From an uncultured Rubritalea sp. (GTDB taxonomy: Bacteria > Verrucomicrobiota > Verrucomicrobiia > Verrucomicrobiales > Akkermansiaceae): a stretch of DNA of 51,126 nucleotides. The DNA is taken from the NCBI GenBank assembly GCA_937132085.1, contig CAKZNV010000222.1, positions 1 through 51,126 on the forward strand, in the 5' to 3' direction. The position numbers and the translations under genes were made by a program. This document shows, piece after piece, positions 1 to 51,126 of this stretch. A model generated the notes under the pieces. The model had not been told where the DNA came from. It did no database searches and worked only from the letters and a program-made list of their open reading frames with translations. The number at the start of each line of letters is the position of its first letter. Position 1 is the stretch's first letter.

Positions 1-5
1 TTATT

Positions 6-998
6 ATGTCTGAGAAAATTAAAGCCCTGTTAGCCACGGGAAGAATTTCAAACCTGCCTACAGTCTGGTGTAACTGCTTGGCTGCAGCACTAATTTTGTT
101 CCATCAATCAGAAAAAGGCTTCCAAGAATTTGTTTCACAACCTTGGAGCGAACCTCTTACTTACTTAGCTATATTCTTAGTAGTAATCACTTCATGCTTC
201 TACGTTGGTGGATGTTTCTTCGGTGACTATCACGACCGAGAATTTGATGCTGAACATAAACCCGAGCGACCTATACCATCAGGAGTCTTGAAGAAAAACA
301 CTGTTTACATTATAGGTATTGCTCTCATGCTCCCTGCTTTCATAGCTGGGTCTTTCCTACCTAGTCTGTATATAGAAGATTTCAGAATACACCTTATACA
401 GCTACCTATGCTGTGTCTATTTTTCTCTATCCTCTGGTATTCCTCTTATCATAAAAAATCGCTATATATAGGACTACCATTAATTGGTCTATGCCGATTT
501 TTCCTAGTAATTTTCTCTGCAGCAGCTACTTCAGTTTTACTAGGACAAATGAAAGCCATTGGTGAATATACTCATTTTGAAAGTGCGCCCTACTACATCA
601 CCCCAATCGTCCTCTACGCCTCAGCGGTCTGTCTCTACACCATCTGCTTCGCAAGCGTGGCTCGCACGGAGTCATCCGATAGCCCTATCACTTGGCGAAA
701 GGTTTTGCGTTACACAATGCTTGGACTCCCGCTACTCGCTGTAATCTCAAAAGGTAGTTTCTTTGGTATATTCCAGCAGACTCCCGCTATCGTAGCTGTC
801 GCCATTTACGCAATCTGGCTCATCCATAGTTTCTCTTACCTCAGCAGAAATAAAGGAGTTTACGTCTCCAAATGTCTCGCTGGCTTCTGCTTACTAGACG
901 CCTGTTTCGTGGCTCAGTTTGGCTGGATCTGGCTCATCATCTGCCTCGTCCTATTCGCCTGTTCACTCGCTCTACAGAAAATAGCACCAGCGACCTAG
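6..998 (+). CDS. UbiA-family prenyltransferase, EboC-like
   Basis: This is a polytopic membrane protein of 330 residues with about nine hydrophobic segments. UbiA enzymes transfer a polyprenyl group to an acceptor within the inner membrane. The start of the protein (GRISNLPTVWCN, residues 12-23) and the Asp-rich motif GDYHDREFD (73-81, DxxDxxxD) followed by KPERPIPSG (85-93) are classic for the family. A second, weaker acidic site may lie near residues 218-224. The 'SNLPTVW' opening and the EboF-like protein at 6635-7993 suggest the EboC branch of the ebo cluster rather than quinone-synthesis UbiA; this is inference. The ATG at position 6 looks like the true start but the gene lies at the window edge, so any upstream operon partners are not visible. 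It converges on the sulfatase ending at 1010, with only 11 bp between stop codons. Confidence 0.8.
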   Translation: MSEKIKALLATGRISNLPTVWCNCLAAALILFHQSEKGFQEFVSQPWSEPLTYLAIFLVVITSCFYVGGCFFGDYHDREFDAEHKPERPIPSGVLKKNTVYIIGIALMLPAFIAGSFLPSLYIEDFRIHLIQLPMLCLFFSILWYSSYHKKSLYIGLPLIGLCRFFLVIFSAAATSVLLGQMKAIGEYTHFESAPYYITPIVLYASAVCLYTICFASVARTESSDSPITWRKVLRYTMLGLPLLAVISKGSFFGIFQQTPAIVAVAIYAIWLIHSFSYLSRNKGVYVSKCLAGFCLLDACFVAQFGWIWLIICLVLFACSLALQKIAPAT

Positions 999-1009
999 GG
1001 ATCGATAAA

Positions 1010-2437
1010 CTACGGCGTCTCTTTTTTGAAGACGTCGAACTCAGGGTTCACGCAACGCTTTTTCCAGCGTTTGTAAACCGCTCTGAGTTGCTCTTCTGAC
1101 TCTGGTTGTTCACCTTTATCACCAGTCTCTTTGATCCAAGCATTCAATAAATCACGATGCTTCTTGAGCTCCTCAGCATGATTTGGATCAGCAGCTAGGT
1201 TATTTACCTGATGAGGATCTTTTTCCAGATCATAGAGTTCTTCTGCAGGACGTTTGCCAAAGAATGCCCACTCAGGTATTTTGCCTAGCTTTCCGCTGTC
1301 ATGAAGCGCATGCAGACGTCTAGTCTGAGCCTGATTATCACGATACTGAGGCTGGAGTAAGATACGGTCAGTGAGGAAATTTTTGATATAACGATACTTC
1401 TCCGTGCGCACCGTGCGAATACGATCAATCGTGTAGTCACAGCGATCACGAGCAGAGATCACATGGTCACGTTTCTTATAATCTTTCCCAAAGAGGTCTT
1501 GCCCATGCAGATACTTAGGCAGCTCAATACCAGCCAACGCTAATGTGGTAGCAGAGATATCAAGCGTGCTGGTCATCTCCTCACGCACTGTATCCTTCGG
1601 TATTCCTGGCCCAGTAATAATGAGCGGCACATGCACTCCCCCTTCGTAGCAAAATTGCTTGTGACGCAGTGAGTGATTATTCCCATGATCTGAGAAAAAG
1701 AACACGATAGTATTCTCTAACAATCCATCTTGCTTTAGCCCATCCATGATCTTTTTCACATCATTATCAGTGACTCTCACCGTATCATAATGATGAGCCC
1801 ATTCTTTACGGAAGATCTCTTCATCAGGAAAATAAGGAGGAACCTTCATTGTCGATGGATCCACTTTGTCTTTGAAGCCCTTGGTTCTAGCCTTACCTCC
1901 ATACAGTTGAATCTGCCCAAACCATGGCATCCCTTTAGGAACATCAGTCCAAGACCCTTTACCTTTAGTGCTCCACTGAAACTCTCGGCCTTGCTTGAGC
2001 TTAGGGCTTCCTATGGTGTAATGATCAGCTCTGTTAAAAACGAAATTGTAATCATCTTTGCCTCTATTGAAAGTAGCGTAGCCATTTTCTTTAAATATCT
2101 GAGGGAGAGTCTTGACTCCTTTTGGGATGTGAATCATCGACTCAGCACTACGTGAGGAACGATGATTATGAAATCCCGTAGTAGTCTGATAGACACCAGT
2201 GATCATAGCGGAACGACATGCCGAGCAAACTGGAGCAGGAACGTAACATCGAGAGAATCTCACCCCATTTTTACTCATTTCATCTAGCTGTGGAGTCTTC
2301 CCAGCATTGATTGGATAACCGTAAGATTCCATCCATGGAGAAAGATCCTCCACGAATATCCAAAGAATATTTGGTTTATCAGCAGCTCTCACTGATAGGC
2401 TTAGCACTGCTAGTAACAGAATGGTTAGATATTTCAT
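1010..2437 (-). CDS. Secreted sulfatase (heparan N-sulfatase-like)
   Basis: This is a secreted sulfatase of 475 residues, likely hydrolysing sulfate esters or sulfamates on polysaccharides. An N-terminal signal peptide (about residues 1-18) precedes the sulfatase fold, which starts at KPNILWIFVEDLSP. The formylglycine motif is CSACR followed by TG at residues 71-81, with Cys71 as the residue converted to formylglycine; this fits C-x-[PA]-x-R-x4-TG. The usual metal-binding Asp-Asp of the family appears here as Glu30-Asp31, a variant common in the heparan N-sulfatase-like branch. A second conserved block, FFFSDHGNN, lies in the middle. It is the last gene of a three-sulfatase operon, 18 bp after the preceding stop. 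Unlike the other two it lacks a long Lys-rich tail. Substrate cannot be told from the sequence. Confidence 0.9.
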   Translation of the reverse strand: MKYLTILLLAVLSLSVRAADKPNILWIFVEDLSPWMESYGYPINAGKTPQLDEMSKNGVRFSRCYVPAPVCSACRSAMITGVYQTTTGFHNHRSSRSAESMIHIPKGVKTLPQIFKENGYATFNRGKDDYNFVFNRADHYTIGSPKLKQGREFQWSTKGKGSWTDVPKGMPWFGQIQLYGGKARTKGFKDKVDPSTMKVPPYFPDEEIFRKEWAHHYDTVRVTDNDVKKIMDGLKQDGLLENTIVFFFSDHGNNHSLRHKQFCYEGGVHVPLIITGPGIPKDTVREEMTSTLDISATTLALAGIELPKYLHGQDLFGKDYKKRDHVISARDRCDYTIDRIRTVRTEKYRYIKNFLTDRILLQPQYRDNQAQTRRLHALHDSGKLGKIPEWAFFGKRPAEELYDLEKDPHQVNNLAADPNHAEELKKHRDLLNAWIKETGDKGEQPESEEQLRAVYKRWKKRCVNPEFDVFKKETP

Positions 2438-2455
2438 CGTTGTTTTAAAGTTAGT

Positions 2456-3862
2456 TTATTTCACCGCCTTTTCCTTGTTCTTTTTGTTTTTCTTATCCTT
2501 TTTACCCTTCTTCTTTTTCTTACCTTCATTCCCCGGTGAACCTGGGCCCCAGAGTGGCTCTTGTAGCTGGCTTTCCCAAACTTTCATTTTCTCTAGTAAA
2601 GCTTTTAGAACTTCTGGATTCTTTGCAGCTAGATCGTTGCTTTCGCCTATGTCCTTAGAGATATCATAGAGTTCTGGCTTGGCTCCAGCTTCTTTACGGT
2701 TGTGGATGAGCTTCCACTTACCCTCACGTAGAGCGATGCTTCCCTTTGATCCGTGCTGACGCCAATGCAAGGTGCGCTGAGGTAAAGACTTTTTCTCATT
2801 TGTCATCAAAGGTAAGAAACTACGCCCATCTAGCTTCCAACCTGCAGAGACTTTATTGCCAGACATTTCTATCACTGTAGGAAGGATATCCAGGGAGATA
2901 ACTGGATCTGAAATCACACTTCCCGGCTTTATTTTCTCAGGCCAGCGCATTGCCCAAGGGACTCTGACGCCACCTTCCCAGAGTGTGCCTTTCTTACCTT
3001 GGAGCTTACCATTGTTAGCGCCTGTCGCAGTCTGCCCACCGTTGTCATTGGTGAAAATCACTAGGGTATTGTCCTCAATCCCGTTGTCTTTGACCGCCTT
3101 GAGAATTTTACCGACGTTGTCATCCAGAGACACGATCAGTCCTGCATAGTTCATTCGTCCTTTTTTCTCGATGTGCTTGATTCGATCTAGATCCTTTTTG
3201 TTAGGTTGATTCGGTGAGTGTGGCGCAGTGAATGAAACGAATAGGTAAAATGGCTCAGCTTTGTTCTCTTTGATGAACTTTACTGCAGCATCACCGAAAC
3301 GATCCGTGACGTATCCTTCTTCTTTAGTTGGTTTATCATTATCCAGAATCACACGATGTGGTGTTGTCTTTGTCATTGGGTAGTAACCACGGGAACCTTG
3401 AAGTAGTCCGTAAAACCAATCGTAACCACGCTTGTTAGGGTGCATATTTGCAGGATAGCCTAGATGCCATTTACCGATAAGAGCAGTCTTGTAGCCCATG
3501 CCTTGAAGTCGTTTCACACCGAAAGTCTCCTCTAATGAAACACCATTCTTCGCCCCTGGGGGCAAATTATTGTCATAGCCGAAACGTCCTTGATAACGCC
3601 CAGTCATTAGCCCTGCTCGTGAAGGTGAGCAGACACAGCCAGACATGTAAGCATCTGTTAGACGAGCGCCATCACGAGCAATTGTGTCGATGTGCGGAGT
3701 CAGCTTCTTCATATCTTCGGCACAATCAGGCTGAAAACCAAAGTCAGCATAGCCTGCGTCGTCTGAGTAAAGGATGATTATGTTCGGCTTCTTCGCCGCT
3801 ACAGCTGATACGCATAACGAAGAGATCACTGAGAGCGATAGGATAGCATTTTTAAATTTCAT
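2456..3862 (-). CDS. Secreted sulfatase with Lys-rich C-terminal tail
   Basis: This is a sulfatase of 468 residues. It has a signal peptide (about 1-22), the metal-binding YSDDAGYADFG block (Asp34-Asp35), and the formylglycine motif CSPSR at 78-82 followed by TG. The lysine of GKWHLGY and the FTNDNGG block are also present, so the catalytic set looks complete. The last 22 or so residues are almost entirely lysine with a few Asn, Gly and Glu, outside the fold; such a tail could hold the enzyme on acidic glycans or the envelope, but that is inference. It lies between two other sulfatases with gaps of 9 and 18 bp, so the three are probably co-transcribed. Function as a polysaccharide sulfatase is well supported; the substrate is unknown. 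Confidence 0.93.
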   Translation of the reverse strand: MKFKNAILSLSVISSLCVSAVAAKKPNIIILYSDDAGYADFGFQPDCAEDMKKLTPHIDTIARDGARLTDAYMSGCVCSPSRAGLMTGRYQGRFGYDNNLPPGAKNGVSLEETFGVKRLQGMGYKTALIGKWHLGYPANMHPNKRGYDWFYGLLQGSRGYYPMTKTTPHRVILDNDKPTKEEGYVTDRFGDAAVKFIKENKAEPFYLFVSFTAPHSPNQPNKKDLDRIKHIEKKGRMNYAGLIVSLDDNVGKILKAVKDNGIEDNTLVIFTNDNGGQTATGANNGKLQGKKGTLWEGGVRVPWAMRWPEKIKPGSVISDPVISLDILPTVIEMSGNKVSAGWKLDGRSFLPLMTNEKKSLPQRTLHWRQHGSKGSIALREGKWKLIHNRKEAGAKPELYDISKDIGESNDLAAKNPEVLKALLEKMKVWESQLQEPLWGPGSPGNEGKKKKKGKKDKKNKKNKEKAVK

Positions 3863-3871
3863 GATGTTTTT

Positions 3872-5335
3872 CTATTTTTTAGATTTCTTCTTTTTACGGT
3901 TTTTCTTTTGACGAGGCTTTGATGGATCTTTGAAATCCTTGTGCTCAGTGCGCAAGGTCGTGAATAGTGTAGTCATATCATTTAATACTTTAGGATGTTT
4001 ATCCGCTAGATTATTCTTTTCACCAATATCCTTAGAGAGGTCGAAGAGTAATGTTTTACCACCAGCACGGCGATAGGCTTTCCAGTTTCCCATTCGGATC
4101 GCTTGTTGACTTCCTAGCTCCCAGTAGAGAGAATCGTGCTTCTTCTGCTTACCTTCTCCTGTCAGAGTTGCTAGAATTGAGATTCCATCCGTTTTCTTCT
4201 TCGGTTTCTCACCTGCTACTTCTGCGAATGTAGCAAGCATGTCCCAGCCAGCTGAAATATGATCAGATTTTGTTGCTGGTTTGATCTTACCTGGCCACGA
4301 AGCGATGAATGGCACACGGATGCCCCCTTCATAGAGTGAACCTTTCAATGCCTTGAGTTCACCAGCTGAGTTAAAGTATGACGCCCCACCACCACCTGCA
4401 TTAGTTGGCCCATTATCTGAGGTGAAAATGATCAGTGTGTTATCGTAAATGCCGTGTTCCTTGAGCTTAGTGACTACGTTTCCGATGTAGCTATCCATGC
4501 GTGTAATCATTGCTGCATAAGTAGCGTGAGGAGTTTTGTTAGGGATATACCCACGGTTCCCAGTGTAGGGCTTTTCATTTGGCCATAGTTTACGATACTC
4601 TGCTAAGGCTGTATCATTTTCTGGAACTTGTAGGGCAACGTGTGGAATAATCGTAGCGTAATAGAGGAAGAACGGCTTCTCATGATTTCCATCGATAAAC
4701 TCTAACACTTCTTTGTTGATAAGATCTGGTGCGTAGTGCTTTCCTATGAGTTGCTTGCCGCCTTTATTACCTTCTAGGTCGACTCTCGTTTCATTTCTCC
4801 ATAAGTGCGTTGGGAAATAGTTGTGAGCCTCTCTCTGACAAAGGTAGCCAAAGAAGTGATCAAATCCTTGTTGATTAGGAGAACCATCATTGAATGGTCC
4901 ACCCAGTCCCCATTTACCCACAGCGCAGGTCTTATAGCCAGCTTTCTGGAGAATCCCTCCAACCGTCTCGGTGCCACGTTTCAGTGGATACTGACCTTCA
5001 CCTACTACGTTCTTTTTACTCTTCTCATTTTTAAATATTCCTGCTGAATTATTTCTAACCTGAGCATGTCCACTATGTTGACCCGTAATAAAACAAGCAC
5101 GCGTGGGAGCGCAGACCGCAGATCCCGAGTAATGCTGAGACAGTTTGATTCCAGATTTTGCCAGAGCATCAAGATGCGGAGTCTTTATCATCTTTTGGCC
5201 ATAACAACCTAGTTCATTGTAGCCGAGGTCATCCGCTAGAATGTAAATAATGTTAGGCTTACTGGCACCAGCTAAACTAGTGGAGCAAATCAATGTTAGC
5301 CCCAAAAGAGCTTTAGTAAAAATTGTTTGTATCAT
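3872..5335 (-). CDS. Secreted sulfatase, first gene of the operon
   Basis: This is an arylsulfatase-like secreted enzyme of 487 residues. The open frame extends ten codons upstream to a GTG, but the ATG at 5335 gives a clean signal peptide (MIQTIFTKALLGLTLICSTS...) and was chosen. The metal-binding ADDLGYNELG block, the formylglycine motif CAPTR (Cys75 from this start) followed by TG, GKWGLGG and FTSDNGP are all visible. The C-terminus ends in a Lys/Arg-rich stretch (KKNRKKKKSKK). It heads the three-sulfatase operon and is divergent from the XylR-type regulator at 5479, with about 140 bp between, the likely place of the operon promoter and operator. The fold resembles N-acetylgalactosamine or choline-type arylsulfatases; no precise substrate is claimed. 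Confidence 0.92.
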   Translation of the reverse strand: MIQTIFTKALLGLTLICSTSLAGASKPNIIYILADDLGYNELGCYGQKMIKTPHLDALAKSGIKLSQHYSGSAVCAPTRACFITGQHSGHAQVRNNSAGIFKNEKSKKNVVGEGQYPLKRGTETVGGILQKAGYKTCAVGKWGLGGPFNDGSPNQQGFDHFFGYLCQREAHNYFPTHLWRNETRVDLEGNKGGKQLIGKHYAPDLINKEVLEFIDGNHEKPFFLYYATIIPHVALQVPENDTALAEYRKLWPNEKPYTGNRGYIPNKTPHATYAAMITRMDSYIGNVVTKLKEHGIYDNTLIIFTSDNGPTNAGGGGASYFNSAGELKALKGSLYEGGIRVPFIASWPGKIKPATKSDHISAGWDMLATFAEVAGEKPKKKTDGISILATLTGEGKQKKHDSLYWELGSQQAIRMGNWKAYRRAGGKTLLFDLSKDIGEKNNLADKHPKVLNDMTTLFTTLRTEHKDFKDPSKPRQKKNRKKKKSKK

Positions 5336-5478
5336 GATTGTTTGTTGTTTCAGGTTGCGTCTCACAACGTAAGAAGTAAGTTCGTTCTTGAAACGTAACC
5401 TTATGTGGTGGGAAAATCCTATTTTATTAGATCAACAATTTTCCTCTTCATCTGCTACTTCTAGTTTCACTACTCACT

Positions 5479-6642
5479 ATGCAAGATACTAAACATTACA
5501 ACATAGCCGTCATATTTCCTAATTGGTATCCCTACCTGAAGGACGTAATGGAAGGGATCCTAGCGATTCACAGCATACGTAGTCACTGCCGTTTTCTCAA
5601 TTTCGTTACTTCTGATTTCAGTCAGCCGATTGAGTTACCTCAGGGCTATAAGCCTGATGGCATCTTGGTTTCTTACGATGATGATAAATTTGATGCTACT
5701 TGGCTTGATGACCTAGATGTCCCAGTGATCAACATTTTCAGTTCATTAAGAAAAAGACACCCCTCTGTAGGGTCAAATTTCCGCTCCATGGTCACCACTG
5801 CTGTTGAACATTTCACTCAGTTGAATTTTGAAAAAATTGGTGTCCTCGGAACATCAGGTAGTGCCTTCAACCAGAGGATGTATGAGATCTTTGAAGAGGA
5901 ATGCTCTAAACGAAATTTACCTTTCTGGAGCATTGACTTACCAGATGGCATACAGCCTGGAGAATGGTCACATCTAGAAAAAAATGCTCCTGAACTAAAA
6001 GAAAAACTGTTGAACCCAGGTGGTAGAACTGGAATATACACCTCTCACGATGTCAGAGGTAGATTGCTAATAGACTACTGTGCAGACTTAGGAGTGAACA
6101 TCCCTAAGGAGATCGGAGTCCTAGGACGATTTGATACGATCAATGCTCGTCTTAGCACTCCGGAGTTATCTAGTATTTTGATGCCTACCTTACAGATTGG
6201 TTCTCAAGCAATGCAGTTACTCATCAATTTAATTGAAGGCAACAAAGTTGAAACTAAACACATAGAACTAGAAATCAAAGAAATCCGAGTCCGCGCTTCC
6301 ACAGTGGCCAAGGCGGATACTGACATGGTCGTGCTCCAAGCACGCTCCATCATCCGCGAAAATGCTTGTAGCGGTCTAACTGTAGATGAATTAGTGCAGT
6401 CATTACCATTAGCACGTAGCACCTTTGAAAAACGTTACCGTGCGATGACTGGCACTTCACCAGCACTCCACATCCGTGAAGTCCGACTCGAAAAAGCACG
6501 TCAGTTATTGCTTACAACAAAGAGAACCGTTGATGAGATAGCCTACAATATTGGCTTCACAGATGCTCGTCCATTCGTAGTATTCTTCAAAAGAGAAACT
6601 GGTGAAACTCCTGGCGAATTTCGTAAGAAATTCGCTAAATAG
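5479..6642 (+). CDS. XylR-type LacI/AraC hybrid transcriptional regulator
   Basis: This is a sugar-responsive transcription factor of 387 residues. The first 270 or so residues form a LacI-like periplasmic-binding-protein domain (HYNIAVIFPNWYPYLKDVMEGI at the start), and residues of about 285-385 form an AraC/XylS double helix-turn-helix (LTVDELVQSLPLARSTFEKRYRAMTG then RTVDEIAYNIGFTDARPFVVFFKRETG). This architecture is that of E. coli XylR and is abundant in Verrucomicrobiota and Planctomycetota. It is divergent from the sulfatase operon, so control of those sulfatases by a released sugar is the natural guess. Its 3' end overlaps the convergent EboF-like gene by 8 bp. Confidence 0.92.
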   Translation: MQDTKHYNIAVIFPNWYPYLKDVMEGILAIHSIRSHCRFLNFVTSDFSQPIELPQGYKPDGILVSYDDDKFDATWLDDLDVPVINIFSSLRKRHPSVGSNFRSMVTTAVEHFTQLNFEKIGVLGTSGSAFNQRMYEIFEEECSKRNLPFWSIDLPDGIQPGEWSHLEKNAPELKEKLLNPGGRTGIYTSHDVRGRLLIDYCADLGVNIPKEIGVLGRFDTINARLSTPELSSILMPTLQIGSQAMQLLINLIEGNKVETKHIELEIKEIRVRASTVAKADTDMVVLQARSIIRENACSGLTVDELVQSLPLARSTFEKRYRAMTGTSPALHIREVRLEKARQLLLTTKRTVDEIAYNIGFTDARPFVVFFKRETGETPGEFRKKFAK

Positions 6643-7993
6643 ACTGCACAGCCTCAACGATTCGATTGAATACGTCTTCTGACTTTGTCACTGGCTTGAG
6701 ATTCTTCAGCCCAGCATTTGTGATGAATACAGGCTGTTCACCCTCTGGCACATTGTCTCTACCGTGTGAGCCCTTCACTAAAGTTGAATCTAGCGGTATC
6801 ACGTCTAGCATAGCTCTGAAACCTAGCTTCTTTTTAGCTAAGAATTTCACCACTCTGAGCATCGGAAATTTAAGCTTAGGATCAAGGAATAGCTCCACTG
6901 GATCATAGCCCACCTTACGATGAATATCCACACATCTAGCAAAATCTGGAGCCTTCTTATCGTCCATCCAGTAATAATAGGTGAACCAAGATTCAGGCTT
7001 CGCCACAGCGATCAAGTCGCCAGCTCTGTCGCCTAGCTCAGATCCATCACGCACCTCATCCACTCCAGGAGTCTCTAACAGCAGCGCACGCACTTGCTCG
7101 ATCAGTGATTTATCATTCACATAGACATGCGCTACCTGATGATCTGCCACAGCGAATACTTTACTCGCTCCGCAGTCTAACATTTCTAAATTCAATTCCT
7201 TCTTGATCTGAATCCAGCCCTTTTCTCTAAAGACACGGTTCAGATGCACAGGATGATTCACTCTCGAAATCCCATATTCTGATAAAAGAATGACTTCAAT
7301 CCCCCGCTCTTCATAAAATTCTAACAGACCTCCCACTATCTCATCAATCTCTGACAATTCCGCATTCACCTTATCATGGCCAGGGCCATACTGTTGCAGA
7401 CAATAATCCAAGTGCGGAAGGTAAACTAAGCTCAAGGTCGGCTCATGCCTGAGTTCGACCCAAGTGGCTGAATCCGCGATCCATTTGCTCGATGCGATAC
7501 CAGCCTTAGGGCCCCAAAATGATGGGAAAGGAAAATCACCAAGATCAGCTTTCACCAGTTCACGCATATCCATCGGTTGCGTATACACATCAAAAAACTT
7601 TCTACCATCAGCAGGATACATCGGTCGTGGAGTGATCGTCCAGTCAGCGCTAGAATACATATTATACCACCAGAACAGCTTGGCGCAGGTGAAGCCTGGG
7701 CATTCGCGGCGGAGTTTGTCCCAGATCTTTTCTCCTCTAACAATATGGTTACTCTGTTTCCAAAATTTCACCTCAGCATCCACTCTATCATACCAGCCAT
7801 TCGCCACGATTCCGTGTGATGATACTGGTCTTCCAGTCACGTAGCTGGACTGCGCCGTGCAGGTCACCGCAGGAAATGCAGGCTTAAAGCTAGAGACAGC
7901 CCCAGATTCAACAAACTCGCTGATCTTTGGTGTATACTTACCGATCAGGCTCTGGGTCAGCCCCACTACGTTGATTACAGCTACTCTTTTCAT
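6635..7993 (-). CDS. Alkaline-phosphatase-superfamily phosphodiesterase, EboF-like
   Basis: This protein of 452 residues belongs to the nucleotide pyrophosphatase/phosphodiesterase branch of the alkaline phosphatase superfamily. The opening KRVAVINVVGLTQSLIG holds the first metal-binding region but, unlike usual members, has no signal peptide. The nucleophile block FPAVTCTAQSSYVTGRPVSSHGIVANGW (near residues 40-67) contains a Thr in the usual nucleophile position. Later blocks include YLPHLDYCLQ, LLSEYGISRVNHPVHLN and KGSHGRD. The string CAKLFWWYNMYSSADWTITPRPMYPADGRK is what I recognise as typical of EboF proteins. With the EboC-like gene at the left edge, this suggests a split ebo locus. 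It converges on and overlaps the regulator gene by 8 bp. Confidence 0.82.
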   Translation of the reverse strand: MKRVAVINVVGLTQSLIGKYTPKISEFVESGAVSSFKPAFPAVTCTAQSSYVTGRPVSSHGIVANGWYDRVDAEVKFWKQSNHIVRGEKIWDKLRRECPGFTCAKLFWWYNMYSSADWTITPRPMYPADGRKFFDVYTQPMDMRELVKADLGDFPFPSFWGPKAGIASSKWIADSATWVELRHEPTLSLVYLPHLDYCLQQYGPGHDKVNAELSEIDEIVGGLLEFYEERGIEVILLSEYGISRVNHPVHLNRVFREKGWIQIKKELNLEMLDCGASKVFAVADHQVAHVYVNDKSLIEQVRALLLETPGVDEVRDGSELGDRAGDLIAVAKPESWFTYYYWMDDKKAPDFARCVDIHRKVGYDPVELFLDPKLKFPMLRVVKFLAKKKLGFRAMLDVIPLDSTLVKGSHGRDNVPEGEQPVFITNAGLKNLKPVTKSEDVFNRIVEAVQSI

Positions 7994-8039
7994 TTCAGGT
8001 GAAGTCTAGTCTCCGCTGTGCAGGACGCAACTTAGTTTT

Positions 8040-8621
8040 TTAGTCAAAAGTGAAATCTGTTTTTAACCCATAGAGCTGAGTAGCAAAGATCATTCCATTA
8101 GGCGCAATTGCCACACCTACCCCAGTTCGGTTCCATTTACCGTAGAGATTCTTATAGTGACTAGGGGATTTGGCCCAGCTTGAGACGACACTCCCTGCAC
8201 TGCCATTATACTTAGAATGATAAGCCACATTCTCACCTGCTTTACTCAAACTATAATCTAATGAAATCGTGTTAAACCTGCCACTGAACCCTGAGTGGTT
8301 TATCACAGGAACGCCAGTTTTAGAATAATTCAGCATTAGTTTCATACTGTGCTTACGAGCTAATTTCGCTAAGCCCTTATGATGCTCCATTCTATCTTTC
8401 CCTTTTGATACGCGAGAGTCATTCACTATTTTTTGAATAGTTGCCTCCATCTGAGGACTAGAGCTACCCCTACCTTTACTAAATCGCTTTGCTTCACCAC
8501 GACTTAGTTTTTTCATTCCCTTCGTCTCTGCTCCAACCACTTCTAAACCTGATGAGCCACAGGAGCTGAGAAAAAATGGTGAGAGGAGAGCCCAGGTTAG
8601 AGAGTGCGCTAGTTTTTTCAT
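8040..8621 (-). CDS. CAP-domain (SCP/YkwD-like) lipoprotein
   Basis: This is a secreted protein of 193 residues. The frame opens further upstream with a TTG, but the ATG at 8621 gives MKKLAHSLTWALL followed by a lipobox ending in Cys21, so it is probably a lipoprotein. The second half shows CAP superfamily features: an N-terminal helix with NDSRVSKGKDR, HSGFSGR, AGENVAYHS and SWAKSPSHYKNLYGKWNRTGVGVAIAPNG, which match the His/Glu-lined CAP cavity motifs. Bacterial CAP proteins are extracellular and of mostly unknown biochemical role. It is isolated between the EboF-like gene and the divergent MoxR operon. Confidence 0.85.
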   Translation of the reverse strand: MKKLAHSLTWALLSPFFLSSCGSSGLEVVGAETKGMKKLSRGEAKRFSKGRGSSSPQMEATIQKIVNDSRVSKGKDRMEHHKGLAKLARKHSMKLMLNYSKTGVPVINHSGFSGRFNTISLDYSLSKAGENVAYHSKYNGSAGSVVSSWAKSPSHYKNLYGKWNRTGVGVAIAPNGMIFATQLYGLKTDFTFD

Positions 8622-8734
8622 TCTACATAGAATAGAGATCAAACTATGCTCTTGCAATGTTAAGTTTCACTTTGTATTCATTACCCGTTCGTTTGACCCT
8701 ATTTAAAAAAAACATCTGACTTACGTCATCTACC

Positions 8735-9742
8735 ATGGAATACGCATCTGAAACTGAAGTTCACAACGCCGCCAAGCACGTCCGCTCATTAAGTAATGCT
8801 CTTAACCAAGTCCTTTTTGGCCAAGAAGAACTCATCGACCTTGTCATTACAGGTCTACTAGCCAGAGGTCACATTCTATTAGAAGGTCTCCCTGGGCTCG
8901 GTAAAACGGAACTAGTCAAAGGACTCTCAAAGACTTTAGGCTTAGGAACTAAACGTATTCAGTTCACTCCAGATCTACTCCCTGGCGACATCACAGGTAA
9001 CCCAGTTCTCCAAGAGGTAGATGGTCGCCGTGAGTTTAAATTCCAGCCAGGACCTATCTTCACTAACATCATGTTAGCGGATGAGATCAACCGTGCATCA
9101 CCTAAAACTCAGTCAGCTCTACTAGAAGCGATGCAGGAACGCAGAGTCACCGTGCTCGGCACCACTCACGATCTACCTAAACCATTCTTCGTGCTCGCTA
9201 CTCAGAACCCTATTGAGCTCGAAGGCACCTACCCGCTCCCAGAAGCTCAGCTCGACCGCTTCCTGTTCAAGCTAGAAGTCATGCGTAACTCAGTAGAAAC
9301 GCTAGAAAAAATCGTCAACTCACGTGAGCTTGGCACTGAGCCATACGTCGAGTCCATCATCGATGCTGGCACTCTCGAGAACATGCTCCGCCTCGTGCGC
9401 AAGATCTTCCTCCCAGACGTAGTCGCCAACTACATTGCACGACTAGTCGATGCCACCCACCCTGGTCAGTCCGCCTCATCTAGTAGCATTAAATATGGAG
9501 CCAGCCCACGTGCTGCCCTCTCACTCGCTTCAGCTGCTAAAGCCCGTGCGCTCATCTGTGAACGCCCACATGCTTCATTCGAAGACGTTGCACACGTCGC
9601 TCCAGCCGTGCTAAGACACCGTATTTTGCTCGACTACAATGCCCGCGTAGAAGGCATCACGACCAATGACGTTATCACCAATTTGCTCAAAGAAGTCCCT
9701 GCTCAAAACAAGGCGACTCCTAAGACAATGAAGACGTCATAG
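8735..9742 (+). CDS. MoxR-family AAA+ ATPase
   Basis: This is an AAA+ chaperone-like ATPase of 335 residues. Walker A is GLPGLGKT at residues 51-58 and Walker B is NIMLADEINR with Asp116-Glu117. The ATQNPIELEGTYPLPEAQLDRFLFK block, with sensor residues, is diagnostic of MoxR. MoxR ATPases are thought to help mature or insert metal or cofactor sites and complexes, usually together with a DUF58 or VWA protein. Here it opens an operon that runs through a membrane protein, an ABC-2 ATPase and permease to a DUF58 protein at 14098, a conserved arrangement in the phylum. The ATG at 8735 has no visible Shine-Dalgarno motif. Confidence 0.95.
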   Translation: MEYASETEVHNAAKHVRSLSNALNQVLFGQEELIDLVITGLLARGHILLEGLPGLGKTELVKGLSKTLGLGTKRIQFTPDLLPGDITGNPVLQEVDGRREFKFQPGPIFTNIMLADEINRASPKTQSALLEAMQERRVTVLGTTHDLPKPFFVLATQNPIELEGTYPLPEAQLDRFLFKLEVMRNSVETLEKIVNSRELGTEPYVESIIDAGTLENMLRLVRKIFLPDVVANYIARLVDATHPGQSASSSSIKYGASPRAALSLASAAKARALICERPHASFEDVAHVAPAVLRHRILLDYNARVEGITTNDVITNLLKEVPAQNKATPKTMKTS

Positions 9743-9769
9743 TGCTAGCCTCAGCTCTTTTTTCTTATT

Positions 9770-11581
9770 ATGAAATGCCCTAAATTTAGCCTCATTGCCA
9801 CCTTCTCATTGCTGTTGGCTCTCTGTTTTCACGCTTCCGCCCAGTCACCTCTGATTCAGCGTAGCTACGATGATAAAGATAAAACAACGGCGAAACTCAC
9901 TGCTCTGTTTTCAAAAGTCCCACCTAGTGGCTATTTGGCAGTGCGTCTCGAAGTCACAAATGCGACTAAGAACCCGAAACAATGGAGCATCGAGTGCACA
10001 TCCAGCACGGTTCCTAACCATTATTATAGGGGAGATACTAATTCTGTAGTGGAGTCAGAGTTCAGTTACACCTGCCCAGCTAAATCTAAAAAGACATTTG
10101 ATTTCTACGTTCCCGTCAACACTACGATTACTAATTCGAGTTCCTATGATATTTCAAGCAATGTGAGTTTTGTAATGACTACTGCTGGCGCTAAGGACTA
10201 TGGAGATCTATCCACCGTTCAACGTCTAGACATGCATGCTGTAGGACTTAGTAACACTCTCTACACCGAGCATGCGTCTAACCTTGATTCCTTGATGACC
10301 TCGTCCTCATCAGGTTGGAGTTCACACACACCATCCTTCGCCTCCAGCTTTGACCCAGCTATGCTTCCTTCTGACTGGAAAGCCTACGTGGGTTACGACT
10401 CACTAGTTTGCACCGACAGAGAATGGCTCAGTATGAACAAAGCTGTCCAGAATGCGATCTTAGAGTGGAATCGTTTAGGAGGAAAGCTCATCATACTCCG
10501 CCTCAATGGAGCGTCTAACTTCAAGTCATTAGACATCGACAGCACAGCAACAGGCACCCTCGTTAAGCGTTCATTCGGCAGCGTCCAATTAAGAACCATT
10601 TCTACAATCAATTCCTCTAACATTCCCAACCTCATCAAGAATGCAGTCGATTTCCCATCTGCTAATAAACCTCGCACAAACTCACTACTCAATAGCTACG
10701 ACACAGGATCTTGGGATCTCATCAAAACAATGGGAATGGCATTCAATCCAATCTTCCTTATACTCATTCTGATTGTCTTCGGCATCGTTGTCGGACCAGT
10801 CAACCTCTTCTACTTCGCTAAAGCTGGGCAACGACACAGGCTTTTTATCACAACGCCTATCATCGCCATCGCAGCTAGTTTGATCTTAGTAGCTATCATC
10901 ATTATTCAAGATGGCTTCGGCGGATACGGTAGCCGCGTCCAGCTAGTAGAAGTCAGAGCTGACAATGGCGAAAACAAAGCTTACATTATGCAGGAGCAAA
11001 TCGCTAGAACTGGTATCGTGTTAGGAGATTCATTTGAAACATCTGTCCCAACCTACATCACCCCAGTCCCACTCGAAGAAAGCAGATTCAGCCGAGTCAC
11101 TAAGCGCAATGAAGGCGGCTCAGCTACCTATGTGGCAAATCATGGCGACACTGGTCTCAAAGCATCAGGTGATTGGTTCCAGTCACGTTCTCTCCACGGT
11201 CACTACCTCGAAAGTGTCATTGCCACCCGTTCTAGAATCACCCTCAAAAGCACCTCAGGGGCTCCTCAGCTCAACTCATCATTCGAATACCCAATCTCTG
11301 CGATTCTCTACAAAGACATGAGTGGCAGCTACTGGATATCTGGAACAATCAACCCAGGTGAAACCGTAACTCTCAAGCCATCCAGCCCAACTGATGCACT
11401 TCATTTCATTACTGTAGAACATAGTAGAATGGCCAGCCGCATGAAACATCAGCTTGGTCTACTCTGGCAACGTAATGGCCACTTTGTAGCCATCACACAA
11501 GAAGCCCCAGCCATCGATACTCTAGATGATATCGAATGGAATAACACCTACACAGTCATCACTGGACCAGTAGTAAAGTAA
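9770..11581 (+). CDS. Membrane-anchored exported protein of unknown function in MoxR/ABC/DUF58 operon
   Basis: I do not recognise this 603-residue protein as a named family. It has a signal peptide (about 1-25), a Ser/Thr-rich extracytoplasmic region of about 290 residues, two adjacent transmembrane segments (near 324-348 and 360-383, separated by the basic loop KAGQRHR), and a second extracytoplasmic domain to the end. The layout resembles exported subunits found between MoxR and ABC-2 permease genes. It follows MoxR by 27 bp and precedes the ABC ATPase by 25 bp, so it is likely a partner of that transporter. Role in envelope assembly is inference only. Confidence 0.75.
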   Translation: MKCPKFSLIATFSLLLALCFHASAQSPLIQRSYDDKDKTTAKLTALFSKVPPSGYLAVRLEVTNATKNPKQWSIECTSSTVPNHYYRGDTNSVVESEFSYTCPAKSKKTFDFYVPVNTTITNSSSYDISSNVSFVMTTAGAKDYGDLSTVQRLDMHAVGLSNTLYTEHASNLDSLMTSSSSGWSSHTPSFASSFDPAMLPSDWKAYVGYDSLVCTDREWLSMNKAVQNAILEWNRLGGKLIILRLNGASNFKSLDIDSTATGTLVKRSFGSVQLRTISTINSSNIPNLIKNAVDFPSANKPRTNSLLNSYDTGSWDLIKTMGMAFNPIFLILILIVFGIVVGPVNLFYFAKAGQRHRLFITTPIIAIAASLILVAIIIIQDGFGGYGSRVQLVEVRADNGENKAYIMQEQIARTGIVLGDSFETSVPTYITPVPLEESRFSRVTKRNEGGSATYVANHGDTGLKASGDWFQSRSLHGHYLESVIATRSRITLKSTSGAPQLNSSFEYPISAILYKDMSGSYWISGTINPGETVTLKPSSPTDALHFITVEHSRMASRMKHQLGLLWQRNGHFVAITQEAPAIDTLDDIEWNNTYTVITGPVVK

Positions 11582-11606
11582 CACCCCAGCTCTCAATAAT
11601 ATTTCT

Positions 11607-12545
11607 ATGTCTTCAGCAATTTCAGTAAAAAATCTCTACCGCTACTTTGGCAAGCTCAAGGCAGTGGACGGCCTCAGCTTCGAGGTCCCACACGGCTCCG
11701 TTTGCGGATTTATCGGTGCCAACGGTGCTGGTAAAACCACCACCATGCGCATGCTCGCTACTCTGGATTACCCCACTATGGGAAATATCGAGATCTGCGG
11801 AATCGATGTCGTCAACCACCCAGCTAAAGTGCGTTCACTACTAGGTTGGATGCCTGACCACTTCGGAAACTACGACCACATGACTGTGCTAGAGTATCTA
11901 GACTTCTACGCACGAGCTCTCGGCTACCGTGGCAAGGAAAGACAGATGCGTATCCAAGAAGTTATGGAATTCGCTGACCTCATCCCACTAGCAGACAGAC
12001 TCTCTAACAAGCTCTCAAAAGGAATGACCCAGCGTCTCTGCCTTGGCCGATCCCTGCTCCACGACCCACAGGTGCTCATCCTCGATGAGCCAGCCGCTGG
12101 ACTCGACCCTAAAGCCCGAGTCGAGCTCAAGCAGCTGATCAGAATTCTCGCTGAAGAAGGAAAAACCATCTTCATCTCCTCCCACATCCTCTCCGAGCTA
12201 GGAGAAATGTGCGATTCACTACTCTTCATCAACGACGGACGCATCGTCCACCACGGTGATGCTGAGTCACTGATGAGCGGATCAGACGCTACTGGCGGAG
12301 TCTTCTACGATGTCCAGATCCTAGGTGAAGCCTCTAAAGTCTCTGACTGGTCTGTGACTAATCCTTATGTGGAATTCATCGCAGACAGAAAACGTGGCGG
12401 CAAAATCAGGATCGACTCTGATGATCCAGCTAAAGCAGCCGAGGTCCTCAGTCGCATGCTCAAAGACGGCCTTGCTGTCACAGAGTTCCACCGTGAGAAG
12501 CGAAACCTCGAAGATGCCTTCATCGACATCCTCGACCAACAATAA
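11607..12545 (+). CDS. ABC-2 type transporter ATP-binding protein
   Basis: This is the ATPase of an ABC exporter, 312 residues. Walker A is GANGAGKTT (37-45), the signature is LSKGM (136-140, a variant of LSGGQ) and Walker B is LILDE (157-161) followed by PAAGLDP. A C-terminal extension of about 90 residues is typical of the DrrA/CcmA-like group. Substrate is unknown; in MoxR/DUF58 operons such transporters are thought to act on envelope components, but no cargo is visible here. It lies 18 bp ahead of its permease, which confirms pairing. Confidence 0.93.
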   Translation: MSSAISVKNLYRYFGKLKAVDGLSFEVPHGSVCGFIGANGAGKTTTMRMLATLDYPTMGNIEICGIDVVNHPAKVRSLLGWMPDHFGNYDHMTVLEYLDFYARALGYRGKERQMRIQEVMEFADLIPLADRLSNKLSKGMTQRLCLGRSLLHDPQVLILDEPAAGLDPKARVELKQLIRILAEEGKTIFISSHILSELGEMCDSLLFINDGRIVHHGDAESLMSGSDATGGVFYDVQILGEASKVSDWSVTNPYVEFIADRKRGGKIRIDSDDPAKAAEVLSRMLKDGLAVTEFHREKRNLEDAFIDILDQQ

Positions 12546-12563
12546 TTTCTAACAGCACTCAGA

Positions 12564-14090
12564 ATGTCTCAAACATCCACTACCACAGAACCAGACATCG
12601 ATATTCACCCAGTTGTGAAGACCACTTCTGCGTTCTCGGACCGCCTCTCACCGATGCTAGTAAAGGAGCTACGCCAAGGCCTCAAAGGCATGAGCTTTTT
12701 GATCCTCTTCATCGCTATTCAGGCGATCCTCGGTGTTTTCATCTTCGGCTCTGCCTTTTCAGATAGCTACGACAACACGGGTGGCAGCATCTCAAGAACA
12801 GTCTTCTTTTGCCTGTCTATGGCTACTCTCATTGTGCAGCCTCTCAGAGGGGTTTCTTCAGTAGCTACTGAGATCAAGGATGACACCATTGATCTCATGG
12901 TGCTGACCAAGCTATCAGCCTGGCGCATCGTATTCGGCAAATGGATCTCCCTCGTCAGCCAATCTGCACTCATCATAGCAGCAGTCAGCCCCTACCTTAT
13001 TTTACGCTACTTCTTCGGTGGAATGCAGCTGTTCCCAGAGATCATGGTGCTCGTCACGATCTTTCTACTTTCAGCTTCTCTTACTGCTATCACAGTAGGT
13101 CTTTCGGCTATTCCGTCCTTCATTGTTAGAGGGATTATCGGACTTGGTATTGCTAGTGCAGCATTTAGTATCTCCATGGCCATCGTTGATCGTCGCTCTA
13201 ACTTTCGAGACCTTCTAGAGTTCTGTGGGTTTGCTAACAATGAGCTTACAGCTGCTTATTTCAGCACCATTGCTTCGGCCATCTACCTAGCTTGGCTAGC
13301 ACTAGACTTCGGAGCCACCTACATCGCCCCAGCAGCAGAAAACCGCAGCACACCTAGACGCTTCATCTGCCTAGGAGTCCTAGCTATCATCTCCATCGTC
13401 TTCATTTTCCTACCGACAAATGTCATATTCACCCTCCCGATCGTCATGATGTGTGTAGCTGCACCAGTCATCATTATTTCCATCACAGAGTCCATCTACC
13501 TAGTCCCTACTATCAGCAAGCCATTCGTCAGAAAAGGTCTGTTAGGCAGAGCCGCTAGTTACTTCTTCTGCCCAGGCTGGCAGAGTGGATTAAATTTTTG
13601 CATGCTGATTTTCGCCCTCACTATGATCGTGAACCTCATGACCCCAGAGCCTCGATACTTTGGTTCTACCACTCCTACTAGCTTATTCCTCACCATGATA
13701 CCGATCTGCTTTTCGAGCGTATTATTCCCGCTAGCTCTCGTCAGATTATTTTTCAGAAAAACTCATCAACATTTCATCTACTATATCGGAGCTTGCATAG
13801 TCACCTTCGTTCTCTTCCTTCTTACTATTTTTATAATGGAGAACTCACGTTCCTATGATTTAGCCATCATCTTCTCATGGATACCCCCAGTTCAGGGCAT
13901 CATGTATGTCTACGCGGAGAACTCATGGAGAACTGTCGCCTACACCACAGAAGTAGTCACAGTCATCGCCTACCTTTCTCTATTCATTAATTGGCTCATC
14001 TGCTTCATGAGCACTCGCTCATCATGGAAATACCTCAGAGAGAACGAAGCTGTAGCAAAAGCATCTCTTGCACCGGTAGAATCTAACTAA
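12564..14090 (+). CDS. ABC-2 type transporter permease
   Basis: This is the membrane partner of the preceding ATPase. Its 508 residues contain about twelve hydrophobic segments. The N-terminal cytoplasmic stretch SDRLSPMLVKELRQGLKGMSFLILFI is the usual opening of ABC-2 permeases, including the Lys-Glu-Leu-Arg before the first membrane helix, and the block TEIKDDTIDLMVLTKLSAWRIVFGKW matches the coupling helix region of the family. It is about twice the length of a minimal ABC-2 permease, so it may supply the whole membrane domain or work as a homodimer. It ends 7 bp before the DUF58 gene. Confidence 0.9.
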   Translation: MSQTSTTTEPDIDIHPVVKTTSAFSDRLSPMLVKELRQGLKGMSFLILFIAIQAILGVFIFGSAFSDSYDNTGGSISRTVFFCLSMATLIVQPLRGVSSVATEIKDDTIDLMVLTKLSAWRIVFGKWISLVSQSALIIAAVSPYLILRYFFGGMQLFPEIMVLVTIFLLSASLTAITVGLSAIPSFIVRGIIGLGIASAAFSISMAIVDRRSNFRDLLEFCGFANNELTAAYFSTIASAIYLAWLALDFGATYIAPAAENRSTPRRFICLGVLAIISIVFIFLPTNVIFTLPIVMMCVAAPVIIISITESIYLVPTISKPFVRKGLLGRAASYFFCPGWQSGLNFCMLIFALTMIVNLMTPEPRYFGSTTPTSLFLTMIPICFSSVLFPLALVRLFFRKTHQHFIYYIGACIVTFVLFLLTIFIMENSRSYDLAIIFSWIPPVQGIMYVYAENSWRTVAYTTEVVTVIAYLSLFINWLICFMSTRSSWKYLRENEAVAKASLAPVESN

Positions 14091-14097
14091 CTAACTC

Positions 14098-14979
14098 ATG
14101 TCGCCAGAAATCCTTAAAACAGCCAGAGCCAAAGCATCAGCCTGTGCTGAAACTATCTCTCTGCCACTCAGATCCAGAGTCTGGAGAGGTATGGCTGGAG
14201 ATTTCTCAGGCGCTGGAACTGGCTCATCGTTAGATTTCCAAGACCACCGAAACTACGCCCCCGGCGATGACCCCAGACATATCAACTGGCAAGCCTACGC
14301 TCGCACCGGCGACTACACTATGAAGCTCTTCCGTGAGGAAGTCCGCCCCGTTGTTGACATCGTTCTAGATGTCTCAGACTCCATGTTTTTCTCAGAAACT
14401 AAATCCCTACGAGTAGCTGAGATCTTCTACACCATCGTCATCTCAGCGCACAAGGCAGGAGCAGCTATCCGCATTCATTTACTCAAAGGCAGCACCCACC
14501 GCCAGATACCTGTCGAAGCTGTTCTATCAGACCAATGGTTCTCCATTTCTAAAGCTCTCAAAGACGAAACTCCGAATCAAACACCAAACTTGGAAAACAT
14601 CCCCTTCAGAGCCAACACCATCCGAGTCCTCATCAGTGACCTACTTTTCCCTGGAGATCCGTCTCCACTGCTACGTCACTGCACTCACCGCCAAGGCTCA
14701 CTCATCATCCTCGCTCCATTCACTAAAGAAGAAGCCAATCCTGACTGGCAGGGCAACTACGAATTCGTAGACTCAGAATCTGGCAACAGCTCTCCACACC
14801 GCATCGAGCCTAGCGTCCTACGTAGCTATTTAGAAACCTATAAAAAGCACTTTTCTCTATGGCACAATGCCGCCATCCGTCACCAATCTCCCCTAGCTAG
14901 AATCCCCTCAGACACAGACCTCCTAGAGGCACTCCAACTCGACGCAATAAAATCAGGAGCCCTAGAGATCTCTAATTAA
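14098..14979 (+). CDS. DUF58 domain protein
   Basis: This 293-residue cytoplasmic protein carries the DUF58 signature: GAGTGSSLDFQDHRNYAPGDDPRHINW at about 38-64, followed by ARTGDYTMKLFREE. A von Willebrand A-like fold follows, with a MIDAS-like DVSDS at 91-95. DUF58 proteins are standard partners of MoxR ATPases. It is the last gene of the operon that begins at 8735, with a 7-bp gap from the permease. A 6-bp inverted repeat (ATACCA/TGGTAT at 14987-15014) just beyond the stop might be a weak end of transcription. Confidence 0.93.
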   Translation: MSPEILKTARAKASACAETISLPLRSRVWRGMAGDFSGAGTGSSLDFQDHRNYAPGDDPRHINWQAYARTGDYTMKLFREEVRPVVDIVLDVSDSMFFSETKSLRVAEIFYTIVISAHKAGAAIRIHLLKGSTHRQIPVEAVLSDQWFSISKALKDETPNQTPNLENIPFRANTIRVLISDLLFPGDPSPLLRHCTHRQGSLIILAPFTKEEANPDWQGNYEFVDSESGNSSPHRIEPSVLRSYLETYKKHFSLWHNAAIRHQSPLARIPSDTDLLEALQLDAIKSGALEISN

Positions 14980-15047
14980 GGAAATCATACCAGCTGAATT
15001 ATCCAGAATGGTATAAGCCATTTTAATTTGCCATCTCCAAAAGCAAT

Positions 15048-15092
15048 TTTTGTCCATTCTGAAAAATTCTGTTCATTCAGTATAAAAAAATC
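15048..15092. repeat. Intergenic 'ATTCTG' repeat copy A
   Basis: The spacer between the DUF58 and ThrE genes holds spaced ATTCTG/ATTCAG units (TCCATTCTG, AAATTCTGTTCATTCAG) followed by an A-run. Similar units occur at 25643-25676 and 27868-27915. No gene is visible in this spacer. Confidence 0.4.
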
Positions 15093-15163
15093 ATATCGTT
15101 AATCGCTAAAATTTCTTAAAGATTAGTATTTACCTTATCTATTAACACAGTCATATAACAGCT

Positions 15164-16396
15164 GTGAGCCAAGACGAATACATCGCTAAAACAAAGTTTG
15201 TTACCAAACTAGGACTATCCCTCCATTCCTGTGGAGCGACTAGTCATCGGATCGAGCGACATCTCTCTGGAGTCAGCCAGATGCTTGGTATTAATGGCGA
15301 ATTTCTCACTTCACCGACTAGCTTCACCTTCGTCTTCTGGAATGAAGATCCAGACAAGCAACTCATCCGCACCAAGCGAGTCCAGCCAGGCGGTGGAGAC
15401 CTAGGCCTTCTCGTCAATCTAGACACACTCATCCAGGAATTTAGTGATCAGAAACTCAGCTTCTATGAGATGGATCAACAGCTCAATGAGACACTAAAAA
15501 TACCACCGTATTACAACAAAACGATTCAGAGTCTGGCTTGGGGTGTCGGTAGTTTTTTCTTTTCCACTCTTCTTTCTAAAAGCAGCTACGACGCCATCGT
15601 ATCAGGCGTCATCAGCTTCTTTCTATTCTATCTGTTAGACCTCTGCGCTAGACGAGAACGTTTTGACAACCTCATAGAAATCACCGCAGCGGGAAGCGCA
15701 GGAATCATCGTATCACTTATAGCGGCTCTTGGAGCGCCGATAAATGTCCCCTTCTGCATCCTCTCCTCAATCATTATTCTCGTGCCTGGCCTAGCCATCA
15801 CAGTCGCTCTATCAGAAATGGCTCAGCGAGATCTCATCTCAGGCACGGCCAAATTTGTCGATGCAGTCATGTCCCTCATAAAGCTCTATCTAGGGGCGAT
15901 CATAGGCATAGGAATCGGTGCATTTATCCTCGATGATGTAGATGCAAACACCCTCCACGGCATAAGAGATCTACCACAATGGATCACTTGGCCTGCCCTC
16001 ATAATGCTGACTGGAGCGGTCACTATTGCGTTTAACATCCACCCAAAATTTATCGGTTGGTGTCTAGTCTCAGCGCTTGTTGCCTATACGATATCAGACT
16101 TAGCCACTAAACAGTTCAACTACACCACGGGTGTATTACTAGGCTCATTAGCTGTCGGAGTATATTCAAACCTCTACGCGAACATTACCAATCACCCAGC
16201 ATCACTCGTCCTCTCAGTTGGTCTCATTCTCCTCGTCCCTGGTAGTAAAACCTACATTATCCTTAACTCATGGATCACAGGTAAACAGATGATCGAGGAC
16301 ACTCCGAACCCTACCCAAGCATTCCTCATCTTCATAGCCCTCGTTGGTGGACTATTGTTATCTAACGCACTTGTCCCCACGAAGAAAAGCCTCTAA
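15164..16396 (+). CDS. Threonine/serine exporter (ThrE-family) membrane protein
   Basis: This protein of 410 residues has an N-terminal cytoplasmic ThrE-type domain (LGLSLHSCGATSHRIERHLSGVSQMLGI, then FVFW and RVQPGGGDLGLLVNLD) followed by about ten transmembrane helices in two bundles. Fusion of the ThrE (DUF1212) and ThrE_2 parts in a single chain is like Corynebacterium ThrE. The expected role is export of threonine and serine across the inner membrane. The start is a GTG; no in-frame ATG is nearby and the aligned N-terminus begins close to this point. It follows a 184-bp spacer, so it probably has its own promoter. Confidence 0.9.
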   Translation: MSQDEYIAKTKFVTKLGLSLHSCGATSHRIERHLSGVSQMLGINGEFLTSPTSFTFVFWNEDPDKQLIRTKRVQPGGGDLGLLVNLDTLIQEFSDQKLSFYEMDQQLNETLKIPPYYNKTIQSLAWGVGSFFFSTLLSKSSYDAIVSGVISFFLFYLLDLCARRERFDNLIEITAAGSAGIIVSLIAALGAPINVPFCILSSIIILVPGLAITVALSEMAQRDLISGTAKFVDAVMSLIKLYLGAIIGIGIGAFILDDVDANTLHGIRDLPQWITWPALIMLTGAVTIAFNIHPKFIGWCLVSALVAYTISDLATKQFNYTTGVLLGSLAVGVYSNLYANITNHPASLVLSVGLILLVPGSKTYIILNSWITGKQMIEDTPNPTQAFLIFIALVGGLLLSNALVPTKKSL

Positions 16397-16405
16397 CATC
16401 TTCCC

Positions 16406-16996
16406 ATGAACTACCTCGCTCACCTAGCACTCTCTCCAGATCATGAGGCTACCCGAGTGGGAAATTTACTAGGCGACTTCGTAAAAGGAACTGAAGAAAA
16501 CCTCAGACTTCAGGCACCTGCCGACCTAGTAGACGGCATTCTGCTACACCGAGCGATCGATAAGTTCACCGACCAACACCCAGCCTTCCTAGCTAGCAAA
16601 AAACTACTAGCCCCCGAACGTAAACGCTACGCAGGCGTAGTCATAGACCTCATCTACGACCACTTCCTCAGCATCCACTGGGACAGCTACTACGATCAGC
16701 CACTCGATGACTTCATCCAGCAAATGTATCACATCATCGACACCAACAAGGACTGGCAACTCGGCACCCTAGACCAAGCCTTCCCCTACATGAAATCCCA
16801 AAACTGGCTAGGTTGCTACGGAACTATAGAAGGCATCCACCTCACATTCAACCGAGTCTCCCAACGCAGCCGCTTCACCAAACCCATCGCCGACACCCAC
16901 CTAGACTTGTCTAAACATTACAAGCAGTTTGAAACTCACTTCCACCAGATCTACCGTGATCTAATGCAGTTTGTTGATAATTATCTAAAAAGATAA
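16406..16996 (+). CDS. AcpH-like acyl-carrier-protein phosphodiesterase (DUF479)
   Basis: This 196-residue protein begins MNYLAHLALSPDHEATRVGNLLGDFVKG, the hallmark of the AcpH/DUF479 family, with LHRAIDKFTDQHP and DLIYDHFLSIHW further on. The Asp and His residues in these blocks form the HD-like metal site. E. coli AcpH removes the 4'-phosphopantetheine arm from holo-ACP. It lies 9 bp after the ThrE gene and 8 bp before a small membrane protein, so the three are probably one transcript. Enzyme activity on ACP in this organism is inferred from the family. Confidence 0.9.
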   Translation: MNYLAHLALSPDHEATRVGNLLGDFVKGTEENLRLQAPADLVDGILLHRAIDKFTDQHPAFLASKKLLAPERKRYAGVVIDLIYDHFLSIHWDSYYDQPLDDFIQQMYHIIDTNKDWQLGTLDQAFPYMKSQNWLGCYGTIEGIHLTFNRVSQRSRFTKPIADTHLDLSKHYKQFETHFHQIYRDLMQFVDNYLKR

Positions 16997-17004
16997 AATC
17001 CATC

Positions 17005-17586
17005 ATGATAAAAAAATACAACGGATCACAAACGATCAAAGCAATCCTCTATACTCTGGGAGGAGTCATCTGCTGTTTTTTAGCCTATCTATTCTTTGCT
17101 TACATCGCTCGAATACTTCTTTATCTTTTACACCTTACACCACCTTCTTACATACCTATCATAGCTGGATTGACTGGGGTAGCCGCTACCTGCTTTTCAG
17201 GATATCGTATCTGGAAAAGAAAAGGTGGACTTTACAGCTACCATGAATCTGGACTCTATCTCAATCTAAACCACGACACTGGTGGAGCTGTTGTGGTAAG
17301 TCATTATGCCAATAGAGTGACTGGTCCAGCCTATTTGCTAGGACAAATCTTCCTAGCTGGACCACTATGGCTGCTTCAAGCGCTGACACTCATCAACAGC
17401 AGAATCCCCTATTCTAATGAACGGGAGACTAGACTTGTTGGCATTTTATCAGATATGAAACATCTTAATAAATGGCAAAGCCTTTACGAGCATCCTCATG
17501 CTCAACAAGAAATTCTCAATTTAGCTCAAATGGAGTTAATTGATTTTAGTGAAAACAATGGAGCGCCTCGCTTCAAAGCACGGTAA
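17005..17586 (+). CDS. Small membrane protein of unknown function
   Basis: I do not recognise this protein of 193 residues. It has two N-terminal membrane segments (about 12-38 and 48-66), a basic loop (RIWKRKGG), and a soluble part with a third weakly hydrophobic stretch (LLGQIFLAGPLWLLQALTLI). The last 60 residues are polar and look helical. It follows the AcpH-like gene by 8 bp and is probably co-transcribed with it. Confidence 0.7.
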   Translation: MIKKYNGSQTIKAILYTLGGVICCFLAYLFFAYIARILLYLLHLTPPSYIPIIAGLTGVAATCFSGYRIWKRKGGLYSYHESGLYLNLNHDTGGAVVVSHYANRVTGPAYLLGQIFLAGPLWLLQALTLINSRIPYSNERETRLVGILSDMKHLNKWQSLYEHPHAQQEILNLAQMELIDFSENNGAPRFKAR

Positions 17587-17637
17587 GCAACAACGGCTAC
17601 ATCGCCTATCGATGCCAGAATAAATAGAAACAACCTA

Positions 17638-18716
<1,079 letters not shown>

Positions 18717-18756
18717 TTGAGTGACATCGGCAATTAGCTGATAAACCAAATTTTCC

Positions 18757-18786
18757 ACAGGGGAGGCTTTCACGAGTCTCCCCTGT
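18757..18786 (+). terminator. Hairpin after gap, possible attenuating terminator
   Basis: ACAGGGGAG (18757-18765) pairs with CTCCCCTGT (18778-18786) across a 12-nt loop. Only TTTACTTT follows, so termination may be partial and let some transcription reach pgk. Confidence 0.65.
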
Positions 18787-18825
18787 TTACTTTAACCTTT
18801 TATCTTTAACCTTTATCCTCAAACA

Positions 18826-20022
18826 ATGAAACTTTCCATCAAAGACATCCAAGTAAATGGCAAAGAAGTCCTCATGCGTTGCGACTTCAACGTCCCATAC
18901 AATGACGAACTTCAGATCACTGACGACACTCGTATCCAAGCAGCACTCCCATCTATCAAGCATTTGTTAGAAAATGGAGCTAAGCTCATCCTCTGCTCAC
19001 ACATGGGCAGACCTGCTGGCAAGCCAGAAGAGAAATACTCACTCCGCCCAGTAGGCCTCAGACTCGCTGAGCTACTCGGAACACCAGTCGCATTCGCAGA
19101 CGACACCATCGGCGATCACGCTACCCTACTCCGCGCACAGCTAGAGCCAGGACATGCTGTTCTCCTAGAAAACACACGCTTCGACGCTAAAGAAAAAGCA
19201 AACGACTCAGACTTCGCTAAAGCTCTAGCAGGAAATGCAGAGATCTTTGTAAACGACGCATTCGGCACCGCACACCGTGCACACGCATCCACTGAAGGAG
19301 TCACTCACCACGTTTCACAAAGCGCAATGGGCTTCCTCATCGAGAGCGAGCTAGAATTCCTACAAGACAAGCTCAGGACTCCAGCTAAACCATTCCTAGC
19401 AATCATGGGTGGCAAGAAAGTTTCAGACAAAATCCAAGTCATCAAAGCAATGATGGACAAGGCTGACGAATTCATCATCGGTGGAGCTATGGCTTACACA
19501 TTCCTCAAAGCTCAAGGCTACAAGACTGGTATGTCACTCGTAGAAGACGACTTCATCCCACTCGCTAAAGAACTCCTCGAAACAGCTGAACAAAAAGGAA
19601 TCAAGTTCCACCTTCCTGCTGACACTCGCATCACTCAAGACTTCTCTAACGACGCTGAAACTAGAGTTACTAAGACCTACGCAGACGGTGGAGAAATCCC
19701 TGACGACTGGGAAGGCATCGACATCGGTGATGTAGCTATCCAAGACTTCTGCAAAGTAGTCGAAGGAGCTGGCACCGTCCTCTGGAACGGACCTATGGGC
19801 GTCTTCGAAATGGACAACTTCGCAGCTGGCACCATCGCTCTAGCAGAAGCAGTAGCTAAATCAGACGCACTTACTATCGTAGGTGGCGGAGACTCAGTCA
19901 CAGCTGCAAACAAGTTCTGTAAACCAAGCGACTTCAGCTTCCTCTCAACAGGTGGCGGAGCATCACTAGAACTACTAGAAGGCAAAGAACTCCCAGGAGT
20001 AGCAGCACTTTCAAACGCATAA
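18826..20022 (+). CDS. pgk: Phosphoglycerate kinase
   Basis: This enzyme of 398 residues transfers phosphate from 1,3-bisphosphoglycerate to ADP in glycolysis. Family blocks are complete: RCDFNVPYND near the N-terminus, CSHMGRPAGK, ENTRFDAKE, NDAFGTAHRAHAST, FLAIMGGKKVSDK, the nucleotide site WNGPMGVFE, and GGGDSVTAANKF with STGGGASLELLEGKELPG near the end. It is cytoplasmic. The ATG follows a leader with two TTTAACCTTT repeats and no Shine-Dalgarno motif. It is the second gene of a gap-pgk-tpiA group. Confidence 0.98.
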   Translation: MKLSIKDIQVNGKEVLMRCDFNVPYNDELQITDDTRIQAALPSIKHLLENGAKLILCSHMGRPAGKPEEKYSLRPVGLRLAELLGTPVAFADDTIGDHATLLRAQLEPGHAVLLENTRFDAKEKANDSDFAKALAGNAEIFVNDAFGTAHRAHASTEGVTHHVSQSAMGFLIESELEFLQDKLRTPAKPFLAIMGGKKVSDKIQVIKAMMDKADEFIIGGAMAYTFLKAQGYKTGMSLVEDDFIPLAKELLETAEQKGIKFHLPADTRITQDFSNDAETRVTKTYADGGEIPDDWEGIDIGDVAIQDFCKVVEGAGTVLWNGPMGVFEMDNFAAGTIALAEAVAKSDALTIVGGGDSVTAANKFCKPSDFSFLSTGGGASLELLEGKELPGVAALSNA

Positions 20023-20030
20023 CGTTTTTC

Positions 20031-20130
20031 AGTAGTTAGTAGAGAGTAGTGAGTAGATAGTAAAACTTCACCCACCTCTAAACTAACTACACACCACCCT
20101 AACTACTATCTACTAAATACTAACTACTTA
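20031..20130. repeat. Inverted repeat between pgk and tpiA
   Basis: The 114-bp spacer consists mostly of AGTAGTTAGTA and AGTAGATAGT words on one side (20031-20061) and their complements CTACTATCTACTAAATACTAACTACTT-like words on the other (20102-20129). The arms can pair over about 20 bp with small bulges. No T-run follows, so it does not look like a terminator; it could affect mRNA processing or stability. Confidence 0.7.
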
Positions 20131-20136
20131 AATAAA

Positions 20137-20898
20137 ATGAGAAAACTAATCATCGCAGCAAACTGGAAAATGAACAAAGGACCAGCTGAAGCTGAAGCAT
20201 TCCTCGAAGCATTCCTAGCAGCAGCTAGCGAACTTTCAGACCAAGCTGACCTCGTCATCGCACCTAACAGCCTCTCTATCCCGACTGCATCAGCACTCAT
20301 CAATGACATCAACCCAGCTATCGGCCTAGCCGCTCAGACTGTGTCAGAGAACGACAACGGAGCATTCACAGGAGAAACTAGCACAGACATGCTCAAAGAG
20401 CTATTCGTTAACTACGTGATCCTCGGTCACTCAGAGCGTCGTAGCATCTACGGTGAGACTAATGCTCAGATCAACGCTAAGATGAAGAAGGCACTCGCTG
20501 CTGACATCACTCCACTCTTCTGTATCGGTGAGACACTCGCTGAGCGTGAAGGCGGACAACTCGAAACTGTTCTCGGTTCACAAATCAAAGAAGGTCTCGA
20601 AGGCATCTCTGACATCTCAAACGTAGTTGTCGCTTACGAGCCAGTATGGGCTATCGGCACAGGTGTAACAGCCACTGCTCAGCAAGCACAGGACACACAC
20701 AAGTTCGTCCGTTCAGTCATCGAAGACCTCTACGGAGCAGACGCAGCAGCAGCAGTTCGCATCCAATACGGTGGATCTGTAAAAGGCGCAAACTCAGCTG
20801 AACTCCTCGGCCAGCCAGACATCGACGGAGCACTCGTAGGCGGAGCAGCACTCGAAGCTGACTCATTCCTAGAGCTCATCAGAAACGCAGTAGCATAA
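20137..20898 (+). CDS. tpiA: Triosephosphate isomerase
   Basis: This 253-residue enzyme interconverts dihydroxyacetone phosphate and glyceraldehyde-3-phosphate. The active site is intact: Asn9 and Lys11 in AANWKMNKG, His98 in VILGHSERR, Glu168 in VAYEPVWAIGTG, and the phosphate-gripping YGGSVKGAN and DGALVGGAAL. Length is normal. It is the last gene of the glycolytic group and is followed by a strong terminator at 20921-20960. Confidence 0.98.
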   Translation: MRKLIIAANWKMNKGPAEAEAFLEAFLAAASELSDQADLVIAPNSLSIPTASALINDINPAIGLAAQTVSENDNGAFTGETSTDMLKELFVNYVILGHSERRSIYGETNAQINAKMKKALAADITPLFCIGETLAEREGGQLETVLGSQIKEGLEGISDISNVVVAYEPVWAIGTGVTATAQQAQDTHKFVRSVIEDLYGADAAAAVRIQYGGSVKGANSAELLGQPDIDGALVGGAALEADSFLELIRNAVA

Positions 20899-20920
20899 TA
20901 CTGAGTCACTCTAATTTCAT

Positions 20921-20960
20921 AAAAGCGCACCGTCTAATATTTAGACGGTGCGCTTTTTTT
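20921..20960 (+). terminator. Rho-independent terminator after tpiA
   Basis: A near-perfect stem (AAAGCGCACCGTCTAA pairing with TTAGACGGTGCGCTTT, three-base loop) is followed by a run of T. It closes the gap-pgk-tpiA group. Confidence 0.92.
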
Positions 20961-21000
20961 ATTAGCTATTTATCACGCTAGATCTTAGTTTAAATCCATC

Positions 21001-21582
21001 ATGCAGAGAGTGGTAAAAACCGAAACCTCAGAAAGCCTAACAGCTGATAACTCTGCCACTACTCGTAGAGATAAAAATCTTCGCAAGATCAACTGGCTCA
21101 TGCGAAGTGAACCATGGATTGTCAAAACACTCTCCGAGTTTGAAAACCTCACTAAAGTCGTTGTAATCGGAACAGGTGAAGAGAGATTAACCAATGAAAT
21201 CAAGGCTCACTTCCCACATGTTAAGGTCATCCACATTGTCCCCACCGAAGACATCTTCAAAAGCGGTAACTTCGATAACGAAACTGTCGTGGTAGCTAAT
21301 CTCTTCATCCATCGACTCGACGACGATCAGCTCTGGTCACTAGGCGAAAAGATTTCCCAATGCCGTGGCATCATCATGTCTGAACCACATCGCTACTGGT
21401 TCAGCAAACTACTCAGCTACGCCCTCTTCCCATTAGTTAACCAAACAACCAGACACAACATGCTCGAAAATATCGAATCCGGATTCCGATTCGGCGAGAT
21501 CCCAGGCATGATGGATGTAGACTGGCACTGGGACGAACGCCCCTGTATCGGCGGAATTCGTAGTGTAGGCAGGAAAGTCTAA
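21001..21582 (+). CDS. SAM-methyltransferase-like protein
   Basis: This protein of 193 residues resembles class I methyltransferases. A Rossmann-like opening KVVVIGTGEERLTNEI follows an N-terminal helix, then ETVVVANLFIHRLDDDQL (a typical strand 4 region), RGIIMSEPHRYWF, and a C-terminal part (TTRHNMLENIESGFRFGEIP) similar to methyltransferases found beside type III polyketide synthases. The glycine-rich motif is weaker than usual (one GTG only), so SAM binding is uncertain. It stands alone, 40 bp after the tpiA terminator. Confidence 0.6.
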   Translation: MQRVVKTETSESLTADNSATTRRDKNLRKINWLMRSEPWIVKTLSEFENLTKVVVIGTGEERLTNEIKAHFPHVKVIHIVPTEDIFKSGNFDNETVVVANLFIHRLDDDQLWSLGEKISQCRGIIMSEPHRYWFSKLLSYALFPLVNQTTRHNMLENIESGFRFGEIPGMMDVDWHWDERPCIGGIRSVGRKV

Positions 21583-21653
21583 GCCAGATTCATCGAGCAT
21601 TAAATATGATTGTCTCAAGACAACAACATTGATTAAATCGACTCATCAACATT

Positions 21654-22115
21654 ATGAAACTATCTAAAACCATCACCAATCTACTCACTACCTCCACTAT
21701 CGCACTAACAGCGATCTGCTTCTCATCTTGCAGCGATAAAGAAGAAAAGAGCAAAAATGTTTACGAAAACACGGATACTAAAGAAGCCAGCCCAGTCGCT
21801 GAGCTCGTGAATAAAAATACTGAGACAATCGAAGATCTAGCAACTAAACTTCAAGGCATCACAGACTTAGAATCGGCAAAGAAGGCTCTTCCTGATCTCG
21901 CTAAGTCTGGAGCTAAATTTACCAAACTCAAAATGGACACGTGGAAAGTTGGCGGACCTGAGAAAATTCGTCAATTCATGGAAAAAAATCCAGATGCACA
22001 GAAGAAACTCGATCAAGCATTCCAGAAAGTAAAAACCAAAATGGAAACGCTAAAGGAAGAACACCCAGCAGCAGAAGCTCTTATCAAGGACTACATCAAC
22101 ACGCTCTTCAAGTAA
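21654..22115 (+). CDS. Predicted lipoprotein, helical, unknown function
   Basis: This 153-residue protein has a signal peptide with a lipobox ending at Cys26 (ICFSSC). The mature part is charged, Lys/Glu-rich and probably mostly helical, with no Cys or recognisable domain. It follows the methyltransferase-like gene by 71 bp and converges on trkH with 2 bp between the stop codons. Function unknown. Confidence 0.7.
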   Translation: MKLSKTITNLLTTSTIALTAICFSSCSDKEEKSKNVYENTDTKEASPVAELVNKNTETIEDLATKLQGITDLESAKKALPDLAKSGAKFTKLKMDTWKVGGPEKIRQFMEKNPDAQKKLDQAFQKVKTKMETLKEEHPAAEALIKDYINTLFK

Positions 22116-22117
22116 GC

Positions 22118-23596
22118 CTAATACTTCCTCCACAGTCTACGGCTGAAGAGCACAAGGACAGCGATAAATTCTAGCCTCCCTAGAATCATCAGACCTGCAA
22201 GCACTCCTAGCGTAGGTGAGCTTAGGTAGCCGAAACTATCTGTAGGTCCTAGCTCAGCAAAGGCTGGGCCAATGTTACACATACAGGAGAGAACTGCTGA
22301 GGCGCAACCTACCGCACTCATCTTAGGCTCTAACAGAGAAACGGCCATAGAGCCTGTGACGAAGAAGAACACAGCGATAGCCATGACTACATAGACACTA
22401 CGCACCACTTCTGGCTGCACAGCTTTACCATTCATCTCTAGCTTGAGAACCACATTAGGTCTGAATCCTCGGATAATTTCATTCTTCATCGAGCGAAGCC
22501 AGAGCATGATGCGACTCACCTTAAGACCTCCAGCAGTCGAACCTGAGCAACCGCCGATCACCATCAAAAGCATGATCACCTGCTGACTCATCAGTGGCCA
22601 AGTTTCGTAATCCCCCACCACAAATCCAGTCGTGGTTAAAATAGTGACTACGTTAAAGACATTATCGACGAAGCAGGATTTACAATCTCCCACCTGGTGA
22701 TCAATCATCAAGATAATGGAAGCCACCATGATAATAATAAGATACCAACGGGTTTCTTCATGTCGCTTAATGACAGTAAAACTCCGCTTCGTCCACATCG
22801 CTATATAGAGTGGAAAACTGATACCACAGAGAGCCATGAACAAAATCAACCACCACTTAGTAGCGTTTGAAAAGTCAGTAATACTACTATTCTCTGTGCC
22901 AAATCCACCAGTAGAGGTCGCAGCCATGGCATGGTTGATCGCTTGAAAGAGATTCATATCCATAGCCCAGAGCCCTAAAATACACACCACTGTTAGAAAA
23001 CTATAGACCTGCCACAGCTTACGCATCGCCGTGCGTAGATCCGTGCTAGATAAATCTGCTCCATGGATCGATGATTCAAAGCTTAACAAAGTTTTCCCCC
23101 TAGCTTCTCCGCTGAAGATCAGCAGGAACGCACCAAGAATTCCCATACCACCCATCCACTGAGTGATCGAGCGCCACAGCAGAGTAGTCTTAGGTAAGTG
23201 TTCTACCGATGGGAAAATGCTCGATCCAGTAGTCGTAAAGCCAGAACAAGCCTCAAACACCGCCTGAGTATAGGTAGTGCCACTCACACAAAGATAGTGA
23301 GGCAGCGCTGCAAACAGTGAACATACCATCCAGCCAAGCCCCACCACCGTGATTGCTTCACGACGGAGAATCCTTTTATCAGACTGACCTTTCAACTTCC
23401 ATTTACCAAAACCATAAGCAAATAAGCCAGACAGCACCGTGATCAATATAGCCTGAGTCCAGCCATTATAGTCTACTCTTGCTGCATGCTCTCTATCTAC
23501 GATCACTATCTCACCGAGCAGAAGACACGCTCCCATACCCACACCGAGAAGCATGACTAGAATACCTAGTGATCTGATAATGACATTAAGATTCAT
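22118..23596 (-). CDS. TrkH/KtrB-family potassium uptake membrane protein
   Basis: This 492-residue protein is the membrane subunit of a Trk or Ktr potassium system. The selectivity-filter loops are visible: FEACSGFTTTGSSI, AMAATSTGGFGTENS, FNVVTILTTTGFVVGDYETWP and SCMCNIGPAFAELGP, each with the filter glycine. About ten to twelve membrane helices are present. No TrkA or KtrA partner lies in the window, so a regulator must be encoded elsewhere. It is on the same strand as plsX, 45 bp downstream of it. Confidence 0.95.
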   Translation of the reverse strand: MNLNVIIRSLGILVMLLGVGMGACLLLGEIVIVDREHAARVDYNGWTQAILITVLSGLFAYGFGKWKLKGQSDKRILRREAITVVGLGWMVCSLFAALPHYLCVSGTTYTQAVFEACSGFTTTGSSIFPSVEHLPKTTLLWRSITQWMGGMGILGAFLLIFSGEARGKTLLSFESSIHGADLSSTDLRTAMRKLWQVYSFLTVVCILGLWAMDMNLFQAINHAMAATSTGGFGTENSSITDFSNATKWWLILFMALCGISFPLYIAMWTKRSFTVIKRHEETRWYLIIIMVASIILMIDHQVGDCKSCFVDNVFNVVTILTTTGFVVGDYETWPLMSQQVIMLLMVIGGCSGSTAGGLKVSRIMLWLRSMKNEIIRGFRPNVVLKLEMNGKAVQPEVVRSVYVVMAIAVFFFVTGSMAVSLLEPKMSAVGCASAVLSCMCNIGPAFAELGPTDSFGYLSSPTLGVLAGLMILGRLEFIAVLVLFSRRLWRKY

Positions 23597-23641
23597 ACTT
23601 TCAGTTTATGGCGGTCAGTGTTTAGTGAAATAACTAAACTG

Positions 23642-24655
23642 CTATTCAAATCCTAGCTTCTCAAGAGCCTCTTCAATATGAGGATTCACCTTGTGCTGCA
23701 CCTGCTCCATTGCTCCACGGATCGCATTTTGCATCGCTAGTGAGGATGAGCCACCATGTGAAATGATCACTACTCCGTTGATCCCTAACAATGGACTACC
23801 GCCGTAGTATTCGTATGAGCTACGCTTTTTCACAGCCTTGAATGCTCCTTGCGCCATAGCAGCTCCTAGAGCTCTGATTGGCTTACGCTTAAATTCTACT
23901 TTGAGCCACTTAGACATTGCCTTAGCAGTCGCCTCAGAGGCTTTGAGAATGATGTTTCCAGTGAACCCATCAGTCAGCACCACATCGAGCTTAGTCTCAA
24001 ACAGATCATGTCCCTCGATATTCCCTTTAAATTCAAATGGAGCATCTTCTACTCCCTTGATGAGCTCTAGTGTCGCCTTAGTAAACGTAGTGCCCTTCTC
24101 GTCTTCTTCGCCGTTAGACATCAGACCCACAATAGGCTTTTCTACACCGAGCACATGCTTCGCATACATTGCACCCATCACACCATAGACGAGCAGATGC
24201 TCAGGCTTAGCTTCAGGGTTAGCACCTGCATCGAGTAGATTACAAACTCCGTGCTCATTTGGGAATGGAGAAGCGATTCCCGCTCTCTCCACACCTTTCA
24301 GCGTGCGCAGTCTCAGCGTAGCATTCGCCACCGCAGCACCAGTATTACCAGCGCTCACTACAGCTTGCGCCTTACCAGACTTCACCAGCTCAGTCGCTAC
24401 TGCTATAGATGAGTCTCGCTTGCTGCGTAGCGTCTTCGCCCCGCTTTCACGCATCTCCACTACCTGTGAAGCATGCACGATCTCTATTCTAGGATCAGTT
24501 AGTTTACTCTTCTCACATTCAGCTTTGAGGATTTCCTCATCACCTACTAAAAAGATCTTCTCTATCTTAGGATATAGAGCCAGAGCATCACGAGCTCCCT
24601 CGACATTGACTAATGGCGCCTTATCGCCACCCATTGCATCTAGTGCTATTTTCAT
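23642..24655 (-). CDS. plsX: Phosphate acyltransferase PlsX
   Basis: PlsX makes acyl-phosphate from acyl-ACP, the first step of phospholipid synthesis in most bacteria. The 337-residue protein begins MKIALDAMGGDKAP, the family signature, and has SAGNTGA and GFTGNIILKASEA blocks and GINGVVIISHGGSS near the end. It is cytoplasmic or membrane-peripheral. It follows rpmF and the YceD gene in the widespread yceD-rpmF-plsX order, but fabH, usually next, is replaced by trkH. A hairpin with a T-run lies between rpmF and plsX. Confidence 0.97.
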   Translation of the reverse strand: MKIALDAMGGDKAPLVNVEGARDALALYPKIEKIFLVGDEEILKAECEKSKLTDPRIEIVHASQVVEMRESGAKTLRSKRDSSIAVATELVKSGKAQAVVSAGNTGAAVANATLRLRTLKGVERAGIASPFPNEHGVCNLLDAGANPEAKPEHLLVYGVMGAMYAKHVLGVEKPIVGLMSNGEEDEKGTTFTKATLELIKGVEDAPFEFKGNIEGHDLFETKLDVVLTDGFTGNIILKASEATAKAMSKWLKVEFKRKPIRALGAAMAQGAFKAVKKRSSYEYYGGSPLLGINGVVIISHGGSSSLAMQNAIRGAMEQVQHKVNPHIEEALEKLGFE

Positions 24656-24701
24656 ATTCGTTGATAGTAGTTTGCTTAAAAATTAATCCCAATAAAAAAA
24701 C

Positions 24702-24739
24702 ACAAAAAAACGAGCGACAGACGTGCTATCGCTTCGTTT
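24702..24739 (-). terminator. Terminator-like hairpin between rpmF and plsX
   Basis: Read on the minus strand, AAACGAAGCGA pairs with TCGCTCGTTT with one bulge, followed by a run of seven T. It would partly uncouple plsX from the upstream ribosomal gene. Confidence 0.6.
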
Positions 24740-24832
24740 AAATTATGCTGATGATTGTAATCTCCAATTTGCCCTTCCTAAGAAGTAGTCCATCATGACA
24801 ATGAACAAGCATACTTGAAGAATTACAGATGC

Positions 24833-25015
24833 TTAGAGCGCATCAACGTCAAGAACCTGACGCTCACGGTATGAACCGCATGATGGGCATGCAATGTGTC
24901 CAGGAATACGAGTTTCGCATTCTGGGCAAGTTTGAAGATTAGGAGCCTTCCAGCGATTTGCGCCACGACGCATCTTCTGCTTCATTTTTGATGTTCTACG
25001 TTTAGGAACTGCCAT
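24833..25015 (-). CDS. rpmF: 50S ribosomal protein L32
   Basis: This 60-residue protein begins MAVPKRRTSKMKQKMRRG and carries two Cys pairs (CPEC and CPSC) that form the zinc ribbon of the Cys-plus type of L32. Length is normal. It follows the YceD gene by 24 bp. Confidence 0.97.
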   Translation of the reverse strand: MAVPKRRTSKMKQKMRRGANRWKAPNLQTCPECETRIPGHIACPSCGSYRERQVLDVDAL

Positions 25016-25039
25016 AGTATTATACCGATTTCTCGGTGG

Positions 25040-25540
25040 TTATTTGTTGTCTTTAAATTGATTAATCCCATCGAGGGCTGACCATCGGTCATCACCCTCG
25101 CTTGAGGGCGCATCGTTTACCTCAACATCCACTGGTTTGTCCAGCGCTAAATAGCGTTCATCTATCTCACATTTCTCAGGATTATCCCCTTCATCGCATT
25201 TTGGGTAAGTAGGAAAATTGATCAAAACCTCTTCCCGTATAGCCTCAGTCGCATCGATGTTTCCACCAACGACCTCAATTGCCACTGCACATTCTTCTAA
25301 AGAAATTGTTTGGACGAACCATTTATTTGTTCTCACACACATAAACTCGAAGCTAGCACCGAGGTATCCACGGAATAAAACTTCATCATCAAAGCGCTGA
25401 ACATACAGATTATACTCCAGTCCACTCACAGGCCTCGCATCGTTTGCATTAAGGGAAAAAATGCTCGGATCGAGCTCTCCAGACACAGCCATTCCCTCTT
25501 CCGGCAAGTGCGCTAGCTCAACTATTAACTTCTCATTCAT
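25040..25540 (-). CDS. YceD/DUF177 family protein
   Basis: This 166-residue protein has the DUF177 features seen upstream of rpmF in most bacteria: a beta-rich N-terminal half (LEYNLYVQRFDDEVLFRGYLGASFEFMCVRT), and an acidic C-terminal part ending DDRWSALDGI, which matches the usual C-terminal W-x-x-L block. YceD is linked to 23S rRNA metabolism in bacteria and plants; the exact function is not firm. Identity rests largely on position next to rpmF and the C-terminal motif. Confidence 0.88.
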   Translation of the reverse strand: MNEKLIVELAHLPEEGMAVSGELDPSIFSLNANDARPVSGLEYNLYVQRFDDEVLFRGYLGASFEFMCVRTNKWFVQTISLEECAVAIEVVGGNIDATEAIREEVLINFPTYPKCDEGDNPEKCEIDERYLALDKPVDVEVNDAPSSEGDDRWSALDGINQFKDNK

Positions 25541-25642
25541 ACACCACCCATAAATCCTCTATGCCCTGACGTCAAGCTTGACTGCCGATGGCAAATCGTG
25601 AATGTGGAATAGTCAATATAGAATCCTCACCCAACAGTGCAC

Positions 25643-25676
25643 CAAAATTCTGTAAATCATGTTAATTCTGTCAAAA
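25643..25676. repeat. Intergenic 'ATTCTGT' repeat copy B
   Basis: AAATTCTGTAAATCATG and TTAATTCTGTCAAAA units are spaced by about 18 bp. They resemble copies at 15048-15092 and 27868-27915. Confidence 0.5.
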
Positions 25677-25695
25677 TAACCTCCATCCTCATAGT

Positions 25696-25851
25696 TCAGC
25701 CCAAACATGCTGGTTCCGCTCCATCAACCCAGTTCCGTGCTATCCCGCTAGCACAGCTAGTCCCGCAACTGCGGCGATGGTCAAAAAAATCCATCAACCA
25801 AAGCCATCGTGCACCCATTCGTGATCATTCGAGAAGATTCGTGGTAAAAAA
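25696..25851. repeat. Imperfect direct repeat, left of unknown gene
   Basis: About 155 bp that recur at 27675-27839 with roughly 90 percent identity by eye. Shared blocks include ACATGCTGGTTCCGCTCCAT, the inverted repeat CTAGCACAGCTAG, the small hairpin CCGCAACTGCGG, and ATTCGTGATCATTCGAGAAG followed by GTGGTAAAAAAA. The spacer 25541-25874 contains no gene that I can support. Confidence 0.9.
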
Positions 25852-25874
25852 ACTGCTACGCCCTCTCTCCAGCA

Positions 25875-27590
25875 CTACTTCTTCTTAGATTCTAGATACA
25901 GCCTCTTCAGCTCCTTCTGAGCATCCTTGATACGTAGCGGCTGTGTAGCTCCGCTGTGGATCTCTGAGTAACCATTCCCTTCAAGTTTCAGCTCAATACT
26001 AGAACCTCCGTTACCGTCATCAACTTCTATCTTTCCGCCCTTACACACCTTCAAAATAAGAACTACCAAGTCATCTATCTCTCCATTCGCCTTTGCCTGC
26101 GGTAAAGCATCAATACACGCAAACACGGCAATCTGCTCCTCTTTTACACCCCAAGGCTCCAAATCTAAAATATCATGTTCATTGAGAAGAATGTGAGTCA
26201 ACAATGACCGCATTGCCAATGTCCCATCATCTAACTCCACCACCAATTGTCTAAACAGTTTCGGATCCGGATTCTTACGTATCGCATCAACAGCTTTACT
26301 CAGATGTTTTAGATCTGAATCATTAGGCAAGCGATCTGTTCTCACCAGATCTCTCAAAGGCTGAGGATGTCTCATAATATCAGCCTCTTCCTCCTTCTTC
26401 TCAAGCTCCTTAACTGCCATCACATCTAACTGCAAATTTGCACTCACCTCTAGACCTAGCCGCTTTTCTAACTTTATGATCTCTTTGACTGTTCCTTCAA
26501 AGGATAAGCGAGTAAAATTACGTATATTCACTCTAGCCCCTGTGCCGAAATAATCACAACAGACCTGCCAGTCCATATCTGGCTTAATCGCCTCTTTCTG
26601 CTTCCCAGCCCAATGTTTCAAAGCCTCCAGCTCTAGCTCCCCACCCTTATCACCAAACAGCAATACTACCTCTGAAGCAACGCTACAAAGATAGGGTTTA
26701 TTATCAGACAGAAATCTACGATAAGGAGCAAAGTCTTCAGAGCTTGGCTTAATTAGCTCCTTCCAATTCCTAGTATCTTTAAATCTCGAATGCAGAAAAT
26801 AATACGAACGACCGACATTTGCCCTTCTCGGAAACATGGCCGAATAACTCTTACTAAAGCCCAGTCCGTCCAGGTTCCAAAGTATTCCTTTTTCACCATT
26901 TCTGAGACTCATTGTTGCCCCCGCATAATAAAGCCCCTTCATTTCTTCCTCTTGCGCTGTCTTGGGAGCATATTGATTCACATAACATATTGCTCGTAAC
27001 AATTGATCAGCCTGAGTCGGAGTAAAAAATTCTAGCTTTTCAAACTTCACCCCCCATCCACTCATACCAGAATGACCGTAGCTTCCTTTCAACCGTGTGA
27101 ATCGAGCCGCTTTCTCAACTCTCTCAATCATCCATATTTCTTTGACCCTCCCACCATAATCCCCATTGGTAAAAGTGATATTCAACGACCATGTCTTAGG
27201 AATCCAGACAGGCAGTGCCTTCTCCACAGGTTTCACCTCTAGAAATTCTAAAGCAATTTTCAATGCTTTCTCATCTACAGCAGCATTGCGCTTCTTTGCT
27301 TCACTTACAGACTCCCCAGTAGTTTTCCACCACGACTGCCAATCAGCCTTTGTCTTGAGCATATACAGATCATGCTCCTTTTCATCAAGACAGAGCGAAA
27401 CCTGAACAGTCCCTAACTGAATATTCGTCATTTTTTTAAGCTTATCTAGAGGCTCACGATAATTCTCAACCGTAATTGACTCAATAATTTCTGGCACCTC
27501 ATCCCAAGAAGCAAAATGCCCATCCAAACGCTCCTCCGCATTCACTCCCCCCACACCCAACAACATCAAAAACACAACAGTCCATTTCAT
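25875..27590 (-). CDS. Secreted protein of unknown function
   Basis: I do not recognise this 571-residue protein. It has a signal peptide (MKWTVVFLMLLGVGGVNAEE) and a long soluble mature part with no clear repeats. It is rich in Lys, Glu and Trp and ends LYLESKKK. There is one DNAG-like acidic loop near residue 535 (EVDDGNGGSSIELKLEGNGYS). It is flanked on both sides by the same 160-bp repeat, which is unlike any other gene in the window and suggests it may have been inserted or duplicated as a unit. Function cannot be given. Confidence 0.8.
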   Translation of the reverse strand: MKWTVVFLMLLGVGGVNAEERLDGHFASWDEVPEIIESITVENYREPLDKLKKMTNIQLGTVQVSLCLDEKEHDLYMLKTKADWQSWWKTTGESVSEAKKRNAAVDEKALKIALEFLEVKPVEKALPVWIPKTWSLNITFTNGDYGGRVKEIWMIERVEKAARFTRLKGSYGHSGMSGWGVKFEKLEFFTPTQADQLLRAICYVNQYAPKTAQEEEMKGLYYAGATMSLRNGEKGILWNLDGLGFSKSYSAMFPRRANVGRSYYFLHSRFKDTRNWKELIKPSSEDFAPYRRFLSDNKPYLCSVASEVVLLFGDKGGELELEALKHWAGKQKEAIKPDMDWQVCCDYFGTGARVNIRNFTRLSFEGTVKEIIKLEKRLGLEVSANLQLDVMAVKELEKKEEEADIMRHPQPLRDLVRTDRLPNDSDLKHLSKAVDAIRKNPDPKLFRQLVVELDDGTLAMRSLLTHILLNEHDILDLEPWGVKEEQIAVFACIDALPQAKANGEIDDLVVLILKVCKGGKIEVDDGNGGSSIELKLEGNGYSEIHSGATQPLRIKDAQKELKRLYLESKKK

Positions 27591-27674
27591 ACCACAACAT
27601 CTACATCACCCCAAAACCCAGAGCAAGGAAAACATCGCTTATGCCGTAGCCCAAAGTTTCCAGTCAACAGTTTT

Positions 27675-27839
27675 CAGTCCCAACATGCTGGTTCCGCTCC
27701 ATCATCCCAGTTCCGTAAATTCCGTGCTATTCCGCTAGCACAGCTAGTCCCGCAACTGCGGTGATGGTCAAAAAATCCATCAACCAAGTCCATCCTCCAC
27801 CCATTCGTGATCATTCGAGAAGATTAGTGGTAAAAAAAG
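27675..27839. repeat. Imperfect direct repeat, right of unknown gene
   Basis: Second copy of the repeat at 25696-25851, in the same orientation. It carries a small extra segment (AAATTCCGT) and scattered substitutions. The spacer 27591-27922 holds this and the ATTCTGT repeat and no supported gene. Confidence 0.9.
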
Positions 27840-27867
27840 CTCCAACAACCCAAGCCAACAACCCAGG

Positions 27868-27915
27868 AAAAATTCTGTCAATTCACCCTAATTCTGAAAA
27901 TTCTGTCTAAAAAAA
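27868..27915. repeat. Intergenic 'ATTCTGT' repeat copy C
   Basis: AAAATTCTGTCAATTC, CTAATTCTGAAAATTCTG and TCTAAAAAAAG follow one another. This copy is the most complete of the three. Confidence 0.55.
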
Positions 27916-27922
27916 GAACTGA

Positions 27923-28567
27923 CTAACAACTCTTCTCCACCACCACCAAAAACGGCGGATTATTCGGAGCATTCAGCAGCCCAAACTGAGCCACTCTATA
28001 ATCTTCTCTAGCCAGCGCACCACACCATTTCACCACAGCTGCTGATTCCACATCACCACCCTCATGCCCTGGGTAACACATGATAGTCAACAAGCCACCA
28101 GTCTTCAGAAGAGCCAACGCCGCCTCCACAGCAGGCAAAGTAGTCTGCTCCGTAGTGATCACCGCCTTATCCGCCCTAGGCAGATAACCGAGATTAAACA
28201 TCACCACAGCCACCTCAGCCTTCACAAAATCAGCCATCCTCTCATGCCCAGCTAGGAAAAATTCAAAAGCCTCCACACCACAAGCTTCCATTCTCTCTTC
28301 CGATGACTGCAAGGCCACTTCCTGCACATCAAATCCATAAACCATGCCCTTTTCACCGACTAACTTAGACAAGAACAACGCATCATGCCCATTTCCCAGT
28401 GTCGCATCCACAGCTATATCTCCCGCTTTGACGACATTTCTAACAAACTGATGAGCGAGGTGAATTGGCTTAGGAAAGGCATGCATAAGCGCATTACTTA
28501 GAGTAAATCCAGCTACCACTCCAGTAATTATCTGTGTTATATCTGAAAAATAAACGACTTTCTGCAT
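27923..28567 (-). CDS. YtqB/MnmM-like tRNA methyltransferase
   Basis: This 214-residue class I SAM methyltransferase carries the blocks of the YtqB/MnmM family: VDATLGNGHDALFLSKLVG (SAM site), FNLGYLPRADK (catalytic region) and IMCYPGHEGG. B. subtilis YtqB (MnmM) methylates the wobble uridine of tRNAs to give mnm5s2U. The frame starts at an ATG at 28567; an internal ATG at 28486 fits the usual N-terminus (HLAHQFV) better, so the first 27 residues may be untranslated. It is divergent from lpdA. Confidence 0.82.
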   Translation of the reverse strand: MQKVVYFSDITQIITGVVAGFTLSNALMHAFPKPIHLAHQFVRNVVKAGDIAVDATLGNGHDALFLSKLVGEKGMVYGFDVQEVALQSSEERMEACGVEAFEFFLAGHERMADFVKAEVAVVMFNLGYLPRADKAVITTEQTTLPAVEAALALLKTGGLLTIMCYPGHEGGDVESAAVVKWCGALAREDYRVAQFGLLNAPNNPPFLVVVEKSC

Positions 28568-28669
28568 TTCAGATTTGAATTATCCGATAAAATAAACCAG
28601 TCTGCGCTCCAAGAGAGGCGAAACGCACCATATGCGTATCGCAAAATCTAACCAAACCACAGACCAGAT

Positions 28670-30046
28670 ATGTATGATCTTATAGTAATCGGTGGAGGCC
28701 CTGCAGGATATGTAGGCGCTATCCGTGCAGCCCAATTGGGTAAGAAAGTAGCTTGCGTAGAAGTAGAGCGTGCAGGTGGAACATGCCTTAACTGGGGCTG
28801 TATTCCGACTAAAGCACTCCTCAAAAACGCAGAACTTTACCAGACACTTACTAAAAAAGGTAAAGAGTTTGGTCTCTCATTCGACAATCTCCAATACGAC
28901 TGGACATCCGTCATCGGACGTTCACGTAAGGTCTCTGGCCGCCTCGCTGGTGGTATCGAGTTCCTCTTCAAGAAGAACAAAGTAGACTACATCAAAGGCT
29001 ACGGAAGCGTCACAGCTCCTAACCGCGTAGAAGTCACCGCAGCAGACGGCACTCAGCAGACTATCGAGGGTGCTAACATCCTAGTCACTACTGGCTGTAA
29101 ATCTCGTGAACTCCCACCACTTCCATTTAACGGCAAGTCAGTCATTTCTTCTAAGGAAGCTATGATCCTACCGACTCAGCCTAAATCCATGGTCATCATC
29201 GGAGCTGGCGCTATCGGAGTTGAATTCGCTTATATCTACAACGCATTCGGCACTAAAGTCACTATCGTAGAAATGCTACCTAACCTCCTTCCTGTAGAGG
29301 ACGACGAGATCGGTGCAGCTCTAACAAAATCATTCAAGAAGCAAGGCATCAAATGCCTAACAAGCTCGAAGGTAATCGGCACTCAAGACAACGGCGACTC
29401 AGTCACCCTCACTATAGAGAATGCTAAAGGCACTCAAGAAGTCACTGCTGACGTCTGTCTAGTAGCGATCGGAGTAGCACCTGTCCTCCCTGGAGGCATG
29501 GAGCCTGAGCTTGACCGCGGATTTATCAAGGTCGGCGACCGTTATGAGACATCTATCCCTAGTGTTTACGCATGTGGTGACATCTCTGGCCCACCATGGC
29601 TTGCTCACACAGCTTCATTTGAGGCTGTCCAGTGTGTTGAAGGTCTCTTCGTAGAAGGTCACACACCACGCAAGGTAGGAAACTTCCCTGGCTGCACCTA
29701 CGCTCACCCACAGGTGGCATCAGTAGGTAAAACTGAGCGCGCTCTGAAAGAAGAAGGCATCGACTACAAGGTAGGTAACTTCCCTTACGCAGCGATCGGT
29801 AAAGCACAGGCATCTGGTGACACAGAAGGCTTCGTTAAGCTCCTCTTCGGAAAAGAGCACGGCGAACTCCTCGGCGCACACATCATCGGTGAGAACGCTA
29901 CTGAGCTCATCGCTGAGATGGGACTAGCACTTGAAATGGAATGCACCACGGACGAGATCCACGGCACTATCCACGCTCACCCTACACTCGCGGAAGCGAT
30001 CCACGAAGCGACTCTAGATGCAGACGGCCACGCCCTCCACATGTAG
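28670..30046 (+). CDS. lpdA: Dihydrolipoyl dehydrogenase
   Basis: This is the flavoprotein E3 component, 458 residues, that reoxidises lipoamide of 2-oxoacid dehydrogenase or glycine cleavage complexes. The FAD site GGGPAGYVGA (8-17) and the redox disulfide Cys39/Cys44 in GGTCLNWGCIPTK are intact, as are the NAD-binding GAGAIGVEFAY, the second FAD block YACGDISG and the catalytic HAHPTLAEAIHEA near the end. No E1 or E2 gene is adjacent, so it probably serves complexes encoded elsewhere. A terminator follows at 30075. Confidence 0.95.
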   Translation: MYDLIVIGGGPAGYVGAIRAAQLGKKVACVEVERAGGTCLNWGCIPTKALLKNAELYQTLTKKGKEFGLSFDNLQYDWTSVIGRSRKVSGRLAGGIEFLFKKNKVDYIKGYGSVTAPNRVEVTAADGTQQTIEGANILVTTGCKSRELPPLPFNGKSVISSKEAMILPTQPKSMVIIGAGAIGVEFAYIYNAFGTKVTIVEMLPNLLPVEDDEIGAALTKSFKKQGIKCLTSSKVIGTQDNGDSVTLTIENAKGTQEVTADVCLVAIGVAPVLPGGMEPELDRGFIKVGDRYETSIPSVYACGDISGPPWLAHTASFEAVQCVEGLFVEGHTPRKVGNFPGCTYAHPQVASVGKTERALKEEGIDYKVGNFPYAAIGKAQASGDTEGFVKLLFGKEHGELLGAHIIGENATELIAEMGLALEMECTTDEIHGTIHAHPTLAEAIHEATLDADGHALHM

Positions 30047-30074
30047 AACTTAAACAGTTTCAAACCAATCTAAC

Positions 30075-30109
30075 AAAAGCGGCTCTCCATCACTGGAGAG
30101 CCGCTTTTC
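30075..30109 (+). terminator. Rho-independent terminator after lpdA
   Basis: AAAAGCGGCTCTCC pairs perfectly with GGAGAGCCGCTTTT across a loop of ATCACT, followed by CT. With its A and T flanks it could act on both strands. Confidence 0.88.
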
Positions 30110-30203
30110 TATACAGTAGAAATGATCAGGAGTCAGCCCCCACATCCCAAGCCACAAAAAAACTCGCAACCTAAAACATAAAAACCTAACACCTAACACA
30201 TCT

Positions 30204-30983
30204 TTAGAGCTTCCCCTGTGCTGCTAATGATGCATCAAGCTGAGCTTGGTAGTTCGCCTTTGACCTCTTGTTCTCTACACAGCTATCACCGTAGTAGATT
30301 GCGCCCATTGCTTGGCGAGCCTTATCACCAGAAGTATTACCTGATGCCCAGTGAGTCGTGAGTGAATGGTGGGCGATCAAGTGACCAGCCTTACATGGAA
30401 ATGCCTTTGCGTTCTCCATGTCGTATGGAAGCCCGAAGTCCAAGATAGTCTGTGAGAATCCAAGTGTCCCAGATGAACCGTGAGCACGCATTCCATACTT
30501 ATGAGATCCTTGCACATAGTTCACACAGCCTTGCTCTGGCTCCACATCCTGAAGTGCCACCCAGATTGTGATCGCATTGTTAGGGATGAGGTGGAAGAAG
30601 TATCCATCTTGGTGTGGAGGAGTCGGTGTGTTTGAGTTCGGTGACTTGTTAAAGTATTGCATGTTCACCTTGCGAGCCTTGTCTTCGAGACAAATTTCAG
30701 CTAACTGAGAAAGCTTGCTATCTGGAGCCATTAGGTTGTCAAAGAAAGAATCATACTTCCACATAAGCTGTAGCTGCTTAAGTGTAGATAGGTCACTCTT
30801 ATCGTCATAATAGACTTCACTCTCAGGCATAGTTGGCACCACGTCTCTGATAAAGCGCTCTTTGTTTTCATTGATTTCAGCTAACTCTTCAGCGCTGAAA
30901 AATGCTGGAATAGAAACATAGCCATCAAGATTGAATTCATGGTTTAGTCTCTCACTGTGTTTTGTTAGTTCTTCGTTTGTCAT
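30204..30983 (-). CDS. Phytanoyl-CoA dioxygenase (PhyH) family protein
   Basis: This 259-residue protein has the PhyH-type Fe(II)/2-oxoglutarate oxygenase fold: an opening GYVSIPAFFSAEELAEI, the iron ligand pair HQD in PPHQDGYFFHL, and the distal His in HHSLTTHWASGNTSGDKAR, where the Arg would bind 2-oxoglutarate. Substrates in the family range from lipids to small amines and sugars; none can be assigned. It is the last gene of an operon with the creatininase-family and aldo/keto reductase genes (gaps of 28 and 21 bp). Confidence 0.9.
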   Translation of the reverse strand: MTNEELTKHSERLNHEFNLDGYVSIPAFFSAEELAEINENKERFIRDVVPTMPESEVYYDDKSDLSTLKQLQLMWKYDSFFDNLMAPDSKLSQLAEICLEDKARKVNMQYFNKSPNSNTPTPPHQDGYFFHLIPNNAITIWVALQDVEPEQGCVNYVQGSHKYGMRAHGSSGTLGFSQTILDFGLPYDMENAKAFPCKAGHLIAHHSLTTHWASGNTSGDKARQAMGAIYYGDSCVENKRSKANYQAQLDASLAAQGKL

Positions 30984-31011
30984 AGTATTAGTTGTTGTGT
31001 TTAATTTTTGT

Positions 31012-31713
31012 TTATTCAGAAACGGATTCTGAGATCCATTCTAATAGATGTTCACGTAGTTGCATTCCTTGCTCCGCAGTCACTCCACGTGGGTCAGTGC
31101 CGAGGATCCCATAGAGCGGGTGCGCAGGGTCGCGGCGTTGTGCGCCAGCTAGATTTTTCTCAGTCACAGATTCGTCAGAAAGCCTACTCATATCGATAGC
31201 ATCTGGATTCACCGACTGTAGAAGCGCGGTCTCAAATAAGCCGCCATGATCTGGACCGATCGGGAGGTCAGGACAATCAGGTAGCATGAGCGTCACTAGC
31301 TCCATAGCTCTCCACTGACTCTCCCAACGCTTCTTAAGTTCATCTAACGCCTCATACTGGCAAGTCGCAAAATGCCCTGATAGAATCACAGCCTTCTTCA
31401 CCCCAAAGCTCTCTAGTCTCTCTAGAGTTTTCTCTAACAGGCGCACCAGAATATCATTATCCTCCTGATCTAACAGGATGGTAAGCGGATTCCCTGCAAT
31501 GGATGCATAGGCACCATAGTGCAAGGGAGGAAATACGATACCTCCCAGCTTCTCAGCAGCCAACTTACTCAGACCAGTCGCAGTCAGAGCGTCTAGCCCC
31601 ACTGGTGCATGCCAGCCATGAAACTCTATCGCCCCTAGCGGGATCCACGCGATCGGTGATTCTGTTAGAGCCGCTGTGATTTCATGCGGTAGTTGTGTCG
31701 AGATATCTTTCAT
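31012..31713 (-). CDS. Creatininase family amidohydrolase
   Basis: This 233-residue protein shows the metal-binding pattern of the creatininase family: PLGAIEFHGWHAPVGLDA with Glu, His and Asp, then ILSGHFATCQYEAL in place of the usual NGHGGN, and GPDHGGLFETALL with His and Glu. The family cleaves cyclic amides or similar C-N bonds; some members act on formamides in flavin and mycofactocin pathways. The substituted HFATC block may mean a different substrate. It sits between the aldo/keto reductase and PhyH genes. Confidence 0.9.
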   Translation of the reverse strand: MKDISTQLPHEITAALTESPIAWIPLGAIEFHGWHAPVGLDALTATGLSKLAAEKLGGIVFPPLHYGAYASIAGNPLTILLDQEDNDILVRLLEKTLERLESFGVKKAVILSGHFATCQYEALDELKKRWESQWRAMELVTLMLPDCPDLPIGPDHGGLFETALLQSVNPDAIDMSRLSDESVTEKNLAGAQRRDPAHPLYGILGTDPRGVTAEQGMQLREHLLEWISESVSE

Positions 31714-31734
31714 GATCGTTTTCTCTTTATCAGT

Positions 31735-32709
31735 TTAATAAAAGTGATGCTTCCAAGCGTGCTTCTTCAGAGCTTCAGCCAGTTCGGCTGGAAATTCTTT
31801 TCCATCACTATGCACCGTATTAAGATCCACTTCGTGCTTATTCCTCATTCCAGGAATCACAGCTGAAACAGCCTTATTACTAAGAGCAAAGCGTAACGCA
31901 GCCTCCGCTAAGTTCTCGTAATGCGGTGATGTCTCAGCCTTAACAGCTTCAATTCTTTCTAAAGTTTTAGCGAAATTATCCCCCTTCGAATACATCTGGA
32001 ATCTCTTATCATCCTCTGCCCAATCCTTGATTGTATCAGCATTCCAGCTACCTGTTAGAGCGCCTGAGTCAAGAGGCACACGTGCTATGATAGCTGTATC
32101 AGTCGCTTCAGCAGCACCGAATAGTTCATCCGCTGGCTCTTGCTCAAATACATTGTAAAGCACCTGAATCGAATCCACTAAACCAAGTTTCGCCACCGCT
32201 AAACCTTGATCAGGTCTGCTATCATGTAATGAAACTCCGATGTGACGCACCTTACCTTCTAGCTTCAGCTCATTGAGAGACTCTAGCCAGTCCAGCTCAT
32301 AAGCACCACGATGATACCATCCGTGTAGCTGTAATAAATCAATACACTCAACATCGAGGCGCTTCAAAGCAGCCTCCACTTCCTGACGCATGTAGACAGC
32401 GTTGTATCTACCACGCATCGGAGCATTGATGTCTTCCTGTTGATTCCAGACTGATGGCGGAACCTTAGTCGCCACATAAATGTCGTTTCCAGTCCACTGC
32501 TTAAGAGCCTTGCCGATCACTGTCTCAGAACGACCAGCTCCGTAGAGCATCGCCGTGTCGACAAAGTTAATCCCTTGCTCGAACGCATACAACAATGTCT
32601 CGATAGATTCACTATCATCCACATTGCCCCAAGTGCCCCCTAGCTGCCAACCTCCGAAACCAATTTCAGATACATCCCAGCCAGTCTTACCAAATTTTCT
32701 ATATTCCAT
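31735..32709 (-). CDS. Aldo/keto reductase
   Basis: This 324-residue NADP(H)-dependent oxidoreductase has the catalytic tetrad: Asp51 and Tyr56 in VDTAMLYGAGRSE, Lys82 in YVATKV, and His in LLQLHGWY. It begins MEYRKFGKTGWDVSEIGFGGWQLGG, typical of the YajO/Tas-type group. The operon with creatininase-family and PhyH genes suggests catabolism of a small amine or sugar derivative, controlled by the divergent AraC regulator; this is inference. The gene lies 12 bp after the stop of a small Cys-rich ORF. Confidence 0.93.
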   Translation of the reverse strand: MEYRKFGKTGWDVSEIGFGGWQLGGTWGNVDDSESIETLLYAFEQGINFVDTAMLYGAGRSETVIGKALKQWTGNDIYVATKVPPSVWNQQEDINAPMRGRYNAVYMRQEVEAALKRLDVECIDLLQLHGWYHRGAYELDWLESLNELKLEGKVRHIGVSLHDSRPDQGLAVAKLGLVDSIQVLYNVFEQEPADELFGAAEATDTAIIARVPLDSGALTGSWNADTIKDWAEDDKRFQMYSKGDNFAKTLERIEAVKAETSPHYENLAEAALRFALSNKAVSAVIPGMRNKHEVDLNTVHSDGKEFPAELAEALKKHAWKHHFY

Positions 32710-32721
32710 AATATTTCGTGA

Positions 32722-32826
32722 TTAAGAAGTTTTAGGACGTGGCATACATTGACATGCTTTGCAGTTGCCTAAGCATTGCTTCAGAGTCTTTTGGAGCTTC
32801 GATTTTTGTTGCTTCTTTGTTTTCAT
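32722..32826 (-). CDS. Small Cys-rich ORF (34 residues)
   Basis: An ATG at 32826 opens a 34-codon frame ending in TAA at 32722. The N-terminal half is rich in Lys and Gln; the second half has Cys18, Cys22, Cys25 and Cys27 (CLGNCKACQC), then MPRPKTS. This C-x3-C-x2-C-x-C pattern could bind a metal or iron-sulfur cluster. It lies 12 bp upstream of the aldo/keto reductase start, on the same strand, and the AraC gene starts at 32909 on the other side. It is too short to be certain; a leader peptide or chance frame is possible. Confidence 0.5.
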   Translation of the reverse strand: MKTKKQQKSKLQKTLKQCLGNCKACQCMPRPKTS

Positions 32827-32908
32827 GATTCCGCAGAATAGTTCGGACTTGCTTGTTCACGAAACTTTTTATATTAACTAATACAACCAATAACTAATAT
32901 TACCAGTC

Positions 32909-33712
32909 ATGATAGAACTCCTACTCCACAGCTTTGGTGAGTTTAGCACCCGCCAGCCTCTAACTCCCACCATCTGGCCCCATTACGATTTACTCTTTGT
33001 GCACAGTGGCAGACTCTCTATCTATGTAGAAACAATAGGCAAAGTCCGACTCCATGCAGGCGAAGGAGTTCTGCTCTTTCCTGAGACTAAGTTTTCGCCA
33101 CACAACAAGAACTCAGAAGCGCTAGCCTCAGTGCAGCACTTCTCGCTCGACCCTCAAAACAAAGTTCTCCCCCCGCCCTTCAGCCACCTTGTCAGCAAAC
33201 GCACTGGCTGCATCATCTATAAAGGATCAAAAAATGAGTATCTAGAGAACGACATCAAGCGTGCTATCAAATGGGCAAAGCTCCCCTCTACCCCAGCCAG
33301 AACCACTATGCGCAAGGCTCTGCTCACACTCATCCTCGGAGAATTTCTACAGATAGGCTGGAAAGACAAGCCACAACAAGGACTCAAGCATGGAACAGAA
33401 AACCTACTAGAATGGGCTGCCAATCAACCACTAGCTGACCTCACCACGGAAAAGCTAGCCCATGCAGCAGGAGTCTCAGAATCCACCCTACGCCGGCAAT
33501 TTCACAAACACTGCGACATGAGCCCCAAGCAAGCAATCACTTCACTACGCTTCAACGCAGCCAAACAACTACTCACGGAAACAGCCAAGCCAATCAAAGA
33601 AATTGCAGTCCACGTAGGCTATAAAAGCGACATCGCCTTCCACACAGCATTCAAAAATAGATTCCAAACCTCCCCCGGAAACTACCGCCAAAAGCATAGA
33701 ATCACAGGTTAG
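32909..33712 (+). CDS. AraC-family transcriptional regulator
   Basis: This regulator of 267 residues has an N-terminal cupin-like sensing domain (LLFVHSGRLSIYVETIGKVRLHAGEGVLLFPETKF) and a C-terminal AraC double helix-turn-helix (LTTEKLAHAAGVSESTLRRQFHKH then KPIKEIAVHVGYKSDIAFHTAFKNRFQTSPGNYR). It is divergent from the operon at 30204-32826, with only 82 bp to the small ORF, so it probably controls that operon. The signal molecule is unknown. Confidence 0.93.
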   Translation: MIELLLHSFGEFSTRQPLTPTIWPHYDLLFVHSGRLSIYVETIGKVRLHAGEGVLLFPETKFSPHNKNSEALASVQHFSLDPQNKVLPPPFSHLVSKRTGCIIYKGSKNEYLENDIKRAIKWAKLPSTPARTTMRKALLTLILGEFLQIGWKDKPQQGLKHGTENLLEWAANQPLADLTTEKLAHAAGVSESTLRRQFHKHCDMSPKQAITSLRFNAAKQLLTETAKPIKEIAVHVGYKSDIAFHTAFKNRFQTSPGNYRQKHRITG

Positions 33713-33761
33713 TAAACGAAGCTCACTAGTCACAAAAGGCCCAACGGGCTAACACATAATC

Positions 33762-33934
33762 CAGCCCATGGTGAAGCCATGGGAATAAACACCTCCCCCA
33801 GCACAAGAGGGCTGAAAGCCTGACACATGCTGTATCGAATTTAAAACATCCAAACTACATAGATCAGGCTTTCAGCCCTCTAACCCAACAAGAACCACAA
33901 AACCCATAGCTTCGTTTCACTACACCATGGGCTG
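33762..33934. repeat. Nested palindromic intergenic element
   Basis: An outer pair CAGCCCATGGTG (33762-33773) and CACCATGGGCTG (33923-33934) encloses an inner pair AGAGGGCTGAAAGCCTGA (33806-33823) and TCAGGCTTTCAGCCCTCT (33864-33881), both perfect. It lies between the convergent AraC and sulfatase genes, where it could end transcription from both sides or be a REP-type or MITE-like element. No gene is seen in this 256-bp spacer. Confidence 0.9.
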
Positions 33935-33968
33935 AACTATATCTCACTCCTCTGGAGCTAACTCCAAC

Positions 33969-35615
33969 TTAATGCCCTTTCTTCTTAGGAATCTTTTTCT
34001 TAGCAGCAAATTCCTCGTAAGTAGGAGCCTCTAAATCCTTCCTCACCTGATGATAACGCTTAGTCAGATCCGCTTGAACATCCTTATATTCAGCCTTGCC
34101 ATAAACACTCTGCATCTCCTCTGGATCGTTCACCAAATCGAACATCTGCCACTCCTCAGTCTCTGGAATATAGAACAACTTATGCGTCTTAGTTCTCACA
34201 CCAAAATGCTGAGGCACACGGTGCTCCCCGAGCTCATAGTAGGCATAATACAGTATGTCTCTAACCTCTTTTGTAGAATCTTTAAGTATCGGAACGATGG
34301 ATTTACCTTGGACTTCCGCCGGAGTATCGATCCCTGCCATGTCTAGGAATGTTGGTGCGTAATCAATATTCTGAATCATTGCTAATGGCTTGCTACCAGC
34401 CTTGATCACACCTGGCCACTTGATCAGAAATGGCATCTTGAACGACTCCTCAAACATCCAGCGCTTGTCAAACCATCCGTGCTCACCAAGGTAGAACCCC
34501 TGATCAGATGAGTAGATCACGATCGTATTTTCCTCTAGATCGTTATCCTTTAGATACTTCAAAACCTTACCTACATTTTCATCCACAGATTTCACCGTCG
34601 CTAGATAGTTCTTCATGTAGCGTTGATACTTCCACTGCACCATTTGCTTGTGGCTTACTTTACCAGCTTTGTAGTCAGCGATGAATCGAGCATTGAGCGG
34701 ACCAAAGTGCGCATCCCAAGCCTTCTTTTGCTCTTTATTCATACGGTTGTATTCAGGAGTGCCGTAGTTTCTGAAGTTGGGTAGTTTCACTCCATCCATC
34801 TCTGAATTACGGAGTTTAAGATCGTATTGCCAAGTCAAGTGACGATCAATTTCCATCTCATTTTGAGGAAGTGTTTTACTGCGGTTTGTGTATTCATCAA
34901 AAAGTGAATCTGGCTCAGGTATCGTCACACCATTAAATGCGTTTAGATCACGAAGAGCTGGAGAAAACGTGCGATGTGGCGCCTTATACTGACACATCAA
35001 CATGAATGGTTTCGACTTGTCTCTCCCATCCAACCAAGCCAGTGACTTGTCAGTAGTAATATCAGTCACATAGCCTTGGAAACGCTTCTTTTTACCATCC
35101 ATCTGAATGAAGTCAGGATTGTAATAACTCCCCTGCCCAGGCAGAATCTCCCAGTAGTCGAAGCCAGTAGGTTTCGTTTTTAGGTGCCACTTTCCAATCA
35201 CTGCCGATTGATACCCTGCCTTGCCAAATGCTTTGATAAACGTCCATTGACTCTGATCAAATCCCTTACCTCCGCTATTTCTGAGAAATCCATTCTTATG
35301 ACTGTGCTTGCCAGATAAAATACAAGCTCTTGATGGACCACAGATCGAATTCGCACAAAATGAGTTCTTAAAAATTGCCCCCTCTGACGCCAAGCGATCA
35401 ATATTGGGAGTCGGTGCTAATTTCTCAAATCTACCACCATAGGCAGAGATCGCATTCAGAGCGTGATCGTCAGAAAACAGAAAAACGATATTCGGTTTCT
35501 CCGTCTTTTCATTCTTCACTTGTTCTGCCTGCGCAGTCGCTAATGGAGTCAGCGGCACTGTCATCATTAGTAAACTAGCTAATCCGTGTATCTTTGATTT
35601 AATATGATTCTTCAT
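33969..35615 (-). CDS. Secreted sulfatase with basic C-terminal tail
   Basis: This is a sulfatase of 548 residues. The frame is open further upstream into the neighbouring gene, but the ATG at 35615 gives a signal peptide (MKNHIKSKIHGLASLLMMTV...TAQA) and was chosen. The metal-binding FSDDHALNAISAYGG (Asp49-Asp50) and formylglycine motif CGPSR (Cys92) followed by SG are present, with GKWHLK and IYSSDQGFYLGEHGWFDKRWMFEE further on, the pattern of iduronate-2-sulfatase-like and N-sulfoglucosamine-like enzymes. It ends in KKKIPKKKGH. It follows the YdcF-like gene by 58 bp. Confidence 0.92.
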   Translation of the reverse strand: MKNHIKSKIHGLASLLMMTVPLTPLATAQAEQVKNEKTEKPNIVFLFSDDHALNAISAYGGRFEKLAPTPNIDRLASEGAIFKNSFCANSICGPSRACILSGKHSHKNGFLRNSGGKGFDQSQWTFIKAFGKAGYQSAVIGKWHLKTKPTGFDYWEILPGQGSYYNPDFIQMDGKKKRFQGYVTDITTDKSLAWLDGRDKSKPFMLMCQYKAPHRTFSPALRDLNAFNGVTIPEPDSLFDEYTNRSKTLPQNEMEIDRHLTWQYDLKLRNSEMDGVKLPNFRNYGTPEYNRMNKEQKKAWDAHFGPLNARFIADYKAGKVSHKQMVQWKYQRYMKNYLATVKSVDENVGKVLKYLKDNDLEENTIVIYSSDQGFYLGEHGWFDKRWMFEESFKMPFLIKWPGVIKAGSKPLAMIQNIDYAPTFLDMAGIDTPAEVQGKSIVPILKDSTKEVRDILYYAYYELGEHRVPQHFGVRTKTHKLFYIPETEEWQMFDLVNDPEEMQSVYGKAEYKDVQADLTKRYHQVRKDLEAPTYEEFAAKKKIPKKKGH

Positions 35616-35673
35616 CTGATTTATACTATATACCATTGATCTGATCGCTTTGTTACAATCTTTTTCCAAAAGC

Positions 35674-36321
35674 TTACAACACATGATCCACATAGCCTGC
35701 ATCTACAAGCAGTTGCCAAGCTGTCATCACCTCTTCAGGAACCTCTTGCTCAATCATAAACCCTCGCTTCGGATACTCTACTATTCGCTGCATATCTCCG
35801 ACCATGATGTGAATCACTTTCTCATTAGGAATTTCCTCATTACAATATTCCTCAAAACTCAACTGTGGAGAAGTCACCTGTAGCTCGACCTCTTCCCATT
35901 GCTTAGCAATGGTCGCATACGCCCTTCTCTCCATATAGGGTTTCTGAACTGCTATAGCAGACTTAACAGACAATGCTTCTTGCTCGATCAAAGCTCTTGT
36001 AAAAGCAACATTTTCACCTGAGTTAGTAGATTTACATTCTAAAAAGATGACCCTTGATGGCACTCCTAACTCGACTGCTCTATCGGCAAATAGTTCCGCT
36101 TCAGACTTCTCGAACACACCCTCAGTAAAATTGCCTAAACCACCAGACATCACCACGATAGGCGCTAGCCCCTGATGCCACAGCTCCGCAACACGATCCG
36201 CCACACGCAAGTCATGACTCCCCAGTGCCCATATCATATCCGCAGCTTGCAGGTCTTGATTCATCTGAAGATACTTCCATAGCAAATCCACTGCTTGTTT
36301 GACTTCTAATTCCGAGTTCAT
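35674..36321 (-). CDS. YdcF-like DUF218 protein
   Basis: This cytoplasmic protein of 215 residues (from the ATG at 36321; another ATG at 36363 would add 14) has DUF218 features: MIWALGSHDLRVADRVAELW, then PIVVMSGGLGNFTEG, LGVPSRVIFLECKSTNSGENVAFTRAL and YMERRAYATIAKQW. E. coli YdcF, a SAM-binding protein of unknown role, has the same layout and N-terminal length, which favours the second ATG. It is divergent from the candidate selenoprotein gene and probably co-transcribed with the sulfatase downstream. Confidence 0.85.
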   Translation of the reverse strand: MNSELEVKQAVDLLWKYLQMNQDLQAADMIWALGSHDLRVADRVAELWHQGLAPIVVMSGGLGNFTEGVFEKSEAELFADRAVELGVPSRVIFLECKSTNSGENVAFTRALIEQEALSVKSAIAVQKPYMERRAYATIAKQWEEVELQVTSPQLSFEEYCNEEIPNEKVIHIMVGDMQRIVEYPKRGFMIEQEVPEEVMTAWQLLVDAGYVDHVL

Positions 36322-36446
36322 ATCCACTAAGCTAAAAGCATCCCAACTCACAAGCAACCACATTTGAAATGGTCGTTAACACAAACCACTTAGCGGTTTA
36401 GTGTGAGCAGAATTGACAGATCATATCCACTCTGCGACTCTGCACT

Positions 36447-37664
36447 ATGAAATTTTCATCTTTCCTAATCTTGGCTTTTTGCTGGAGCATCAACCTCAAT
36501 GCTCAAGATATTGACTACAAAAAAGTTCATCAATTAGTCCAATCAACAAAGGATGAAACGACTTGGAAAGATCAGATAGATTGGCAAACTGACCTGTGGC
36601 AAGCCAGACAACTGGCTGGTAAGCTAGGTAAACCAATCTTCATTTGGGAAATGGATGGCCACCCGATGGGCTGCACCTGAAACAATGGCGTCTTGAACCG
36701 TGAGTTCATATTCTCAAACCCTAAAACAATCAAATGGCTACAGCAGGACTGCATCTCAGTAGTCGGTGATGACTGGTATCGCAGAAGGGCTAAGGACGAC
36801 GCTTCAGTGTGGTTCCGCAGTCTCGCCAAGAAAGCTGGCAGAGGAAAAAATGGAACTACTCAGCAAGGTTGCTACTTAGTCTCAGCCAATGGCGACCTGC
36901 TAGCCTTCATCAACACCAACAGTTTTGAACATTTCACTAGTCGAATGCAGAACGGAATGAAGAAATGGAATCAGTTACCTGCAGATCAGAAAAAAGCAGT
37001 GATCCCAGCTGCAAAGAACCACGACTATAAACTCAATGTCCCACCTATCGATCCGAGCAGAGACAAGGTATTCGAAGTCCAATCCAGAGCTCTCACTCAG
37101 AACGCCGGGAAACTCAGCCGATGGAATAGCCAAGGAAAAGTCGGCGGTCTCTCCACCCTAGGCCACCTCTGGATCAAGCAACAAGAGTGGGACAGCTTCA
37201 TAAAACAAATCAACGGACTAGAGCTCAACCAGAAGATCGTTTTCCCTAACAGAATCACTCATCGCATCGCACGCTTCCACCTAGTCGACAACACACGAGG
37301 TGAAGGTCCAGCATGGAGAATGAAGGACATTAAAACCGCTGTTCTATTCGTCACTAGAACCAGTAAAGGATACCAGATCCAAGGTGACTTCCATCTAGAG
37401 AACACCACCGATAAACGCAGCTACATGGCCAATCTAACAGGACTCCTAACACTCGCTAACAAGCAGCCAAAATCATGGACCATGACCGTCTATGGCAAGC
37501 ACCAAGGAGAAGGCAGATTCACTCGGAATGCCAGACCAGGCGCCCAGCCACTAGCCTTCACCTTTGAGTATCTAGCCAAGCCAGAAGACATCAGACCAGT
37601 AGACCTAGTCCCACCCCAGCACATGCGTTGGCAACGAGGCTACTGGGAAGCTGAAAAGCACTAA
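36447..37664 (+). CDS. Candidate selenoprotein, secreted, thioredoxin-like N-terminus (in-frame UGA as Sec78)
   Basis: The frame beginning at the ATG at 36447 stays open for 405 codons to 37664 except for one TGA at 36678-36680 (codon 78). The N-terminus has a signal peptide (MKFSSFLILAFCWSINLNAQ). Before the TGA the chain reads WQARQLAGKLGKPIFIWEMD and GHPMGCT, as in thioredoxin-like proteins that place Cys after a beta strand; after it comes NNGVLNREFIFSNPKTIKWL and DDWYRRR. A Cys two residues before the UGA would give a Cys-Thr-Sec redox pair. A stem (TGAAC/GTTCA) with loop CGTGA sits 14-28 nt after the UGA, matching a bacterial SECIS position. The C-terminal 250 residues are not recognised. 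A nonsense mutation is the alternative, but no other disruption is seen. The gene is divergent from the YdcF-like gene and converges on the nuclease-fold gene. Confidence 0.75.
36678..36710 (+). promoter_or_regulatory. UGA and possible bacterial SECIS hairpin
   Basis: TGA at 36678-36680 is followed by TGAAC (36694-36698), loop CGTGA and GTTCA (36704-36708), a 5-bp perfect stem. The loop is about 19 nt past the UGA and has G in its first two bases, as SelB-binding loops do. The lower stem is weak (AAT/ATT only). Confidence 0.5.
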
Positions 37665-37676
37665 AAACCCAACTGC

Positions 37677-39671
37677 TTAGTTACCTAATCTAACACGATA
37701 GAACACTCTAGCCAGCTTATCTAAATCAACAGTCGTATCCTCCACAGTCACATTCCATTTTCCAGTATCTATTTCCGAAAGGGTAATTAACGAGCTCTCT
37801 AGATTAGGGTCAGCTTGATAACTCCAGACTAATCCCCAGCCTGATAAATCGGTGGATCGTTCACAGACTAGACCTCCGTCTATAGCCATAGATGATAAGT
37901 TAAAACTTACACTCGGAGTAGTCTGAGGAGCTGCTGGCATCTTCAGAGAAGTCGATGGAACTGATGCAGCATTATTAGGGTCAGTTCCATGAGATTGCTC
38001 AGCAGCGTTAGTAGAGCCATCTAGGTCTGCATCATTATCCCCGGCCTGAGAATTAGTATCACCAAAATTAAGATTTTCATAAGCATCAGAAAGTCCATCT
38101 GCATCCGCATCCACTAGTTTCAACCTGAATATTGTAATCACTGCAGCGTGGTCACTCGGCCAAGTATTGTTCATTAGAGGTGTTGTAGAGGCACCCCAAG
38201 CTCCCACTGTATTTTCCACTGCTGTAGTATAAACGAGAGACTTCACTGGCGTCACTGAAGCTCCTTTATAATAGACAAAATCAATTCTATCCTGAGGCTC
38301 AGTGCTCTTAAATACTGGAGACCATGTATTCCCTGCGACAGTTACAGGATTAGTGTTCACCACTCTAAATGAATCAGTCATCCCTGCATTGACTACAGTA
38401 TTACTAGTAGGCCAAGCAACATTGCCAACGCCGCCATGCTCAGAAGAGGTAGCAGGAGTCCAGTCCAGATGAGAAGGAGCATTAAAGTCTCCTGTGAGGA
38501 AAACTGGGATATTATCCGCGTCGTTCAATATCGTATTCATCCCAGTCATAATTGCAGCGATTTGCTCATCTCGGTCTGAAGTTTTTTCGACTACCAAAAC
38601 GCTCGCTTCAGTAGCTCCAGTAATCTGAGCAGCATAAGGACCATAGTCAGTATAATCTAAGTGACAATTCATCAATATTGCCTCTTGTAGCGGACTACTC
38701 GTAATCTTCACTTTGAATCCACGGGCTAATCCTGCTGCTAATGTTTGATCAGAAATAGGATAACGACTGATTAGGCCAATAGATCCAGAAATGTTAGAGC
38801 GGTAAAACCAGCCTAGATCATCGGCTATTTTCTGAGGTTGGTAGACTCTAGATCCGCTGACATTATCCGTGCTCTCTTGCATACCTATAATATCAGCGCC
38901 AGAGAAAATGATGGATTCTAGTCCCTTACGGTGACCATTGTTTATCTGTCCCCATCCGTGCCAAGCATTATAGGACATTACCTTGACCTCCCTCACCACC
39001 TCAGTATTGGGAGCAAATACTTCTATCGACATCGAGGCGTCAGCAGTATCAGTTCCGTTACTAGCCCTGACTGTAAATAAATTCAACCCGGTAGATCCAG
39101 CTGGTGGCGTTCCACTTAGCTCACCAGATACAGCAACTGTTAACCACGCAGGCCCCATTACTTTAGAGAACGTGTAGCCTTTAAAATTCGTGTAGGCAGA
39201 GATCTTACCAGAATAAGCATTACCTATGACGGCATGACGTCGCTTGAAAGAGGCCAATATCCAAGCAGGTGGATCTGTTGCAGGTGCTGCAGCAATAGTG
39301 AAATGAGTAGGTCCTGCGATCGCAGTGTAGCCATCGTTTGCTAGAAACCATGCACTGTAATTACCTGCCGCTAAAGTAGGATTAGAGAACGTAACATTGC
39401 CAGCAGTGAGATTCCCTCCAGAACTTTGCGTCCCATTGGTATAAGCCCATAAAGTAGCAGCTAGGGAACCATCAGGGACGCCCCCCTGAGGATAGACACC
39501 TACCCAGTCAGCTGAATTCCCAGGTCCTCCAGAGAATGCAATAGAAACGTCCACTCCTTTTTCGTAATTAACCTTGTTGGGAGTTACTGATTGAGCACTT
39601 GCCCATTGGATTAAACTGAGCAACATTACTATTCCTATGTAGTAGATAAATTTCGAATTTTTCATAAACAT
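37677..39671 (-). CDS. Secreted multidomain endonuclease/exonuclease/phosphatase-fold protein
   Basis: This 664-residue exported protein has a signal peptide (1-27), a beta-rich domain (about 28-125), an Ig-like domain with GELSGTPPAGSTGLNLFTVRASNG (about 135-220), an EEP domain (about 228-505), a calcium-binding repeat DADADGLSDAYE and DNDADLDGSTNAAEQ (520-560), and a C-terminal beta domain. The EEP catalytic blocks are complete: MSYNAWHG, IIGMQES, NCHLDYT, LTGDFNAPSHLDW, DRIDFVYY and WPSDHAAV. It probably cleaves phosphodiesters or phosphate from extracellular nucleic acid, lipid or inositol compounds. It is divergent from the regulator at 39851. Confidence 0.88.
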   Translation of the reverse strand: MFMKNSKFIYYIGIVMLLSLIQWASAQSVTPNKVNYEKGVDVSIAFSGGPGNSADWVGVYPQGGVPDGSLAATLWAYTNGTQSSGGNLTAGNVTFSNPTLAAGNYSAWFLANDGYTAIAGPTHFTIAAAPATDPPAWILASFKRRHAVIGNAYSGKISAYTNFKGYTFSKVMGPAWLTVAVSGELSGTPPAGSTGLNLFTVRASNGTDTADASMSIEVFAPNTEVVREVKVMSYNAWHGWGQINNGHRKGLESIIFSGADIIGMQESTDNVSGSRVYQPQKIADDLGWFYRSNISGSIGLISRYPISDQTLAAGLARGFKVKITSSPLQEAILMNCHLDYTDYGPYAAQITGATEASVLVVEKTSDRDEQIAAIMTGMNTILNDADNIPVFLTGDFNAPSHLDWTPATSSEHGGVGNVAWPTSNTVVNAGMTDSFRVVNTNPVTVAGNTWSPVFKSTEPQDRIDFVYYKGASVTPVKSLVYTTAVENTVGAWGASTTPLMNNTWPSDHAAVITIFRLKLVDADADGLSDAYENLNFGDTNSQAGDNDADLDGSTNAAEQSHGTDPNNAASVPSTSLKMPAAPQTTPSVSFNLSSMAIDGGLVCERSTDLSGWGLVWSYQADPNLESSLITLSEIDTGKWNVTVEDTTVDLDKLARVFYRVRLGN

Positions 39672-39850
39672 TTTTTTTGTTTCTATTGATGAATATATTG
39701 CATAAAAAACATAATAGCATTAACCAAAATAGACCATCAACAGCTATTTAAGACAATGAATCTCAAGTTTTTTTGATTATCTCATTTACTCAACGAGCTG
39801 AATTCATTATCTATTTTAGCTGCATAACCAGCATTAAAGTCATTTCCCAT

Positions 39851-41053
39851 ATGAATAAGCGCCCTACTATCGGAATCAGAATGCCTCCTTGGACTAACTC
39901 CACATGGCTCATTCTTGGTGGAATAATGGACTATCTTAAGGACAATGAAATATGGAAAATAGTGACTGAAGACAATTCCTATGGAGAAATGGAAACGATT
40001 CACATAGGCGTAGGCTGGAAAGGTGACGGTGTTATTCTATACCGTGCTACCGATGAGGAGTTAGAGTATTTCAAAGAAAATAATATAGCAGTCTGTCTAC
40101 TCAGTTCTGAGGGACCAGATGGCAGTTTCCCAAGAGTGATCCCTGACAATGTATCCATCGGAGAACTTGCTGCCAGACATCTATTAGAAACAGGTGCTCA
40201 GAGCTTCGGTTTCCTAGCTAGAGGCGAGACACTTTACAAAGAAAAGATTCATTCACCTGGAATACGTATCTACCCGAGACAGAGGCTAAAAGGCTACGTC
40301 AAACAACTTAAAAAAAGGGGGTTCGAGCCAGACGTTTTTTACTTAAAGGGCTACCCTCTGTGGAAAAAAGACACCTGGAAAAAAATAGAAAAAGATGTCT
40401 CAAGCTATCTCAAAAGCCTACCTAAACAAACAGCCCTCTTCTGTGCTGATGACGCTCTAGCATCAGTAGCTCTCAGAGTGGCTGAGAAACAAAACATCAA
40501 AGTCCCTGAAGAGCTCATGGTGCTAGGTTTTGGAAATACGATTAACTATTGTCACTCTACCCTCCCAGCCATGAGTTCCATTGTTTATCCAGGCCGCACT
40601 ATTGGTTTAGAGGCTTCAAGAATCATCGCCAAACAACTATCCCAAGATTATGAAACACCAAAAACGTTACACATTGGGATTGAGGATATTAAAGAACGAG
40701 AATCAACCTCATTTATTGCGATAGAGGATCCAGAGATCGCAGCGCTCGTAAAGTGGATCAGACTCAAAGCACCAACCGAAGCAATCCAAGTCTCCGACCT
40801 GCAGGAACACACCAGCTACTCACTCAGTTCCATTAAACTCAAATTCAAGGAATGTCTAGGTCACAGTCCTAAGGATGAAATCAAGCAGGTCAGGGTTACC
40901 CGATTAAAGAGCCATTTAAAAGACATCGGCAAAAACCTCACGGACATCTCCCAAGAAATGGACTTTAGATCAACCGAAGAAATGAGCCGATTTTTCCTCC
41001 GAGAGACTGGACTACGTCCTAGTATCTTCCGCCAACAATTAAAGCCACGATAG
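39851..41053 (+). CDS. XylR-type LacI/AraC hybrid transcriptional regulator
   Basis: This 400-residue protein starts at the ATG at 39851 (the frame extends upstream to a TTG, but MNKRPTIGIRMPPWTNSTW is a good start). The first 280 or so residues are a LacI-like ligand domain (ARHLLETGAQSFGFLARG, ALFCADDALASVALRVAE), and the last 110 an AraC DNA-binding domain (IQVSDLQEHTSYSLSSIKLKFKECLG). It is divergent from the EEP gene and 21 bp upstream of an EamA gene, so either may be a target. A repeated word TCTATTTTAGC lies near it and upstream of the PEP-CTERM gene. Confidence 0.92.
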   Translation: MNKRPTIGIRMPPWTNSTWLILGGIMDYLKDNEIWKIVTEDNSYGEMETIHIGVGWKGDGVILYRATDEELEYFKENNIAVCLLSSEGPDGSFPRVIPDNVSIGELAARHLLETGAQSFGFLARGETLYKEKIHSPGIRIYPRQRLKGYVKQLKKRGFEPDVFYLKGYPLWKKDTWKKIEKDVSSYLKSLPKQTALFCADDALASVALRVAEKQNIKVPEELMVLGFGNTINYCHSTLPAMSSIVYPGRTIGLEASRIIAKQLSQDYETPKTLHIGIEDIKERESTSFIAIEDPEIAALVKWIRLKAPTEAIQVSDLQEHTSYSLSSIKLKFKECLGHSPKDEIKQVRVTRLKSHLKDIGKNLTDISQEMDFRSTEEMSRFFLRETGLRPSIFRQQLKPR

Positions 41054-41074
41054 CCAACCCACCATTTTCTTATT

Positions 41075-41491
41075 ATGAGTCCAAATCTAATCATTATTCT
41101 TTGCATCATCCTCTGGGGGGTATGGGGATTCACGAACAAATTTTGCAATATGCAGAATTCTCCCGTATTTGTCACATTGGCTACTAATCTACTCTACGCA
41201 GCTTGCTCTCTACCTTTACTTTTCAAAGTGAAATATCAAGAGATCAACTGGAGCATGTCAGCGATGGGGTGGTTAATAGCTACAGCTGGACTCGGAGTAG
41301 CTGCAAAGCTTATGTTCAACTCTGCTCTCGCAAAAGCTCCTGCATCTGTCGTTGTTTCCGCTACATCCGTATTCCCAATAGTTACCGTCATCTTAGCCGC
41401 AATCTTCTTAAAGGAAAAGATTAACATCCAACAGAGCGTTGGCTTGTGCCTGTGCGTGTCTGGCGTTTATTTGATGACTTTAAATAGCTGA
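41075..41491 (+). CDS. Half-size EamA-family transporter
   Basis: This 138-residue protein has about five transmembrane helices and one EamA repeat (ILCIILWGVWGFTNKF at the start and PIVTVILAAIFLKEKINIQQSVGLCLCVSGVYLM at the end). Typical DMT transporters have two such repeats in tandem, so this would act as a dimer, as in small multidrug resistance proteins. It follows the XylR-type regulator by 21 bp. The substrate is unknown. Confidence 0.85.
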   Translation: MSPNLIIILCIILWGVWGFTNKFCNMQNSPVFVTLATNLLYAACSLPLLFKVKYQEINWSMSAMGWLIATAGLGVAAKLMFNSALAKAPASVVVSATSVFPIVTVILAAIFLKEKINIQQSVGLCLCVSGVYLMTLNS

Positions 41492-41534
41492 TAATTCCCG
41501 GCAGAAAGCCCTGTCGAAACAAAGCCTCACCTCG

Positions 41535-41567
41535 TCTATTTTAGCCCCCGAAAGTCCATTTTAGACA
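41535..41567 (+). promoter_or_regulatory. Possible regulator-binding repeat upstream of PEP-CTERM gene
   Basis: TCTATTTTAGC at 41535 and CCATTTTAGACAT shortly after form a direct repeat. TCTATTTTAGC also occurs at 39810-39820 and its near complement CAAAATAGAC at 39725-39734, both next to the XylR-type gene. Inference only. Confidence 0.3.
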
Positions 41568-41633
41568 TATTCATCACTGCTTCTCATGGTATGTTCGTTA
41601 GGAATTAATCTTATAAATCCAACAAACAAACAC

Positions 41634-42278
41634 ATGAAAAACAATAATTTTATCCGCACTAGTGCGATCGCAGGAAGTGTCAGCCTAGCAACTATTCTAG
41701 GCTCTAATGCTGCAACAATTCTAACTGGTGAATCTGGCACCAATAATGCCGATGTAACTCTCAATCATGGCTCCAATGCAGCAGGAACTGCAAATATCGC
41801 TCTAGCGTGGACTGTCGGCGAAAATGAGTTTCAGATTTACACTGGCTGGCCTACAGGCGGTGATGTTTACCAGATGGATGATGCCATCGCAGGTAACAAC
41901 TTCACTGTGCTTTTCACCCCTGATTCTGGCTACAATGTAATTTTAACTAGTGCCGACATCAATGCTTGGGCTACCGGAGGATCCTTCGTTCTTGATTGGG
42001 CTGTCACTGGAGCTACTTCTGGTTTATTAGCCTCTGCTGATAACGTTACTGTAGCCGATGGTGCTGTGGATGCTCTCAATTTTGGAGCTACTGGCACAAG
42101 TTCAGAGGCACTCACTTTGACTCTTACCATGGATGCCACATCCACAGGAACTGCTTCATACCTAGCGATGGACAACCTTTCATTCGACCAAGTTGCAGCT
42201 ACAGTTCCAGAACCATCATCTAGCTTACTAGCTGCTGTTGGCCTTGGTGCAATGGCTATGCGCCGTCGTCGCAAGTAA
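41634..42278 (+). CDS. PEP-CTERM surface-sorting protein
   Basis: This exported protein of 214 residues (from the ATG at 41634; an upstream ATG at 41586 would spoil the signal peptide) has a signal peptide ending near SNAATI, an acidic, Gly/Ala/Thr-rich beta body and a C-terminal sorting signal: VPEPSSSLLAAVGLGAMAM then RRRRK. Such proteins are cut and anchored by an exosortase in Gram-negative bacteria with exopolysaccharide. The body is of unknown function. It is followed by a terminator and the TPR sulfotransferase. Confidence 0.9.
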   Translation: MKNNNFIRTSAIAGSVSLATILGSNAATILTGESGTNNADVTLNHGSNAAGTANIALAWTVGENEFQIYTGWPTGGDVYQMDDAIAGNNFTVLFTPDSGYNVILTSADINAWATGGSFVLDWAVTGATSGLLASADNVTVADGAVDALNFGATGTSSEALTLTLTMDATSTGTASYLAMDNLSFDQVAATVPEPSSSLLAAVGLGAMAMRRRRK

Positions 42279-42319
42279 TTTAATAAAGTAACAATTTCAT
42301 TTTTAGTTTTATTTAGTTT

Positions 42320-42356
42320 AGCCTATTCTACCCTCTTGGTAGAGTGGGCTTTTATT
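42320..42356 (+). terminator. Rho-independent terminator after PEP-CTERM gene
   Basis: AGCCTATTCTACC pairs with GGTAGAGTGGGCT (with G-U and one mismatch) across a short loop, followed by TTTATT. It ends right at the next gene's ATG. Confidence 0.75.
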
Positions 42357-43829
42357 ATGGAGAAAATACAATTAGCATTAATGGACGGTAATATTCCATT
42401 GGCAATGCAACTTTGGAGCCAAGTCAAAGGGAGTAATACTGCTGAAGTCTATGAGTTCGGCCGCACCTTATTTAGTCTGTATTTCTATGCTGAAGCAGAA
42501 CTAGTATTATCTAAACTACTTACAGAGGGAACGGAAAACTATCTACTAAGTTCAGCTAAGCTCTGGTTCGGCTTAGGAAGGTTTGAGATTTCAGCTAGAT
42601 ATAGCGCCAGAGCATTAGAACTACATAATAGCGTCGAAAATGTAGCTATGCATGCATCGAATCTAGTCCGATCAGGAAAGCTAGATCAAGCTGAACAGAT
42701 ACTACTAGTTGCTCTCAAGAGAGAACCAGCACACGGAAGAACCGTTCGGCTATTAGCACACGTGGAGCGCACTACTGGTCGCCAAGAACAAGCTAAAGAT
42801 CGTATAAAAAACTGCCTACTAAACTATCCATCATCTGAGAACTGGAGATTAGAATATGAATTAGGCTATATACTAGATAGATTAGGAGATTACATTGGTG
42901 CGTTTCAAGTGATGGAGAGAGCAAAGGCTGCATTGAAAAACAAAGCGAACAAACTCATCCCAGAATGGAAGGCTAAGACATCTAGGCAATGGCAAGTGAG
43001 TCAGCTGTTAGATACAAATCGTCTAGAACAATGGGCTAATTTTAAGGGAGGTGAAGACACTGTGATCATGGCTGGATTCCCTAGATCAGGGACCACTCTG
43101 TTAGAGAACATTCTATCGACTCACGACAGGTGTCTGGGCACGGACGAAACTGGAGTGCTTAATCAACAATTCATAGATCCAATTATTCTTGCCGCTTCCA
43201 CTCCTGAGGAAGCTATCGAAGAACTTGATGATTTTCATGAAGATGAACTAGCTGCTGGGCGAGCTGAGTATTACCGATGCACAGAGGCGGTAATCGATGA
43301 GCAGAGAAATCGCCGTATCTTGTTAGAAAAAGAGCCTCTCATGACCGCGGATTTAGCATTACCTCTAAGATTATTCCCTCAATGCAAAATCCTAATGCCA
43401 CTTCGTGACCCCAGAGATGTCGTGATTAGCTTCTATTTCACCATAGTCCCCCTCGCTACTAATAGTGTGGGATCGATCTCTCTAGAGCTGGCTTGCAAAT
43501 ACTATTCCGAGATTATGAGACACTGGCTTCTACTCAGAGATCGACTACCTCAGAAAAGATGGATGGAGAGTCGTTACGAGGATCTTCTCTCAGACACTGA
43601 GGGCCAGACTAGAAAGCTCTCTGCGTTCCTCGGGGTCGAGTGGAGTCCAGAAATGCTAGAGCATCATAAGCATGCAAGCTCCAAGGCCGTAACAACTCCG
43701 ACTTACAGTGATGTATCTAAAGCTCTCTACACGAGATCAAGAGAACGCTGGAGAAACTACAAAAAAGAACTCAACCCACATCTCCATTATCTAGAGCCAT
43801 ATATTGAAGCCTTCGGTTACGAACTTTAG
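42357..43829 (+). CDS. TPR-repeat sulfotransferase
   Basis: This 490-residue protein has an N-terminal half made of TPR-like helices (about 1-200) and a C-terminal PAPS-dependent sulfotransferase domain (about 235-485). The 5'-phosphosulfate loop MAGFPRSGTTLLENI begins near residue 238 and the 3'-phosphate site is LMPLRDPRDVVISFYF. Such TPR fusions are common in bacteria and may sulfate sugars, lipids or proteins. An upstream TTG at 42336 lies inside the terminator stem, so the ATG at 42357 was chosen. A sulfotransferase among many sulfatases is worth noting. Confidence 0.9.
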   Translation: MEKIQLALMDGNIPLAMQLWSQVKGSNTAEVYEFGRTLFSLYFYAEAELVLSKLLTEGTENYLLSSAKLWFGLGRFEISARYSARALELHNSVENVAMHASNLVRSGKLDQAEQILLVALKREPAHGRTVRLLAHVERTTGRQEQAKDRIKNCLLNYPSSENWRLEYELGYILDRLGDYIGAFQVMERAKAALKNKANKLIPEWKAKTSRQWQVSQLLDTNRLEQWANFKGGEDTVIMAGFPRSGTTLLENILSTHDRCLGTDETGVLNQQFIDPIILAASTPEEAIEELDDFHEDELAAGRAEYYRCTEAVIDEQRNRRILLEKEPLMTADLALPLRLFPQCKILMPLRDPRDVVISFYFTIVPLATNSVGSISLELACKYYSEIMRHWLLLRDRLPQKRWMESRYEDLLSDTEGQTRKLSAFLGVEWSPEMLEHHKHASSKAVTTPTYSDVSKALYTRSRERWRNYKKELNPHLHYLEPYIEAFGYEL

Positions 43830-43926
43830 CGTTTTCTGCGTCACGAATAACTACCTCGCTACCAAAACTATTCCATAATCTCTAGCTACTTGACTATAAA
43901 ACCACTAACTAATCTCAGATCTAATT

Positions 43927-45390
43927 TTATTTAGTCGTGAAGCTCCCAGATTTAAACCCCCAGCTTTTACCTTGGTCATTCTTGATAAGAATACGGTAGT
44001 GATACTGAGTTCTAGGTTTCAGATCTTTAAGGGTAATGGTGTTCAGCCCATTTTTCACTGATTCCGATGGAGTGCTCAGCTGCCAAACCCTTTCTGCGTC
44101 TAGGAGTGTGCTGCTTTTAGATCATTAATCGAGGTTCCTAGCCATCCTCTACGCTTGATGGAGCGTTCACGATCGCCTGTCCGCTCCACCGCTGGGGGCC
44201 CTGGGACTTCGCAGAATGAACCAGCTGTTAGAGAATATTGGCCATGGCCTTTATTCACCTTTTGCCCCACAGCATAGAGTATCCAACGCTTCTCACCACT
44301 ATGATAGAGATAGCTATAATAGCGGCTTCGATTATAGGTAGCTGTTCTACTCGGAGAGCTTGGATGATAGAATCAGGCTGATGCGCTAATGGGCTCCAGT
44401 TACGAATCTTCACTCCAGATCCCTCGTGTCCGAATCCACTAAACTCGGCCAAAGAATTCCCTGTAGCAATTAGATGCGGCATATCACTGAGTGCAGGAGC
44501 TTTCTCAGAGTGAGCAGAGGCAGCCCACATCGAAAAGTTAATGCCACCTGATGCTTTTCTCTCTCCGTTGAATAAGCCAGCAAAGTATCCAAACCGTGTG
44601 GTCATAGGAGAATAACTACTAAAATCACAGGTGCTTTTTGACTCAAATATCCATATCATAGGCTCTGCCACTTGGCTTGATGAATAACTAGCATGAATGG
44701 CGCTCGGACGCCATCTAGCTCTGAGTATAGCTCCATCTGTTAGAGCACTACCCGTCACCACTATCTCGCCGATCTGAGGTTTGCTAGAGCTCTTTACCAG
44801 AGTAAGCTCTATCTGTGACTTACCTCTTGATGAGTCTCCGAGTTGAGTCGTCTTCACCACCGTCTCAGAATCTTCATCCACCGTGAACTCTTGAACTTGC
44901 TCGCCAACCTGTAGCTTCCACGATGAGCCTGCTGCATTTTCAAAAGGAATAGAAACAATACACTCCCCCGCGTTGTTCAGCCAGGCATACCACCTCGCCG
45001 AGCTCTTACCTTTATACTCTAGAACTTGAATTCAGAACTAATGAGCGATTTCTCATGCGGCCTAGATACATGCTTCCCCAGAGCCCTCACAGCCCCCTTA
45101 TCAAAAAAAACATTCGATGCAGTCAGTAGCAAACTAGAGTCCTTCGCCTTTTGCGCTAAATAACGGACCTCCCCAGCTCTAAAAGCGACCACTTCCCCCT
45201 CCTGATCATTGAGCGCACTCAAATCCACAGCCTTCCATTCCACCTTAGTTACCGTTGGACTAGTTACTTCAGTAGCAGCATTTTCTGTTACTTGCTTTGC
45301 CTCTTTACAACTCGTGGTGACGACAAGAGCCCCTATCAACAATAGGTTTTGCGGCTTCAGAAAAAATGCAGACTCAGTAGTAAACTTCAT
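43927..45390 (-). pseudogene. DUF3472-type lipoprotein pseudogene with three frameshifts
   Basis: The remains of one gene run from an ATG at 45390 to a TAA at 43927. The first part has a signal peptide and lipobox (VTTSC) and a linker, then stops at 45019. One base earlier in frame, the chain continues as YKGKSSARWYAWLNNAG and then MDEDSETVV, GYFAGLFNGE and SGFGHEGSGVKIRNW, which match DUF3472. A second shift near 44345-44380 is needed to go on with SRYYSYLYHSGEKRWILYAVGQK, EVPGPPAVERTGDRER, and KRRGWLGT. A third shift near 44110 joins a C-terminal fibronectin III-like part (GLNTITLKDLKPRTQYHYRILI). Intact DUF3472 proteins have this order. The gene is therefore dead unless sequence errors are involved. 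Confidence 0.88.
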
Positions 45391-45445
45391 AGCTGTAAAG
45401 CATCGTGCCTAAAATCTTAACATCAATAAAAAATTTACCGATTTA

Positions 45446-45470
45446 GAAATGATAGACAATTAATCATTTC
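45446..45470 (-). terminator. Possible hairpin at the end of the efflux operon
   Basis: GAAATGAT and ATCATTTC form an 8-bp stem over the stop codon of the permease gene. T-rich sequence follows on the minus strand (TTTTTTATTG). Weak evidence. Confidence 0.35.
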
Positions 45471-46704
45471 GCAACGCCTCAATAGGATCAAGCTGAGCAG
45501 ACTGAGCCGCAGGGTAGATACCAAATACTAGACCAGTCAGAGCAGAAACACCAAATGCGATAACCACAGAAGCAGGTGACACCACTACCGCCATATCGGT
45601 GAAATGCTCGATTCCATAAGGCAACAACACCCCAAGTATCACCCCTATAAATCCGCCACACAGTGACAGCAATACAGATTCTACCAAGAACTGACGGATA
45701 ATATCACGCTTCTTTGCTCCTAGAGCACGTCGCAACCCGATCTCACGCTTTCGCTCAGTCACAGTCGCCAACATGATATTCATAATGCCGATCCCTCCCA
45801 CCACGAGCGAAATTGCAGCGATCGATCCTAGCACGATATTGAACATGCGCTTAGTAGCCTCAGCCTCCTTCAGCAGCTGTAGCGGCACCGTCATTTTGTA
45901 GTCACTCACCTTATGAGAATACTCTAACAGTTTCTTAATCTGGCTCTCTGCCGTGAGCACTTGTTCAGGGCTATGCATGTGGACGATGACCTGGGTAAAC
46001 TCAGTTTTCTCAGCAGAGAAGCTACCAGCAGATTTCTTCACCTCCAGATCGCCAAACTGTGATTTCAGCGTAGACATCGGCACATAGCAGTTCACCTGAG
46101 AGTCTCGCTCACCATCATCTCCCGATTCCTGCACCACCCCCACTACTTGAAAATAAGTCCCTCTAATCTTCAACTCACAACTCAGCGGATCTTCATAGCT
46201 AAACAGAATATTTGCCAGACTTCGACTGATCACACAGACCTTGAGCTTATTAAGCTCGTCCATCTCACAGAGAAACCTCCCTTTGAGCAAATCTATCTTC
46301 TTCACCGTCTGTAGATCATGATAAGTGCCGATCACCTGCGAAGATTTCGCAATCCCTCTATAGTTCACCGCCTCATTAAGAACACGAATAGGCAAAATCA
46401 TTTTCACTCCAGGCACAGCATCCCGAATTCTCTCTATATCCAGAGAAGTCACACCGTATTTAAGCACATTATTCTCCTCCACCTCCTCATCCCCAGAGGG
46501 CTTCACACTATCTAAAATCACATTATCGCTACCGAGATGCTTGATCCTCTCTTGCGATTGCTGAGAAGCCCCCTCACCCACTGCCACCATCGTGATCACT
46601 GAGCAAACGCCAAAAATAATTCCCAAAATCGTTAAGCCTGAGCGCAGCTTACGCATCATCAGATTCTGAAATGCTAGTCTAACAGAGTGAAGTAGTTTCG
46701 ACAT
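45460..46704 (-). CDS. MacB-type ABC transporter permease
   Basis: This 414-residue inner-membrane protein has the MacB/FtsX layout: an N-terminal helix (FQNLMMRKLRSGLTILGIIFGVCSVITMVAVGEGA), a large periplasmic domain, and three C-terminal helices (VVGGIGIMNIMLATVTERKREIGLRRALGAKK, QFLVESVLLSLCGGFIGVILG and a last one). MacB is a mechanotransmission exporter that works with a periplasmic adaptor and TolC. The ATPase gene precedes it with a 2-bp gap, so ATPase and permease are separate chains here, unlike E. coli MacB. Confidence 0.93.
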   Translation of the reverse strand: MSKLLHSVRLAFQNLMMRKLRSGLTILGIIFGVCSVITMVAVGEGASQQSQERIKHLGSDNVILDSVKPSGDEEVEENNVLKYGVTSLDIERIRDAVPGVKMILPIRVLNEAVNYRGIAKSSQVIGTYHDLQTVKKIDLLKGRFLCEMDELNKLKVCVISRSLANILFSYEDPLSCELKIRGTYFQVVGVVQESGDDGERDSQVNCYVPMSTLKSQFGDLEVKKSAGSFSAEKTEFTQVIVHMHSPEQVLTAESQIKKLLEYSHKVSDYKMTVPLQLLKEAEATKRMFNIVLGSIAAISLVVGGIGIMNIMLATVTERKREIGLRRALGAKKRDIIRQFLVESVLLSLCGGFIGVILGVLLPYGIEHFTDMAVVVSPASVVIAFGVSALTGLVFGIYPAAQSAQLDPIEALRND

Positions 46705-46706
46705 AT

Positions 46707-47438
46707 TTAGACAGATCCTTTCTCTGTTTTGGACTCAGCTTTAGATTCGTTTTTAGCTTCGATCTCATTCTTCTCCGTCTTCACGATGACTCCGTCCTTC
46801 ATACGTATCACATACTCCGCATACTTCGCCACCGCTTCATCATGCGTCACCACTACCACGGTTTTACCATCCTTATGCAGAGCCGACAGCACCTCCATGA
46901 TCTCCTTCTCAGTCTGACTATCAAGATTACCCGTAGGCTCATCCGCCAGCACCATCAGCGGTCTGTTTATCAAGGCCCTAGCAATCGCCACTCGTTGCTG
47001 CTGACCACCAGATAGCTGAGTTGGTTTGTGATCTATTCTATCGCTCAGTCCCACTTGCTCCACCAGCTCTATCGTGTAGTCATGCTGGCTCTTCAGCGAC
47101 ACATCCTGATACACCAGAGGCAGCTGGATATTTTCCACCACTGTCAGCTGAGATAGCAGATTGTAGGATTGGAAAATAAAGCCTAGCTTCTTGCCACGAG
47201 CTTCCGAGAGCGAGTCATCATCCATCCGTGACACGTCCACATCATCCAGAAAATAACGCCCAGAAGTAGGTCGATCTAAACAACCAAGAATATTCATCAG
47301 CGTAGATTTGCCAGATCCAGACGGCCCCATGATCGCTATGAATGAGCCCTCCTTGATCGTTAAATTCACACCTTTCAGAGCGATCACTTCCTCATCATTC
47401 AGAGGAAATGCTTTGGTAATATTCTCGAGACGAATCAT
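46707..47438 (-). CDS. MacB/LolD-type ABC transporter ATP-binding protein
   Basis: This 243-residue ATPase has Walker A GPSGSGKST, signature LSGGQQQRVAIARAL and Walker B VLADEPTGNLD, all typical of the MacB/LolD group. The C-terminal 25 residues are rich in Lys and Glu. It is the ATPase for the permease that follows, and the adaptor gene precedes it by 8 bp. Confidence 0.94.
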   Translation of the reverse strand: MIRLENITKAFPLNDEEVIALKGVNLTIKEGSFIAIMGPSGSGKSTLMNILGCLDRPTSGRYFLDDVDVSRMDDDSLSEARGKKLGFIFQSYNLLSQLTVVENIQLPLVYQDVSLKSQHDYTIELVEQVGLSDRIDHKPTQLSGGQQQRVAIARALINRPLMVLADEPTGNLDSQTEKEIMEVLSALHKDGKTVVVVTHDEAVAKYAEYVIRMKDGVIVKTEKNEIEAKNESKAESKTEKGSV

Positions 47439-47446
47439 AGTAATAA

Positions 47447-48889
47447 TTAGTCAGATGGCTGAGTCAGCAACACCATATCACCTTCGTTAAGACCTTCTTT
47501 AATTTCTACAAAAGAATTATTCATCGCTCCAATTGTCACCTTGGTCTTCACCGTATCACCACCATCCTTCACATAGCAGAAATACTGACCTTCGGAGGTC
47601 GACAGCGCTTGTAGTGGCACTGATAGCACATTCTCTAGCTTGCCAATTGTGATCTCCGTCTTCACAGAAACATTCGGCTTAACACCTTTCACATCATCCT
47701 TGATCAACACTTCCACTGCATATGATTTCTCGCCTTCATCCATCCAGGAAGTTGACTCCGGCACTAAGCTCACTTTACTCACCTTACCGCTAAATCTACG
47801 GTTCGACACCGAGTCCAGTATCACGCTAGCCTGCTGGCCTACATTCACCTTATTGATATGAAATTCAGGAACAGACAACACAGCCTTCATTTCAGCCACA
47901 TTAGGAATTTTCATGATCGTTCTGTTCTTGCTTATCGTTGCGCCTTGTTCGATTGGACCAGACCTACTTCTTCTACCAGCACGGTCATACAGGATCAGAC
48001 CTGCCACAGGAGCATAGAGCTTCGTGTGTTTGAGTTGCTCAGTCTTCTCAGCCAGCCTCTCTTGATTTAGCTTCAGCTTTACCTCTTGAGATGCGAATTC
48101 TGACTGAGCTCTAGAGATTTTACTCTCACCCTGTTTCTTCACTCTGAGTAGCTTCTTCTCAGCCTCACCCATCTTAGAGCTCAGCTCAGCCTCTTGCTTA
48201 GGCAGATCATATTCTTGCAGCATCTTCTGCCTGCTCTTCGCTGTTTCTAGCGCCTTAGCCTTACCGTTTAAATCCAGCTTATCTCTATCCACCTGGCTTT
48301 TCGTTTCAAATCCCTTGTCCGCTAGCTTCTTACTCCAGCCGTATCTCTGCTCCACCAGCTTATAGGATTCCAGAGCTTCCGTGATGCTAGTCTGCGCATT
48401 GCGTAGCTGCTGTTGCTTGTCTAGTTTAGTGAATTTCTCTAAATCCATCTTAGCGAAAGTAATATCCTTTTTAGCCGATCTCTCTTCACTCTCCACCGTG
48501 CTCTTATCGATAAATAAATTATTCTTCGCCGTCACCAACGCCGTCTTATTATTCTCTACTTCGAGCGCTAGCTTCTTGATCTGCTCCATCATTTCAGTCG
48601 CATCCAGCTCTACTAACAGATCACCCTTTTTCACCTGAGATCCTTCAGGTAGTAAGTAAATGATTTTAGAATTACCCGTGAGCATGTTCTTGATCTTCAC
48701 CTCCTCTACAGCCTCTAGCGAACCACCCTCTTTCACTGAAATGTGCAAGTCTCCTCGTTTGATTTCATGGTATTCCTCCACCACATCCCCCCCAGAGCCT
48801 CCTCTATTCTTAAGAAGAATGATCCCTATGACCACCACGGCAGCCAGCACTGCGTAGATCTTGATTTTGTTACTCGATGTCTTTTTCAT
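47447..48889 (-). CDS. HlyD/MacA-type periplasmic adaptor
   Basis: This 480-residue membrane-fusion protein has an N-terminal anchor helix (AVLAAVVVIGIILLK), a lipoyl-like region (GDLHISVKEGG), a long coiled-coil hairpin (about residues 85-270, rich in Lys, Glu and Gln), and a beta-barrel part (TKLYAPVAGLILY, LSVPEFHINKVNVGQQASVILDS). It links the inner-membrane pump to the outer-membrane channel. It follows the TolC-like gene by 15 bp and precedes the ATPase by 8 bp. Confidence 0.93.
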   Translation of the reverse strand: MKKTSSNKIKIYAVLAAVVVIGIILLKNRGGSGGDVVEEYHEIKRGDLHISVKEGGSLEAVEEVKIKNMLTGNSKIIYLLPEGSQVKKGDLLVELDATEMMEQIKKLALEVENNKTALVTAKNNLFIDKSTVESEERSAKKDITFAKMDLEKFTKLDKQQQLRNAQTSITEALESYKLVEQRYGWSKKLADKGFETKSQVDRDKLDLNGKAKALETAKSRQKMLQEYDLPKQEAELSSKMGEAEKKLLRVKKQGESKISRAQSEFASQEVKLKLNQERLAEKTEQLKHTKLYAPVAGLILYDRAGRRSRSGPIEQGATISKNRTIMKIPNVAEMKAVLSVPEFHINKVNVGQQASVILDSVSNRRFSGKVSKVSLVPESTSWMDEGEKSYAVEVLIKDDVKGVKPNVSVKTEITIGKLENVLSVPLQALSTSEGQYFCYVKDGGDTVKTKVTIGAMNNSFVEIKEGLNEGDMVLLTQPSD

Positions 48890-48904
48890 GCAAATTTTAA
48901 TCTG

Positions 48905-50533
48905 TTATCGTGTTGTTGGGTTCGACTTCAGCCAGTAGCTTCTATCCTCCGTATTCAGTATACCTATATCAGTAAATAGCTGTAATCTGGCCTGCTGATA
49001 ATCCACCAGCGCATCCGTCACAGCATTCTGTGCCTGGATCAGTGAATCCTGAGACTCACTCAGTCTTCTGAAGATCAACGTCCCAGCCTGAAGCCTCATC
49101 TTGTTCGCCTCCACTCGCTTCTTCGCCAGCTCCACAGCACCCTTCTGGATCTCATAGTTCTGCTGAAATTGTCTCAACTGACGATGCCTCTGCTCCATCA
49201 GATTCTGCAGAGAATCATACGTTCTGCTCAGACCACGGATGCTCGACTCAAACTGAATCAAACTAGAACGATAGCCATTTCGCTCGATCTTCTTATTGAT
49301 TGGTAGATTCAGCTCCAGCCCCACTTGGCTAGACACTCTATCAAAATTAAACTTCTCGTAGCTATTCCCCGTGCTCCTCAGCGATGCCGACCCCACTAGA
49401 TTTATATCCGCCTTCAGAGCATCAGCAGCGATCACTACCTGCCTCTTCTGGTCCTCAAACCGATCAATCTCATTCAGCAATGGCAACCTGTTCTTCAGAG
49501 CCAGATTAAATGACTGCCTCGTAGTCAGAGACACTGTCTTCAGACCAGAATTAGCAATCTTATCCAGCTCATTATCCACCAGACTCAGCTTCACCGTAGT
49601 AGGCATCCCCAGAGTCAGCTTGAAATCATCCAGTGATGTCTGATACCTCGCCTTAGCATTGATCCAGCTAGTCTTAGACTGCAACTCATCCTGCTCAGCA
49701 TCACTCACCTCCTGAGGACTCGCTCTATCCACCGCTCTCGCTCGCAGATACTCCGCATTGGACTGTCTCGCCTCATAGTTAGTCAGCTGGTTCTTCACCG
49801 ATTCCTTTTGCTGCAGAAGCCTCAGATACTGCACCACTATCTCTCTGCTAAACTCATCTTGAAATTGATTATAATCACGTAATCCATACACCACATTGCG
49901 GTTCGCCTGCGTCAACTGCTCAGCCGCGATCTTCTTCCCCGCACCACTGAGCAGCGGCTGTAAGATATTAAGAGACACCACAGAACTAGCCGACCTCCTA
50001 GGATCACCTGTAAAATATTTAAGTAAATCATTCGCCAGCGACAAACTGTAGTTACCACCAGTGATCAGACTCTGAGACAGCCGACCACTAGTCCCCACAC
50101 CACCTCGCTGATCACCATTACTATCTCTAGCCACAAACGGATCCACCCCAGCACCGAACTGCGGATTAAATCGATGCTTCGAGCTACTTAAATTCAATGC
50201 CGTGAGATACAGCCTCTCCCTCTGAGACTGATACTCCCTACTATTACGCACTGCATAATTGATAGCATCATCGATACTCATACTCCTAGATCCACCACTC
50301 TGGCTTTTATCCAGCAGCTCACTAGCCTTCACATGCTTAGGCTGTCTAGCAGAGTATTTAGTATCGATCGTAAAATCCGTCTTCTTACCAAACACATGCT
50401 TTTCAGCCTTCTGTAAAATTGCATAAACCTCACCATCAGCCGCCTTCTTACTCTGCTGAGCCGAACACCCCACCAACAAACCCACCACCCCAAGTGAACA
50501 AAATAAGCGACTAGTCTGGGAGAAAGATTTCAT
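48905..50533 (-). CDS. TolC-family outer-membrane efflux lipoprotein
   Basis: This 542-residue protein starts the efflux operon. It has a lipobox ending at Cys23 (VGC), then a TolC-like duplicated helical layout (ISREIVVQYLRLLQQKESV, QRLYLTALNL, and the second repeat with KGAVELAKKRVEANKMRLQAGTLIFRRLSESQDSLIQAQNAVTDALVDYQQARLQL). It should form the trimeric channel with the MacA/MacB-like proteins downstream. The substrate is unknown; no cargo gene is seen. Confidence 0.9.
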   Translation of the reverse strand: MKSFSQTSRLFCSLGVVGLLVGCSAQQSKKAADGEVYAILQKAEKHVFGKKTDFTIDTKYSARQPKHVKASELLDKSQSGGSRSMSIDDAINYAVRNSREYQSQRERLYLTALNLSSSKHRFNPQFGAGVDPFVARDSNGDQRGGVGTSGRLSQSLITGGNYSLSLANDLLKYFTGDPRRSASSVVSLNILQPLLSGAGKKIAAEQLTQANRNVVYGLRDYNQFQDEFSREIVVQYLRLLQQKESVKNQLTNYEARQSNAEYLRARAVDRASPQEVSDAEQDELQSKTSWINAKARYQTSLDDFKLTLGMPTTVKLSLVDNELDKIANSGLKTVSLTTRQSFNLALKNRLPLLNEIDRFEDQKRQVVIAADALKADINLVGSASLRSTGNSYEKFNFDRVSSQVGLELNLPINKKIERNGYRSSLIQFESSIRGLSRTYDSLQNLMEQRHRQLRQFQQNYEIQKGAVELAKKRVEANKMRLQAGTLIFRRLSESQDSLIQAQNAVTDALVDYQQARLQLFTDIGILNTEDRSYWLKSNPTTR

Positions 50534-50702
50534 ATTCTCTTATAACGTCACCTAGGCACAAATCTGTCTTAGAAAAGTAAACTAAGTTAGTCTCCCATCA
50601 TTCTCACCACTTATCTAAACTACACAACCTGCTTCATAAGCAGTCTCCCTTATTGATTATTTTAAATACTTTAAATGAAATAACAGCGATTTACAAAAAA
50701 TG

Positions 50703-50730
50703 TTGACTGAATATAAAGACATGCTAATGT
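50703..50730 (+). promoter_or_regulatory. Possible sigma70-type promoter
   Basis: TTGACT (50703) and TAATGT (50725) are spaced by 16 bp and lie just upstream of the ATG at 50741. Pattern match only. The rest of the 207-bp spacer 50534-50740 shows nothing else clear. Confidence 0.35.
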
Positions 50731-50740
50731 TCAAGGCGAT

Positions 50741-51082
50741 ATGAAATACTCCCCCTATCTAAAGAACGTCGGATTACTACTCTGTGTTGCAGCAACTGTA
50801 GCTCCATCACATTCAGCTAATGCTGTTGATTATACTTGGTCTAACGACTTTGAGACTGCTACCGCAGCATCAGCCGTTGAGACTCTAACAGTGAACAATG
50901 GTTGGGGTCCTGGCTTTTACAACAATGCCATCAGTTACAACTCTGTTACTGGTGCTCAACTTGCATCACACGGTGTAAATTTCAACACCTACGGTAGTAA
51001 CCACGGTGTAGTTGAAGCCATCAACAATGAAACAGTAGGTGCAATCATAGGCGGATTCAATATGTTATCGAATAATTGTTAG
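50741..51082 (+). CDS. Short secreted protein, possibly a truncated PEP-CTERM-type protein
   Basis: This 113-residue exported protein has a signal peptide ending at SANA. The mature part opens VDYTWSNDFETATA, like the N-terminus of many PEP-CTERM proteins of this phylum, but the frame stops after SNNC without a C-terminal sorting signal. It may be a whole small protein, or the start of a longer gene broken by a stop; the window ends 44 bp later and does not allow a decision. Confidence 0.55.
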   Translation: MKYSPYLKNVGLLLCVAATVAPSHSANAVDYTWSNDFETATAASAVETLTVNNGWGPGFYNNAISYNSVTGAQLASHGVNFNTYGSNHGVVEAINNETVGAIIGGFNMLSNNC

Positions 51083-51126
51083 ACAGAGATGCTGATCATT
51101 TCTTAAAGTTGTTTTTTACCACAAAA

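Follow-up and report, generated by a model that had tools for sequence, protein, structure and literature searches.

A candidate family of exported thioredoxin-like selenoproteins with a conserved in-frame UGA in Verrucomicrobiota, Planctomycetota and other lineages

Known selenoproteins and thioredoxin-like proteins closest to the locus

Exported selenoproteins are already known and include periplasmic formate dehydrogenases, NiFeSe hydrogenases and DsbA/DsbG-like proteins. The protein in this study is encoded in a 51,126-nucleotide stretch (hereafter the window; contig CAKZNV010000222.1 of assembly GCA_937132085.1, an uncultured Rubritalea sp.). Similar to it, the known exported selenoproteins have their selenocysteine (Sec, U) outside the cytoplasm; however, they belong to unrelated families or possess other motifs and architecture. 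Thioredoxin_7 (PF13899), DsbD-gamma, DsbH and AGR proteins (3f9u, 3ph9, 1uc7, and 2ju5) have the fold of its N-terminal part and, like it, place the nucleophile at the start of the active-site helix. Different from these proteins, whose active sites are CxxC or related, the window protein has CxUxxG, and its C-terminal beta-barrel-like domain is not covered by the matches.

The nearest known selenoprotein family is VPGUxxT (NF041382/NF041383, OS_HP5), although the kinship inferred from profile–profile comparison is remote. The two share a thioredoxin-like domain in which their Sec columns coincide (hhalign probability of 97%). Direct HMM scores, however, were only 13–15 bits against cut-offs of 350 and 275 (for NF041382, the best was 13 against 350, which did not meet the cut-off). 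Moreover, VPGUxxT proteins have their own VPG-U-xxC/T motif, lack the PxGCxU-NNG insertion and differ in their C-terminal part. The source genome also contains a VPGUxxT-like selenoprotein gene that is below the family cut-off (L230, C74:42681-43136), the product of which has a C-terminal part that reads as MsrA-type (HCFWTGE...GVILTEAGW, recognised by eye only). In genome G240, another VPGUxxT-like selenoprotein gene (L231, contig C21:42306-42689) adjoins selA (40942-42222). TsoC (NF045708, "NEPxGxxU") has a similar PxGxxU spacing, as judged from the published motif table, but its HMM matched none of 45 members of the family at E ≤ 1. Likewise, the Trx7/PDZ selenoprotein (NF041199) has a Thioredoxin_7-type domain with Sec, but it possesses CxxU and a PDZ domain, and its HMM hit a single member, at 12.7 bits (cut-off of 300).

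Neither NCBIfam release 20 nor Pfam gave a match to the window protein at the E-values applied, and none of the members scanned individually reached an NCBIfam cut-off. No entry of the 119-family catalogue of May 2026 was matched by motif (PMC13188914); entries without a motif were excluded solely via the NCBIfam scan where a model exists. The family of exported thioredoxin-like selenoproteins appears to be uncatalogued; an earlier listing of a member among Porphyra planctomycetes (PMC4807772) is not excluded. In the first-pass annotation of the window, no well-described exported selenoprotein was known to have such a layout. For the family and its active site, which are absent from the catalogues consulted, this held; exported selenoproteins in themselves are not new.

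The in-frame UGA and its conservation

Reading of the sequence confirmed that the otherwise open frame is interrupted by a single in-frame TGA, at codon 78, in the context ...WEMDGHPMGCT-U-NNGVLNREF (Table 1). This UGA splits the gene, and standard-code annotation would yield two pieces. Judged from the window alone, the evidence for Sec is suggestive only, but conservation of the TGA and of the downstream stem among relatives carries it far beyond chance.

Table 1. Features of the selenoprotein locus in window coordinates
Feature	Position	Strand	Remarks
Selenoprotein gene	36447..37664	+	405 codons, one Sec-UGA, then TAA
Probable signal peptide, residues 1-19, MKFSSFLILAFCWSINLNA	36447..36503	+	Read from sequence; cleavage site inferred
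Thioredoxin-like domain (predicted), residues 35-178, DsbD-gamma/Thioredoxin_7/AGR type	36549..36980	+	AlphaFold, VIA-align, weak Pfam
Cys76, position -2 from Sec	36672..36674	+	Cys at -2 in 107/142 members
TGA codon 78, almost certainly Sec	36678..36680	+	Column invariant in 45 aligned members; TGA in 80/80 pattern matches
Asn79-Asn80-Gly81 after Sec	36681..36689	+	Gly81 at the resolving-Cys place of CxxC proteins
Putative SECIS hairpin	36694..36708	+	Stem TGAAC/GTTCA, loop CGTGA, loop 18 nt after TGA
Gln140 (QG)	36864..36866	+	At or adjoining the thioredoxin cis-proline position, inferred from alignment; Gln in 38/45 members
C-terminal beta-rich domain (predicted), residues about 205-380	37059..37586	+	Separate model, pLDDT 90, pTM 0.88

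A family search of 260 genomes gave matches in 55. The full-length homologues, from about 40 related genomes, carried one TGA at the homologous place and not the unrelated residues that would have refuted the first-pass annotation. One strong match lacked the TGA and was a fragment that starts past that codon at a contig end. A second TGA or TAA, located beyond the gene itself, was found in the read-through frame of a few members. The Sec column was invariant in a 45-member alignment, as were Trp46, Pro63, Arg85, and Gly149, and both sides of the TGA were otherwise conserved as an open frame. A paralogue on another contig of the source genome, with 31% identity in the thioredoxin-like region but only 22% overall, had its sole TGA at the aligned position. 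This paralogue (L002:733-1998, minus strand, contig C86) has Sec in NCUQNGV and its own hairpin, AAGGCA-GUC-UGCCUU; its opposite-strand neighbour is a gene for a thioredoxin-like lipoprotein in which the active-site cysteines are missing (ADWSVMGQ, judged by eye).

For an unbiased codon test, the tested codon was set to NNN in a DNA pattern encoding W-x-M-[DN]-G-[HN]-P-x-[GK]-x-x-?-N-N-G, and about 85,000 species genomes were scanned with it. At least 117 stretches matched, and all of the 80 retrieved had TGA at the tested codon, with no TGG, TGC or TGT. The TGA matches were mostly from Planctomycetota and Verrucomicrobiota (including Kiritimatiellia), and others were from Chloroflexota, Armatimonadota, Latescibacterota, Poribacteria and one archaeal bin. 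The member in the bin labelled Methanoregulaceae archaeon (L165) might represent contamination or transfer, between which we could not decide. Because the pattern reflects the main subfamilies and leaves out the CU subfamilies, the claim that Cys is absent is strongest for the main groups.

No Cys replacement at the Sec column was found in close homologues. Cys occurred there solely in remote CxxC Thioredoxin_7 proteins, which match the N-terminal domain alone. A weakly related group of exported-looking, 267-residue paralogues of one genus (L085, L089, and L090) has Gly at the Sec column, in GCGLEG, and Cys one residue before, which possibly reflects loss of the selenium function. Further divergent groups have TGA at the same column, in RTUGACTG (L082 and L086), EFCUANG (L087 and L091) and GHCUATAT (L088, L092, and L093); they may be separate selenoprotein families. 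A SECIS-like hairpin was found in most of them, whereas L086 had none in a stricter scan.

In the phylogeny, the window sequence grouped with two sequences of the same genus inside a verrucomicrobial set, and those of Planctomycetota, Armatimonadota and others were interleaved elsewhere. From the tree alone, the interleaving is likely to reflect either transfer or old paralogy, which remain unresolved. No relative was found in viral contigs by a pattern that back-translated Sec as Cys codons and was thus unable to match TGA.

Downstream hairpin, selenocysteine machinery and alternative readings of the UGA

The hairpin TGAAC-CGTGA-GTTCA lies 14–28 nt past the TGA, exactly where the first-pass annotation had placed it, at the spacing that it gave as needed for a SelB-type SECIS element. 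Published bSECIS criteria (PMC13188914) are a hairpin 16–37 nt downstream, a G in the first two loop positions and a threshold of -7.5 kcal/mol. Their geometry was met by the hairpin of the window and by those of most members. At -2.4 to -3.5 kcal/mol, however, the window hairpin misses the energy threshold, and about 6% of synonymous-codon shuffles gave a SECIS-like hairpin that was as stable. An Rfam gathering search of the window gave no match. The proposed SECIS is supported by its geometry and the covariation of its stem but not by the energy of the window's own hairpin.

Covariation was assessed in 40 sequences with a CGU loop, including that of the window, in which double-sided changes were found in 6/6 pairs. 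Pairing was formed in 92.5% of the cells, compared with 24–45% when the stem was slid by 1 to 3 bases, and the covariation score was reached by 0/500 shuffles. The 40 were picked from 59 distinct sequences with CGT at the Arg85 codon, with near-copies and divergent sequences without the CCGTG context dropped, and this selection raises the pairing percentage. Among all 59, the inner five pairs were formed in 90–95% and the outermost in 54%, whereas shifted registers were mostly below 50%. The aligned sequences indicate that the UGA-linked hairpin is under selection. Subfamilies differed in their hairpins, each at its own fixed spacing (+18, +19, +23, and +31), such as GACCGACA-GGU-UGUUGGUC at +19, AAGGCA-GUC-UGCCUU at +23 and GGUCU-GGUC-AGACC at +31.

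The source genome, of an Akkermansiaceae-like verrucomicrobium, is 4.46 Mb in size and 98.7% complete. All of selA, selB, selC, and selD were found in it; absence of the first three would have refuted the earlier proposal. The tRNA-Sec (selC) scored 58.3 bits against an Rfam cut-off of 47 and was named tRNA-SeC with anticodon TCA (UCA) by ARAGORN, and the profile scores of SelB, SelA, and SelD were 306, 503, and 373 bits, respectively. The SelD protein likewise contains Sec, encoded by a TGA in CGGUASK. Among 260 genomes of the same family, selA was found in 39/41 carriers and 31/219 non-carriers (Fisher p = 1e-24). This p value overstates the case, as no phylogenetic correction was made and close relatives are not independent. 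The two carriers without selA are assemblies that are 70–72% complete. Moreover, SelA was above its cut-off in 18/20 further carriers, mostly of other lineages.

In four Rhodopirellula/Rubripirellula-like loci, the selenoprotein gene is near selA and, on the opposite strand, a gene for an oxidoreductase–selD fusion. Clustering of neighbours revealed no broadly conserved operon partner of the selenoprotein gene, and several of the large clusters were apparently opposite-strand or other-frame shadows of the selenoprotein gene itself. A sulfatase-like gene (33969-35702, minus strand) lies near it in the window, and similar ORFs were clustered near the selenoprotein gene in six other loci, which probably reflects the abundance of such genes in these phyla.

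In-frame stops that occur singly in draft assemblies are often errors, and the window hairpin alone is weak, so that the TGA could be taken for the result of faulty sequencing or the relic of a degraded pseudogene. This is hardly conceivable, since the identical TGA recurs in dozens of genomes of independent assembly and in every retrieved match of the codon test, the frame is kept on both sides of the TGA and the stem covaries. Reading of UGA as Trp or Cys without selenium, through an altered genetic code or a Cys tRNA that decodes UGA, would fit the Cys at the Sec column of the remote CxxC relatives. It is nevertheless very improbable, because the genome has tRNA-Sec and selA/selB/selD, which occur together with the family, the UGA-linked hairpin is selected, TGG, TGC, and TGT are missing from the 80 matches, and the homologue in G240 uses TGA as its ordinary terminal stop. 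Partial termination at a Sec-UGA is common under selenium shortage, and the TGA might accordingly be a real stop with programmed readthrough, of which an exported peptide of 77 residues is also a product. Such a product, however, would stop in the middle of the thioredoxin fold, ahead of the active-site helix, and the two halves around the TGA are conserved together, so that we give this possibility very little weight as well.

Taken as a whole, we are highly confident that the ORF is a selenoprotein gene, and its in-frame UGA almost certainly encodes Sec according to these sequence comparisons. The conserved TGA, the covarying stem, the Sec machinery and the fold prediction are all computation-backed; the Sec assignment is very secure in that sense, and no experiment has shown Sec in the protein.

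Predicted architecture, active site and possible function

The protein is predicted to consist of a secreted domain of the DsbD-gamma/Thioredoxin_7 type followed by a C-terminal beta-barrel-like domain. The N-terminus looks like a signal peptide, as the first-pass annotation had read it, and comparable N-termini were found in most relatives. Export is inferred from this reading alone. The thioredoxin-like region that had also been proposed gained support from an AlphaFold model, which was built with Cys in place of Sec (mean pLDDT of 92), from VIA-align and from weak Pfam matches. For residues 35–178, VIA-align gave Z of 13.3 to 3f9u (rmsd of 2.7 over 125 residues), 12.1 to AGR3 and about 10 to DsbD-gamma, and DsbH was also among the closest. 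Thioredoxin_7 of Pfam weakly matched 26/45 members, with a best E of 5.6e-4, and did not match the window protein. A Foldseek search with the whole model found no match below 1e-3, and most of the thioredoxin relatives emerged by VIA-align alone. No convincing solved relative was found for the C-terminal domain (best Z of 6.2). PsbO, NspA, fHbp and lipocalin-like barrels were rejected as relatives, for at Z ≤ 6.2 they resemble it in shape only. The absence of a solved relative does not show that the fold of this domain is new.

In profile alignment with CxxC proteins (L096/L097), Sec78 aligned to the first Cys and Gly81 to the second. Thus, the protein does not have a CxxC active site but U-x-x-G in its place, and Gly at +3 was found in 136/142 members. 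A Cys two residues before Sec, which had been pointed out previously, is present in the window protein and most members but is not universal: in 13/142 members Cys is at -1 instead, and in 7/142 the positions -1 to -4 are without any Cys, which means that an internal selenenylsulfide cannot be general. The -2 Cys was dropped as an essential partner, for it is absent at that position in 35/142 members. These counts include some near-copies. Conserved in the family are Sec78, Gln140, Asn80, and Trp46, which may be compared with the Sec-Gln-Trp-Asn set of glutathione peroxidases (GPX), although the distances are unmeasured; no match to Pfam GPX (PF00255) was found at E ≤ 1.

In the mechanism that we propose, UGA78 is decoded by SelB with Sec-tRNA(Sec), aided by the hairpin just downstream, to yield the two-domain protein, thioredoxin-like and C-terminal beta-barrel-like; these two steps have good support from sequence. 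The remaining steps are inferred. The signal peptide would carry the protein over the inner membrane. Outside the cytoplasm, Sec78 would stand in for the nucleophilic Cys at the start of the active-site helix and attack a disulfide, peroxide or sulfoxide as its oxidised substrate. With Gly81 in place of the usual resolving Cys, resolution of the oxidised Se might depend on the Cys at -2 or -1 in members that have it, through a C-x-U or C-U selenenylsulfide, and otherwise on an outside thiol, such as that of a DsbD-like partner. Binding of a substrate or partner is the probable role of the C-terminal domain. In the absence of activity data, redox catalysis is inferred and seems likely, while the specific route of resolution is only a tentative suggestion.

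A selenoprotein for binding or transfer, such as a carrier of a metal, metalloid or selenium, would be consistent with the loss of the resolving Cys, the lack of a universal Cys near Sec and a C-terminal domain shaped, albeit at low scores, like ligand binders. However, Sec occupies the catalytic position of an oxidoreductase fold, and a redox role is assumed for most of the known selenoproteins with the thioredoxin fold (PMC13188914), which renders a non-redox role unlikely without excluding it. The protein is probably an extracytoplasmic selenol oxidoreductase with an unidentified substrate; neither a substrate, a partner nor a widely conserved operon was found for the family. A more specific and rather doubtful hypothesis is that of an extracytoplasmic selenium peroxidase or reductase that lacks a resolving Cys, has a Sec/Gln/Asn/Trp centre and evolved on a Thioredoxin_7/DsbD-gamma scaffold separately from GPX and peroxiredoxins. 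If it were true, Sec would be indispensable, as Cys would not be tolerated, and this would account for the lack of Cys orthologues and for the family having been missed by Cys-homology pipelines.

SECIS-independent pipelines seek Cys/Sec pairs, and the new families of deep-Sep all have Cys homologues (PMC13188914; PMC12013277). That no close Cys homologue was found here suggests that such pipelines miss strictly selenium-dependent families. Roseibacillus persicicus KCTC 12988 (L171) is a named strain in which it can be asked why Cys does not replace Sec. The results appear to add a widespread selenoprotein family, from at least six phylum-level lineages, to the catalogue of 119, and they point to extracytoplasmic selenium-dependent chemistry in planctomycetes and verrucomicrobia.
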